Shown: positions 1-64,000 of the stretch, in pieces | Numbering within the stretch: the stretch's first letter is position 1 | Layout of the letters: each line of letters starts with the position of its first letter | Source: Heterocephalus glaber | Taxonomy: Eukaryota > Chordata > Mammalia > Rodentia > Bathyergidae | Direction: 5' to 3' | DNA: 64,000 nt | Assembly: GCF_000247695.1 (NCBI RefSeq) | Contig: NW_004624743.1 | Span: 5,228,522-5,292,521 of the forward strand | Notes under the pieces: model-generated | The model's input: only the letters and a program-made list of their open reading frames with translations | The model's database searches: none | What the model was told of the DNA's origin: nothing | Position numbers and translations under genes: made by a program

Positions 1-2437
1 CTCTATTGTAAAATATGAACTTTTCTATACTCTTCTGGCATCCACCTAAGTATCAAAATGATCCTAGTAGAATGTTACATCTGTACCCTGTAGGGCTTCA
101 TACAAATTAAGTTGGAGCCTCCAGATTATTTACATTTTGATAAGAAAAAATGCCTTATTGAAAAAAAATCAATACAGCATATTAAAATTCCAGGCACCAA
201 GGCAAGTTACTATGGCAGATATTTTTGAGCAAGATGTTTTGAATCTAGCTGATAAAAGAGAAGTAAACACTGCTTAATTGTGCATAACTAAATATCTGTG
301 AAAAATAGAGATGCTTTAATAAGAATGCTTTAAAAATTAGAACCATTCATAGATTCTTCTATCTGTACACAGTGCTGTCATATTTGGAAGACTGCCTAAA
401 TAATGATTTAACCTCAATTTTATGCCTGATCCTTTATACAAAATTCTTTCTTCTGAAATCGCTGGTATTTAGTGCATTTAGCAGAAATTACAACTACTAA
501 TTTTTACTACTTGAATCATTTTCATTACAAGTATACTAGAAAATAGTACATTTTTTTCTCAGTCCACCACAGCTTCATTTGTAATAGGTATTGACCTCCT
601 CTTCTTGCTCATTTTTTTCAAGTGGTAACTCTTTCAGAACAGGGGATACAGAACCACACTACTGTGACCCATTAGCTTCTCTTAGGGTATACTGACCAAT
701 GATAGCGCAGTCTGACATTTTTCATCTCTGCACACATAACCTTAGACACATTCCCAACCCAAAAGGTTAGAGACCACCAAAAGCCCAACTGAAAGGACCC
801 AGAATGTTAACCCTTCCTCTTAATTTCCTGGTAACGGTAGGCTAATTATTTAACAATGGGGAAAACAGCGCCTTGCTCAAATAGTTGGAGAGGGTTATGA
901 AAATCCTATACCTCTTGCTGCTTTCAAAAAATTTAGCTATTTCCATAGTAGAACAAGGGCTGACAAACTAATTGTAAGTGTTACAATTTAATTTTTTTAT
1001 TTAAGACTGCACAGGCATTTGTGTTTTGTGACACATATCCTCTGATGTAAAGACATAGCGGTGAGGAATGAAGCAAGGAGAAGTCTACGCTTTGTAGCTC
1101 ACTAAAGGAAAATTTTAAAGCAGCGTTTTGAATGTGGGTGAAACATTTGCACTACCTTCTGGTACTGCAGTAAACAGATTTAGACAGGAATTTGGCTTCT
1201 GAGGAGCAATGGGATAATGAAGCCAGCATTTCCATGCTGCACTGGTAGGCAGGCTAAAACCGTGGGGCTGTTACCCTTCACTGGACTGTGAGCTCTATGA
1301 ACTCATAATCCATTTGGAGTGAAGAATGGGAAAGATTGAGCATGTCTTTCATTGGTCTTTCAACGACTGGCCAAGAAACTGAACCAGCAAAATCAGCAGC
1401 ACTGGAATAAAGATTTCATACTACTTATAAAATTCCTAATCTGGACACATGAATAAAACAAATGCAAAGTAGAAAAAGGTAGTAACCAAAAATAAAGAGA
1501 TATACATTCAAAAAGTAAATGAGAGTCTAAAATTCTAAATATAAGCCAGAAAATACAAATATAAGAATATAATATATAATCATATATATTATAAATACAA
1601 GACAGTATTAATATGGAAAATTAAAGTAAATACAAAACAGAAGTAGAAATTCCTAATGTTTAACTATATATAGTCTGCCCAAATATGTATGCACACTTCA
1701 AGAAAAGACAAACCTGTATAAATATTTTAATACATTTTTTGAAACATCATGAGATTCATACAAATTACTTTTGGCCTCTACAGTTACAATAGGTGCACAA
1801 AGTAGGGGTCATGAGCTTTCAGACATTTCTTATTTTTCTCTCCCTGAAGTGTGTGTATGTTTTTTGGGCCTCCCTGCATAGTGTGACAGTTTGTGTGTTC
1901 CAAGGACAATTGAATCATTACCTGTATCACACATGCCCTTCTTCCAGCAAGATTTAAGGTTTATTTTTTTCAGTACCTGAACCTGGGGATGGATTCATGA
2001 TACCATGAACAATGGATTCTTATTGAAGAGACTTATGCCAAACACCTACACGTTAGTTCTGGGCCATTTCCTGCATCTGACTGTTTGAGGATCTAAGAAG
2101 TCAGGCGAATCTCAGGAGAAAGGAAACAGTAGAGAGTGAAAGAGCAAGACATTGAAGGAAAAAGAGAAGTACTACAATTTTTGTTACATTTTGAATAATC
2201 TTGAGGAGTGATAAGTAGTGAAATATTTTTGAATTATCTGAAGAACTGTGTTTATCATTTGTATGCATGCACACTTAAACCTACTTATATTGTATTTTCT
2301 TAACATAAACATTAAAATATATTTTAATATTGAGAAACTATTTAATAACGAAAAATCATGTATATAATAAAATTCTCTTGTATCTGAAGTTATGTGCCAA
2401 ATCAAATTATTTTATGCATTCATTTTGTTTCACTTTA
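1..2437. other. Unassigned AT-rich DNA
   Basis: No open reading frame of credible length, splice-framed exon or recognisable recent repeat was seen. The part from about 1430 to 1760 is especially A/T-rich, with short TATA runs. Old, unrecognisable repeats are likely but cannot be named by eye. Confidence 0.5.
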
Positions 2438-2522
2438 TTTCTTTATGTTTTGGTACTAGGAATTGAACTGAGGGCCTCACACTTGCCAGTCAGGCACTGT
2501 GCCACTGACCTATGTTCCTTGC
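2438..2522 (-). mobile_element. ID-like tRNA-derived SINE, decayed
   Basis: Read on the minus strand, this is a tRNA-like head; on the plus strand one sees the reversed B box (ggaattgaactgagg), the 'ccagtcaggcactgtgccactga' type arm in mutated form, and a T-rich tail complement on the left. A 9-base direct repeat, ttcacttta, occurs at 2429-2437 and 2523-2531 and fits a target-site duplication. It is more diverged than the copies near 21 and 54 kb, so it is older. Confidence 0.75.
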
Positions 2523-2548
2523 TTCACTTTAAAAGAGTAGAAAATATT

Positions 2549-2634
2549 GGGCCAGGGATTTAGCTCAGTGGTTCCGGAACCTGCCTAGCAAGTCCAAGGT
2601 CCCAAGTTCGATCCTTGGTACCAAGAAAAAAAAA
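2549..2634 (+). mobile_element. ID-like tRNA-derived SINE
   Basis: Begins gggccagggatttagctcag (tRNA A box), carries the B box at about 2605-2615 (gttcgatcc) and ends in an A-rich tail. A near-perfect duplication, gtagaaaatat at 2537-2547 and gtagaacatat at 2643-2653, flanks it. It points towards the decayed minus-strand copy only 26 bases to its left. Confidence 0.9.
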
Positions 2635-2653
2635 GGAGGGGGGTAGAACATAT

Positions 2654-3545
2654 AAACTTTGTGAAGAGGAAATTAACATCATTTAGTTTATTTTGTGAAA
2701 ATAATATAATCATTGCAATGAAGGCAAGCAACAATAGTCTATCAATGACGCTCAATGGTCAAAATCTTCAGTAAGCCAAATGTAGAAACCTTGTAACATT
2801 TTGTCAAGTTTAATTAAAGGACTATATTTATGAATGGAGCATAATTGGTGATTTTTATAGCAAGGATGGTTCATTACATATTTTCTGAAATTGCTTTTAT
2901 GGAAAATAATCCACTGGCTGAAAAATGAAAATAGTTACCATAAAGAAATACCTCAGTGCAAATAAAATATGACACTTATGTTTATTTGTAGCTATAGAAG
3001 CAAATGTGATAAAATACTAAAAGCAATTCTCTTAAAGTGACAAATTCAGATATTTGCAAAGATCATTTTATTCATTTTTCGATATTGTCTGAGGGGAAGT
3101 AAGCTATAGGACAAGGCTATAAAATAAATAAGAAATACAATATGAAATAAGGAAGGGCAGGCTATATTTTTTGAATTTATGAAATTGAAAGGACAAAAAA
3201 AAACCCCACCAAAAGTAATATAATTTATCGTGTTCCTGGATATATCATCAACCACCAAATGTGAAATAAATATGAAATAAAAAATGAAATAGACAATGTT
3301 GAAATAAAAAATTAAGTAGTTTAGATTTAATATACAGTATCCAATAAACTCAAAGGTAACTAGGAATGAAACTTACTTAAGAATGATGGAGCAAAAACAT
3401 GGATAGTCCTTTTAGAAACAAACAATAAAGAGAACAAAGTTTGTTACAGAAGGCAGCTTAATTAAGGGACAGATGGGAAGAACAAAATTACAATGCAAAG
3501 ATCTAAGCAAAGATGTATTTGTATGAGTAGTAAGCATTTCAAAAT
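2654..3545. other. Unassigned AT-rich DNA
   Basis: Many short A-rich runs and no supported gene or named repeat. Repeated 'gaaataaa' words between 3250 and 3310 suggest low-complexity sequence only. Confidence 0.45.
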
Positions 3546-3549
3546 TATT

Positions 3550-3930
3550 AAATAAGAAGATACAAATGTCAAAGAACAAAACTGAAAATTTGGGGAAGAA
3601 AGTTACAGAATCAATATATCAGTTAAAATGCTCCTTGGCATGCAATGAGGGCATAAAAGTTCAAAGCACAGTAGCATATATAGACCAAAATCATAAGTTA
3701 AGGATAAATGGAATATAAGGGCTGACATTACCATGCATTTTCAAAGATCAGTAAGATATATCTTGCTGCATAAGGGATAGGGTTATAAATTGCCACAAGT
3801 ACTCAGAAGATCAATTTGGCAACATGGAATAAGTATGAATGTGTGAATGCTGAAAGCCCATCCAATCTGCTTCTGTGTGTGGATACCCTAGAGCCCAAGG
3901 GCACTGCACACGCAGTGATAGGAAGTGAAT
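3550..3930 (+). repeat. Possible ancient L1 3' region
   Basis: Phrases such as 'agatcaatttggcaac' and 'ggataccctagag' resemble the 3' untranslated region of old mammalian L1 in sense orientation. The resemblance is partial and the limits are approximate. A translated search would settle it. Confidence 0.35.
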
Positions 3931-5040
3931 TTATTTGGCATTTCAGAAGAATTTTTCATAGTCATTTATAATATCTGAAAATCCTCCTGTCAGTTAGAGA
4001 AGGAAAGTTCAGCTTTAATCACTGGGGTAAGTTACAGAAAGCAAGAACGTGTGTCAGAATCGCAAGCAATTCCATTCTAGTAGGTAGAGGGAACAAGGTG
4101 ATAAAGAGTTGGCATGTTTATCTCCATCAAAAAAGAAAATTTGTTTATTTTCTTTTACAAATAAAATACATTAATTTTCTTCTGAATTTGTAGAATAAAA
4201 GCAATAACTCTATGAGGGAACAGACTTTATGAAGAGGTTGCAATTGCTGGGTTGATAGAAAATGAAATCAAATATAAAGTAGGGAATTCAAACTCAGTTG
4301 CTGCCTTTTTATTCACATACACAGGCTGAAAAGCTGCACATTTTATAGTGAAACAGTAATTAATTAATACATCTTGCCTGGAAAAATTCCCAGTACACCC
4401 AATTTATAGTAAGCATTAATTGGTCCCAAGAACATTTCAACTAATGAATGTTCCCTTTAAATGTTCTGTTAGTATCTCTACTTTTTATTTCCACTTTATC
4501 CTTGCTCTGGTATAAATCAGCTCATGTTAGCTGAAGAAAACACAGTAGTTGTCATTATTTAGTGACACCTTCTGCTATCTTCCTTGATTGTTTTAGTCAG
4601 TTTCCCTGTTACATTTGTGTTTCTCTTTGTGAGACCCTCAGGGCAAAAGTTCACAGAGAGTGAAATAAAGCTCCCTGCTATGATACCAGTTTACCAATTT
4701 CCGATCAAGAAGTTCTCTGCAGAAAGAGAAGACCTTGATTCACAAGTGTTTAGTTTCTTTCATTGCTGATTTCCAGATGTTTTAATTACATATCCTAATG
4801 CATCTCTTGACAATGAAGCTATTAAAGGGAACAGGAAAGCCATAGACAGCTGGTGTTCCATCAGGCTTCCTAAGTCACATCTCTTGCATTTCCAGGGATC
4901 TCCTTTTGTAGCTCTCAGGCCTCACTATGGAGGAAGAAGAAAGGAGGGTCAATAGTGCTCTACATGGGAAACTCCACCGATGGAAGCAAAATAAATTGCA
5001 CTATTCATTTATTTTAAACATTATAAATAACATTTGATAG
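3931..5040. other. Unassigned DNA
   Basis: No gene or repeat recognised. Only short open frames occur, with no exon-like boundaries. Confidence 0.4.
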
Positions 5041-5044
5041 GAAT

Positions 5045-5460
5045 ATTTTTTTATTCATGAAGTTTATTGGTACATTTTAGGTATACGGTATGATGACATT
5101 CATCATTGGGAATTTGTACCTTTACATGATGTATCTTGGTTCTTATTTTATCCCCATTTGCCCGCTCTCCCCTTCCAAGATCATTGCTGACACATAAAGT
5201 GAAATTTCTATTTTGTTCTAACATCACACGGGCAGAAATTCATTCCTCAAGGATCCTTGCTGTTCCTGCCATTGCTTTCCATTTGTTATTACTTGTCATT
5301 GGGGAACCACATTACATATTTCCTTCAAAATATGTGTATATTGCCCATAAGTTAATGTTTCCTCTCAGTCTTCTAATTGGAAATTTCTACTAAAATATTG
5401 TTCTTATGCATAATTCCCTGTGACCTAATTTAAATATCTCTGTAAAGTTTTGTAAATCAA
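5045..5460 (-). repeat. L1 3' end, antisense
   Basis: The plus strand shows the reversed L1 3' untranslated pattern: a 'gttcattggtacat'-type start, a coastal run of C/T-rich text near 5150-5180, then 'cattgctttcc'-like ORF2-distal text. It resembles the better copies at 7005 and 61495, but is more decayed. Confidence 0.45.
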
Positions 5461-5489
5461 AATTGTAGATGTCAATTAGTATATGAATC

Positions 5490-5665
5490 GGCAGGACACC
5501 CACAATTTAAAGGAGGAGGGGCTTAAGGTGAGGCATGCTTTTGCCTTTGTAGACCATGGTCATCCGGCCACAAGGCTGACATGGCATGGGGAAGGGTGTG
5601 GCAGAGGACAGTTGCTCATCCCACGGTAGCTATGGACACAGAGCGAGAAAGCAGGATCAGCAGCA
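5490..5665 (-). repeat. MaLR-type LTR fragment, antisense
   Basis: The order 'ttaaaggaggaggggctta' ... 'catggggaagggtgtggcag' ... 'cacagagcgagaaag' parallels the copy at 50305-50675 (reversed LTR with purine-rich U3). The family is inferred from that shared pattern. The fragment stops where sense L1 sequence begins. Confidence 0.4.
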
Positions 5666-5669
5666 CCAT

Positions 5670-5925
5670 TCATGACAGCTAAATTCTGTATGCAGCCCAC
5701 CTGTGCACTACAGATGAGTGGATAAAGAAAAGATGGTATTTACCCACAATGAAGCACTCTTTTACTATACAAAAGTCAAGACAAGCTGTCTGTAGAAAGA
5801 TGGATGGACCTTGCCACCTTTCACAGTATAGGACCATGGCACAGCACAAAGGATGAAAGATTACAGTCAACTCCAAGGTCCAAGAGAGCACAGAGAAGTT
5901 CCCTTAACTGAGACCCCACAGTGTG
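5670..5925 (+). repeat. L1 3' untranslated region, sense
   Basis: Contains the typical L1 stretch: 'gatgagtggataaagaaa', the 'aatgaagcactcttttacta' region, then 'agatggatggaccttg'. This is the 3' untranslated pattern seen in many mammalian L1s. It is 5'-truncated with no clear poly(A). Confidence 0.65.
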
Positions 5926-6290
5926 AGAGTCTCATAAAGACTGAAGCCTCTGTGGCTTTTTATTGATAGAACCAAGAAGCAAGGAGAAAGAACAAAGGAA
6001 GGAGGATAGTGCAGGTATTCATGTACAGGATAGGGGAAGGACAGGAGGAGATGAGAGTGGTCTGTTCCAGGACAGACCTTAGGTCAGTCTAAGTGATAAA
6101 TCAGAGCATTCATTCCTTAAGGCAATGTGTTTTGATCCTACTGGGACTTTTGGCCCATTAGGCTATCTTTTAATCTGTATCCAGGAGGTTTAGACCTTGT
6201 GGCTCTAAAGGTCCCTAGTCTCTGCATACCCATTTCATATAGGCCTCTGCCAACGTGGGGGTATGGAAGTCTATCCCATATGATTCCTTC
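5926..6290 (-). repeat. Candidate LTR, antisense
   Basis: On the minus strand a polyadenylation signal (reversed at about 5958-5966, 'tttttattga') is followed by a short R/U5-like stretch ending near 'gactctcaca'. It sits between two L1 pieces. No target duplication was found, so this is a weak call. Confidence 0.3.
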
Positions 6291-6299
6291 ATTTCCTGC

Positions 6300-6770
6300 A
6301 ATATTTGCCTGGGTATGGTAGAGGTGGATCACATGGCAATTCTAGAATGTAAATGTTCTTTTCCATTTCACTCTGTCAATGTACATCTCCACTGACACTG
6401 TGTAAGTGGTTAATTTCTCACACAGTTTTGCAAGTTTATGTTATTTCTTAATAATAGCCATTCTGACTGGGGTGAGATGGAATCACAGTATAGTTTTGAT
6501 TTGCATTTCCCTGAAGGATAAAGATGTTGGAAACTTTTGTATGCTTATTGGTGATTTGTAATTCTTTTTTGTAAGTGTCTGTTTAGATCATGCCCATTTT
6601 GGATTGGCTTATTTTGTTGTTGTTTTGGGTATATTGTCTTTTATGCTTCCTAGTATCTGTAAAATGGACTATCTTACAAAATATTTTTGTATCTTGATGT
6701 TTTATCATTATTTTATATTTATATTTTATATTGCCTCCCTCCTTTCAAGGGATTGTAGATATATAATCTG
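6300..6770 (-). repeat. L1 3' untranslated region, antisense
   Basis: Shows reversed L1 landmarks: 'cacatggcaattctag', 'cattctgactggggtgagat', 'ttttgatttgcatttccctga' in shortened form and 'cccattttggattggctta'. Truncated at both ends and well diverged. Confidence 0.7.
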
Positions 6771-7004
6771 GTATGAAGATTGTAGCATAAACATTGTTTT
6801 TATTGTTCTTGCACTATTATCAATATATTTTATTATATTTTTAAAGTGCAAAGGAAAATCATTGGCTAAGCCCATAGATTTTTCTTCTGCTATGAAATAA
6901 AGTTCCTACTCATAAAAATACATTTTACACACGTGAGATTGAAAATATTTCCATTTTAATTGTTTTGGAGTTTTATTACTGAATTTATTTTATTGGATTT
7001 TATT

Positions 7005-7450
7005 TATTTTTCTTAGTACACATTTGTAGTGGATAACAATTACATTCCTCCTGGGAAGTTGGTGCATGGACACAATAGCTCTTAATTTCTTTTTTCTCAT
7101 CCCCTTTCTCTTCCTCCTTCCTTCTCTCTCCATCTCCTGGTCATTTTCCCCTTTGCAGTAGATCTATCTCCTGGTTTCCTATAATCTATCTTTTATTTTG
7201 CTCTTTAGTTATAATTTGAGTTTCTCATATAAAAGAAACCACACCATATTGAAGCTTGTGTGTCTGATTTATTTCACTTAGCATTATAGTCTCAAGGTGC
7301 ATCTGTTTTCCTACAAATCACTCATGTTTCCTTTTTATGGCTGAGTAGTACTCTGTCGTGTGTAAATGCCACACTGTCTTTGTTCATTCGTCTGTTGAGG
7401 GGCATATAGGTTGCTTTCAAGATTTAGTTATGATGAACTGTTTTAGTTTT
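7005..7450 (-). repeat. L1 3' end, antisense
   Basis: Reversed L1 3' end of the same lineage as 44495, 59083 and 61495: 'gttggtgcatggacacaat', a C/T-rich block, 'gagtttctcatataaaagaaa', 'ggctgagtagtactctg' and 'tgttcattcgtctgttgag'. The right end abuts a short A-rich duplication at 7453. Confidence 0.75.
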
Positions 7451-7452
7451 TT

Positions 7453-7501
7453 AAAACTTGGAGCTACAAAAAAAACCAAAAAACAAAAACTTGGAGCTAC
7501 A
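7453..7501 (+). repeat. A-tail-only insertion between 16-base direct repeats
   Basis: aaaacttggagctaca occurs exactly at 7453-7468 and 7486-7501, separated by 17 A-rich bases (aaaaaaaccaaaaaaca). This matches the footprint of target-primed reverse transcription that copied little more than a poly(A) tail. A slippage duplication is an alternative. Confidence 0.55.
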
Positions 7502-7509
7502 TTAGTGAC

Positions 7510-9040
7510 AACAAATTCTTTAATGTAGGAAAATTTAGTTTTCACAGCAATAAAAATTTTAATTCATTGAAATATATGTAATTAACTTTAGAGTCACTGT
7601 TTATGTTTCATCAAAGAAATTTCCAATTAATCTAATTAGATGCCAAACGCTTTTCACAAAAAGCTAAGGAATTAAACAAGTTCAATATTACTTAAATTTA
7701 CTTGCATTCACAAATATATGTGACATGATTTGTTAATTTTGCATGATGTGTATTCAATTACTTTATGTGATAATTGTGTGAACCATTGCTTTTATCATTT
7801 TAGTACTCCAGCAATTGGATAGAATAAGGGAAACAAGGATATCTAGAAATGAAGGTAGTTTTATTGTGGGTATTAATTACACAAAATACATTTCGAAAAT
7901 GTATTTGAAAGAGCATCATGCAGCACCACATGGAAATGTGAAGAGAAAGTTCCACAGATCACAGGCCATCTCTGACAAACATGTAGAATTAGGATTCAGT
8001 GCGCTGTGTGCATCAGCGCTGTGCTGCATGGCAGGGACTCCACTCTGCTTTTCTGCTAACAAGAACAAGTGAAGATGGCTTACTAGTGTGTAAAAAATAC
8101 CGCACCACATCTCCTGTGGAATATGTCGAGGCAAGGAGATCTCCACTAACCGAGATCTTGCAGTTCCTGGTGGAGTTGCAGTTCCTTCTACTTTGAATGG
8201 AACAGTACAGTCTTGGTGCCCTCACAGATTTAGGTGAAGGTGTTCCAAGGGATTCACTCAAACTTCATATCCAATAACTCACTGCCGTGGAAAACAAATC
8301 GGGCTGGGCAATCTTGTTTATCCTTGCAAAGACCAAGGAAAACACATTAAGATCACAGAAAATAAAAATTTGGCTTTACTAACAAACTATAAGAGCAAGT
8401 CTCACTAATTGCATTTGATGGTTTAATATATGTGATTTATTTTAAATTGCTTGTTGAATTAAATTATAGACCATTTTCTTGCTTCTACCTGAAATGTATC
8501 CTGTAAATGAATTACAATTGCAATGTGTTGCCCTAAGGATTTTAGTTTTTAAATGCAATCAATTTTGATATTTTCAAACTACTTAAAACTGAGATTTGCC
8601 TTCCTAGTAATTTTAGCAAAGTAATAATTTGACACGAAATGAAAATGTAAAAAATATAAATAATAGTTTCCTTTGTGTTCTTTTCCCCTAATTTAATGAT
8701 CAATTATATCATAATTAAATGTTTTGGAAGTAAAAGCCATATTTTAATCTTTCACTTTTTCAAATCTATAATTCCTGCTCCTCTGTATAATTTTCATAGA
8801 CATTTTTAATCATAAATCATTTTTACTTACATAGACATATGTTTGTTTTTTTAGGGTATTTATTTATTAGCTACATTTCTGACCATCAGTATATCATCTT
8901 TACCATCATCTTTTAGGCTGTTTTACAAAAATTCACTTCACAAAATTTGTCTTTGCTGTCTACCAGTTCTTTTACTCTACTTGGGTGGTCCCTTAAATGT
9001 GTCTTTCCAATTTTTATAATTAGAGCTACATTTCTGGAAG
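7510..9040. other. Unassigned AT-rich DNA
   Basis: No named repeat or gene. The patch 7900-8260 has overlapping short open frames on both strands and a higher GC content, but no coding signature I recognise. Confidence 0.4.
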
Positions 9041-9054
9041 TTTTGATTCAAATG

Positions 9055-9375
9055 GAGTATTTTTTTAATCCATAAGGAAGAATAAAATCATGTCATTCAA
9101 TGGAAAATAGATGGAATTGGAGATCATCATTGTAAATGAAATAAACCAGCTTAGAAAGTCACATTTCCTCTCACATATGGAATGTAGATAGAAAGGAAGC
9201 GATGGAAACCAGAATGGGAATACTAGGGAAGAGAGGGTGTAGGGGGAGAGGAGAGCAGGTAAGGGCAGGCAGAACAAGGGAAGTAGGGTGAAGTAATCTT
9301 CCGCATATATGAAAGCTCCAGGAGGAGGTCCACGATGCTGCACAATTAATATGGGCTAATCAAATATAATAAAAT
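9055..9375 (+). repeat. L1 3' end, sense
   Basis: Sense L1 3' untranslated region: 'tgtaaatgaaataaaccag', then 'tcctctcacatatggaatg', a purine-rich G/A block (9180-9300), and the terminal 'aatataataaaata'. The purine block is the usual L1 3' polypurine region. Confidence 0.7.
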
Positions 9376-10540
9376 ATGAATCAATACTAAAACATACTTA
9401 AGATATATTTATTGATAAGTTTGTTAACTTTAATGAGGAATAACATTTACAATTTAATTGTTACTGTGTGTTATATGTTATCATAATGTTCACCTATGAG
9501 GTGAAAAGGATAAAATCCTACTCCAAGCTGCAATGTTCATGAGCACTAAAAAATTAATATTTAATGTCAAAATTTCAAAGTGTACTCCCAGTGAGTGCTC
9601 TTTTTCCAACCATTAGACACTTTCTACTGTGGAAAATTGGGTGTATAAAGAGTATTCTGTGTAGGATTTCTTCATGTTCCAAACATCAAATCTGACTCAG
9701 TAGAAACATGAAAATCTCTACCTCAACTGTACTAGATTTAATTTTTCATGTGATACCCTTCTTAGGTATTTTAATTGAAAATAAAACAGAAGTTCTCAAA
9801 AGCAACGCATTTTACTTGGATTGTAGTAAATAAGAAGGAAAAGAAGAATGTAATACTATTCAAATGGTAAACACTTCTTTAAAAAGTGTTTCCTAATATT
9901 TAAATGTCAGATAACTCAACTTACATATGTATTTGTGTGTATTTATATATTTACCATCTATTATCTCCTTGTCATTTATCTGTCCATCCTTCTGAAATAT
10001 GAAAGTGGCCATGTCCTTAAATTTACCAGTGCAACTACCATTTTCTCTGTGCTGAGGGAGACTTTTTGATAAATACTTCAAATACAAATGCCTTGCTGTA
10101 TAGAGTTCGGATCTACTGGCACAGAGGCCTCTCTGTGTGGATTTGGATTATAGAAAATAAATTAAATGGCAGCAATTTCGAGAAAGGAAGAGACAGGAAA
10201 CAAGGGAGCCAATACACAGAGACATTTAAAGTTTCTGTTGGTTCCTAGGGAAGTCATTGAAGAGGGTGACAGTTGTGAATTCATGTGGGGGAAATAGCAC
10301 ACATAAAAGTGAGATCTGGAGAGTGTAAGTAATGAAAATAAAGCAATTTGAGACATGTGGAAGAAAATGAGGGATTTTGTTTGATCTTTCAATGAAGATT
10401 TTTGCCTAGGTCACTTCAGTGTCTATTTTCGGTCAGTCTGGCTCACACCATTCCTCCTGCCCACCTAATAACCTGAAGCATAGAAACTAAGGCAGAAACA
10501 GCTCCCTCCCCACTGCCGCCACCAGTGTTCAGCCTGTGAT
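9376..10540. other. Unassigned AT-rich DNA
   Basis: Nothing recognisable except short A/T runs. Confidence 0.4.
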
Positions 10541-10544
10541 ATCC

Positions 10545-10710
10545 TGAGGGCCACGGTTAGCTATTTGTCTGTTTTAGTAAAAAAAAAGTTTATTGCAACT
10601 CAGCAGTTCCCGTCTGTTTCCTTCTTTCAAGTAACAAGGACGATCTACTCATAAAGCTTAAATATTGACTATCTGGCCCATTCCAGAAATAAAATTTCTG
10701 ATCTTTATCC
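10545..10710. mobile_element. Decayed hAT-Charlie-type DNA transposon fragment
   Basis: The text 'agtttattgcaactcagca' and 'attgactatctggcccattc' followed by 'cagaaataaaatttctgatc' fits the reversed interior and end of a common mammalian non-autonomous hAT element, whose ends read like 'ctatctggccctttacagaa'. Terminal repeats and duplication are too decayed to define the edges. Confidence 0.45.
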
Positions 10711-10937
10711 CGCATTAACAAATCATATACCTCATAAGATTTGGGTACAGAATTGGAAAATTCATTAAAATTTTGTTAAACCAAATATTTAAAATTTTTT
10801 ATTTTAAATGATTTCTATCATTTTAAAGCCAGAGCTTCTGAAAAAGACTCTTCATAACAGATAAATGCTCATCAAAGTTCAGGAAAAACATATTGACTTT
10901 TTTAGATAGTACTTTTCTCATTTATTTTATTTTATTT

Positions 10938-11101
10938 CTTGAGACAGAGTTTCACTCTGTAATCCCCACTGGCCTTTAACTCACCATGTAGTCCAGGCTA
11001 GACTTAAACTCACTTTGCATTCCTAGCTGACCTAGAACTCACAGAGCTTAGCCTGCCTCAGCCTCTGCAGTGCTGGGACTACAGGGCCACCACAGCCCGC
11101 T
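10938..11101 (-). mobile_element. B1 SINE (7SL-derived), antisense
   Basis: Reads 'gagacagagtttcactctgt' at the start and 'cctcagcctctgcagtgctg' near the end, then a 'gccaccacagcccg' 5' end. This is the classic reversed 7SL/B1 pattern, preceded by a T-rich tail complement at 10921-10938. Slightly longer than a standard B1, with an internal repeat of the 'ctagacttaaactcac / ctgacctagaactcac' type. Confidence 0.85.
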
Positions 11102-12955
11102 GGTTCTATACTTTCAAGGTGATTATTTAAATGAATAGCAGGAATAGATTTCACTTCAGCACATTTATTACAAACAGTTAATTCAGTTTTTTATAAGTGG
11201 ATTTTTTTGTGGGAAGCTTATATTAGATTCTCATTTCACTTTTTAAGATAAATTTCCCTTGGATGTTTATTGTCATTATCTTCCCTAAAAGCTTCTTTAC
11301 CTTTTGGTTTTATCATGGCTATTTCCTCCTCTGTAGTTTTTTAGCTATAAAATAAGAGCTTATTTTTAATTTTCTTTCATTGTTTGTATTATTTAATTTA
11401 TTTTAGCTGTTCTCAATATTAGCTATGTTTGCAGACTTGTATATTCATTTTCAGTTTGTAATTAATTTTTAAATTCTTCTTTAACCATAATGTTAGATAA
11501 CAATTTGAAATTATTCCCTCTGTAACTAGAACTTTGCTATTTCTTTTCTCTATCATTGAGACTTCATTGGATATTTTGAGGGCAAAACATACAATTTTCT
11601 TTCATACACAATTTTCAAGTACTTTTGATTTCTCCTTTCTTATCACTGAATTCCATTATTATAGATTTGGTAATTCTTAGTACCATCGAATTATTGCAAA
11701 TATGAAATTTTTATATTTGTGACTCTGATTTAAATATCACAGTTTTGTTGAAGACAGAAATAAGGTACTTTTCTGTACAATATGATTATCCTTACATCTG
11801 TTTTTGTAACCTCAGGATTGTTGTCTTTTGAAATATTTTTCCATGTCTATTCTTTCTGCCCTCCAAATTTACAAGAAGATCCAGGTTCCATGTTCACATT
11901 TCACAGAGAAAAATATTCAAGTTAATACCAGAAAAAGGCCAAATGCAGCACCAGAAATTAAATTACATTGATGATGAGGGATCCCTGCATACAATGGGAA
12001 GCAGGAAAGGCCTAAGCAGAGCGGGGAAGAATGTCACGATGTACAGGGATGGCTGTAGCTGTTGGACAATGAGCAGTGATCAAGCTCGTCCATGCTTAGG
12101 TGTGGCCTTAACTTGAGGTAAAATCAGTCCTCTCTTTGCTGTAACCCATACTGTGACGATAGCCAGGGAGCTCTTCAATTTTAAAAAAGGCATACAAATT
12201 TTGCTAGCACATAAAGTAAAAAGAATAAATTTTATATCATTCAATATCTAGAATTTCTCAGGATCACCAGCATTAGTAAAGTTACAAAAATGCACTTATA
12301 AGAACTTAATTTTAGTTTTGTCTTGCATGTACCTCCTGGGTAGAAAGATCATGAGGAGCAGAAAGACAGGTGTCTTCCTCAATTCTTATTTTCTTTTTCC
12401 TTCCAAAAGATCGCTTCCATTGAATGTTGAAAAATTCATGAAAAGTCCTTAAAACAAAGAAGCAATATTTTCCATGTTGAAGTACAACTTTATGTATATT
12501 TCACTGTGCTTGGACTGGATTTAGGCATTGCCTGGCATTGAGTTTTATTGCATGGCTTGGAATGATATTTTCAGTAATTGACAACAAATTTTAATGGAAA
12601 GATAAATAATTTCAGTAAATCAACTTTCCACATACTTGGTAGTATAGTAATGTACACAAGAGATGTTAGACATAAAATCAACATAGCAAAGAAATTCTGT
12701 CCATCAGCTCTGAATCTGCAAACAGAAGCAAGTGTAATTTATTTTGTTTTCCATTATAAAAAGAATTTTATCCATTGTTAATTATATTCCTGATGGGTTG
12801 TTTTTTATTTAGTGAATGTCTTAAAACTTTGACATATTAGTGCATAAGTATAGTATTTTTGGGATGTTCAATTTATTTTAAATTCCATCAAATATCCCCA
12901 GTTGTTCTTTTTAAAATTATTATCTTGAATTTTAGTGACACAGTCAACACACATA
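11102..12955. other. Unassigned AT-rich DNA
   Basis: No gene. The block 11930-12130 is more GC-rich and may be an unrecognised LTR fragment, but I cannot name it. Confidence 0.4.
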
Positions 12956-12961
12956 TTAATT

Positions 12962-13048
12962 TTCCCCCTTTTTTAGTCCTGAGAATCTAGACTAGGTATA
13001 TATGCAAGGGTAGCTCTGTACCACTGCACTACATCCCCAGCGTTGTAC
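12962..13048 (-). mobile_element. Decayed tRNA-derived SINE
   Basis: Reversed tRNA-like pattern: 'cctgagaatctagactagg' in place of the B box, 'gtaccactgcactacatccc' in place of the A box, and a T-run on the left as the tail. Strongly diverged from the young copies. Confidence 0.55.
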
Positions 13049-14254
13049 ATTCAAAGCGGCTCTTAGAGAGGATTTTCAATGTTTTGAAAACAAATAAATG
13101 ATGAGTTTTTGAGGTGATTGGTATATCAAGTGACATAATCTGATTATTTCTACATTGTATAGATATATTAATATATTGTACTGGGTCCCATAAAATATAC
13201 GCGCATTATGTATTAATTACAAATTTTAAAGTTCTCTAAATGGCTAAATAGGAAGTACATTGATACTGTAAAATAACTGCATATGTATGTGTCTCTGTGT
13301 GTGTATGTATTGTGCACGTATTTTGGCAAAGAGAAGTCAAAGGGTTGTACCAGTAGAGGATTCACACATTTGGAAAGTCGAATAGAGGAACAGCCAAAGA
13401 CAGTTTGTAGGTATATGTGATTCATATATCAGGTTCAGCACATCTGTTGCAACCTAGCTCTAATTCTATGTTCTTTTTTGCTATCGTCCTATATCCCTTA
13501 TAATTTTTCCCTATCCATTATTCAAATCATTGCAAGATAATCTAGAAAACACATTCCCATTTATATCAAGGAGACTATAGAAATAGATATTACATGAAAT
13601 ATCATCTTAATTTAGATTTTTGATGTTGAGTTTGTGGATTATCTATCTCTGCAAACATAAGGAATATTCTTCTTAATACAGCAATTATAAAGCACGTTTA
13701 ATAAATTCATATTTTGTAAGGATGAAATTTGTCAAAGAGAAATTCAGTAAACGGATAAAATTATCATTATCTCACATATTGCCAGATAAGATCTCTCAGT
13801 TTTTCTTTGCTTTAAAAAATTAAACAGAAATGAACAGAGCAGTAAAACTATGAACAATTTCCTTTTGCAACATATAGGTGTAACGTGAGTGTGTGAAGTG
13901 CACCACAAACCCGAGTCTCTTTAATATGATCCAGATGGGAAATTAAAGGAGCACACGCCTGTTTGGTAGAAAATGCTTTTACTTTCCAGTGCGATACATT
14001 TCTATCATGTCTCAAGATAAATTTATGCTATCATTCAACTGAGAATAACTAGACATATGTACTCACCATGATAGCAGCTTGGGCACGCGAGCTGTCTAAC
14101 TCTAACCCCGGCAGGCAAGAACGCTGTGTCTCACCTTTGCCTCCTTCTCCTTTCCTGTACACGCCAGTGAAAGAACAATGCTTCATGGAGGATTATTCTC
14201 ATTGAATATACTATTACTCGCTGAAATACAAGAATTAAATTCTCCCAGGCTACC

Positions 14255-14296
<42 letters not shown>

Positions 14297-15045
14297 TCAC
14301 TCACCATTCTGGCTCCAAGGCAGACGTGTCTACTTCTCCATATTACTCCAAAAGAAGCGTTTCCAACCTGTGCACGACAAATTGCCTGCAGCCCTGTATG
14401 GTGAGTAATGCAGCCTCCTCAAGATCATAAACTTGCAACATTATAATGTGATTTTTTTTCTGTTTCTCGTGACTTAATTGTGCATTTCTCAGTAGTGGAT
14501 GGCATAGGCAGTAGTGGAACACTAGTAAGAGAGAGCACAGTGCAGGGCTGAGTCTGCCTCCTGCACCCCACTCACACAATTGGTAGAACTGAAGCCCACA
14601 TGTATGACTTACAGGTGCTTGTGCAAAATTCTGAGTTAAACACACTGAATACTGATAGCATTTCAACCTGCCTTTGTGCACACGTTTGCCCAGGAAAATG
14701 AGTCTTTATTGTCATTAAGCAGATGTATATTTTTTTAATTTAGTTATTAAACATGGCTTGCATTTTTTCATAAAATCAGTTAAAATAAATGAAAAAGGAA
14801 GGTTTTTTTACTTATGAACATGAACTCTAGTATATATTTTATTAGCAGCCAAGGCAATTCCTTTTCATTGAATGTGGTCCTGGCAAGCAAAGGATTTGAC
14901 ATGAAGATGTTCTCTAGACTGAACACTACTCTTTTGTGTCAGATTCAAATACTGTATAACTCACCTTTCATTGATTAATGAATAATGCCTCCATTGCATG
15001 TGGTCATGGTTTAGACCTAATTTGTACCATAAGAGTCCCAATGTG
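13049..15045. other. Unassigned DNA with one microsatellite
   Basis: Apart from the (CA)n tract, no repeat or gene is recognised. The minus-strand open frame at 14343-14681 (112 codons) shows no domain and no splice context. Confidence 0.4.
14259..14294 (+). repeat. (AC)n microsatellite
   Basis: About 18 uninterrupted AC units. Probably polymorphic. Confidence 0.97.
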
Positions 15046-15049
15046 CAGT

Positions 15050-15490
15050 GAAGACCTGAGAAGCTGCAGATGTTAGAAATGTAGGATGTCAGCTGAGGAA
15101 ACCTGCAGGCAGGGAGCAGAGCTAGCCCTACAGATAGGCCATGTGGTTGGGGCTGGGATGCAGCCCCAGTGCTTTGGAGTTTACATTTCACCTTGCCCGC
15201 CTTTGGAGCTGGACCTGGAGTTAAATAAATTAATCTTTGCCCTGCTGGTTTTGCTCTTGCTTAGGTCCAATTCCTTTTTATAAGCCTATTTCTCCTTTGG
15301 AATGGGAATGTTTATTCTCTTTACTCGGTATTGTTGTATTTGGAATCATTTAATTTTCCCTCTTCTTTTTACATGGGCTCAAACTTAGTTTACCTTGAGT
15401 CTCAGAGAAGACTTTGGGCCTGGACTTTCCAACACAGCTGGATCTATTAAGATTTTGATAATTCTTAGAGAAGGGCTAAATTCCATAAAG
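15050..15490 (+). mobile_element. MaLR (ERVL-type) internal remnant
   Basis: The order 'tgccctgctggttttgctct', 'ctcctttggaatgggaatg', 'gtctcagagaagactttggg' parallels the non-coding internal region just upstream of the 3' LTR in MaLR elements. No gag or pol is expected in this part. It is interrupted on the right by an L1 3' end, and no adjacent LTR is visible. Confidence 0.6.
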
Positions 15491-15494
15491 AAAG

Positions 15495-15830
15495 TAAACT
15501 TCAGGTACATGCAGGAAAATGGACGTACCTTGAGACTATGATGTTAAGTGAAATTAATCAGACAAGCAAGCTTAACTATTACATGATCTCCCTTATTTGA
15601 GGAACCCAAAATATAAAAAAGCAAAATAAAAGATGTACATTAGTAAACAAGGATATAGATCTTTTCCAAAAGGGAAGGGGACCAACAGATGGAGGGAGGG
15701 GAAGAAACAGAGTTGAAGGGAATGAAGAAAGAATTAAAATATGTTATGTACATGTACCAACCCCCACAATGGATATAATAATTATGTACAGCAAACATGT
15801 TCCAGTAAAAACATAAATTAATAGAAAGAA
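15495..15830 (+). repeat. L1 3' end, sense
   Basis: Contains 'tgatgttaagtgaaattaat' and a purine-rich G/A block at 15660-15735, ending in an A-rich tract near 15800-15830. Typical sense L1 3' untranslated region, 5'-truncated. Confidence 0.75.
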
Positions 15831-18599
15831 GAAATACAGTAGAGTTTAGATTGTCATGTTTATAGCGTGAAATGATTTTTAGATCTCTCTAAATATTTGG
15901 AACAGCCAGACCTACGTACGTATCAAGCGTGGTGTGATGGGTCAGCTGACTCTTCAGTCTGGAACTAGTACTAGTGCTCTTGAACACAACAGTGCATTAA
16001 GTATGGCTTTAAACTGTAACATCAAACTGAAGTTTACCATTGTGAGGGTTTTCTCACATTTCTATAAGGAAGAAAGCCCTTCTTTCCTCATAAAATGTCA
16101 GAGGTAACATAGCAAATATTATTATTGTACTTCTTCTTTTGAAAATCTGCTTGTCAAATTGACTCAACTCCCATATCCAACTGAGGACAGAGTGAGACTT
16201 AGGTCCTAGGAAGAGTCTTCCTTATATATAAGCTCATTATTTCCTAGCCTCAGTTCCTAATTAATCATGTGATGTTTAACAGCAATGTACAGCTATTCCC
16301 CTTTATCTTATCTTTGTGTCATTCTAAATATTCAGTTCAGGCACAATGTTTGTCTCCCAGGAGATGTAGAAATTGCACAAACAAGTCTTCTTTTTCTTTG
16401 AAAACTTAGACTAGAAGTTCTATTTCATTCTATTTCTTTGTGGATATCACAAATGACCCTTGAGTCGTCCTTCCTATTCTATGAAAAATGCATTTTCCAC
16501 TCTCTAGCTTATACGTGCTTTTCTATACTCACTCTTTCTATTGATTTATAATTGCATATATCCACACTTTATAGACAAAATCACTCTCATTCAAACATGG
16601 GGCCCTAGTAACCAATATATAGTTTTTATAATGTTTCCAAATGTTTTGAAGATTCATCATAAATCATCATTTATTTTAAGAATGACCTTCTAATCACTGC
16701 TTTGCCATGGTAAACAATCTTCCCATTTTCTTTCCTTGAGTTTTTTTATTTGGCCTGCTGGAAGGTGAGGTATAAAATTATATTTCTCATCCTGTTTGAC
16801 CACATTCTTTCATTTTCTTTAGCAATTTCTCTATATAAAGTAGATTTTAGAAGAAACTTCAACTAAGTGACAAGCATAGTGCTCTTCATTGTACAGTGGT
16901 CAAACTGTCCATTATATTGGTGGACTTCTGAACTGCCATAAAAATCAGTGCTACCTCTTCTTATTCCATAAACTAGCAGAATTACCCTTGATGGTACAAA
17001 AAAAGCCCAAATTCATTCTATAAACATTTTATCACCAGGAATTTTCTTTTAAAATATTATTTCCCTTATTTCATTTCATTCTCCAATAAACATTATCCCT
17101 TGCTCAAAAAAATTACATTTCACATTTTCTAAGAATTGAATCTTGACTTCTCATCCTTATTTGTTGAATACTTGCCAGAAATGTTTAGCATGACTATTAC
17201 TTTGAATCAATCTTTGCACTTATATCCATTCTTTTCTTTCTAATCTTTCGAAAATGATGTTTTTATCTGGTTTTTCATGGCCTAGATATCTCTTCACTGA
17301 TTATATAATCAATTTAATTTGTCTTTATATACTTCTAGTGCTCCACCATTTGACTTCTCTGGACATTTTAATCTCATTACACCAGAGCCATACCTGCTAT
17401 ACCTAATCAGCTTCATAATTGTGCTTATTCTTCAGCACTCACTACTGTATTTGCAAATGCTAATATTATTCTACCCTGCACACAATGAGCTCAACTCCAC
17501 AAAAGCATAACTTTGCAGCTTGACACTCCTACCAAATTAATTTACACCCTTTTATCTTCTTACTTCATTTTACTTTACTCATCTGCAAAACAATAATAAT
17601 ATCATCTTTGAAAGAGAGGGGTGAAATAGCAATATATGCACAGTTTCCTAAAATTACAACTATTCAGTGGAAATTGAAATATATGCAAATTTTCTAAAAT
17701 TAAAACTATTCAGTGGAGATGGAATATTATATTTTCTTCCAAAGTTCAAACCACAGTTTAACTCTTCCAAGAATATTTTGTGTTACTTAAGTTGCTGTAA
17801 TAGAGTTTCGCTCTTTAATTAGAACTTAGGAGTTAAACTTGAGGGGAAAACAATGTACCTTGTACTAGAAAATGAATTCAGGCATTACATGTGACAGTGT
17901 TTCTGTTTAACTCTTTGTTTGAACATTCTTATAAGATTTATTGCCTTAAATGGACCATTTCAATCTCAAACAATCCCAATGCTTTTGAAGTATTTTTCTT
18001 CTTATTTCAGGACAAACCCATCTTTCTGCAATACTTATTCACTAGTCCACTCACTGTTTTTTGATATTACAAAACCACAACAACCAACAGTAAGAAGCGG
18101 ACAAAATATGGCTTGTAGGTTTTCTCAGGTCTTTTACTGTCTGATATAAATACAAATCATTAAAATGTTCAGCTTTTTGAGAGGCAAATGAATAGCTTTG
18201 TAAATTTATCTTCTTTGGATTGAAAATTTAAAATTCCTTTTTTGTGTTTATATAATTTTTTTCAGTTTTGTTAAATCCACACGGTAACTTGTACCATAAC
18301 ACAGATTGCTATTTGTTGTTCAAATCCCAATTTTAATATTTAAAAATTTATGTTCAGTAAAATTTAATCATAAGAACATACTTTGGTTTCTGTATTTTAT
18401 TAATTGATCATGAAGGTGGCCAGTAAACTAGATATGCTTAAAATGTTTCCTATTTATTGTGAAGAAAATAACTTTTAGGTGGGAAATAAAACATGACACT
18501 AGAAATAATGGTATTAATATCTAGAGCAATAATAAAAATAGGAGTAAAAATTACAAAGGGCACATAGAATATAAAGTACTGATAACATAAAAAGTTATC
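15831..18599. other. Unassigned AT-rich DNA
   Basis: Nothing recognised beyond the short tandem duplication at 17629. Several ATTT-rich stretches. Confidence 0.4.
17629..17722. repeat. Two-copy tandem duplication, 47-base period
   Basis: The unit containing 'atatatgca', 'ctaaaatta' and 'aactattcagtgga' appears twice, with the second copy offset by 47 bases and about six differences. Neither copy matches a repeat I know. Confidence 0.85.
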
Positions 18600-18782
18600 A
18601 TGTATCAGAAGCTCCCTGCATATGATACTTAGACTGATTTTAATAAATTTTCACAATTTTATACAGATATATATATGTAATTGACATGCCCCTTTTAAAG
18701 GATAGGAAACGGAAATTGAAAGAGTGTAGTGGTTAGCTTATCATCACATGCATAATCACAGGACTGAAACTTGAAACTCACG
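18600..18782 (+). mobile_element. MIR SINE, sense
   Basis: Matches the MIR 3' half: 'cccttttaaaggataggaaa', a 'agcttatcatcacatgcat' segment in place of the 'aacttgcccaaggtcacac' stretch, and 'ggactgaaacttgaaactc'. Highly diverged, as expected for this ancient family. Confidence 0.6.
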
Positions 18783-18795
18783 TGGAGGTATATTT

Positions 18796-18887
18796 GTGTG
18801 TATGTGTGTTTGGGGTACTGGTGATTGGACTCAAGACCTTGGACTTGTGAGGCAGGCAGCGGAACCAATGAGCTAAATCCCTGGCCC
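18796..18887 (-). mobile_element. ID-like tRNA-derived SINE with a TG-rich tail
   Basis: Reversed SINE body at 18811-18887 (B box 'gattggactcaagacc', A box 'gagctaaatccctggccc'). The 13-base duplication tggaggtatattt at 18783-18795 and 18888-18900 is perfect and defines the insertion. The tail complement at 18796-18810 is TG-rich rather than pure T, so the A-tail has turned into a microsatellite. Confidence 0.93.
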
Positions 18888-19300
18888 TGGAGGTATATTT
18901 TTTAAAAGTTCACACATATTTCTTTCTTTCTTGGTGAAGGAACTCAGTGAATAAGACAAAATAGTTTTGGAACTTCACCTTATTTACTAATGAGTATCCT
19001 CTCAGTCTATGGAATAATTTAATACTTATCTTTGGAATCTGTTTAATAAAATATAAACATATAATATATTTAAATATGTAATTTTTATGAAAGACACAAA
19101 CTATGGACAAATAATATACCATATAGATGGTAATTTTTGTGATTTTAGTGGCATGTGTTCATTTGCATCTATAGTACCTATTTGATGAAATGCTTTCAAG
19201 TATTTCATCATCTGAAAAAATAATGATTGGCATAAATTTTTCAAAACAAGAACATATCTTATAATTTCAACAGTTTCATTTCACACTTTTCAAAATAAAA

Positions 19301-19446
19301 CCAGGCTGGATGTGGTGTCTCATAATCCCAATACTGCATAGGCTGAGGCAGGAGGATGTAAACATGTTCGAGGTTACCCTGGTTTACATAGTGATTTCAA
19401 GGACAGCCTGAACTACATAGTAAGACTCTGTCTCAAAGAAAAATAT
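19301..19446 (+). mobile_element. B1 SINE (7SL-derived), sense
   Basis: Starts 'ccaggctggatgtggtgtct', contains 'taggctgaggcaggaggatg' and 'aggacagcctgaactacata', and ends 'gactctgtctcaaagaaaaa'. Full-length, moderately diverged B1. Confidence 0.92.
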
Positions 19447-21187
19447 GTAAAAACATTACAGCTGCAGTAATATTTTATTCTTCAAGAGGACATACTTTGA
19501 GTTATGTTAAATGTTATTGAAGCTTTAGAGTATGTTTTGGAATCTACTAGGATGAAAAATGAACAGAAAAATACAAAGAAAGTTCTTTGTCGGAGTAAGG
19601 TAGCTGTCTGAGCATGATTTTTCCCTAAATATATAATACCATACATTCAAGTTTAAAAATATATTTGTGTAGACTAACAAGTTGATGGTACATTTTATGC
19701 TATTAAAGTCTAGACAGATTATCACAGTGTTCTCTCAGAATATCTTTGAGATGGAATAAAGGGAGGAATATTAAAAGTACAAAATATGTTCAAAAAATAC
19801 ATTTCCTAAAAATGGTCCATTGTCTTTCCTTTCATCACAAAGCAGAGTGAATACAAGAGATTATGATCACATAACTAGTGTTTTACAGAGATTGCTCTTC
19901 ATATCTATAAAATGTATGAATATTTTGCAAAATCTGGGCTATTGAGCATATTTTTATTTGCTAGCCTAATTGAACTGAGATGTACAGTGCTGATTCTTTA
20001 TTAAACATTAATATTCTCTTGAAAATACACATTTTTTCTCCTTCCTCTAAGACAAACAAGGTGTTGTGTCAGTCTGTCAAGGACATGGAAAGAGATACAT
20101 CCTTTTAAAAGATAAAGTCTTAACTAGTGTATTTCTTTCTTCTCTCTCACTTCATTTCCTTTCTTACTGGATGTGGTACAGTTCTAAATCTGCTCCATAA
20201 GGACAAGGCTGCATCTTCCATATGGGTAGAAAAGAAATGTTGATAACATGAGTCCCTGAAGATGAGAACCTCTTTACCTAAACTTTACAATTGAACTATG
20301 GCTTCTTGTTTCTTGACTGGAAAAAAATTGTTTTTAAAGCAATACAACTGTTATCTAGTGTCTCCACTCCATGAACCTTGGCTCTACGTTTATCGAATGA
20401 GGAGAATTTTATATAGGTATTACTATATCAGAAATACACAAATGGCTCTCTTGCTTTATACACACCAAAGGAATTAAAAGTCAGAAGAGATTCAATATTT
20501 AAGTTTTACAAATTTATAAAAATGAAAAATAATACTTTCTAATATTTCTTAAAGTAGCATTATCTACTTTCCAGTTAATAATACAAAGTTATGTATGTGT
20601 CTCTTTTCTTAGGGACACTTAAGCATGAATCAATTTACATACATAACTCCACCACTCCTGGCAGTTTCTTAGAATGAAGATATGACTAATGTTCCAGTGA
20701 GGCTTTAGCAGGGTAAGTGGATGAATAATTAAAGTGAAATATATCCAGTGTTTGGTCCATAACAAAGTCCTACTTGCAAGGAAAGAAAGTTTTCTGAATC
20801 CTATTTGGCACTGAGGAGGACTATTCCTCCCATTCTTAGACATATCTCAAAATCTAAGTAATGAAAACATTTCAATAAAAACATACTAATATTTGAAAAA
20901 GTGAGACAAAATAGAACTCTATAAAATGCTCAATAAAATCAGAAAATCCAGAAAGTGGGGAAGAAACTAATCACGAATTTCACATAAAAAATTGTAAACA
21001 AGGAAGATGTCATAGTATTTCTGAAATTCTTTGAAAGGTCTATTTTAAATAATTGGTTTTTTTGTCATAAATGTAACTCTATGATTGAAAAGTGAGGGGA
21101 AAATAAGCCTTCTCATTTTTCTACTTAGAAATAATATGTGCATTTTGCTTTCTAAATGTACAAATAAATACTATTACAAAACATCTT
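19447..21187. other. Unassigned AT-rich DNA
   Basis: No gene or named repeat. The open frame at 20619-20843 on the minus strand shows no family signature. Confidence 0.4.
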
Positions 21188-21198
21188 ATGTTTACCAC

Positions 21199-21287
21199 AT
21201 TTTTTTTTTCCGTCAGTACTAGGGATCAAACTCGGGACCTTGTGTTTACGAGGCAGGCGCCAGAACCACTGAGCTAAATCCCGGCCC
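21199..21287 (-). mobile_element. ID-like tRNA-derived SINE
   Basis: T-run followed by the reversed B box 'gatcaaactcgggacc' and the A-box side 'gagctaaatcccggccc'. A perfect 11-base duplication, atgtttaccac, flanks it at 21188-21198 and 21288-21298. A young copy. Confidence 0.95.
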
Positions 21288-21464
21288 ATGTTTACCACTT
21301 TTAAACAACATATTTCTTCATTTTTACTTTGTATCTTGAATATGAAGCCTTCTGATAATGTACCTGATTTTGACATTTCCTTAGAGTACCTTATGAGTCA
21401 CTGTCCCATTGCTTAGACACAACGCCTGACATCCAAAAGTTAAGAGAGAAATTAAATGTGGTAT

Positions 21465-21720
21465 GGTTTCAGGGGATTCAGTCCATATTCAGCTGGCTCC
21501 CAGGCAGAAAGAGCATGGTTGAAGCACATGAGGAGAAAAGATGCCTAGTTAATGAAGGCTCAGAAGCAGAGCAAGGATACGGTGCTAGAGAGGAAGAGGT
21601 GTGCAAGCAGACACCTCATAATACAAACATACAAACAGAGAAGTGTGTTCTACTAATGCCCTCAGGCAAATTCCAAAACCCATCAAGTTGACACTTCACC
21701 CTAAATGTCACGAGTACTTA
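21465..21720 (-). repeat. MaLR-type LTR fragment, antisense
   Basis: Same reversed pattern as 50305-50675: 'ggattcagtccatattcag', 'aagagcatggttgaagcac', 'gaagcagagcaagga', then 'catcaagttgacacttcac'. Family assignment is by analogy. Confidence 0.45.
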
Positions 21721-21779
21721 ATGAAACAAAATTGTCATCACACCAAACTTTAAAATTTCAGATAGGATCCAAATCGTAC

Positions 21780-22312
21780 CCCAAATGCCTCTCTGTGATG
21801 AAGAGTTGGTTGCTGCCTGATGTGCTTTTGGGAAGTGTTTGGAGCAAGAGGCCTCTAATTTCCTCAAGTGGACTAACAGATTGAGTTCATTACCTGATTA
21901 GGCTGCTAGCAGGTGGAGCATAGTTGGAAGAATTCAGTCACTGAGAAAACACCTTTGAAGGCCATATTTTGTCTACTCCTCTTTTTTTTTTTTTGGTACC
22001 AGGGGATCGAACTTGGATCCTTGTGCTTGCAAGGCAGGCAGCAGAACCACCGAGCTAAATCTCCAATCCATGTCTACTCTTTGCTTTCTCTTTCCCTTTC
22101 TTACTTTTTGCTTCCTGGTTTCCATGAAGTGAACAGTGTTGCTCCATAGTGCCTTTCCGCCATTAATCTTCACCTTGTCTCAGGCATCCAGCCGTGGAAC
22201 TGGATGACCATGGACTGAAACATCTGAAATCCATAGCCAAATTAAACCTTTGTTAAAAAATTATTATTCTCAAGGATTTGTCACACAATAAAAAGCTGAC
22301 TAACATAGCAAC
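21780..22312 (+). repeat. MLT1/MaLR-type LTR, sense
   Basis: Contains the MaLR U3-R order: 'gtgcctttccgccattaatc', 'agccgtggaactggatgacc', 'ccaaattaaacctttgtt', and the end 'aaaagctgactaacatagc'. Interrupted by the SINE at 21981-22070. The left limit is uncertain. Confidence 0.65.
21981..22070 (-). mobile_element. ID-like tRNA-derived SINE inside an LTR
   Basis: T-run and reversed SINE body with box motifs 'ggatcgaacttggatcc' and 'gagctaaatctcc'. The duplication tgtctactc(c/t) occurs at 21970-21979 and 22071-22080. It postdates the surrounding LTR. Confidence 0.93.
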
Positions 22313-22330
22313 TTATATGAGATTTAGACA

Positions 22331-22422
22331 GGGCCAGGGATTTAGCTCAGTGGTTCTGGCGACTGCCTCACAAGCGCAAGGTCCAGAGTTTGATCCCGGG
22401 TACCAAAAAAAAAAAAAAAAAA
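22331..22422 (+). mobile_element. ID-like tRNA-derived SINE cut by the assembly gap
   Basis: Starts gggccagggatttagctcag, has B box 'gtttgatcccgg', and ends in a run of at least 18 A that is cut by unknown bases. The right-hand duplication therefore cannot be seen. Confidence 0.93.
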
Positions 22423-23142
22423 NNNNNNNNNNNNNNNNNNNNNNNNNNNNNNNNNNNNNNNNNNNNNNNNNNNNNNNNNNNNNNNNNNNNNNNNNNNNNN
22501 NNNNNNNNNNNNNNNNNNNNNNNNNNNNNNNNNNNNNNNNNNNNNNNNNNNNNNNNNNNNNNNNNNNNNNNNNNNNNNNNNNNNNNNNNNNNNNNNNNNN
22601 NNNNNNNNNNNNNNNNNNNNNNNNNNNNNNNNNNNNNNNNNNNNNNNNNNNNNNNNNNNNNNNNNNNNNNNNNNNNNNNNNNNNNNNNNNNNNNNNNNNN
22701 NNNNNNNNNNNNNNNNNNNNNNNNNNNNNNNNNNNNNNNNNNNNNNNNNNNNNNNNNNNNNNNNNNNNNNNNNNNNNNNNNNNNNNNNNNNNNNNNNNNN
22801 NNNNNNNNNNNNNNNNNNNNNNNNNNNNNNNNNNNNNNNNNNNNNNNNNNNNNNNNNNNNNNNNNNNNNNNNNNNNNNNNNNNNNNNNNNNNNNNNNNNN
22901 NNNNNNNNNNNNNNNNNNNNNNNNNNNNNNNNNNNNNNNNNNNNNNNNNNNNNNNNNNNNNNNNNNNNNNNNNNNNNNNNNNNNNNNNNNNNNNNNNNNN
23001 NNNNNNNNNNNNNNNNNNNNNNNNNNNNNNNNNNNNNNNNNNNNNNNNNNNNNNNNNNNNNNNNNNNNNNNNNNNNNNNNNNNNNNNNNNNNNNNNNNNN
23101 NNNNNNNNNNNNNNNNNNNNNNNNNNNNNNNNNNNNNNNNNN
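22423..23142. other. Assembly gap (720 N)
   Basis: Unknown bases. The gap opens exactly at the end of a poly(A) run, so assembly failure at a SINE tail or a homopolymer is the likely cause. Any open frame across it is an artefact. Confidence 1.
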
Positions 23143-23330
23143 AGAGAAAGAGATATCTACCTCCGTGGACTGCCCAGTAGTTATCAACGGACAGCTTGAT
23201 CCTCAGTCTGGGTGGAGGTAACAGAATCGATTTGAAGTATCCTACAACGAGGGCAGCAAGACCGAGTCAGTGGTGACCATCATTAATCCGTCTGCAGGAC
23301 TTTTGATAGTTTCTGCTCCTTTTTAGCTTC
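23143..23330 (+). other. Coding-like remnant beside the gap, unrecognised
   Basis: One plus-strand frame stays open for about 60 codons with a single stop (taa at about 23218) and yields ordinary-looking protein text, including the peptide pieces CPVVINGQLDP and NRFEVSYNEGSKTE. I do not recognise the family. It could be the visible edge of a processed pseudogene hidden in the gap, or chance. Base composition here is richer in GC than the neighbours. Confidence 0.25.
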
Positions 23331-26300
23331 CCATCAGTTCTAAGAGTTGGGAAACCTTCATTAAATCCTGTGGTTCAAATTGGTTCAAGTACTTTGTTTT
23401 GAAATTAGGGACTTTTCATGCTTGCTATAAATGAGTAGACCACTCCAGGATTTCAGAATGGTGATCTAATATGTCTTTTATTTTTTCTCATTAATTTAAT
23501 CTAGAAACTTTTATGTGCCTTAGTGAATATATCAGTTTAATTATAGATTAATTATAACTTTTATCCAATGATTTGATTTGAATTCTAGCAAGTGACTTAT
23601 GTCAATTCTTGCCTCAACTCAGGATAATGGATTTATGTCACATATACAATTAACCTCCTTGTTTAATATAATATAATCAAGAGACAAGAAATTAAAGATA
23701 GAGGTAAAGCAGTCAAAGAAATTGGAGAATCAAAGAGAAAACAAAGAGGCATAAAAGACTTTCATTACATCAGAGGGGAAAGTCATAAATAAAATGTATC
23801 TTCTTCTCAGAATCGGTGGTCACAAGCTTTGGAAATAATACGGCAATTCATAAGATCATCAAGGGTAATTTTAGCTACACATGATTTTTCTCTTGGGAGT
23901 ATGGCTTTTCAATCCAACTCATGGATAAGAAGAAAATCCATTTTATACAAATTATAAAAAAAGGAAACATCAAAAGCCATGTGTGTTTTAAAAAGATAAA
24001 TGAAATCAGTGGAGAAAGTGTCATATGACACGTCTTCTATCACATCTCTCATGGCAAATTAAAGCTCTTCTTCATCAGAGTAAAAATTCAGAAATCAAAT
24101 AGGGATGCTTCCTGCTTGTGTTTGGATTGAGATCAACTCCTTCAGCATCTGCTTTTCATAATAGGCAAGCATTCTTCCTCAGAGATCAGATAGTTCCTTC
24201 TTAAGTTCGAAAGTTTATAAGGTTTAGGAAAGCTTTACCCAGAGTAGCCTGAGCCTCTGCTCTAAATGTGATTACAAATGATCCTTAAATGTCGACTTGA
24301 CTGAATATAATCAGCTCATACTCCTGAAAAATGTATGTTCTTTTATGTCGTCCTTCTTATATCTGACAAGGTCAATAATACCAAAGCTGCAGAGTTAAGA
24401 TAGGATTTTTCCTCCCTGAACTACAGACACGACAACTACAAGAAACTGAGCAAAATATGAGATTGGTCAGGAGAAAAGAAATGAGTATTATTTAGTATTA
24501 GATTTAAAAACTTTACAAAACTTTACAATTTTGAACAAAGAAAAATGACATAAGAATACTTCAGTTGCAAATGCATATATATATATTTAGGCAGCTTGTA
24601 CGGGACATGACTTCTCTTTAATAAGTTGATGTACTTCACGCTTTTAACTTCTTAATTACCTTCTTTCCTAATGTCACTGGTCCTTTCTCATATATGCTAA
24701 TTTTGGCTTTGATTTATAATGTTCTCCTCTACTCACACAGATTAGAACAAAGCCAGTCCGACCAACATGGTAGAAAATAGATTCCATGTATGAATAAGGA
24801 CAAACAATAAAATAATTCAATTTTTGGTTGTTTATTAAAGATTGAGTGCACAGATAAAATATTGACCTAATTTTAAATAATCCAATTTTCCACATATGAA
24901 CATATCAGCCTGAAATTTACCTACTGAAATTAAAATAGCCTTAAAGAAATAAATAATCAAGAATATCCAGTGATCTCTTTAGTTCTTCATTATGCTTTGT
25001 AGATCATGAATCAGCACAGAAAGAGGTGAACAGTGAACAGGGCAGTGATATACTGCCACATGTAAAATAAATCGCATATTAGCTTCCAAAAAGTATTGAG
25101 AATAGAAAAGGAAAATAAAAATAGCACTAGAACCTTTAATAAGGTATAGCCCAATGAGAGAAATGTTATCATTACAGTAGCTCAGGGACCCCAGATACCC
25201 TCATCTTACGGGGAAGTATCATTGTGAACAGGGAATTTCCTACAGGATTTTGTAAGAAATAGTACATTTGTAGATCTAAACCTAGGGAAGGACAGAAATA
25301 GGCACACTAAACAGTCAGTAAATAAGACAGTATGAGCATGGGTGTCAACACTAATTTAAATATGAGACAAATAACTAATAAAGACACTTGGAAACCTTTG
25401 GGCAAATGGTAAGTTGGGATTTTCACACACACACCTGAGTTGTCTCTGTATGAACCCGACTTTTTTGGAGCACTGAATCTTTGAACACATATTTGCCTGA
25501 GATGATCTTTTCCCTCCTTTATGTCTTTGCCTAACAAACTCATCCTTCAGATATGACCTTCTCTGCAACTTCGCCACTGTGCTCTCAGAGTGGGTCCGGT
25601 ATCATTTAAGGGAACTTCTGAGAAGGAAACATGTTGGTGTATATTTTCATAGACTACAGATGAGTCTTTCACTAAGAGTCGCACACCTCATGGGGTTTGT
25701 TTCTAAACTGTGATTTTGCCAAGAGATGGCTAATATTTCCCAATGAGCTGTCTCCTTTAAACTGATGTGACTCAAGAGCTAAAGCAGAAGGCTAAAGCCA
25801 GTAGATCTTACTCACTGCAGTAACTTTGCATATCCTTTGCTATTTCAAAAACATCACAGGATCAGTATTGTGCTTTGAAGATAACGAGATAATTATAGTA
25901 AATAAAACTCTGAGACCTACACAGGACCATCAAAACTTACAGAGGCAGATGTTAAAAATTATGAAAACAAGGAAATTGTAATGTATGTGTCTCCTGTACT
26001 TCATACCAGATAACAGAAGTGAATGCGAATTTACATTTTTCTCATACTACAAGTACACTGCAATGCTGTTTCTAAAATTAAACGCAAGCAATTATTTTTA
26101 TTTCAATAATAACAGTAAAGTTTGTTCTTATACTTTGTCCAAGAGAGCCCCCAATACTTTGTCATATGAATCAAAAGGTCCTCCCTGCCTGAAATACTGA
26201 ATATATAGCTCTTTTTTCTCTTTCTTTTGTCCTGGTAAAAATGTGTTTTGACTTTTGGCAATCCACTGAACACAAGGTAAATGCAGGAAAGGGATGCGTG

Positions 26301-26460
26301 AGTTCAGTCAGGTTCTCCTCCTCAGAGGTCATGGCTCTGCGAGCGAGGTTGTGCACCTAGGTGAGGACCCTGGAGCCAGCATGTGAGAGAAGGAAGCCAC
26401 AGGCTGAGAGTTAGGCTGCTATGTGTCAAGCTGACCGTGAAAGTCAGTGCAGTGTGTGTG
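23331..26460. other. Unassigned AT-rich DNA
   Basis: No gene or confident repeat. Open frames are short and unsupported. Confidence 0.4.
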
Positions 26461-26466
26461 TGACTA

Positions 26467-26566
26467 CATCGCTGCAGCTTGGCTCGGTCAGTCGAACACC
26501 TGACTCTCATGCACCTGGGCCTGGGTTCAATTCCAGCAGAAGAAAAACAAAACAGAACAAAATAAC
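26467..26566 (+). mobile_element. tRNA-derived SINE of a different (Lys-like) type
   Basis: 'gcttggctcggtcagtcgaa' is an A-box-like start and 'gggttcaattccagc' is a B box, followed by an A-rich tail (gaagaaaaacaaaac). The anticodon-arm text 'cacctgactctcatgcacc' differs from the ID-like copies and resembles tRNA-Lys-like heads. Confidence 0.6.
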
Positions 26567-26589
26567 AAAGCAGTGAAAGCATGATCCCT

Positions 26590-26940
26590 AAACACAGGGC
26601 AAATCAGGATACTTGGAGGGACAGAGAAGCCTCTGCCTGGCTCCTTGTGGGGCGGGGGGGGGGGGCAGCTCCATCACATCCCCAGTTAGAGAACTGAATG
26701 TAGTGCCAGCCACACCCTGTCCATCCCCTGAAGAGCCACGCTGTCCCCCAGGGCCCCAGCACCAAGATCGCCCTCAGGGCTAATGCAGCCCCCAGCCTGA
26801 GTTCGGCTGGCCAGACGCAAGCGGAAATGGAGGCAGGGTCCGTGGCTAGGAAAGAGAGGAGTCCACAGTGAGCTCTCAGTCTAAAATAGGGTTCCGCCCA
26901 TGAGCCTGCGATTAGGGAGAGGTCAGGCAGCACTGTGCTT
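26590..26940. other. GC-rich patch with a G-run
   Basis: Clearly more GC-rich than its surroundings, with a G homopolymer of about 13 near 26653-26665. It contains a 109-codon minus-strand open frame without recognisable features. Could be an old LTR or a CpG-island remnant. Confidence 0.4.
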
Positions 26941-29686
26941 TTATCAGTTCCTTAACTACAAGGTAGGCAACTGAGCAACAGGAATGCACAAGGCACAGGA
27001 GGTAATTAGTGCACTTGGAAAGCCCATTAATGTGTAATGACAAGATAGGTTCCATACAAGAAACAAACAATCGGATGTTAAAGGTTTTTTCCTATTTGTT
27101 TCATTCCAAGCACTAAGAAAACAATTTCTTTGGGATAAATTTTGAAATGGTTTTAAATCAGTATGTCTCATTACACAAAAGTAGAACAGAAAATGTGTGT
27201 GTGTTCTCTATATAGTATGTGTACATCAGAGTTGTCTTTATAAATATATAGATATAACTTGAGTGTTTATGAATATAAATTCCATCAAGCATTACTAAGA
27301 ATGATATCGATGCTTACAGAAATTTAGATTTATATAATAAAACTCATAATTGTAATAAAAGCATAATAGGTATGGACAGATATATAGATGACTGAGTCAT
27401 AATTTATCTGAAATATACATTTAAATATAATTTTAATATCTTCTCAAATATGTAAAAGTATCTGTCAACTATAAAATCTGGGATGCAATATCTACTGGTG
27501 TGTAATTAGAGATTTGAGACATGTCCTTGTTTCAGATGGGAGAGTAAACAAAGATTACAAAGATGACAATGAGAAAATGTGACTTTAAATTAATTTGAAT
27601 CTCTTCTTTCTTCAGTTAAGCAAAGATATTATTAGAAAAAATTTGGATTTTATTCAGTACACACAGGGAACACAGTATGGTGACGAAATTATATTTTTTT
27701 ATTTTATTCAAGCTATTAGAAGTTTCTGAATCTTCAAAGTAATTCAGTGACACCAAATGAAGAGCATACTTTTTAATGCTATCCAGGCTGCGAACACATT
27801 CATTGAAAAGCTTGAATTTATTTAATGTTAAACTTTTAAAGGCCATAAAATAATGAATATGACTAATGAGCCTAGGAAAAAGGTGCTAAAACCTTTGTTA
27901 TGTCTAGAAAATGACACTTGTTGAGGTTATGAATGATGCGGTTTAAATTTAAGAAAATATGAATCAATTTTAATATAAAACTACAATTAACAATTATAGT
28001 AAAGAATTACTTTGAGATTTGTATTTTGATAGTACCAGGCTTAAGCTCAGATGGAAAAAGAATGGGTTTTGAATCAGGAAAACAAGTAAATGCTAAATGA
28101 CTTTACCTTTTATCGTTCAATTGGTATGCCATCTTCTGGTCCTGGATTTACTTTCTGAAGCAGCACTTTCATTGCTCCATTGTAGGAAGGAATGATGGGA
28201 CTGAATGAATGTTTTAGTTCTGTTAATTGATTCTACCTTACAACTGTGTTTTCCCAATCATCAAAACAAATAATAGGGTCACTGTGGTAAAGGATACGAC
28301 TAACTTTGACACTTTTGTAAAAAACCTTTTCCTGTTTACCCAGATCTCTGTTTCACAGTAATTACATCTAATAGACATTCACTGTTCCACAAAAAAAGGG
28401 AGAAAAAGTAAATCCCTATTACCCATGAGGGATATTTATTTTGAAGTGTCTCTTGTGGTATTAGGTTAATGTTGGAATTTTCATAGGTGCCATTGGATCG
28501 AAGTGAAACGTATATTTGTACCTACCACCATGAGAAATTTAGAAATTTGATTTTAAAAATACTGTACATTTTTCAACATCCTTAGAATCTATGCTTTTTA
28601 CTTCTTTCCTATTTTTTCACCGAGGAACTTCTTGCAAAAATATACTTCATTATATGGTGAAATAAGGTTAAGGTGCATAAAAAATATTTCTGAACTACAT
28701 CCAATAATGGTGGTTTTTTCCCTGACATCCAACAGTTGTGTTTTGACGGAAGAACTGGGACAGACATGTATGCCGGACCACCACAGTGTTAACTTCCAAG
28801 TCAGAATGCATTTCAGAAGTCCTGAAAGATTTTCCAGAAAATATCTCACAGACTTTCTCGCCAAGCAAAGGCTTTTGTTTTATATTTAGAAAGGAGGAAG
28901 GGTTATCCCAAAAGTACTTAAGCAAGAAAAATAACCACAATCAGTAATGTATTGTAAGGAGAGTAATTCACATTTAAGGGAATGTGGCTCTTTCTGGACC
29001 AGGAAAGGAAAACAAATGGAAAGGAGAGTCTGAGAGCGAGCTCAGGGAGGAAGCTTATATAACTGATGTTACAATTATCTCTTATGTATATTAAATTGAA
29101 ATATTCAACTGTTGTCTCTCCCTATTTACTGTTTTATTTTTACAAGACTATAAACTTGTTTTCCAAAGGATGTGTATTTTGTATTTCAATTTCCAATAAA
29201 AAGATAAACCCTAGCAAAGAATAAATGTCTATAAAAACTTACACATGGAACTCAAAGAGAAAAATTAGAATGTCTCTGAAATTTTGGGTTAAAATGAAAA
29301 TAAATAAAACATATAATCCTAACGGTAAAAGTAAAAAGAAGAAATGACCAGGTGAAATCTAACGTGCCATTCAGATCCTAGTTATACTTTGTAACTCTGG
29401 TCTGTTACATGTTTCTTAATATTGCAGATGACGTTTTTGTGCTCCAAATGTTGATAAGTGCTAGAAACACACATATGCATGTAGTGTGCTTGTGTTTGCT
29501 TGGTGATAAATGTAGATGAGAGGTGAAGAAATCGTTGGTGGAGAATTTTAAACAGAGATGAAATGGGCTAAAAGTCACTGTAGCTCTGTGCAATGCCACT
29601 GGTGAAATATTCATAAGGTACAGCCAGGACTGCTCTCTCTCTTACCAAATCATGAAAATATTGTGCAGTGTTGGACAGGAATTTAG

Positions 29687-29690
<4 letters not shown>
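26941..29690. other. Unassigned AT-rich DNA
   Basis: No gene or confident repeat. Overlapping 80-90 codon frames on both strands at 28600-28940 are uninformative. Confidence 0.4.

Positions 29691-29692
<2 letters not shown>

Positions 29693-29736
<44 letters not shown>
29693..29736 (+). repeat. (CT)n microsatellite
   Basis: About 22 CT units, followed by sequence related to that after the (CT)n at 31606. Confidence 0.97.
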
Positions 29737-29740
<4 letters not shown>

Positions 29741-30599
29741 CTTACAGGAAAGGTATTCTTAATTAAAATATAACTAACATTTATTAGTTGGACACACTAA
29801 TGGAGTTCCCTTTGTTATGCCACAATAGTAGTTGCTCAATATATATTAGAATCCAAATTTTTCTGCAAGAATGAATATTTGTCAAGAAACAATATAAATC
29901 ACCAAGAAGTTTTATGAAGATGATTTCTTTTATTCTTATTTTCTATAGAACTGTCAAACATAGTGAGAAACTGAACTAATTTAAACTATGAGGTTCAACG
30001 ACTTTTTAGAAAAGTAAACAACAGCATCATGAAACTGCTACTCAGCTGAAAACGTGAAACAATCTCTACATGAGTTAGCCCATCTTTCAATCAAAAAGAA
30101 TTCCCTCCTTTGAAAAGCTAACTTACTGCCTAGATTTTTAATAACGTAAGTTTTCCCCATGTTTTGAGCTTTATTAAATTGGAAAAATAGTCTTTTTTGT
30201 ATCATTTTTGAAACCTTATTCTTCAGATAAGTTTTTTGTTTTTAAAATTGAACCACTTTTCTATAGTTATAATTTATACAATTTTATGGCTGTAGTGCAA
30301 ACCATGAATTTCTTTGGATTCAAAGTTGTTATGAATTATGTCACTATAAGTATATATATATGTGCATGTGTATATATATGTATATATATTACATGTATGT
30401 ATGTATATAGGTATTTACACTCATTTTATTGTTTATATAACCCTAGGTATTCAAATGTTGGATCCTGGAATGTGCTTGTGATGGATATAAAATAACATTA
30501 AACAGTTTTCCAAATTAGATGGATAAATTTATACTCCCAATAAATAAAAAAATATTATATTACCAGGAATGCCTAGAAGATTCTGCATGGTCCATATGC
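29737..30599. other. Unassigned AT-rich DNA with TA/TG low complexity
   Basis: Includes an alternating pyrimidine-purine (TA/TG) tract at about 30349-30412. No gene. Confidence 0.5.
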
Positions 30600-33140
30600 T
30601 GGTGAGAACATGACATTGTCAGCGATAGCAATTTTAGCTTTGCTTTGCAATTCATTGAAAATTAGTACTATCAATATGCTTCATGTGTCTTTGAATACGA
30701 CATAGCCTCTTTTATAAAGTTTCTATGCAAATATCTGAGAGTTCTTCCTTTGAATTCATTCTGCATAAGAAGGTTCCTTTTAAATAAGCACTTTTGTGAG
30801 GATGGCTGAAATTACTATTTCTTTATTATAGCTCATACATTTTTCCATTTTAACAGTGTTTTTTGATAGAATTTGAAGCACACTGTACTATAGCCCTCTC
30901 TTTTTTGGAGAAAGTGCATTTGAGCTCTCTTCAATAAGATCTTCCTTAATTCAATACCTGAAAATAATCCTTTGCTAATTTTTTTAGATAATGTATTATC
31001 CTGCCTCTCACATTTAGATATACTTCCATGTAGAACTGATGATTTTGTATTCACATATGGTGTGAGGAGGAAGTCAAATTTATATTTTCATCTGAATGAA
31101 AAATCTACCTAGATCAGTTTTTTGAAAAAAATGTTCCTTGTATATGTTTTGCTGTGATACATTTTTGTCACAACTTCTATGTATGTGTAAAAATGTGTTA
31201 CTGTGTTCTGTTTCCTATTAGATTAATGTATTCTTTAATACTAAAGTTTAATGTCTGATACAATAAGACACCCATATTTCTAGACATGTAATGGGCATTT
31301 TTTTCCACTGGAAGTTTTTATTTAGTTTTGATATTTCTATCTTAAACTTGTTAGAAAATCCTTCCATTGGTAACTTTTCCACGTTTTGTTAGATTAGTGC
31401 CTTGGTACTTTTCTGCTATGTAATTGAATTTTTTACATATACATTACATTAATTACTATTTGTAGCTAGTAATTTTATAATCATATTTTCTAGTTTTAAT
31501 AATCTATTCTCTCATAGTTTAGTTTTTTTCTTACTCCTAATTACATTAGTCCTAAATAATGAAAATGTTTTTGCAATATTGAACTGAGGAATGTTAGCAT
31601 TTCTCTGTCTCTCTCTCTCTCTCACACATATTTGCAGGAAAGCTTTCTTAATTTTTAAAAGAGTTCATTAACATTTATCAATCGTGCATATTAATGAGGT
31701 TCAGTTCAGAGCAGTCTTTAGGACTTATTTTGCTCCTAAACTGAGACGGTGTCCTTTGTATGTCATGGTGTTTCCATGCAGAGAAGAACTCGAAGTTTTT
31801 CTGCCCTGGCTGTGGTAGAGGAAGGCTGTCTGCCGGGAGTGACTGGTTCTTACTCCTGTGAAATGAGTATTCTCTGAAATATGCATGCTGTCTAACACTG
31901 TGCTGAGGTCTCTGGTCCAGATCCTGTGTTTTCATCTGGTGCTGAGGTGAAATGTCCAGTCCCTTCAATTACTGAATATATATTTAAATGGTTAGCTTCT
32001 ACATTTCCTTACATATTTGGAGGTATTTTCTCCAGTTATATTTTCAACATATTCTTGTTATGTACATATACAATTGATTTTGCTTTCTGTGACACTGCTA
32101 AATCTTTATGCTAATTTTGACAACTAGTTCTTTTTACTCCTTTGTATTTTCTACTTAAGGCATTGAGATATCTATGAAGATATTTCACTTCTATCTTTTT
32201 AATCAATATATCTCAATTTATTATATTATTGTCCTGGATAGATTCTTCATTGAATATTGACTAGGATGCTAAGAGTGGCTACTTTGCTTTTCCCTCTTAT
32301 TTCGGGTACAATATTTAACATTTCAATGTTGTTGAGTCTGATAATATCTGTAATTTTTCCTGAATATCACTTTGCAGATAGAAAGATTTTTATTTTTTCA
32401 TATGGCCAAAAAGTTTAAGAATAATCTATGTTGAAAACCATCCACTATTTTTCCTAAATCTTTAATTGCCTAAAGTAACATATTTTCAGGATTCTGAATA
32501 TGATGAGTTAGATGTATAGATTTCTGGATGTGAAATCATTTTGCATTCCTGTAATGAATTTGCCATGTTCATGATGAATTGACTTGTATTACATAATATC
32601 AAATGAGTTTGCTAATATTTCACTAAAGATGGTTTTCTATATTTATGAATTTTGTTCTATGTTATTTTGTCATCATGTTATTCTCAAATTTTAATTACAA
32701 GTTTATGTTTACTCTATGAACCTCCTTGAATATATTTTTATATTTAATTTTCTGAAAATGTATTGACATTTTTCATTGTTTATTCTCTAATTTCATCATC
32801 AAATTCACCAGTTACCATCTCTTTAAAGACAGTATTTGTTTTAATTTGTGAATTGTATTACCTTATTCTACAGAGTTAGTCACACTTTCTCTTTCATCTT
32901 GCATTAACTCACATACTTTTGATGGCAAAATTTGTCAATATTGACAGAATTATGAATAGTATATCTCTTCAGTATAACTCTTTAAAATTGTTTTATTGTA
33001 ATTAGATTGTCTAAAAATGGTTGTTTTTTAATCCTAAAACTCGGAATTTAAGGGTGATTTAAAGCTGTAATGTAGGATAATGTACCAACCTTTGATTGCT
33101 AGTAAACTTCACTAATCTTATTAAGGATTATCATTCGTTT
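30600..33140 (-). repeat. Old L1, ORF2 and 3' part, antisense
   Basis: Long reversed L1: 3' untranslated-like text near 31030-31480 ('attcacatatggtgtgagg'), then ORF2-derived text, for example around 32520-32680 where 'attttgcattcctgtaatga' and 'gagtttgctaatatttcac' sit in the expected order. Frames are fully broken. It resumes at 35073 after the retroviral insertion. Confidence 0.7.
31596..31975. repeat. Unclassified insertion with a (CT)n edge inside the L1
   Basis: A short (CT)n run at 31601-31622 is followed by about 350 bases that do not read as L1 and are more GC-rich (31690-31960). The left part, 'ttgcaggaaagctttctta', is related to 29741-29765. Probably a separate repeat inserted into the L1. 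Confidence 0.4.
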
Positions 33141-33143
33141 TAG

Positions 33144-33262
33144 TTGATTTTTTCTCTACCTCTCTCTTTTCTCCGTCTCTTCTCCTTTCCTATTCTTTGC
33201 TTTTCTCCTCTTGGATTCTCCTCCCCGTCCCTTCTTTTCCCTTTCCTTCCTTCTTTTCTCGT
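33144..33262 (-). repeat. Polypyrimidine tract (purine-rich on the minus strand)
   Basis: Almost pure C/T on the plus strand for about 120 bases. It lies where the tail of the adjacent minus-strand SINE would be, so it probably grew from that tail. Confidence 0.8.
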
Positions 33263-33348
33263 CAACTTCTTTTCCTTGCTGGCACTGAGTTCAAATTCAG
33301 GGTTTTCTCATGCTAGACAACCACACTGTCACTGAGCTACATATGTAT
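33263..33348 (-). mobile_element. Decayed tRNA-derived SINE
   Basis: Reversed SINE pattern: 'gcactgagttcaaattcagg' (B-box side) and 'actgtcactgagctacatat' (A-box side). No duplication was found. Confidence 0.55.
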
Positions 33349-33389
33349 TTGTGTATTTCTCAGATCTTCATTGACTTTTTCTAACATTT

Positions 33390-33395
33390 GCATAT
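33390..33395 (+). repeat. Target-site duplication, left copy
   Basis: gcatat, identical to 35067-35072 in the same orientation. Six bases is the usual duplication length for betaretroviral/ERVK-type integration. Confidence 0.8.
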
Positions 33396-33930
33396 TATCA
33401 GGAGCAATGCTACATAATTTTAGGGAACAATCATTTGGTTAGTCTGGTTCTCCTGCCTAGAGCCCGGCTATGGAATTCCAAGACATAATTCCATTTTGGC
33501 CTCCGGTCACAACTGAGACCTCAATGATCCAGTGATGTTGTGATTCTCCAGGATAAGACTACACCAGATGAACACATGCTGGGAGGAACCAAATCTTCAT
33601 CTGCATAGTTTCTCATTGTTCTTGGATTTCTGCAACCCCCGAGTCTTTTGTTACACCTTGTTTATCCCAATGTGAGGTACTGAACTCTGCATTTCATTTG
33701 TTATACCTGTTTCTCCTGATGTAGTGAATAAAAGGTGCTGCAAGCTCGGGGTCTTTCGTCTTTGCTGCCCAGAGCAGCACTGATCAGACTCAAGGCTCAG
33801 CATCTTCTCCAAGTCTCATTTTTCTACCTTTCCTGCATAATAAGTTAATTTGCCTTGTGCTGCCGTGGCTCACAGGAGACTAGGACTCACTGCAGGGGTT
33901 CTAGTAATGTCCCCCTTCCCTGTTCCTTTA
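33396..33930 (+). repeat. ERVK-like LTR, sense
   Basis: About 535 bases. It starts tatcaggagcaatg (the opposite end has the expected tg start, tgtcaggagcaatg). An aataaa at 33727-33732 doubles as a TATA-like box. The 'gctcggggtctttcgtcttt' stretch after it fits an R region. U5 runs to just before the primer-binding site. The exact 3' end is uncertain because a terminal ca is not visible. Confidence 0.75.
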
Positions 33931-33932
33931 TT

Positions 33933-33950
33933 TGGAACCCAACGCGGGGC
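33933..33950 (+). other. Primer-binding site, tRNA-Lys type
   Basis: tggaacccaacgcggggc lies directly after the LTR and matches the lysine-1,2 tRNA primer-site pattern of class II retroviruses at about 15 of 18 positions. Its position supports the orientation of the left LTR. Caveat: the same bases could be read as antisense protease-side coding sequence, so part of the match might be coincidence. Confidence 0.65.
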
Positions 33951-34200
33951 AGATTTGGAAATCTCTTGGGTGAAATACATCTTTTCTTGAGGAATTTCTG
34001 GCTGAGGATCCTCTCGGGAATTTTTAAAGCTAACACTATTTAATTTTGGATTAGGCAAAAGCAACAATTGTGCAATATAATCTCCTTTTTCTATTACCCA
34101 GAGTCCTGTGGAGCTAACAGGAACACACAATTCAGGGGTACAATCAGAATCAACAATAGCCAGAATAACAGTAATGCCTTTCAAAGTTAGAATTTGCCAA
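33951..34200 (-). pseudogene. Retroviral dUTPase / protease-start remnant, antisense
   Basis: On the minus strand the frame carries the two C-terminal dUTPase signatures: a VDSD motif at about residues 11-14 of the visible stretch, and GDYIAQLLLLP about 30 residues later. It then runs towards the start of the protease domain ('YFTQEIS') before meeting the primer-site/LTR sequence of the left half. The N-terminal dUTPase part and the protease active site are missing. In betaretroviruses dUTPase is encoded in the pro frame between gag and pol, which matches the neighbouring nucleocapsid remnant. No function expected. Confidence 0.75.
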
Positions 34201-34600
34201 GTATCAAACCAATAGTTTTGGGGGGTGGGGGTCCATGAATTCCTGTGGGGACAGTTACCAGAGTCTCACCTCCCAGCAGCTATTCCTGAGCTCCCAAGTG
34301 TTTCCCTGACGAGGGAAGAAACGTCCCTCCATCACCCATGCTGTCTGATTTTGTACTTGTGCATGGGTCTGAACCGGGTACCACTGACTCAGGGGGACTG
34401 GTGCGCCCTGGCCCTGATCTCCTATAGTTTCCTGGGCCCAATTTCCATTTTCCCTGCAGCAGTGTGCCATCCTTATCATATTTGGAGTGGCAGGCTTTAG
34501 CCCAGTTGAATGCCTTTTCGACAGTGAGGGCAAGGGCCAGGTGGTAACTTATTTTCTTTGGGTGCCTGACCTAGAGGCTCTGGGTCAGCTTGTAAAGCCA
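34201..34600 (-). pseudogene. Retroviral gag nucleocapsid remnant, antisense
   Basis: A zinc-knuckle-like stretch sits at 34487-34531 on the minus strand: the first two cysteines (CPHC) lie in one frame, and the later FNWAKAC part lies in another, so a one-base frame break splits the knuckle; the usual histidine is replaced by asparagine. Downstream residues towards dUTPase include 'DKDG' and 'GKWK' as in the post-knuckle linker of class II gag. Matrix, capsid and most of gag are absent; RPL41 sequence replaces what should lie upstream. Confidence 0.65.
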
Positions 34601-34601
34601 C

Positions 34602-34941
34602 TGTAACGCTGTCTTCTTACAAAACTCTGCACCATGAGAGCCAAGTGGAGGAAGAAGTGAATGCACAGGCTGAAGCACAAAAGAAGAAAGATGAGGCAGA
34701 GATCCAACTAAAATAGCTTGTACATCTCTGGAGGCCTAAGGAGCAGAAATAAGGAATGCTGGAGGCTGAGGATGCCGGTACAAGTAGACTGCATGCTACT
34801 ATCTAGAATGTGTCTCAATGGATTTGAACTTTGTTACCACCTGATCGCCAAGACCACCTCAGAGAAACCCACCTTGTTCATAATTAAAGCAGTCCCGGTC
34901 GATCTTTTCCACTGGATCTGTGTGGCATTCTGGACTACTGT
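34602..34941 (+). pseudogene. RPL41: RPL41 retrocopy (processed pseudogene) inside the retrovirus
   Basis: RPL41 encodes the 25-residue, Arg/Lys-rich protein of the large ribosomal subunit. The start codon is at 34634 within the characteristic context 'ctctgcaccatgagagccaa', followed by W-R-K-K at codons 5-8; the stop is at 34709, giving exactly 25 codons. Codon 9 is a nonsense tga (from a CpG arginine codon), and other arginine CpG codons have become cac, so it is dead. The 5' untranslated region is recognisable from about 34602, and the 3' untranslated region from 34712 to about 34941 ('gactgcatgctactatctag', 'attctggactact'). The terminal part of the mRNA, its polyadenylation signal and the poly(A) are absent; the sequence passes directly into inverted LTR. 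No L1-type duplication flanks the retrocopy. Confidence 0.92.
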
Positions 34942-35066
34942 TCCCAGTTGTGAACAGAGGCCAGAATGGAATTATGTCTCAGAATTCCATAGCTGGGCTG
35001 TAGACAGGAGAACTAGGTCTAACCAAATGATTTTTTCCCTAAAGTTATGTAACATTGCTCCTGACA
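34942..35066 (-). repeat. Inverted partial LTR (U3 start only)
   Basis: The reverse complement aligns with 33396-33518 over about 124 bases with roughly 17 differences by hand count (about 86% identity). The outer edge is the U3 start, tgtcaggagcaatgttac. Beyond 34942 the homology stops and RPL41 begins. Confidence 0.85.
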
Positions 35067-35072
35067 GCATAT
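35067..35072 (+). repeat. Target-site duplication, right copy
   Basis: gcatat, matching 33390-33395. Confidence 0.8.
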
Positions 35073-35850
35073 TATTGTTTTATTATTTCTTTTATTAGCA
35101 TTAAACTAAGTAGTTTTATTAGTTTTAAATTTTTTTCTTGCTTAGGCTTTCATGCTGCTGCCTTATTTATGTCTTTAACTTTTAAACATTAACACATTTT
35201 GTAATTGTGTCTTCATTATTGATCAGGAAAAATATATTCTGTCTATTATTATTACTTGTATATTTCACAATTTACTAAGTATGCTGATTAATTTGATAAT
35301 ATTTGGATCTTTTTCATTTGTATACTTTTTAATTAATGATTTAAAATTTTATAGTCATGATATGCTTTTGATGATTTCAGCCATTTTGCTCTATTAGTTC
35401 TGGTTTAATGAAGCAAGATATAATCTAATTTTCTGAATATCCAGTGTGCACTTGGAAAGAATATGGATCCTGGGTCTGATCTACATTGTTTACTTTTTTG
35501 GTAAATTCATTTAAAAAGCTCTTTCAAGCTTCCAGATCCTTAGAAGTTTTTATTATTTTATCTACTCTATCAAGTAGCAAGGAAAGTGTTTAAACTCTTT
35601 CAATATGACTGCACTTCTGTGTGAAGTTTATTGCATCTTTAAACTGCTCTAACTTTCTTATTTTAAAGTTGTACTACTGCCTATTATAAATATGCCTGAT
35701 GTCTTTCTGATGTTTTCATTCTTTTATTATCATAGAAAGTCTGCCTTCCATTCTCGTAAAACTACATGTTTTGCAGTTCACTTTAATGAGTGCTAAAATG
35801 ACTTCTTTAAGATCACAATTTTTACTGTATAGTATCCTGATATTTACAAA
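35073..35850 (-). repeat. Old L1 ORF2, antisense, continuation
   Basis: Continues the L1 interrupted at 33390: reversed ORF2 landmarks 'tgtgcacttggaaagaatat' and 'tcctgggtctgatctacatt' in the expected order, followed by 'tgcctgatgtctttctga'. Frames are broken. Confidence 0.65.
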
Positions 35851-36061
35851 GGAAGCCCCTATATTCAAAAGATTGCTTATTTAAAATTAGCATGTATCAA
35901 TTCAGGAAGATTGTTTATTTGCTTTGACCTAGCCTGAAAAACAATGAGAGTGGTTAGTTTACTTAGTACTCATTAATAAGCCTTCAACTATTTCTTCATC
36001 TCCCTTGATTTTCCAAGCCTCTGGCAAACACCTTTTCTACTCTCAGACTCATGAGAGTAAC

Positions 36062-36106
36062 CTGTGTGTAAGTGTGTGTGCATGCATGTGTGTGTGTGCA
36101 CACGCA
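36062..36106 (+). repeat. (TG)n-rich microsatellite
   Basis: Interrupted TG/CA alternation, placed where the tail of the minus-strand SINE at 36112 would lie. Confidence 0.85.
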
Positions 36107-36111
36107 TGTGC

Positions 36112-36190
36112 GACCATGCACTGGGGAATTGAACCCAAGCCTGTGTATATGACAATCACACTTTTCAGCAGGGAGCATTGTCTCCAACAA
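36112..36190 (-). mobile_element. Possible decayed tRNA-derived SINE
   Basis: 'ggggaattgaacccaagcc' is a good reversed B box; the A-box half is poor. Confidence 0.4.
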
Positions 36191-36204
36191 TGAAATCAGT
36201 GTTT

Positions 36205-36336
36205 TAGCTCCACTTGTGGGTGAGATGGTGCAGCATTTGTCTCTCTCTGCCTGGCTTACTTCGGGACTTGTGTGCTGTTGCAAAGTGTGTGATCACTACT
36301 TCTCGTGGTTAAATAGCGTCCCATTGTGTGTATGAC
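36205..36336 (-). repeat. L1 3' end fragment, antisense
   Basis: Reversed L1 text: 'gagatggtgcagcatttgtc', 'ctgcctggcttacttc', and 'ccattgtgtgtatga'. Short and diverged. Confidence 0.6.
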
Positions 36337-36549
36337 CCTTTTTTGGTCTGTTTTGTTATTGTAGGAGTCCTGGGATTGGAGCATGGGGCTTTCACACTGA
36401 GCTACATTCACAACTCAGGTTTTTGTTTTTGCTTTCTGAGACGGGGGTTCTCTAAGTGGTCAGATTGCCCAGACTGGGCTCCAAGTTGCCATCCTCCTTT
36501 TCGGTTTCCTGAGTGTTGGCACTGTAGGCATGTGCCAGCACACCTGGTG
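36337..36549 (-). mobile_element. B1-dID-like dimeric SINE, antisense
   Basis: Plus-strand order is a reversed ID-like part (36337-36412: 'ctgggattggagcatggggc', 'actgagctacattcac') followed by a reversed 7SL/B1 part (36432-36549: 'gagacgggggttctct', 'gattgcccagactgggct', 'catgtgccagcacacctgg'). Read on the minus strand this is B1 followed by ID, the B1-dID arrangement. Confidence 0.7.
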
Positions 36550-36559
36550 GTTACCGCTA

Positions 36560-38260
36560 ACCCACAGCATCAGTAAGCCGCTTTAAAGGTTTGCTTTACA
36601 AGACCAACATCTGGGCTATCTGTGTGTCAGCTTCAATTGACCTTTCCCCCTATTAACTATGGTTTTACTCTCCTGCTTCTTCACGTGTCCAATAGTATTT
36701 ATTTTAAATTGTTGTGTAAACTTTAGAAACTGAATTACTTTATCTTCATTTTGAAGAGCATTGAGTCTTGTTCAGGCAGAGAGTTAAGTCACTGCCAGGT
36801 CATGTTCTTCAGTGAATATTTTAATTTAGACTGGTTTGGGTTCATTATTCTTGAGACATGTACTTTCTGTAGCCTCAGTTTGCATGGTAGCTGAATATCC
36901 GTGGTCATGCAGCTCTGTCTCCTTGCACTCAGTCAGACCTTGACATCTCTACTCACTGCTCACATGTAGACCCTCCGAACATCTTTTTCTCCTAGAACTC
37001 AGCAGCTCTTGTTCTGAAATTACATTTCTCAAAGTAATGTAGATGTCTGGTACTTCTTTGCACCCATTTATCTTGCAATACTTGGCTTTGCAAATTGCAC
37101 ACTTTTCTCTACCCAGGGATACTGCTCCTCTGTGTTGAGACTGTTCCACTCGAAAGTTTGGCGATTTCGAAGAGTTTCTACTCTTTCCTTGTCATCACCA
37201 AGAGCAGCACTGTGTGGAAAACACATTCATGCATTTCGCCCTGTGTTCCAATTATGTACAGCAGAAAAATAGTCTAATTTCAACTATCCCATAATAATTA
37301 GGGTCAAAATTTATTCTCATCATTTTGAACTGTAAAATTTGTAGGAAGCACTTATTTGTCAGCATAAAATTTGCTAATTGAAATCAGCAAAGCACTTTCT
37401 AAAATACCATCTATTGTCAAAAAACAGCAAGTGATCTCCAGTATACTCCGAACAAATGAAACTCTTTTGGGTTTCTCTTTACTTATTTTATCATCATCAA
37501 AGGAAAGCATCCATTGTGTTAACCGTATAAAATAATTATTAATGCAGTAAGATTTTAGCCCCATTTCTCTCTTCTTTTTTATCTCCAATAATTAGGTTGT
37601 GTTTATTTCTTCGCATATATATGTACCTAAGAACACATGAAGTTACTTGTTTCAATATGCTGAGTACATTCTCCTGCATATGTATGTAGCCAACAGGGCA
37701 TACACTGTTACTTACAAATGTTAAAGACCTCCTATTAATCCTACTATTAGACACCCGTATAAGCCTAAACTGATGATTACTGTTAAAAGACTGTCACAAT
37801 TAGCATTAATATAATTTTCCTCTTTAGTATTTTCATGCTATCCCATATGACAAAATATTTTGACAATTGAAAAATAGTAAATGAAGCAAATTGGTAACAG
37901 TGTTAATAATTGTGTTTCTATGTACAATAGTGATAATGAAATACAACATTTTATATATATATATATCTCCTTTTAAAATTGCTTTTGATATATAGAAGCT
38001 TGAAATAAGAATCTGTATACAAATCTAGCCCATCTGACACCACATACATTTTAATTTTAAAGAAATAAATGTATTGCTAAAGTTCTTACATATTTTTTAG
38101 AAAAGAATTTATATTTCTAGAAGACAACTTGCATTTGACTTGGGAATTTAAGGTGTAAATTTAGAAACCTAAAAATATTCATATTTACATAAGTGAATAG
38201 ATTTTGAGTTTTTATATCATGCATATTAAAATATATAAGTGGCCCTCAAAATTATTTCAC
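36560..38260. other. Unassigned DNA
   Basis: No gene or confident repeat. Confidence 0.4.
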
Positions 38261-40000
38261 AGATTTTATTTTTTGTGAGAAAAATAATTTTGTCTTTCCA
38301 TGTACACCAATAACTGACGAGCCATATCATTCTCTAAAAACATATCACATTTTCTTAGCTGTTTGATATTACTTTCCCTAAGTACATTATGAAGTGTCAG
38401 ATAATGGTGGAAGACTAAACTAACGCAGTATGAACCGCCAAACATCACACGCGTCTCTGCGGAGTAAGGGGCCATATTTCTGCTCCACTGCGTGTTTCCA
38501 TCACTGATATAATAGAATTGTGCTTTTCTAATGGCAGGCAATAATGTTGCCACTCTGTTTAGATATACCAGTGTTATCAGAAGGTATAAATCATAGGAAA
38601 GCCAAAATGCAGGCGAAGGAAAACAGACTGGCACCAGAGATGGAGAAGTCAGATCATTTGTAAAATTTATGCTTAGGATGCAGTCAAAAATTGTCTGCTT
38701 TTTCCTGTTTTGTTTGCCTGATTTGTTGCCAACACTGAAGAAAAGGGTCTGTGTGTCAGAGGCCTGACTTAACTCCTAAGAGTCAACATTTTTAATGTAG
38801 CTTCAAAACTAGGATGATGCGGGAGGAGGAGAGGCAGTTTTAGTATCATGCGCGGGAGGGCAGATCATTCTGAAATTCAGAAAATGAATAAATGGTACCA
38901 GATGAAAAGAAGAAGTGATTGGAAATTATTATTACAAAAATGAATTATAGCAGAGTAAATGTGCAAGTCTAAATTAATGTTAACACAAGAAAACCACAGC
39001 ACAGAAATGCCCACAGGATAATACACGCTGAGTGTAGAAATACTGTCATTTAAAGTCAACTCATGAATTCCGTCAGGAAGCTTAGAATTTATTGTCTTTG
39101 AAGCTTTCCATATACTGGCATATTTTCATTTTATTTTTAGATTTTTCCCAATCTTGTGGAACCAGTTTACTTTGAAATTTGATTGTTATTGAGATGATTA
39201 CCTTATTTCCTTTTTATGCTCATTATTCCATACAAATATATTCTACTGGCAAAGAGGATGGTATATTCAAATAGGTGGAAGATTACATAAATTCTGGAAA
39301 ATGCACTTTCATTATGTTTCAAAATGAAATCATTTGAATTAGAAAGATAAAAGAATGCCATTCTTGAGTTTCTTCCACCTTGCCATCAACTCCTGGTCGT
39401 ATTTGCAGGTTTCATCTGGTGTTTGGTACACTTATTTTGTCAGAGGGCTTCTCCCAAACTCCAATCAATTACTGATCTTTAACCATTTTCTACACTACGT
39501 CGAAGAAGGTGCTTCACGCTATTAAAATCTTCACGTAGCCACCAAATCTTCAATAACATTGAGCTCTATCAGTCATAAGAGGCTACAAATCTCCCAAGTT
39601 TGACATTAATGGCAAGAAAAGAGGCCATAACGCACCAAGTAATAGCAAATACGTCCAATCCAGGGTGTTGAATGTGAACTCTTATTGAGCAGGAGGACTG
39701 TAGCATGATCTCAGGTGGTAACTCAGAATATCCACTGGTTTTCACTAGATGAGATTTTACGTCCACTATCAGGCAGCAGGAAAGGTGTGTAATAGCAGTA
39801 TCATCTAATTGCATATATTTTTGAATCCATATTTTAAAGAAAATAGTCTTATAACCAACTGTGAATTAATGAATTCATTCCTGGTTTTCAGTTTGACAAC
39901 AAAAACTCTCTAAAAAGATGAAACACCACACCTAGAGAGATAATACAGCATAATCAGAAAGGATGGAGAGTCTAAGTCTGTTTTTCTATGAAATATTGAT
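38261..40000. other. Unassigned DNA with one 122-codon open frame
   Basis: The minus-strand frame at 38266-38634 is the longest one here outside recognised repeats, but no domain, Kozak context or splice arrangement supports it. The rest shows nothing recognisable. Confidence 0.35.
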
Positions 40001-40004
40001 TCTC

Positions 40005-40090
40005 CTTCCTTATCTGTGGTATCCTGGGCAAGTCACTGGAATCTCTGTGTATTATTTTCTTTTATGTAAAACTTAGAAGTGGAGCTGAAG
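40005..40090 (+). mobile_element. MIR SINE core, sense
   Basis: 'atcctgggcaagtcactgga' followed by 'atctctgtgtattattttct' and 'tatgtaaaactta' matches the MIR core ('cttgggcaagtcacttaacc' type) and its downstream segment. Confidence 0.7.
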
Positions 40091-42040
40091 TTCCTTGAAG
40101 CCATCTAAATGCAGGGTTATTTGGTGACTAAGTAATTTTGAAATGCTTGCTACATCATCTTATAAATACTCAGCATTATGTAACTACTTGAAATTACTTT
40201 TGATTATGTTTTTCTTGCTGTTTATTTTAAGTAACATGCTAGAAAAGTGGAGGCATTTGCTGTCATCTGATCGGGCCCAAGTCTGGAAGACCTTGGCAGT
40301 TGTATGTTGCCACTACCTGACTTCATTAAGACCTCTGGTTTTAAGCGCATACTCACAAAGTTTAATAAAGTCACAAACTTTTCACTGGAAATGTGAAATG
40401 GAATGGAAGCGCTGAGTGACACAAGTTCCCAATCTTGTTGCTTATCCAGTTAAAAAGTCTAACTCACTTACTATACACACACAGATGGAAACCATAGCTG
40501 CAAAAATGACAAAAAAAGATATTACCCACTGTCACTGCCTTGACTCTTCTCGGTGAAATAGGCCACAATTCTGATTCATGAGAAAAGTTTCAAGAGAGCA
40601 GCCAAGGAAGACGGAAAATGCATCAAAAGCTTTTGTATTGATGACATGCTAGTCACAGGACAGACAGACCACGGTCTATTAAACACCCGTGATTGTAACA
40701 CAGGTGTTTGTTAGACAAACTGAGATTTAATGTCCATTCGAAGTGGTAGATGAATGGTTCTGAAGCTTAATATCATCCATATACTCATAGAGGAGCCAAT
40801 GAAGGTAATGTTTTCAAGTACTCTAGATAATGCATCTTGTGCACAGATATCTCTGAGCTTTTATGTACCACATTTCACCCTATTTCCTTGTTGCACTGAT
40901 GTGTAGAATGGACAACTCATGTTACTTTTGCTTTTACTTTCAGTAGCAATTATCAACAGGAATTCTGAGCCTTTGCAACTTATCATAAGTATCCCCTCTT
41001 TGACAAAATATCTTCTGCCATATTTTTAAAAATGTTAAATCCAACACTAACCCTAACTGTACACACAAAATACATTAATAATATATCTTTCTGGTATTGA
41101 CAAAGTGTTTTTGAAACTAAGTTGTTATTTGTTTTGATAAATATTGTAATTGTATGCACACATATGGATAAAAGAAATACAAATCAGTACTGCCTGCTCT
41201 CTTAAGTTTTTAACCTAGGGGATATAGAGGAAAACATGAAGTAGTTGGAAAAACAGAAGCATAGTAAATCAGATCAATTTTGATTGATTTTTTTTAATTT
41301 GAAAAGAGAAAAAAATTTTGTGAATCACCACTGCTATTTTTAGTCCTAAAATTTTAGCTTACTTGAGCCTGTTTGTATGTACTAATATGTCTTGTTTTCT
41401 TATGGCTATTTACAGTATCTTCCTTAGCCTCAAAAGCAAATAGTGCACATTCTTCTACAAACTTCTAATGATAGGAGCACTGTTTACTGTAGTGAGCCAA
41501 GATCACACTCAGAACCTTGCTAGGTACTATAGATAAACAGACAACTACATGCAACATGAGCAATGTACTCTGATAACTTGACGATTCATTGAGAAGCAAA
41601 ACATAAAAAGCCTAAAAGTAAGAAAACTTTTAAATTTTAAAAGTGGAAAAAAATAATATATGTTTAAATATTCTGTGGAAATGTAGGAGGCTATGGAATT
41701 CAAGAAAATTTCCAGGTACTGAAAATATTCCTGGTAAGAAATGAAGTAGATTGGATGGGAATGGAGACCTTTAGGGAGAGTTACAGAAAGCACAAAGAGA
41801 AAGACATTCTTGTCCGTGGGTGTCATGAGTGAGTTTTGAATATGCACATTTGTGAGTCAATATGGATACTTTATCAAAGATGTCTGAGATTGCAGAAAAA
41901 TGAAGTCAGTGAAGTTAAGGGATATTTTATCAGAAAACCAAAATTTCCTAGCATACAATAGGAAAAGAAAAACCTCTTCAATAAACAATGTTTGGAAAAA
42001 TAGATAGCCACAAGCCTAAAAGTAGAAATAGACACAAATG
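40091..42040. other. Unassigned AT-rich DNA
   Basis: No gene or named repeat. The part from 41540 may be decayed sense L1 leading into the next entry. Confidence 0.4.
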
Positions 42041-42049
42041 TCTCACTAT

Positions 42050-42445
42050 ACTCAAGCATTTAAATTATCATAAATGTAAGACCCCACATTATGAAACTAG
42101 AACAAAACAGGGGAAGTTACTCATTGTTTTGGATAAGACCTCAAAAGTGCAGGCAAATAAGAAAAAGCAGACAAAAGACAGTATATCAAACGGAAGAGCT
42201 TGAATACAGGGAAAAATAATCAACAATACAGAGACAACTTACAGACTGGGAGAAAATATGTGCAAAGCATACATCTAACTGGGGATTAATTGTCCAAAAT
42301 ATATAATTTGTATAAACAATTCAACAACAAAAATACAAATAACTCAATGTAGAAACTGGCAAATTATCTAAGTAAGCATTTTTTAAAAAGGTATTCATAT
42401 GACCAATAGGTGCATGAAAATATACTCAACAATTTTCCATTTTGT
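42050..42445 (+). repeat. L1 ORF2 end and 3' region, sense
   Basis: 'actgggagaaaatatgtgca', 'ggggattaattgtccaaaat' and 'aggtgcatgaaaatatactc' are in the typical L1 order near the ORF2/3' untranslated boundary. It stops abruptly and is followed by reversed L1. Confidence 0.75.
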
Positions 42446-42449
42446 TTCT

Positions 42450-42960
42450 TGAATGGCTCTTTGATAATTGAGGAATATGCTGTTCAGTTTCCTTTGAGTC
42501 TTAGAATTTATAAATTACTCTTTTTTTGGTAATAGAGATTAGTCCAGGGCCTTTGCACTCAGCCATATCTGGAATCCTCTTTTTAGTTTTTAATTTGAGA
42601 TGGATCTTGCTAAGTTGTCTTTCCTGTTGATTTCTAGTTTTATGATATTGTTATCAGAGGAGATACAATATATGGCTTTAATTGTTTTAATTTACTGGGG
42701 GAAATATACCACGTGCTAGCAAGAAAATTACTTCATGCAATGTCTTGTAAAGGTCTTTAGGTCCATTTGTTCTTTATGATAATCTAACTGTGTTATTTCT
42801 GCTTGAACACCTAGTTCGTTGTTAAGAGCAGGTTTCTGAAGTCCCCAAGCATTATTGTATTGGAGTTTGTCTCTGTCCCTTTAAACGTAGTAATTTTGAC
42901 CCTGGGTATCTGTGTTCAGAGGATATGGAATTTTGTAGGATGTCTATGGGACTCCAGGAC
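42450..42960 (-). repeat. L1 ORF2 fragment, antisense
   Basis: Reversed ORF2 text: 'tgtcttgtaaaggtctttag', 'gaagtccccaagcattattg'. Interrupted by a SINE at 42519. Confidence 0.65.
42519..42640 (-). mobile_element. Decayed dimeric SINE (ID-like plus B1-like)
   Basis: T-run, then 'ggtaatagagattagtccag' (reversed tRNA-like part) and 'ttgagatggatcttgctaag' (reversed 7SL-like part). Same arrangement as 36337-36549, shorter and older. Confidence 0.5.
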
Positions 42961-44480
42961 GAAGCTTCACAAAGGCTGTAGAGCCTTAAAGAGTTGTTCT
43001 TTTGCTCGCAGTTTTATTCTCCAGATGGCACTAAGATACATTAGTAGCATGAGACCTGGGGGACGAAGGGAGGCAGGCGAGTTCCTTCTAAGAAAGCCAC
43101 ACGTGGTCTCCAGGTGTGTCGCTAACTCAGCTGGGAGGTAGCGACAGAGCTTGCATTGTCCGTGTCCCAGGTGACCCACTCTCTGGTGCCTCTCACTCTC
43201 ACCTTTCCCCTTGGCACCAGGCTGCAGAGGTGTGGCCAGGAGCACGCTCTCTTCACTCGGGGCTGGTGTCCAGGTCCCCGGGGTCCTGCAGGGCTCCTCA
43301 GCTGCTTCTGTTCAATCCTCCTCTCATGGAGGATTGGCCCACTTCTTGCTTTGGTTCATCTCTGCAGAGGAGGTGAGCCCTGAGAACCTCTGCTTTATTC
43401 TCCTGGTGTCTCCAGTCCACTTATTCATAGCTGTGGAAGGAAGAAAATGGGTTGTGCTGAATTCCCGAACCATAATGACACATGGGGAGTTTGCTTCTAA
43501 AAGTGAATTTCAAGGCATCACCCATACATTTTGTTTTTCTATTCTTCCCACTGCATTTGGCAGGAAATTCAAAAGAATGAATAGTTCACATAAATTTTTC
43601 AGAGTTGACATTAATTCCAGCTTATAAATTGCCAGGGGATTTAATGCACAAAAACTGCATTTGCCTCAAAAAAGTCAGAGAAAAATTTATGCTCGATGGG
43701 ATGCAAAAACATCCTTCACACAGTAGGTCTGCTGTTTGATCACCAGTGTTAATTCTGCCAAATTTGTCATCTGTACTGGAGTCTGTGCAGAATGGGTTGT
43801 CCTGTAGCCACAAGATCCTGGCAGAGAAGGTGGAAGCATTGAGGGGGGAGGACTCTATTGGTATCTATAAAGTTTAGAATACTTCCTAGTGCATCAGCAC
43901 CGCGCAGACAGGGGTGTAAGTGTGAGTTCTGCCAAGCCCTCTGGAGCGAGGCCCTGGAAGGATGTGCAAGTCTGCCTGGAATCGTCTCCCTGTTGCCATC
44001 GCAGGATGGACTTGGAAGACACCTCCTTTCCTTCGGGTGACGGCAAAAGCCTGTTTCATCAACTAGGGGACCAAAGGGTGGGTAATGCTTGGCAGGGACA
44101 GACCTCGCGACTGACTCCCCTCTTGGGTTTCTCCACCAGCGGGTGTGGAGTTTGGAGCTCGTCATTATTACCTGGTGAGGAAGGTGTCTGCGCTCCCGAC
44201 TCAGCCCTGCTGGAATAAGCTGAGCAAGGCTGCAGGTTTTGTACGATGCTTTTATGGGACATGGTGATTATTTTGTACAGTTCTTGGTCTGAGGCTGGTC
44301 CTGCCTAGCTCTGGATAGAGAGATGACTGTGGCTAGCGTCTTTTTGTGAGCAGCTATTGGGGTTTCCAGATGACTCTCTTCCACAATTAGTCTAAGAGAC
44401 ACCTAAAACAGCAAGAAAGGGCAGGGAGATCACCGCTGTCTTGTTTATTAGATACTAACCCCTCCGGACAGTCTGTCTGT
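42961..44480. other. GC-rich patch between opposed L1 pieces
   Basis: About 1.3 kb, markedly GC-rich with several CpGs surviving (for example 43900-44120). It contains overlapping open frames of 109, 132 and 138 codons on both strands, none with a recognisable domain. It lies to the right of reversed ORF2 and to the left of a reversed L1 3' end, so it may be an L1 5' untranslated (promoter) region on the minus strand after internal deletion. Alternatives are an old LTR or a CpG island with an unannotated first exon. Confidence 0.35.
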
Positions 44481-44494
44481 CTTTGCTTTAACTC

Positions 44495-44790
44495 TCTCGC
44501 GTTTGGTCGTTCAGTTTTTATTTTCATTGGTTCATGTTGGCTCGCGCATAATGACTGCATCCCCATGTGGAGTTGGCACATGCACGTGACACATCTTAAT
44601 TCCTCCTTCACCCCTTCCCCTTCCACACCTCCATCCCTTGGCCCTTCCCTTTAGCAACAAAGATCTATCTCGCCATTCCCAGGACCTATCTTTTATTTTT
44701 CATTACCTTGTTATAGTTTGCATTATGTTTTATAGAATATTCAGAGCTTTTGATTTTACTTGGGAAAGAATAAGGAAAAGTATATCCACT
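44495..44790 (-). repeat. L1 3' end, antisense
   Basis: Same reversed 3' end as 7005 and 61495: 'ccccatgtggagttggcaca', 'gtgacacatcttaattcctc', a C/T-rich block, 'acctatcttttatttttcat'. Confidence 0.65.
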
Positions 44791-45309
44791 CCACCATCCA
44801 AAAAGCAAAAGGCTGAATTAGTTTATTCTAAAAGCACAAAGAAAAACATTTAAAATTTGAGAAAGATAATTTTGTCTGACATAATATCAAGTTGGGACAC
44901 AATGGTATGCCTCAATGAGCTCAACTGATAATGCCTTTTAGAAAATTGTTAAATGTTATAATTAGTAAATGAATAATGCATTAACCATTAGCTCCTTTGA
45001 TAATCATTGGTTATCCTTCAGGTGAAATGTTAGCTGCCGTTGCAAAGAGAATAATAATAATACAGCAGAATTTCTGATTTAAAAGATTGTATTTCACATT
45101 GATGAGTACAACCAGTCTTCGGTGTTCAGTAATAATATGTACTAAAGTTGGCGTTTTTGAAGACAAAACAAAAAGTTTGTATCACAGAGATAATGATCTT
45201 TTGTGAAATTATATGAAGTGACCTTAAGGCTATAGTCACGTTTTATTGAGGTGGTAATTTAACAATCATGTGTGAGAGAATTCTAATTAATTGAATATGT
45301 TAGGAAAAA
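44791..45309. other. Unassigned AT-rich DNA
   Basis: Nothing recognised. Confidence 0.4.
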
Positions 45310-45512
45310 TGTGTTTAATCCTTTTTGGGCAATCCATTCCTGCCATGACTAAGTTAGACATTATGATTCCTAGTCTAAAGATGGGAAAACTAAACTACAA
45401 AGGTGTTCTACAAGTTGATAAAACTTAGACAAATAGATGCAGTTGAGTTCCGAACTATGACTTCCTAGACTCAGAATCTACTTTCATCACTACACCCTAT
45501 GACATTTTTGTA
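45310..45512 (+). mobile_element. MIR SINE, sense
   Basis: Long MIR match: 'gtctaaagatgggaaaacta' (for 'acagatgaggaaactgaggc'), a gapped 'aacttagacaaatagatgca' part, 'gttccgaactatgacttcct', and 'atcactacaccctatg' near the 3' end. Confidence 0.7.
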
Positions 45513-47276
45513 GTCTTTAAAAATAAAAAAAGCTGTTTTTCATTTTCCATGATATTCCCTATGTCTTTATCCTTAAAATGATACATAGGATACCCATATA
45601 TACCATTTTCTTCCCCGAAGAAGTGCTGAAAATCTGAGTGATTCTATAGGACAGGTTTCAGAAACTGAAAATATTATAGAGGTGTAATGAAAAATATCTA
45701 AATTTTGCCTTATTTTCCTAACAGTTTGGAGCCGGAATCCCACAGTCTGCCCTTCCAGGACTATTTTTTGGTTGAGTTTTGCTCAAACCAAGATTGAACA
45801 CCTTAGATCACCTGGGAATCCTCTGATATTATCATTTGTGCTTAATTTGATGGACGTTCTAATGTATTTTTAGCACTGAAGAAAAAGCCTTAGGCAAGGT
45901 GTGTCAGAATGTATTTCTCTCTGTGTATCATAAAAAAAATTCCCATTATCTTTCAGTTCTCCCAGCCAGTGCAATGTCTTTTTGATTTTAGCTTTGATTT
46001 GAATGTAAATGGTGATTTTTCTGTACAAAGTTAATGACTAATGACCACTTTATATTAGTTAACATACTTGCTTGCAACAATCCTCCATAGATAGATATTA
46101 AAGGAACTTGGAATTCTTATAGTGTTAACCTGATGCCTCCATTCTGATAAGCCCTAATTTCAGATTGGAGTGTTGGGTGTGACTCTTGAAGATGGAAGTT
46201 TATTGGTTCTTTTCTTACTTCCTGTAACTAATGGACATTTCATGTCCCTGCTGCTTTGACCAATGAAAGTTACAAAGAAACAAAAAATACTTCAAAAGGT
46301 CAGCTTTATCTGGTATATATGAGAAGATTTGAAGCTACTCTTAGAAAGTATACTTTATGAACACTCTTCCCTTTATGCATGTGATAGCATGAGTAAACTG
46401 TAAAAGGAGAAAATCGTTTATGTAAACATATATTTTTTTCTCTTGTTCACTGGCAATGTTAGTGTGGAAACCACTGAAAAAAGAGCCACCAGTTATATTT
46501 TCTTTCTTATTTTACACAAGGAGACATCATTCCCTTTAAATATTATAATTATTTAAAACAGTCATCTGGGTCATCTGTTAGCACTATGTTTTTTCTTTTT
46601 CTTTACACAATGCTATAGTTGTGAAGTTGTAGCCAACTGTATTAGTGTAGTATTTCTGACAGTAGCTTTGACATCATAGCATATCATGCCTTCTAAGGGT
46701 ACTTGTGTGGCAAGTTCTGAGTAATACTGACATCAACTATTTCTCAAGGACATTTTTGTTGAGTTGACATTGCAGGTTCCCATTCCTGCCTTGATGGAAG
46801 AATTAAATAGATAATTTGATTGGAGAAGATTTTGGATGGGATCACAAGACACAGCATGGGCATCCAGGTGAGCTGTAATGTAGTGTCAGGATGCCACATT
46901 TATTCACTAGCATTGATTTGCGTGCATGGCTCACCCAGGACAAAAGCAATCGATACAAATATCCCATTTTCCATTTGCTTTTCCTGCATCAAATGCATGT
47001 TTAACGCTTAAGGATCAATGTGGCCTCACATCAGTCCCCATAGTCAACCTTGAGCAATATTTTGTAAAGATACAGATTAATCTAATTGAGAGCGATGGTA
47101 GTGTTTAAAATGCATATCATTAAATTTCTTTGTATAGAACAATATTATTTTAACGGAAATTTTATTTCAACAAAAGCACTGATATATCAGAAAAGATTAC
47201 AACATATATCTAGTCATAGCTTTAAGGTCCAAGAAAGATAAAGAATAGTAATAATTGCATTTTCTACATCTTCTTA
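45513..47276. other. Unassigned AT-rich DNA
   Basis: No gene or named repeat. Confidence 0.4.
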
Positions 47277-47284
47277 CTCCAAGC

Positions 47285-47454
47285 CAGTGATGGCAAACCT
47301 ATGGCATGTATGTTACTCATTTATCTTTTAAGACAGAAAGTGTTAATGTATGAGTTGTTTTTTTCTAAACAAACCTTAGTGTTCAGGTTTAATTGCATAG
47401 TTGGTGCTTTGTGCCGTTAAAGAATTGCTGTCTCTGAAAGTTTTACCATCACTG
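47285..47454. mobile_element. Short non-autonomous hAT element (MITE)
   Basis: 170 bases bounded by inverted repeats: cagtgatggcaaacct at the left, and the reverse complement of cagtgatggtaaaact at the right (14 of 16 match). The 8-base flanks ctccaagc (47277-47284) and ccctaggc (47455-47462) agree at five positions and differ only by transitions, as a decayed hAT 8-base duplication would. The termini resemble the 'cagtgatggcgaacc' class shared by some rodent and SPIN-type hAT families. No transposase sequence is present. Confidence 0.8.
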
Positions 47455-47758
47455 CCCTAGGCTAGGGGCTTCTTTGTGTTATAGAGTGGCTCTTCATCAT
47501 TTGCCTACTCACAGAATATTCTTATTGGAAAAATCTTCCCAGATGTAAATTTAAAATAGAAATTGGCTTCAAAAAACTTAACTAATGTTTCTGGTTATCA
47601 TTTCATCTTGAATTTGCATCTTAAAAAGAGGCAATTATGTCCATCTTGGCCTACAAACATAACACCAACCCTTAATATATTAAAGATACAATACCACATC
47701 TATTTATCTTCTATTGTGACATAATAATTTTCTGTCAAATAATGAGACTATTTGAGAA

Positions 47759-47839
47759 TTTTTTTTTCTGTACCTGGGTTCGAACTCTGGACCTTGTGCT
47801 TGCGAGGGAGGCGCGGTGCCACTTAGCTAAATCCTCTGC
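47759..47839 (-). mobile_element. ID-like tRNA-derived SINE
   Basis: T-run, reversed B box 'gggttcgaactctggacc', 'cttgcgagggaggcgcgg', and A-box side 'cttagctaaatcctc'. Moderately young; no clean duplication was found. Confidence 0.88.
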
Positions 47840-48770
47840 TGGGGATTTTGCAAGCTTGATTCACTTTCATGATGGGATAGTGAAAACATTTCCCTATATT
47901 TTGAGCTCACACATAACACATAGAAATGGCTTGAGCGTGTTATTTATGCTGGAGAGGGAATGCGTAGAACCACATCTCTAAATTTCAGCCAAGAGAAAGT
48001 AAGAATATGGAAACTCTCTTAGCAATGTGACCATTGATCAGCTACAAGAGCTCAGCTCCACATTTGACTCTTGACTTTCAGTAGGTGTGTGGGGGGGGGT
48101 GGCAGGAGCAGCAGGCTCAGTGATTAAGGTTGTGCGGTGCGGTGTGCATTTTTTAAGGTAAACATCCTGCTGACAGACACACTTTCAAATGTAGGGAAAT
48201 TCAATAAGCACTTACTTAAAATAAAAGGACCAGATTCAAAATGATTTGTTTACGTGTTTAATTTGATTTGCATTTTAGGATTAGTCATTGATCTTGAATA
48301 CCTACTATGCACAGAATACTTCAATAAAAAGATACACAATTCAATTTCAACCAAATTGTTTTGTTTATAATAGGAATATAAAAATGTAAACATGAAACCA
48401 TATATAAGTTCTATTTAAGGTCAGATTGAGAGAAAAGAAATAAGTAAACAAATGGCTTTGGGATACAGAGAAAAGAAATATGTCTGAGTCTATGTATCTG
48501 TCAATTTCAGAAACTATGATTTTGTTTCAGATCTCATGATAAATTATTAATTTGTTGAAAATGAAGGATGTTAGATCTTCAACCACTTCAAATTGAGCTA
48601 TGTGTGCAAAATAAAAGATTCCAAGGAGCTTGTGAGCAGCTGTTTCTGGAAAGACCTGGGTTGCAAAGCTCACAGGAGCAAATCAGGCCAAAAGTTCAAG
48701 TTCAGCAGAGCAGATACATAAAATAAACGGCATCTGGGGTTGTGTCAGAACCCACCTGGCTCACTGGGCA
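47840..48770. other. Unassigned DNA
   Basis: No gene. A G/T-run at 48088-48100 is the only low-complexity feature. Confidence 0.4.
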
Positions 48771-48774
48771 CTCT

Positions 48775-48985
48775 CAGTAGTAGCTCCATGTGGTAGGTGG
48801 AATAATGGCAACCAAGATGGCCCTCCCCTAATCTCTGCAGCCTCTGAACAGCTCACCTTACAAAGAGAACTGATGTGGGGGAGTGAGGAAGAAGGCTGAT
48901 CATCTGCATCTGAGCTGGAAGATTACCCAGGTTGCCCAGTGGGACTGATGTAATCACCTAAAGCCCTGAAAAGAGAAGAACCAGT
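48775..48985 (+). repeat. Old LTR-like or other ancient mammalian repeat
   Basis: 'ggtggaataatggcaaccaa', 'ccctcccctaatctctgcag', 'gctggaagattacccaggtt', 'gtgggactgatgtaatcacc' follow the order of a common ancient mammalian repeat that I recognise by text but cannot name with certainty. Confidence 0.45.
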
Positions 48986-49028
48986 CAAAAAAGAGGATCA
49001 GCGAGGTGCAATTTAAAAACGGTTGGAA

Positions 49029-49180
49029 GCCAGGCATGATGATCCATGCCTGTAATATCTGCAGATCCCAAGTTGAAGCCAACATGGTCTACTAAGCAAC
49101 TTAGTGAGACCCTGTGGGGAGGGGCTGGGGATGTAGCACAGTCGCAAAGGTCTTGGTTTCAACCCCCAGGACCACCTGTT
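49029..49180 (+). mobile_element. B1-dID-like dimeric SINE, sense
   Basis: B1-like first half 49029-49117 ('ccaggcatgatgatccatgc', 'cttagtgagaccctgtgg'), then ID-like half 49121-49172 ('ggggctggggatgtagcaca', 'ggtttcaacccccagg'). B1 followed by ID is the B1-dID order. Confidence 0.8.
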
Positions 49181-49237
49181 CAAAAGGAAGCCAGGAAAGA
49201 AGGAAGGGAGAGAGGGAGGGAGGCGGGCGGGGAGAGA
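49181..49237 (+). repeat. GA-rich SINE tail microsatellite
   Basis: Purine-only tract (aggaaagaaggaaggg and GGGA repeats) directly after the SINE dimer, most likely an expanded, mutated A-tail. Confidence 0.85.
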
Positions 49238-50248
49238 CACAGGAGCATGATGACTTGACCTACCATCGCTGTCCTGCAGTGTTGGACCAGACGTATAAAC
49301 ACAGAAGCCCCTGGGAGCTGCAAGGGAAAGGATGCATGTTCTTTTCTAAGGTCACTGGAAGGAAATGAATGCACGACAGTATCTTTTTCTCAACCCAGAG
49401 AGACTCCTGTTGGACTTCTTACAACAACCTTTGCAGTTTTAAGGCACGAAATGTGTGGCAATTTGCGAGGACGGGAATTGAAAGCAAATGCACTCCGCAG
49501 TTTATTCCGCATGAGTGTGAGGGCTGCCACCGCCTCGGAAGTGCATTCACACAGCAGGTTCCACGGACCCTACTCGATGGTGGCGGTATGCACAACGTTT
49601 GTTCTAAAATAGTGTGTTTTGGCAAAGATTTTAACCAATATATATTTATAGGTCCCATAGTATGTTGATCATTGAAAAGGAAACGTATTCACTTGTTTGG
49701 TTGATAGAAATGCTTTCCTACAGACTGACTAGCAATCCGACTCTGGTCACTAATCTAGGGAAATGCCAGGGGCGTTAGCCACAAAATGTGAAGAACGTCT
49801 TATTGATGTGGAGTTTAGGCTTTTAAAATACTGTAAAATCTGAAAAATATTACATATGTTATTATGTGGATGCATTTAGGTTCCATAGGCTACAGGAGTA
49901 AGTGGGTCAAAGGTAGAGTGATTGTGATAGACACAGTCGTGGAGACTTGTTGGTAAACCCGAAAGGGAAAGCCTATTCTTGAGTTTTTATTGAATCAACT
50001 TTATTTATGGAACAAGTACTGCTGGCCAGTGAACTTATACAGCCAGGAATATTCTAAGGTTTTTTTGTGGTCTATTCTTATTTATGTAGCTTTCATGTAT
50101 TACTCCAAGGTCCCTCTTACTCTTTCTTTTGGATTCAATGTTTCAAATCCTTAATTTCCTCAAAAAAAAAATCTGTGAGTAGAATCCCTTACTAAGCATT
50201 CTGATAGGTTGCATTTGAAATCCACTGGAAGATGCTGAGATGGAAATT
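49238..50248. other. Unassigned DNA
   Basis: No gene. The 99-codon frame 49369-49668 has no recognisable family. Confidence 0.4.
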
Positions 50249-50249
50249 T

Positions 50250-50262
50250 TGTGTGGGTATGC

Positions 50263-50300
<38 letters not shown>
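50250..50300 (+). repeat. (TG)n microsatellite
   Basis: About 25 units with early interruptions (gtgtgggtatgcgtgcg). Confidence 0.95.
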
Positions 50301-50301
<1 letters not shown>

Positions 50302-50304
50302 ACT

Positions 50305-50675
50305 TTCTCATCACTGAGACAAGATACCCAATACCCGTGACTTATAGGAGGAAAGGTGTACTGTGGCTTATGGTTCACAGAGGGTTCAGTTCATAGTTGT
50401 CTGGTGTTAAGGCAGGAAGGGCATGTCGTTGAAGGGTGTGGAAGAGAGAAGCTGCCCAAGTGTTGGTGGCCAGGACGCAGAGAGATGATTGAGGAGATGC
50501 AAAGGGAGATATACTTTTCAGGTGACATCCCATGAACTGCCTCTTCTACAAGGCCCTACCTCCTAACAGCAAGTCACCTGTCATGGCTCCATGATCCAGT
50601 CTCCCTCCTAAAGCCCCACTGCTGAACACATGAGGCTTTTTGGGATGTTCCAGAGATAAACCAGAACAGTGTGTT
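50305..50675 (-). repeat. MaLR-type LTR, antisense
   Basis: Reversed LTR order: 'gagacaagatacccaatacc', 'cttataggaggaaaggtgta', 'ggttcagttcatagttgtct', 'gccaggacgcagagagatga', 'ccctacctcctaacagcaag', and 'ccagagataaaccagaaca' at the U3 start. The most complete of three related fragments here (others near 5490 and 21465). Confidence 0.6.
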
Positions 50676-51790
50676 ATTTGTATCAACACTGGAGAAAAGA
50701 AAAAAGGAAGCAACAAAGATTAGTCAGAGAAGCTGAACTGTGATACAGCTCCAAAGAAAGACTTTGCTCTCTATCAAGAAAATCTTGAGCAGGAATGGAC
50801 TTCAGAATTGTTTCTCTTTGGACTAAGGCAACCTGGCTATATTACCTTCATGCTGATCAATTTGGGGATAACAGAAGGGTATAGCACTGGACAAGGATTA
50901 ATTCTTTGGCCAAGGTCATTTCCAAAAAATGCAAGAAGCTAAAGGCTGTCACTTGGTAGCACTGACAGAAGCTGGGAAGTGGCCCTCATTCCTTGAAGAT
51001 CTGGAAAGCATTTCAAGTGCTGTAAAGCACAGTTTTCCTGTGGGACAAAACTCAATATTGTGGCACCAAAGCATGGCATCACTTAAACAACTAGTATTTC
51101 TGGGTCTGCACAGTGGATATCACAAAATCAGAATGTTTATTTCAGCTCTCTGTTCTCAGAATTATTCCCTTGAATTTTGAATCTTATTGAAGAAAATATT
51201 TGCAAGATTAGATACTTTATACCTTGCACCCAATTCAGTTTTTAAACATTCTACTTTTTAACACAAAAATTATTTTCCTTTCCTCCGAACATCAAATTTG
51301 CATTTCTCTAACCCCAGCTTATCCTGAAAATCAAACAAAACGTTATTTGATGAAGTAAATCATGTGATGCAAGTCTTTATAAATGATTGCAAATATAGAC
51401 TAGAGTATAAAAGAGTTTAGAGTAAAATGTTCTGCTATTTGTCAGAAAAATTAAAGTAGCAGATGACATGAGCATGAAGGAGATCGCACCTCCTCCTTCA
51501 CCCTCAAAACACACTCTTTTGTAAAGCACTTTTGGAAAATCCTCAAGAACCCCAGGATAATGAGCTAAATTCTCCAGTTTCTCCTTTTTCCCTCTTTATT
51601 TCTGTTTGACTGAAAGTGAATTGTAGGCTTTTAATTATCTAGTAGCTTGAATTCAACCAGTGATAAGTAGTTATTTAATTTGCTGTGAGCTCCTACTAAC
51701 TCAGTGGTGAAGAACCCCTGCCTTATTGTGGGCAGCACTGTGCACCAGCTGCTGAGGTTTCTGTCACTGCTCTAGCAGTGGCCTCGGCTC
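50676..51790. other. Unassigned DNA
   Basis: No gene or named repeat. Confidence 0.4.
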
Positions 51791-51794
51791 AGGC

Positions 51795-52140
51795 AAGCAC
51801 ATTGTATTTCAATACTCAGACGAACAAAGCACTGTTTTTATACTCCAGAGGACCAAAACGTATGATAGATAATGTGAAATAAGAAAAGGTCCAAAGGGGA
51901 AGGGGAAATAGGGAGGAGAGTTAGGGGAAAGGAAAGAAGGGTATGGAGAAAAATATGAAAAAAGAAGGAAAAAATGGAAACAAAGCTTTTTTTAAATATA
52001 GAGGGATGGAGGGGGTAAGAGAGGGCAGGGGAAGGGGGAAAAATAAGAACCAAGGTACATCATGTACAGGTAAAGACTCCCAATGATGCATGGGATCATA
52101 ATGTATACCTAAAATGAACCAGTAAACAATTAAAATAAAA
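51795..52140 (+). repeat. L1 3' end, sense
   Basis: 'cagacgaacaaagcactg', a long G/A-rich block (51885-52040), 'accaaggtacatcatgtaca', 'gcatgggatcataatgtata' and a terminal 'aattaaaataaaa'. A well-kept L1 3' end with its polypurine region and tail. Confidence 0.78.
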
Positions 52141-52228
52141 AGATTGCTACTTGGCCAGCAAGCTCATGTTCATTAATTAATTCAGTAACTATCAAATGCT
52201 TTCTCATCATAGAAGGTATTGAAAAAGC

Positions 52229-52248
52229 AAAAAAAAAAAAAAAAAAAA
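52229..52248 (+). repeat. Poly(A) run
   Basis: 20 A. No element body is recognised to its left; possibly a lone tail or a short L1 remnant. Confidence 0.95.
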
Positions 52249-52249
52249 G

Positions 52250-53930
52250 ATTTATTTTATACTTTTGTTAAGAAAATGGATTCAGTGTTTGGAATATAGA
52301 ATTTATGGACTTGTTATGGGGTGTGACAGGAATAGAATCAATGATACTGATATTTTTGGCCTAAGCGAGGAAAAGAACATTAATTTTCACTATCAACATT
52401 GAGAAAGGTTGGGAACAGAATAGTTCTGGGAGGCATGTAAGGAATTCAATTGATCTAAAATAGTTATTGCTACACCAGATAATAGGGAATAAGATAATAT
52501 CATTAATATTTATAATGCAAAATTAATCCTTTTATGACACATACTTGTAGTCATTTCAATATTTTAAAATTTGCATTTTTAAGGATCAAATAAACAGATA
52601 GAATGTGCTGCTAGTATGGATGAGCATATATTATTTATAATACTGAGCCTCCATAAATGGGAAACAATTCCAGATATAACATTCTGACATTGAGAACATT
52701 AAAATGTAACATTGCATTTTCTAGCTTTCTTGGGCCAGTTTGATATTAACACATGCAAAACATGTATCGTATTCTTTAGGAAATTTTAAAAATACAACCA
52801 CAGAAAAGAGTCAACCAAACTTGGCTACTAAAAGAACTGTTTACCTTTCTGAAGTTGCCATAGACTCACATTCAAACCTTTTACACTGCTTTTAGTATTC
52901 TTTATCATTTCTTTGTTTTCTAATGACAGAGGCATTTAAAGGATATGTTTCCTTTTGTACTTCAGTATTTGTATATGATTCTTCAAAACATCACTTTCTC
53001 TTCCCTTGTTTATTTTCACTTCCCCTCCTCATCTCACTACTTTTGCCCCTATAAGATATTTTATTTCATTATATTCCTCATTGGTTAACATTCCACCAGG
53101 TACATTTGTTGTAATTTCCCTTTAAGAAAAATACGTCAAGAAAAAAATTAAAGTTTTTCTGCATTGGTAAAGGCAGACAAGATGCAGTGATTGTACCAGA
53201 CAGGTTTATATAAAATATATAATGATTATAAATCATTGGGGCGACTCATCATTTTTCATGCAGATAGGATTTTAGTTATATTCCATTTGCTCATGCTAAT
53301 GTGACCTGAGAACAAGAGGGGATAAAGTTGGGGTTTGAGTGTGTCTCCCGCGTCATCTGTGATTTGAAATCTGTGTGTATTGTGGGTGTGGGTGTGTGTG
53401 TGTGCAGCGTCTCAAGAGGAAAGCTCTGCTGTGTCCAGGCGTGGTGGGCAAATACACCACGCACAGCTGGCCATGTGGACAATGCAGATGGAAACTGCTC
53501 CTAAATGCCTGATGGGACTCAACTGTCCTGATGAGCATGGAAAATGTCATTGCCCAGGACGTGCTGCTTGGTGACAGTGCTCAGAAACGAGAGCAATGGC
53601 TGCAGCCCACTGTACATGGTCAGGAGAAGAAGCAGTTGGAGAGAAGAGCAACGGACCCGTAAATTAGCCGATGAGCATACAAGAGCTCTTCTGTATCTTG
53701 GCATGTCTGTCACATGGCATGGCTTGCTGGGAAATTCAGAACCAGATATGCGAAGTCTGGAAGGTGCAGACTTCTTACGTAAGCTTAATTATCTGACTTG
53801 TGTGTATGTCCTATTGAGTGTTCCTTATGTTCTCCTAAATCAGCCAGCCACACAATCATGTTAATACTCAGAAATTTTATCAAGTGTAGAATATATCTAT
53901 ATCATCTATTTATTAGGAAATAAATATAAA
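52250..53930. other. Unassigned DNA
   Basis: No gene recognised. The part 53290-53770 is more GC-rich, contains a TG-rich run at 53376-53403 and a 106-codon plus-strand frame without known features. Confidence 0.4.
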
Positions 53931-53934
53931 CAAA

Positions 53935-54497
53935 CATTTTCAATGAATTTTTGACAAAGGCAGCAAAAAAATTCAATGGAGAAAAGGGAGGTTCTATAGT
54001 AAGTGGCTCAGGGAAGATTTGATTTCCACATTCAAAATAATGAAACTGACCTGTTCTCGTACACCGCACACAAAAGTCAACACAAGGAAGGTAAAGCATG
54101 TAAACATAGGACATATGAATTTCCTGGAAGATCACACAGAAGAGAATCTCTTGAAGTTGGCAATAATTTCTGGAATGTTACACCTAAAGCTCAGTTGACA
54201 AAAGCAAAACTAAATAAGTAAGACTTTGTAAACCCAGACATTTCTATACAACAAAGGAAACAACCAGCAGAGTGAAACGGCAACCTATAAATTGGAAAAA
54301 TGATTTGCAAATCATGTATATGAAGAAGAGGCTAATATCCAAAATTGATAAGGAATGCATACAACTGGATAAGATTTATAATCCAATTAAAATGGGCAAA
54401 AAACCCTTATAAACATTTCACCTATAATGGCATAAAAATAAAAAACGCGCATATGAGAAGATACTCATCATCACTAATTACCAGAGGAAAGCAAATC
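53935..54497 (+). repeat. L1 ORF2 end and 3' region, sense, first part
   Basis: 'cctataaattggaaaaatg', 'aggctaatatccaaaattga', 'attaaaatgggcaaaaaac' and 'ccagaggaaagcaaatcaaa' are in L1 order. Continues at 55244 after nested insertions. Confidence 0.8.
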
Positions 54498-54509
54498 AAA
54501 AGCATGCTG

Positions 54510-54591
54510 GGCCGGGGATTTAGCTCAGTGGTTCCAGTGCTGGCCTCGCAAGCACAAGGTCCCAAGTTCGATCCCCGGTACCAAAAAAAAA
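54510..54591 (+). mobile_element. ID-like tRNA-derived SINE, young
   Basis: ggccggggatttagctcagt start, B box 'gttcgatccccgg', 13-A tail. A perfect 12-base duplication, aaaagcatgctg, at 54498-54509 and 54592-54603. The duplication spans the edge of the LTR to its right, so the SINE inserted after that LTR. Confidence 0.97.
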
Positions 54592-54601
54592 AAAAGCATG
54601 C

Positions 54602-55238
54602 TGAGAACGAAACACATTCCTTAGCAAAGCTGTCCCCAGGGTACAACAGAGAACAGGCCCTGCTTAGGGTGGGGACAAAGGGAGCTCTTACATATTCTAA
54701 GTAGTATTGTAGATACAGGTAGAACTATGATAGGCAGTCAGATAGGGCTAGGTCCTCCAGAGGGCCAGGACAAAGGTGAAACATACAACAGCTGCACCGG
54801 AGACACACTGGCTGAAAACCAGGTCCCAAGATAAAGACAGGATGACAAGACCTACATACTTCATCCAAGAACAAACATTGAACATAATGAAGTCTAGATA
54901 GACATCAGCCACCCCAGTGGGTGACCAGAGACCTCTGGACCCACCACTTCCTAGGAGAATCTGTTTTTCCACACACGCTTGTCATGTGACTTGTTTCCCA
55001 ATTGGACCACTATTCCCTAAGTGACTGTACTTGTAACCTCATTGGTTGATCATGGCTGTGGCCCATGTTGTACTCATGTGGGTGTCACCCTTTACACTCC
55101 TCTGTAAAGTGGGGTTCTGGGCTACCCACTGGGGACCCCTCCTGTCCCTTGGGAGCTTTCCTAGCGATAACTATCTTCCTACTCTTAACCTCTGTTGTTC
55201 CTAGGACTCATTCTTCGATTTCTAGACAACAAGACCTT
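54602..55238 (+). repeat. Solo LTR, ERV1/gammaretrovirus-like (tentative)
   Basis: About 640 bases starting tgagaacgaaac, interrupting an L1. Contains a CCAAT-like 'cccaattggac' and 'ctcattggttgatc', a promoter-like 'ctctgtaaagtggggttctg', and C/T-rich U5-like text. The sequence agcat is present just left of it (54595-54599) and at 55239-55243, a possible short duplication. No internal retroviral genes, hence a solo LTR. Confidence 0.55.
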
Positions 55239-55243
55239 AGCAT

Positions 55244-56040
55244 ATCATACAGTTAACAGGTTGGAAGATATAGTTAATATTTCATCTGTCATATAATTTC
55301 CTGTAACAGTAGGAATGTAGAACATTGCAGCTATTATGGAAAACACTAAGTGCTCCCGATACAAAAAGACTTGCCATATGAGTCAGAAGTCCTGTCCTCC
55401 TTCTCCTAAAGATATCTGCACTGTCATGTGACTGCAATATCATTTCTGATAGCAATGGTAAGGAAAGAACTCAGGTATTGGTTAATAGATGAATGGATAA
55501 AGAACCTTAGATATGTATAGTTACACAAATACATATACGTGTGTGTGTTTGTGTGTTGTGTAACACACATAATGGTGTGTTCTTTGACATTAAGAAAAGA
55601 GGTGATCTTGCCATTTGTAACACTAAGGATGAAGGATATTATTTTAAGTAAATATGCCAGACACAAAAAGAGCAGTATTATGTTACCTCACTTCTACATG
55701 GAATTAGAACCAAGATCACATATGCAGGGTAGAGAATGAAAGAGTGATTGCTGTGGTCAGGTGAGGAGAAAGAAATGAGAAGATTTATATCAAAGCAATA
55801 TGTATGATGAATAAAGCTAAACAATTTAACACAGGGTATGAGGACTATAGTTAATAGTGTTCTGTATTCAGAGATTGTACTAAATCAGTAATATTACACT
55901 ATTCTCACCAGAGGAGGAAAATGGTTAATCATGTTAGATTATGAACATGTTAATTTTTCACTCATATAACTTTACTTTATATATGGGACTCTCATGACAT
56001 CAATTTGTGTGCCTCAAATGTACAATAAATTTACTTTAAA
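55244..56040 (+). repeat. L1 3' untranslated region, sense, second part
   Basis: Resumes the L1: 'gcagctattatggaaaacac', 'atagatgaatggataaagaa', 'tgaaggatattattttaagt', 'aggactatagttaatagtgt', ending 'gtacaataaatttactttaa'. A nearly complete 3' untranslated region with its polyadenylation signal. Confidence 0.85.
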
Positions 56041-56599
56041 AATCATCTTATGTTCGAAGAAATTACAACAGCTTATTGCATCTTTGTGTGGTTATTAATT
56101 TTTAACAGGCTACAATTCCATACAAGAAGAGAACAAGAAACAGGAAAATATGATTTTCATAATGACAAGGTTATGCAAGTTAGACAAGGGATATCATTTA
56201 AAAACATATTGAAAGTGTGAGAGCATAAAATTATCAGGCAATAAAATTAATGAATCTTGCTTAATTCTCATCTTCTTTCTTATTTCCAATAAATCAAAAT
56301 CCATATTTGTAAACTGGTATTGTGCAAAATAAAACCATAAATCTGGTCTGCACTGAAGATGAGCCCTCTAAATATGGCAAGAACACTCCATCTCTCGCCA
56401 TCATCGGTTTCTATGCCTTGCAGTGAACTCCTCAATCCTGGGGCTACAGATGCATCTCCCAGACCTGCTCCTGCCTGATGCGTCTCTTCTATCCGTACTC
56501 AGAAAGGGGGTGCCCAGAGTTCTTCCCAAAACTCCTACAAGTGGCTGTGCTGTATTAAAGACATATTTTATGCTGGACATGTACACGAAGGGCTTCATT
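56041..56599. other. Unassigned DNA
   Basis: No gene or named repeat. Confidence 0.4.
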
Positions 56600-56800
56600 A
56601 AATAAAGCAAATTTATCCCTCACAACATCTGAATTAGAACTTAATATTATGCCATTTGTAGATAAGAAACTGAGACACAGAGAAGTTTGGTAAAAGTCAT
56701 GACGTCTCCTGAGTGGTGAAGTTGGCTGCAGCTCGGAGCCTGGAGGCAGGGTCTCCACACCCACCGCTGCTGTGCCCAGGACCTCCCATGTGTGGTGGTG
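56600..56800 (+). mobile_element. MIR SINE, sense
   Basis: Good MIR match: 'gataagaaactgagacacag', 'agaagtttggtaaaagtcat', 'tgaagttggctgcagctcgg', then the 3' region. Confidence 0.75.
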
Positions 56801-59080
56801 AAGTCAGTAACTCTGTCACATCACACCTCCTTATTCATTATCCTCTGCTTAATCAGGTTTTTAAGGACACTGACTGATCTCACTTAACATGTGTTCAGTG
56901 AAGTCCTTATTACAGTTCTCTCTCAATCAGCACAAAATAAGATTTGCTGACTTGAATGAAACTTTAAACGAATGTTAGCCCTCTCTTCTTATTTGTGCAG
57001 TCCCTGACACAAATAGATATTCAATATTTGGGAGGATAAAGGAAGGCACAATAGATAAGAAGCAAGGAAGTGGGAAGAAAGGAAGAAAGACAAACTAATC
57101 CCAGTCTGTTGGGGAAATATAATTACAAACAAAATCTTTCCCCAATCCAGAAATCCTCTGTACAAACATGGTAGAGGAAGAAAACGGCTTTCATTATTGA
57201 AGAAGTATTGAACCACAATGTGCTGTACGTTACATGCAGTGCACTAAGAGATTGTAAAGATAGAAAGAAATCGCACCCTTTTATATAGTGAAGCAGTTAG
57301 AGTCTATTACACGCTCTCTTTCAAGATAAACAATAACCAGCCCTCAAGAGGAATGGATAGCAACATTCATGACAAATAGTACCAACTTCACCTGTATTAG
57401 TTAATTTGCTGCATTCAGTGAAAACCAAACCTCCCCATTGTTAGTTTTGCCAATAGGAACAATGTTTTGAGGGCAGTTAAACCCCTACCTTCCCGAAAAA
57501 TGGGAGGTAAGTGAACTTTCTGAAGAGCCATATTTCACAGTATGGGCTCTTAGGTTCTCGATAAAGCTGACAAAATACTAATCTATCTGACAAAAGGATT
57601 TGTGCAGAGTGAAGAGAAAGTTCTTACAATCATTCTGAAGTAAATATTCAAATAAGAAAGAGAAGGAGTTTATCTCTTGTCTTGCAATGGAGTGAAATAA
57701 GTTTCTCACTTTTAATTTGTCTTTGTTCCTACAGTTCAGCGGAAAAAAAAAAGACAGGTCCAAAGGAGTGTGATCTATCAGGAAGCACATCGAAATGTTG
57801 TAGGACCACTTTTCTTACTTGTAAGAAGTAGAAGGCAGCATTTAATCTCAGTAGGACTCTGTCTTTCATCCCTAAAGTGTGTGGGTTGCACTGGATATTA
57901 TCGAAGGTCACTTTGGGATTTATTGCTCTATTTCAAAATAATGAAAAAAGCGAGAGTCCAGTGAGGACGACAAGTGTTGTTATTTTTCATGTCCACACTT
58001 GTTTGAACTTTAATTGCTCTGGTCTCTCTAACAGGAAATCAGTGACCTTCATTGACCACCTCTAGACCTCTAGATGCCAAGGAAACTGGAATCACCAGAT
58101 GCCTATTACACTTAACACATACCATTAAAAAGCTCGCTCATCTGTGAGTGCGTATTGAAGCGAAGGACAGCAAACTCCCATCGCGTGGAGTATTTTAACA
58201 GGATAGCAATCAACATGGGAAGGTTTTTCTACTAAATATATGTACTTTTTTAATCTGTAAGGACTAAGAGTACTGGCCTTGCATTGATGGCAGCTATTGG
58301 AACTGCAGAGATTTACAAATATTTTCCTGGATGTGTAGAAGATGTTATCATGGTATTTTTCCTTCTGTTTTTCCTCAATAAAGAAAACCCTATTGGAAAA
58401 TCAGTATAAAAAATAATAATGTATCTGTTCTCTCTCACACTTTTTTGAAATTGCGAGATCAGGGCTATGCCAGGTTTACTTTGTTAAAAAAATAATGTAG
58501 GAACTAATATAAGAAAATACCTTGAAAGTTTCTGCTAAATGAATGTAGAACACCACTATTTATAAGATAAGTACCTTTGAGAGAAAAAATGTTCATCACG
58601 CATTTATGTGTATGTACCCATTTGTTTGGTTTTGCCCCATATAGATGTACAAATGACGTTTCAGTTAAAAATAAATTGACAAATCTGTTTCCTTGGCAGC
58701 TTGTTCTCCAGGTACTGGAAAGGCTTTTCTTCAGAGTTTAATGCCTTAAAGAGGAGAGAGGATGCTCAACTAGATATGTACGCATTGAATCTCTACACTT
58801 TAATTTCTCAGTGAGCCTGAGTGTTACATGTGCATTGCTGGTGTGAGTGTGTCCCACTGCTTCACTACCCCAGAGCCCACTAGTGAACCTAGGAGGTGAC
58901 TGACTACTGGGCCCACTTAGAATATTTTGAACTACTTGCAAAAGTATTTTAAATATTTGGTCCCACAAATGAAAAATGATCTTCATACTTTAAAAATGAA
59001 ATCTTTCTTTGTGAATCCATGTTCAATCCCCTTTTCCATAAGTGTCCAGAATGCTTCGTTCATTGTCTGATTTTAGTGTA
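56801..59080. other. Unassigned DNA
   Basis: No gene or confident repeat. Overlapping short frames at 57570-58065 are unsupported. Confidence 0.4.
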
Positions 59081-59082
59081 TT

Positions 59083-60430
59083 AGTAGATGTGAGGCGTAC
59101 ACAGGGTTCACATTCCCCATGGGAAGCTGGCACCTGTACACAACACATCTTAATCCCTTTTCTCATTCTGTGTTCCTTTCCTCCCTTGTCCCTCCACAAA
59201 TCTCTTGATTCTCTTCCTTTTTGGGGGGGCACATGTTTGCAGTGCATAATGTCCACGTTCCTTGTTTGGAGTTTGTATATGCCCACAACATATTTTAATC
59301 CCTCTTTCATCACTTATCTGTCCCCTCTCCCCCCTCACTCCAGGTTTTGACCCCTTTCCCTTTTGAGTATGCTCTATATTCCTACTTACTATTATCTATA
59401 CTTTATTTTACTTTGAATTTCTCTATAAGAGAATCAATGTTATAATTAAGCTTATGTATCTGATTTATTTCATTGAACTTTATGGTCTCAAGGTGCATCC
59501 ACTTTCCTACAAATGACTCCAAGTTTAACTTTATGGCAGATTAGTGCTCTATGGTCTGTAAATTTTCTTTATCCATTCATCTGTTGAAGGACACATGGGC
59601 CAATTTCAAGATTTAGCTGTTATGAATTGTGCTTCTATAAACATGGTTAGGCCATATCATTGTAGTATGATGTCTTTGACTTTTTTCAGGAAGACACATA
59701 GAAGGGGAACAGCTGGGCCAAGCGGAGTTTCTAATTTATTTTCCTGAAGAACCTCCTTACAGATTTCCACAATTTACTTTCCACCAACAGTGTCGAAGGG
59801 GGCCTTTGTCCCCACAGCTTTGCCAGTGTTTGTTATTATTTGATTTCTCGATGATGACCATTCATTCTAAGGCAGTATGGACTCCCCAGAATTGTTCGTG
59901 AACCCAGGAATGACTGTATCACAAAGTTTGTCACTTTAAACATTTTCATTGTACAATTCAGGAACATTAATTACATTCACAATATTATACTAGAAGCACC
60001 ACTATGTAAAATTTTTCGTCAGCCCAAAGAGAAAGTCTAACATAACTAAAAAATAACTCTCCATTTTCTTCTTCCTCTAGCCCCTGGGAATGCCTAATGC
60101 TGAATCCACTTTCTCTATGAATGTGTGCTTTAGATTTTCATATAAGGAAAACCATTAATAATTGTCTCTTGTTGTCTAATGGGTCTAAAGTGCTATCTCC
60201 TTGGGGTTATGATTTGCATCCCTCTTAATGGTTAATTAGGTTGTGTAGTTTTTCATTTGCTTACTGGCCCTTAGAGATCTCCAAATACCCCAATTCAAGA
60301 CCTTTGTCAATTTTTAAACCTAGTGTGTTTAGTTGTTGTTGAGTTGTAGGTACACCTTAGACATTCTGAATGTGAAACCTTTATGAATATTATACATATG
60401 CACTTTACCTCCTGCTGTTCTCCTCAGTAA
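59083..60430 (-). repeat. L1 3' region, antisense, with duplicated 3' end
   Basis: Reversed L1 with two successive 3'-end units (59083-59230 and 59231-59375), then 'gtatctgatttatttcattg', 'tttatccattcatctgttga', 'cattctaaggcagtatgg', and 'gttatgatttgcatccctct' further on. The right end is followed by a GA-rich tract. Confidence 0.72.
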
Positions 60431-60486
60431 AGGAAATTCTATATGAAAGATGAGAACTGAAAAATAACACAATAATATATATGAAA

Positions 60487-60530
60487 AGAGAGAGAGGGGA
60501 AGAAAGAGAGAGAGAAACAAAGAGAGAAGT
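60487..60530 (+). repeat. GA-rich low-complexity tract
   Basis: Purine-only run of GA and GAAA units. Confidence 0.9.
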
Positions 60531-60534
60531 ATCT

Positions 60535-61490
60535 TTAAGGAAATTTATTCTTCATGCTGGCCAGACCAAAATTGGTAAGATAGCCCAGCAGGCTAGAGAC
60601 CCTGGGAAAGGTACATTTCTGGTCCAAATGCAGCCTGCAGGCAAAATATCCTCTTCCTTTGATGATATACATCTTTCCCTCTTAAATAATGCCTGAGTCT
60701 CATTGCGTGCATTCCAGTCAGGTTATGAACCATAGTATGCTTTCCTCAAAATCTAATTTAAATATCAGTATCATTTAAAAATTCACAGAAATATCTTAAA
60801 AATATATTTGACCAAGTATGTAGTAACATAGTCTACCCGTGGTGCCAAATTGACACATACAATTAACTGTGAGAGGTGAACAAATATTTATATTTAAAGT
60901 GTTAATAAAATCCAATGTTCTACGTTTTTTCTTTTGTCATGAATTCTTTGGGCACCAGGTCTAAAAATCTCTGCAAGAGATTTTCCCACTTCACTCACAT
61001 ACTTAATCAACTTTTAAAGTCTCTATAATAAGCCTTTTTACTTGACACTATTGAATATTTTTCTGCTCATTTTTTCAGCAGCTAAGAGCATTTTTATGTA
61101 TAATAAATACACAATACCAACTGACTGAATTGTGATATCTAGGTCTCCCGTTTTCTCCTCTGATCTACTTTCTGCCTTTTCCCACCACCTTCTTCCTTTT
61201 GGGAGGCTGGGCTGTCTGCATCACACTCCATAAATGTGTACATTTGTCACTTGAATTCCCCTAGAAATTGACAGACAGGGAACCCTGCAGGAGATGAGAA
61301 GGTGATGACAGCATTGTTATTCTACCATGTGTGTCTCTTCAGGGTCACCAGGCTGCCCTGCCTCCCCTGCCTCTTACATCCATACGAAGGCAACCCTCTC
61401 CAGACTCTTCACTCTCCAGGGGCAATCCCTTTTCTCACGCCTTTATGCTATCTTTGAACAGAGCCACACTGTGCCACACACTTCACTCTT
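60535..61490. other. Unassigned DNA
   Basis: No gene. The text at 60545-60690 may be a fragment of an LTR, not identified. Confidence 0.35.
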
Positions 61491-61494
61491 TTTC

Positions 61495-61762
61495 ATTTAT
61501 GTATTTATTTTAGTAGTCCATGTTTGCAGTCTATAATCATTACAATTATCATGGGAGTTGGTGCATGTACACAACACATCTTCGTTCTTCTCCTACGCTT
61601 CCTCTCCTTCCCTGCTCCTTCCAACTGTTGGTCCCCTCCCATTTGGAAAATTTTATCTATCTTCCATTATGCTTTCTCTGTTTATTTCTCTGTCTCTTCC
61701 TCCTTCTATGGTGCAATAGGATATCTCTCCCTGGCAGAGAGGAAGAGAGAGACAGAAAGACT

Positions 61763-61797
<35 letters not shown>

Positions 61798-62365
61798 GAG
61801 AGAGAGAGAGTTTCTCATATTAGAGAAACCATGTGTTGGTGGAGCTTGTGTGTCTGCCTCATTTCACACATTATGGTTTCAGGCTGCATCCATTTACCTA
61901 TGAATGTTTCAAATTTATTTTTCTTTATGGCAGAGTAGTACTCCTTTGTGTATAAATACCATGTTTTTTCTATTCATCTGCACAATGGCATATATGCCAT
62001 TTTCAAAATTTAGCTATTACAAATTGTGCTGCTATAAATATTCCTTTTCCTTTATTCCCACAGTATGTCTTTAACTCTTTCAAGACGATATCTAGAAATG
62101 GAATATCTGGGTCCACTGGAATTTCTATTTTGGTTTTTGGAAGAATCTCCACACTGATTTCCATAGTGGCTGCACTGGTTTACATTCCCATCAAGAGTGT
62201 CGAAGGCTTCCTTTGTTCCCACACTCTTGTCAGTGTTTTTTATTTGATTTCTTGACACTAGCCATTCTTTCTGAATGACGATAGCATCTCTGTGTTGTAA
62301 TTTGTATTTCTGCAGTGGACAACAATATTGAACATTTTTCATGTATTTATTGTACGCCACACATT
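61495..62365 (-). repeat. L1 3' end, antisense
   Basis: The clearest reversed L1 3' end in the window: 'gggagttggtgcatgtacac', C/T-rich block, (GA)n, 'tttctcatattagagaaacc', 'ggcagagtagtactcctttg', 'ttccatagtggctgcactgg', 'tttcttgacactagccattc'. Any open frames here are L1 shadows. Confidence 0.85.
61742..61811 (+). repeat. (GA)n microsatellite inside L1
   Basis: About 30 GA units with interruptions, grown inside the L1 3' region at the point where related copies (7005, 59083) have only a short segment. Confidence 0.95.
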
Positions 62366-63710
62366 TTCATTAGGTTTATTATAAACTGATGTAAAATTGT
62401 TCTAAGTTGAACGTGCACTCCATTTATGTTGTGGTTTTCATGTATAAACTTGTGTCCACTGATACAGGTCGCTGTCTCATGAAGGTTGGTATCTGGTAAG
62501 TCAGCGCACTCTAGTGCTACCTAAATGCTGCTTCCCTTTTAATATTTCTTGACTAGGCCTCTTCTTCATTCCTAGTAACTTACGTGATACATGGAAGACA
62601 GAGTTCATGGTGTTTGTTTTCCCTTTAGATCTTTAAGGAAGGTATTGAAAAATAAAATAAACACCAAGTTTCACACTTTTCTCCTCACAATCAATAAACC
62701 TTTGAAGCAGGCAGGGTTTAAAGAGAAATAACTTCTCACGGGTCATTGCCTTTAAAGTGTAACTCCCTGCAGGAAGCTGCCTGAAAGACGCTGTAGACAC
62801 TGACCTGCAAAGCTGCTTTCAAAGTTAGCAGTTGGCAGTCTGACCCTTGCACATCCCATCGCTCGCGAGGTGTAAATGCAGATTGTGATGCTGCTCCTTT
62901 AGGCAATATGATTGACTGGAAGGAGCATGGGTTATGTAACGGCAAGACTTTCAAAGTACGAAATATTGAAATAATGATTTTTTTTCCTTACTTCTCCTCA
63001 TTCTTTCCTTTTTTGACTGTGATATTGAGAAACTGGCTTCATATGTGATGAGCACGAAATCACATCACTGTTCCTCTTCCTCTTCTCCATTGCTCCGCAA
63101 TGGTATCGGTCCTTCGGCGTTAGAGGAAGCTGCAGAGGCATTCTCTGGTCACTTTAGTCTAGAAGAGAGAACGATAGGTGATGTTTGCTATCTCACCAGA
63201 CTTCTTTCAAGCCTTTTGTTCTTCTTAACTTTTCTAAGCAAAGGATTCTATTTGAGATTCTCTTATATTATACTTTGCCAGGCAAGGTCTTTGTTTATAT
63301 CTATTGACACAATGTAATTATAGATGGAAACATTTTCACTTAAAGAGCACTCAGTTTTGCATGATAAATTGTTTTCTCCACCTATAGAGCCCTATTTCCT
63401 GCCTTATATATCAAATTCCTGTGAGGATTGACAGATTTAGCAAATTTGATATACTATGCAGTATTCGGAAGATGCATCTGCCACAAAGATTCATATTTAA
63501 AATTCAAGGTTAGCTGGTCCTATATATATATTTTTTATTTCTATGGTATTTTAACAAAGAGAAACCAAAACACTGAGGTAAGGTAACAGCAGCTTTCCAG
63601 CCACTTCCATCCTACACTGCAGTGAGTAAGAACTAAAAGCTGAAATCACATAGAAAAAAGAAATTTTAATTCTTCCTCCAAATACTTTCAATGTTTTAAA
63701 ATTGTTTTGT
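62366..63710. other. Unassigned DNA
   Basis: No gene or named repeat. The part 62740-62940 is less AT-rich, and the 90-codon frame at 63045-63317 is unsupported. Confidence 0.4.
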
Positions 63711-63714
63711 TCTA

Positions 63715-63798
63715 TTTTGCTTTGCATTGTAGGGCCGTGCATCAAACCTGGGCTTGCAGCATTCTAGGTCTACCACTGAGCACCACCCTTGCTGTGTC
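63715..63798 (-). mobile_element. Decayed tRNA-derived SINE
   Basis: Reversed pattern with 'gtgcatcaaacctgggcttg' (B-box side) and 'tctaccactgagcaccaccc' (A-box side). Confidence 0.65.
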
Positions 63799-64000
63799 TT
63801 TAAATTGTTGAAGTATGGTACACATGGTAAAATACACAACTTTGATAAGAAGTAAATGCAATTGTAATTTTGTTTTATCCCCAGGTTGTCAAATTCTCCA
63901 GAGACAGAGACAATTGACAACTCCTGTTCCTCTTAATATCTTTTGTACATGATTTCTTCTAGAGAGATAAATAGATGATAGATATTGATATTAAAATAGG

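Follow-up and report, generated by a model that had tools for sequence, protein, structure and literature searches.

How does a retroviral insertion come to have the U3 end of its LTR at both of its outer edges? This question is raised by an element in Heterocephalus glaber that lies within a stretch of 64,000 nt (RefSeq assembly GCF_000247695.1, contig NW_004624743.1, positions 5,228,522 to 5,292,521 of the forward strand); we refer to this whole stretch as the window, and all coordinates are given relative to its first base. An earlier note on this DNA described an inverted repeat of about 124 bases (33396-33518 and 34942-35066) with its U3 starts facing outwards and the hexamer gcatat on both flanks, and suggested that integrase had inserted an aberrant DNA in which both ends are U3, or that a later rearrangement had happened to keep both outer edges. 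The arrangement is not that of an ordinary provirus, in which U3 forms one edge, U5 forms the other, and the LTRs stand in direct order: both edges of the element are U3 starts, and each points outward.

The inverted repeat is confirmed both by BLAST and by global alignment, with the coordinates as the earlier note gave them. A BLAST search with the element against the 64-kb window paired 33398-33518 with 35064-34942 at 87% identity (E 5.7e-36). In a global alignment that starts from the LTR edge, the arms differ by 15 substitutions over 123 paired columns (12 transitions and three transversions) and by two internal one-base gaps, corresponding to a K2P distance of 0.136. A 29-base U3 pattern, built from the two element copies themselves, matched the window twice with up to three mismatches, once on each strand, and matched none of 100 shuffled sequences. 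The outer terminus is the canonical tg on the right; on the left it is ta, one base off.

The matching gcatat flanks were also confirmed, and a 6-base target duplication is that of class II (ERVK/betaretrovirus-like) elements. Pairs of hexamers at the spacing of the element agree at 31 of the 60,867 positions in the window (5.1e-4, or about 1 in 2000), and whole-window hexamer counts give a chance identity of 3.9e-4 to 6.1e-4. We considered and rejected the possibility of an assembly error: the single N run in the window (22423-23142) is more than 10 kb from the element, and a matching duplication would not be expected from a false join. The features of the element and their coordinates are collected in Table 1.

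Table 1. Features of the element, from left to right, in window coordinates.
Feature	Position	Strand	Basis or remark
Left target-site duplication, gcatat	33390..33395		Read in sequence
LTR, about 537 bp	33396..33932	+	Left U3 edge set by the inverted copy; U5 end within a few bases either way
PBS-like 18-mer	33933..33950	+	15/18 to a lysine-1,2 PBS
Stretch after PBS-like site, 75 bases	33951..34025		Outside all family and PDB matches; could be the last part of antisense pro or retroviral leader
Antisense pro, dUTPase, two frames (one frameshift)	34026..34279	-	Pfam dUTPase and PDB 2d4l, weak matches
Antisense gag-pro junction region with nucleocapsid zinc finger	34280..34535	-	Pfam zf-CCHC_5 and PDB 1dsv, weak matches
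Stretch before RPL41, 85 bases	34536..34620		No retroviral or RPL41 match; contains the middle join; putative antisense gag
Intronless RPL41 mRNA copy	34621..34937	+	79% (256/325 columns, 15 gaps) to an RPL41 mRNA stretch
RPL41 reading frame, 25 codons and stop, one internal stop	34634..34711	+	21/25 residues
Inverted U3 stub, first ~124 bases of the LTR	34942..35066	-	BLAST and global alignment; U3 start outward
Right target-site duplication, gcatat	35067..35072		Read in sequence

The left LTR contains an AATAAA at 33727, and we found no clear terminal CA at its U5 end ahead of the PBS-like site. The part of the LTR that is not shared with the right arm (33521-33932) has no second copy elsewhere in the window; its best match there is at chance level (E 0.26), and one chance-level match (26 bases, 85%) falls within the right U3 stub. 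The LTR is followed directly by an 18-mer that we take to be a Lys1,2 type PBS-like site. Against the reference site, the next best places on either strand of the window, nine of them, match at only 12 of the 18 positions.

Between the PBS-like site and the RPL41 copy, the element reads as retroviral sequence in the opposite orientation to the left LTR. Six pieces were scanned against Pfam, of which two had viral domains, one had only a RING match, and three had no match. The dUTPase family was matched by residues 27-80 of the piece 33870-34265 (corresponding to 34026-34187) with an E value of 0.0026, which is below the curated cut-off, and the minus strand of the same stretch matched residues 81-129 of a PDB 2d4l chain (E 0.002). 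In another frame, the piece 34187-34279 continues the dUTPase upstream (2d4l residues 60-79, E 0.0081), such that the two 2d4l matches cover adjoining stretches. A protein database search with the dUTPase piece returned four candidates, none at E 0.001 or better. The nucleocapsid zinc finger lies within about 34280-34570, where zf-CCHC_5 was matched with an E value of 6.8e-4, again below the curated Pfam cut-off, and p14 in PDB 1dsv with an E value of 0.033, the next matches being unrelated cytochrome c2 chains at 0.053. The finger is broken by a frameshift near 34500-34520; its first half (piece 34497-34616) was recognised by eye only, and the best Pfam match of that piece is a RING model (E 0.047). 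The two structures are those of an M-PMV protein (2d4l) and an MMTV protein (1dsv). A nucleocapsid zinc finger and a dUTPase, the combination that marks class II gag-pro, are thus each represented by weak single matches, in the right order and on the right strand, and despite the weak scores this order and strand agree with a betaretrovirus gag-pro region. No reverse transcriptase sequence was recognised within the insert.

The 75 bases that follow the PBS-like site and the 85 bases that precede the RPL41 copy lack matches, so that the left switch point (33950 to about 34026) and the middle join (about 34535 to 34621), two of the three joins, can be placed only within 75-85 bases. All three minus-strand frames are open over nearly the whole of 33951-34025, and an open frame there is thus no evidence for coding sequence. 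On the left side, a break exactly at the end of the PBS is consistent with these limits.

The remaining interior segment is a copy of a host mRNA, compared here with a stretch of RPL41 mRNA (Table 1); a single shuffled control (n=1, BLAST defaults) for this comparison gave nothing better than E 0.87. The best PDB match of the copy is eL41 (E 1e-5), and the next best place in the window for the reading frame at 34634 keeps 10 residues, as compared to the 21 of 25 kept here. The copy is truncated at both ends, starting in the 5' UTR and stopping in the 3' UTR 68 bases short of the end of the reference stretch; there is no poly(A) on 34621-34937, and only about five bases separate its right edge from the inverted U3 stub. 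Lack of poly(A) together with cuts in both UTRs is as in template switching, and is unlike a usual LINE-1 copy. An intronless host mRNA without poly(A) that abuts LTR-element sequence, as here, is the mark of an LTR-mediated retrocopy; the normal flanking LTR pair of such a copy is replaced on the right side by the inverted U3 stub. Reaching the eL41 peptide from the RPL41 frame takes at least four changes in 75 coding bases (0.053, a lower bound), and half of the K2P distance between the U3 arms is about 0.07 per branch; on these few sites, the two divergences appear compatible with one age and one event.

The U3 edges, the orientations, the order of the segments and the matching hexamer are read directly from the DNA. 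From left to right, the element consists of an LTR, a PBS-like site, antisense dUTPase, antisense nucleocapsid, RPL41 in the other sense, and the inverted U3 stub. Read as a strand that starts at the left U3 end, it runs from LTR and PBS-like site into antisense pro and gag; read as a strand that starts at the right U3 end, it runs from the U3 stub into antisense RPL41. Hence gag-pro and RPL41 stand in opposing senses, each antisense to the strand that starts at the nearer U3 end. No single RNA carries this order of segments. Template switching inside a particle would be expected to leave such a patchwork, in which viral and cellular RNAs have been copied in opposite senses, and we regard the antisense gag-pro and the captured RPL41 as the main evidence for how the DNA of the element arose.

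We consider it probable that the element is an aberrant cDNA with two U3 ends, made in a particle of a class II (betaretrovirus-like) element and inserted by integrase. This is one of the two origins that the earlier note had suggested; it is favoured, short of proof, because the mosaic interior with its opposing senses is bounded on both sides by an exact U3 edge and by the matching hexamer. As to the exact route, we tentatively propose one that used two plus strands, with ERV RNA and RPL41 mRNA as templates and a tail-to-tail fusion, while giving it somewhat less than an even chance of being correct. Both plus strands would have begun at the PPT. Plus-strand strong-stop DNA is initiated at the edge of U3 and stops 18 bases into the primer tRNA sequence. 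One strand would have copied U3-R-U5 and the PBS, and then switched at the end of the PBS or no more than about 75 bases past that point; the 3' end of this strand would have moved to genomic RNA in pro and copied back through the dUTPase into the gag nucleocapsid region. The other strand would have halted about 124 bases into U3 and jumped onto a packaged RPL41 mRNA within its 3' UTR, from where it would have copied this mRNA back into the 5' UTR. Both 3' ends could then have been paired or joined and extended, each with the other as template, to yield a duplex with a U3 start at each terminus, and this linear cDNA with U3 att ends would have been inserted once by the integrase of the element, with the 6-base duplication. 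That two separately started plus strands were fused in one particle into a linear DNA with inverted U3 ends, and that integrase accepted this DNA in the germ line, is a scenario that we hold to be possible rather than probable.

The switch points and their order, the choice between two plus strands and a single strand folded back onto its own U3, and the involvement of integrase are what we infer from the arrangement described above. The opposing senses of gag-pro and RPL41 match the prediction for two plus strands that copy RNA, and we found no simpler account that supplies each segment with both a primer and a template. Placing the left break at the PBS, or a little beyond it, would be in keeping with a plus strand that failed during the normal second transfer or soon thereafter; the general steps of reverse transcription are outlined elsewhere (PMC12789967). 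Against the model stand the abnormal joins that it requires, at least three of them, and the ta at the start of the left LTR; the element is known from one locus only.

Other explanations account for parts of the structure at different costs. Two neighbouring elements of one family, inserted in opposite orientations, could have had their 5' parts joined by a deletion or inversion, which would place U3 starts outward at both edges with no unusual reverse transcription; nested and oppositely oriented ERVs are common, and since the left join can be placed only within 33951-34026, the left half could belong to an ordinary element, as its LTR, PBS and leader. Such a later rearrangement, the other origin suggested in the earlier note, requires the two hexamers to be equal by chance (31 of 60,867 positions) and the right-hand element to have been chimeric already, consisting of a U3 stub, antisense RPL41 and gag, without R, U5, PBS or leader; the lack of a second copy of 33521-33932 in the window (best E 0.26) also argues against it, and we judge it unlikely. 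The RPL41 segment could instead be a LINE-1 processed pseudogene that landed in or beside a provirus, with deletions and inversions thereafter. RPL41 processed pseudogenes are common in mammals. LINE-1 dominates mammalian retroposition (PMC5408686). Against this origin are the lack of poly(A), the position of both ends in UTRs, and the right edge lying within about five bases of the U3 stub; moreover, none of the seven direct-repeat families found (repeats of at least 12 bases were covered) flanks 34621-34937, such that the copy has neither the poly(A) nor, among repeats of that length, the flanking duplication of its own that mark a processed pseudogene. We regard a LINE-1 origin as very improbable.

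An alternative that differs little from our proposed two-strand route is that a single plus strand copied gag-pro RNA, then RPL41 cDNA, and then folded back and copied its own U3, beginning near base 124 and running to base 1, after which the hairpin was opened. This would account for a right copy that is inverted, shorter than the left U3 and ends at base 1, and one start at the PPT would suffice. Nonetheless, the first strand of RPL41 would require a separate primer, which the two-strand route provides, and the hairpin would have to be opened; we think this origin quite improbable. The U3 divergence of 0.136 fits a fold-back and two templates alike, and telling them apart requires other LTRs of the family. 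We also rejected two further candidates as unlikely, by reasoning. Autointegration predicts a U5 terminus joined to an internal site, whereas in the element the LTR runs on into a PBS-like site, and the join lies beyond it. A simple inversion within a provirus would have to break exactly at the host junction to leave an outward U3 at both edges.

The integration step that the two-strand route calls for has a counterpart in vitro. Concerted integration by purified RSV integrase proceeds with donors that each bear a single U3 end (PMC3579926), and an octameric RSV intasome has been built with U3 oligonucleotides (PMC7955051). Since RSV integrase joins U3-only donors, by analogy linear DNA with U3 at either end would be a plausible integrase substrate. 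In both cases, the joined ends are U3 att sites; the in vitro system differs in using purified enzyme and improved (gain-of-function) U3 donors (PMC3579926, PMC7955051), rather than one linear cDNA in the germ line. Among the literature matches listed, as judged from titles and the starts of abstracts and with subscription journals mostly outside the coverage, there was no natural or in vivo insertion with two U3 ends.

The capture of a host mRNA likewise has precedents. Particles of LTR elements can take up cellular mRNA, to which reverse transcription can then switch, and LTR-mediated retroposition, with chimeric retrocopies arising from such template switching, is known (Tan and coworkers, cited in PMC5408686). 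The element shares with such events a partial mRNA copy inside LTR-element sequence, and its insertion was, we infer, also by integrase. In the model outlined in that review (PMC5408686), the new copy gains LTRs and has normal ends, with LTRs that would, in our reading, be in direct order; by contrast, the element described here has two U3 ends, gag-pro antisense to the LTR, and no second full LTR. Similarly, Ty1 yields retrosequences in yeast, where the reverse transcriptase of an LTR element copies host RNA and the copy enters the genome (PMC7175516); the part of that account covered here describes no product with two U3 ends, such as the element has. With an ordinary class II ERV provirus, the element has in common the 6-base duplication, the LTR followed by a PBS-like site, putatively of Lys type, the nucleocapsid zinc finger and the dUTPase; it differs in having no U5 outer end or 3' LTR, and in that its interior is reversed and mixed with host mRNA. 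Scans of viral contigs for U3, dUTPase and RPL41 found no relative (one scan gave eight pattern stretches, none of them confirmed), and neither did scans of prokaryotic contigs for U3 and RPL41, with records near the genome of the window possibly excluded from these scans. There was no Rfam match at the gathering score.

If the element does derive from a cDNA with two U3 ends, retroviral integrase can complete a paired insertion of two U3 ends outside the test tube, and failed reverse transcription can still produce heritable DNA. Particle cDNA would thereby have an additional way into the chromosome, for which a U5 end and completion of the second strand transfer are both dispensable. It would also mean that LTR elements in mammals can capture host mRNA in the opposite sense, in a setting where LINE-1 is credited with most retrocopies (PMC5408686). 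What appears to be an old, scrambled retroviral piece with a copy of a ribosomal-protein mRNA would then preserve in nature the trace of an unusual integration substrate. Genomes could be searched for further cases by a simple signature, in which U3 starts face outward at either edge, six bases are duplicated at the target and the interior flips in sense.

The window contains several other repeats. Dispersed short repeats at 2548-2634, 18829-18889, 21200-21294, 21981-22064, 22331-22417, 47759-47834 and 54508-54594 are 79-89% alike in the listed pairs, and the three that were inspected all finish in A-rich tails; these three resemble ID-type tRNA-derived SINEs, which would fit a rodent. ARAGORN called no tRNA genes in the window. 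The assembly gap at 22423-23142, a run of 720 Ns, comes directly after the A tail of one SINE-like repeat. A divergent interspersed family (6977-7441, 15483-15841, 59228-59868 and 61487-62272) is present on both strands, with pairs 69-73% alike, and a separate inverted pair of about 146 bases (5038-5177 and 52007-52149) has 79% identity.
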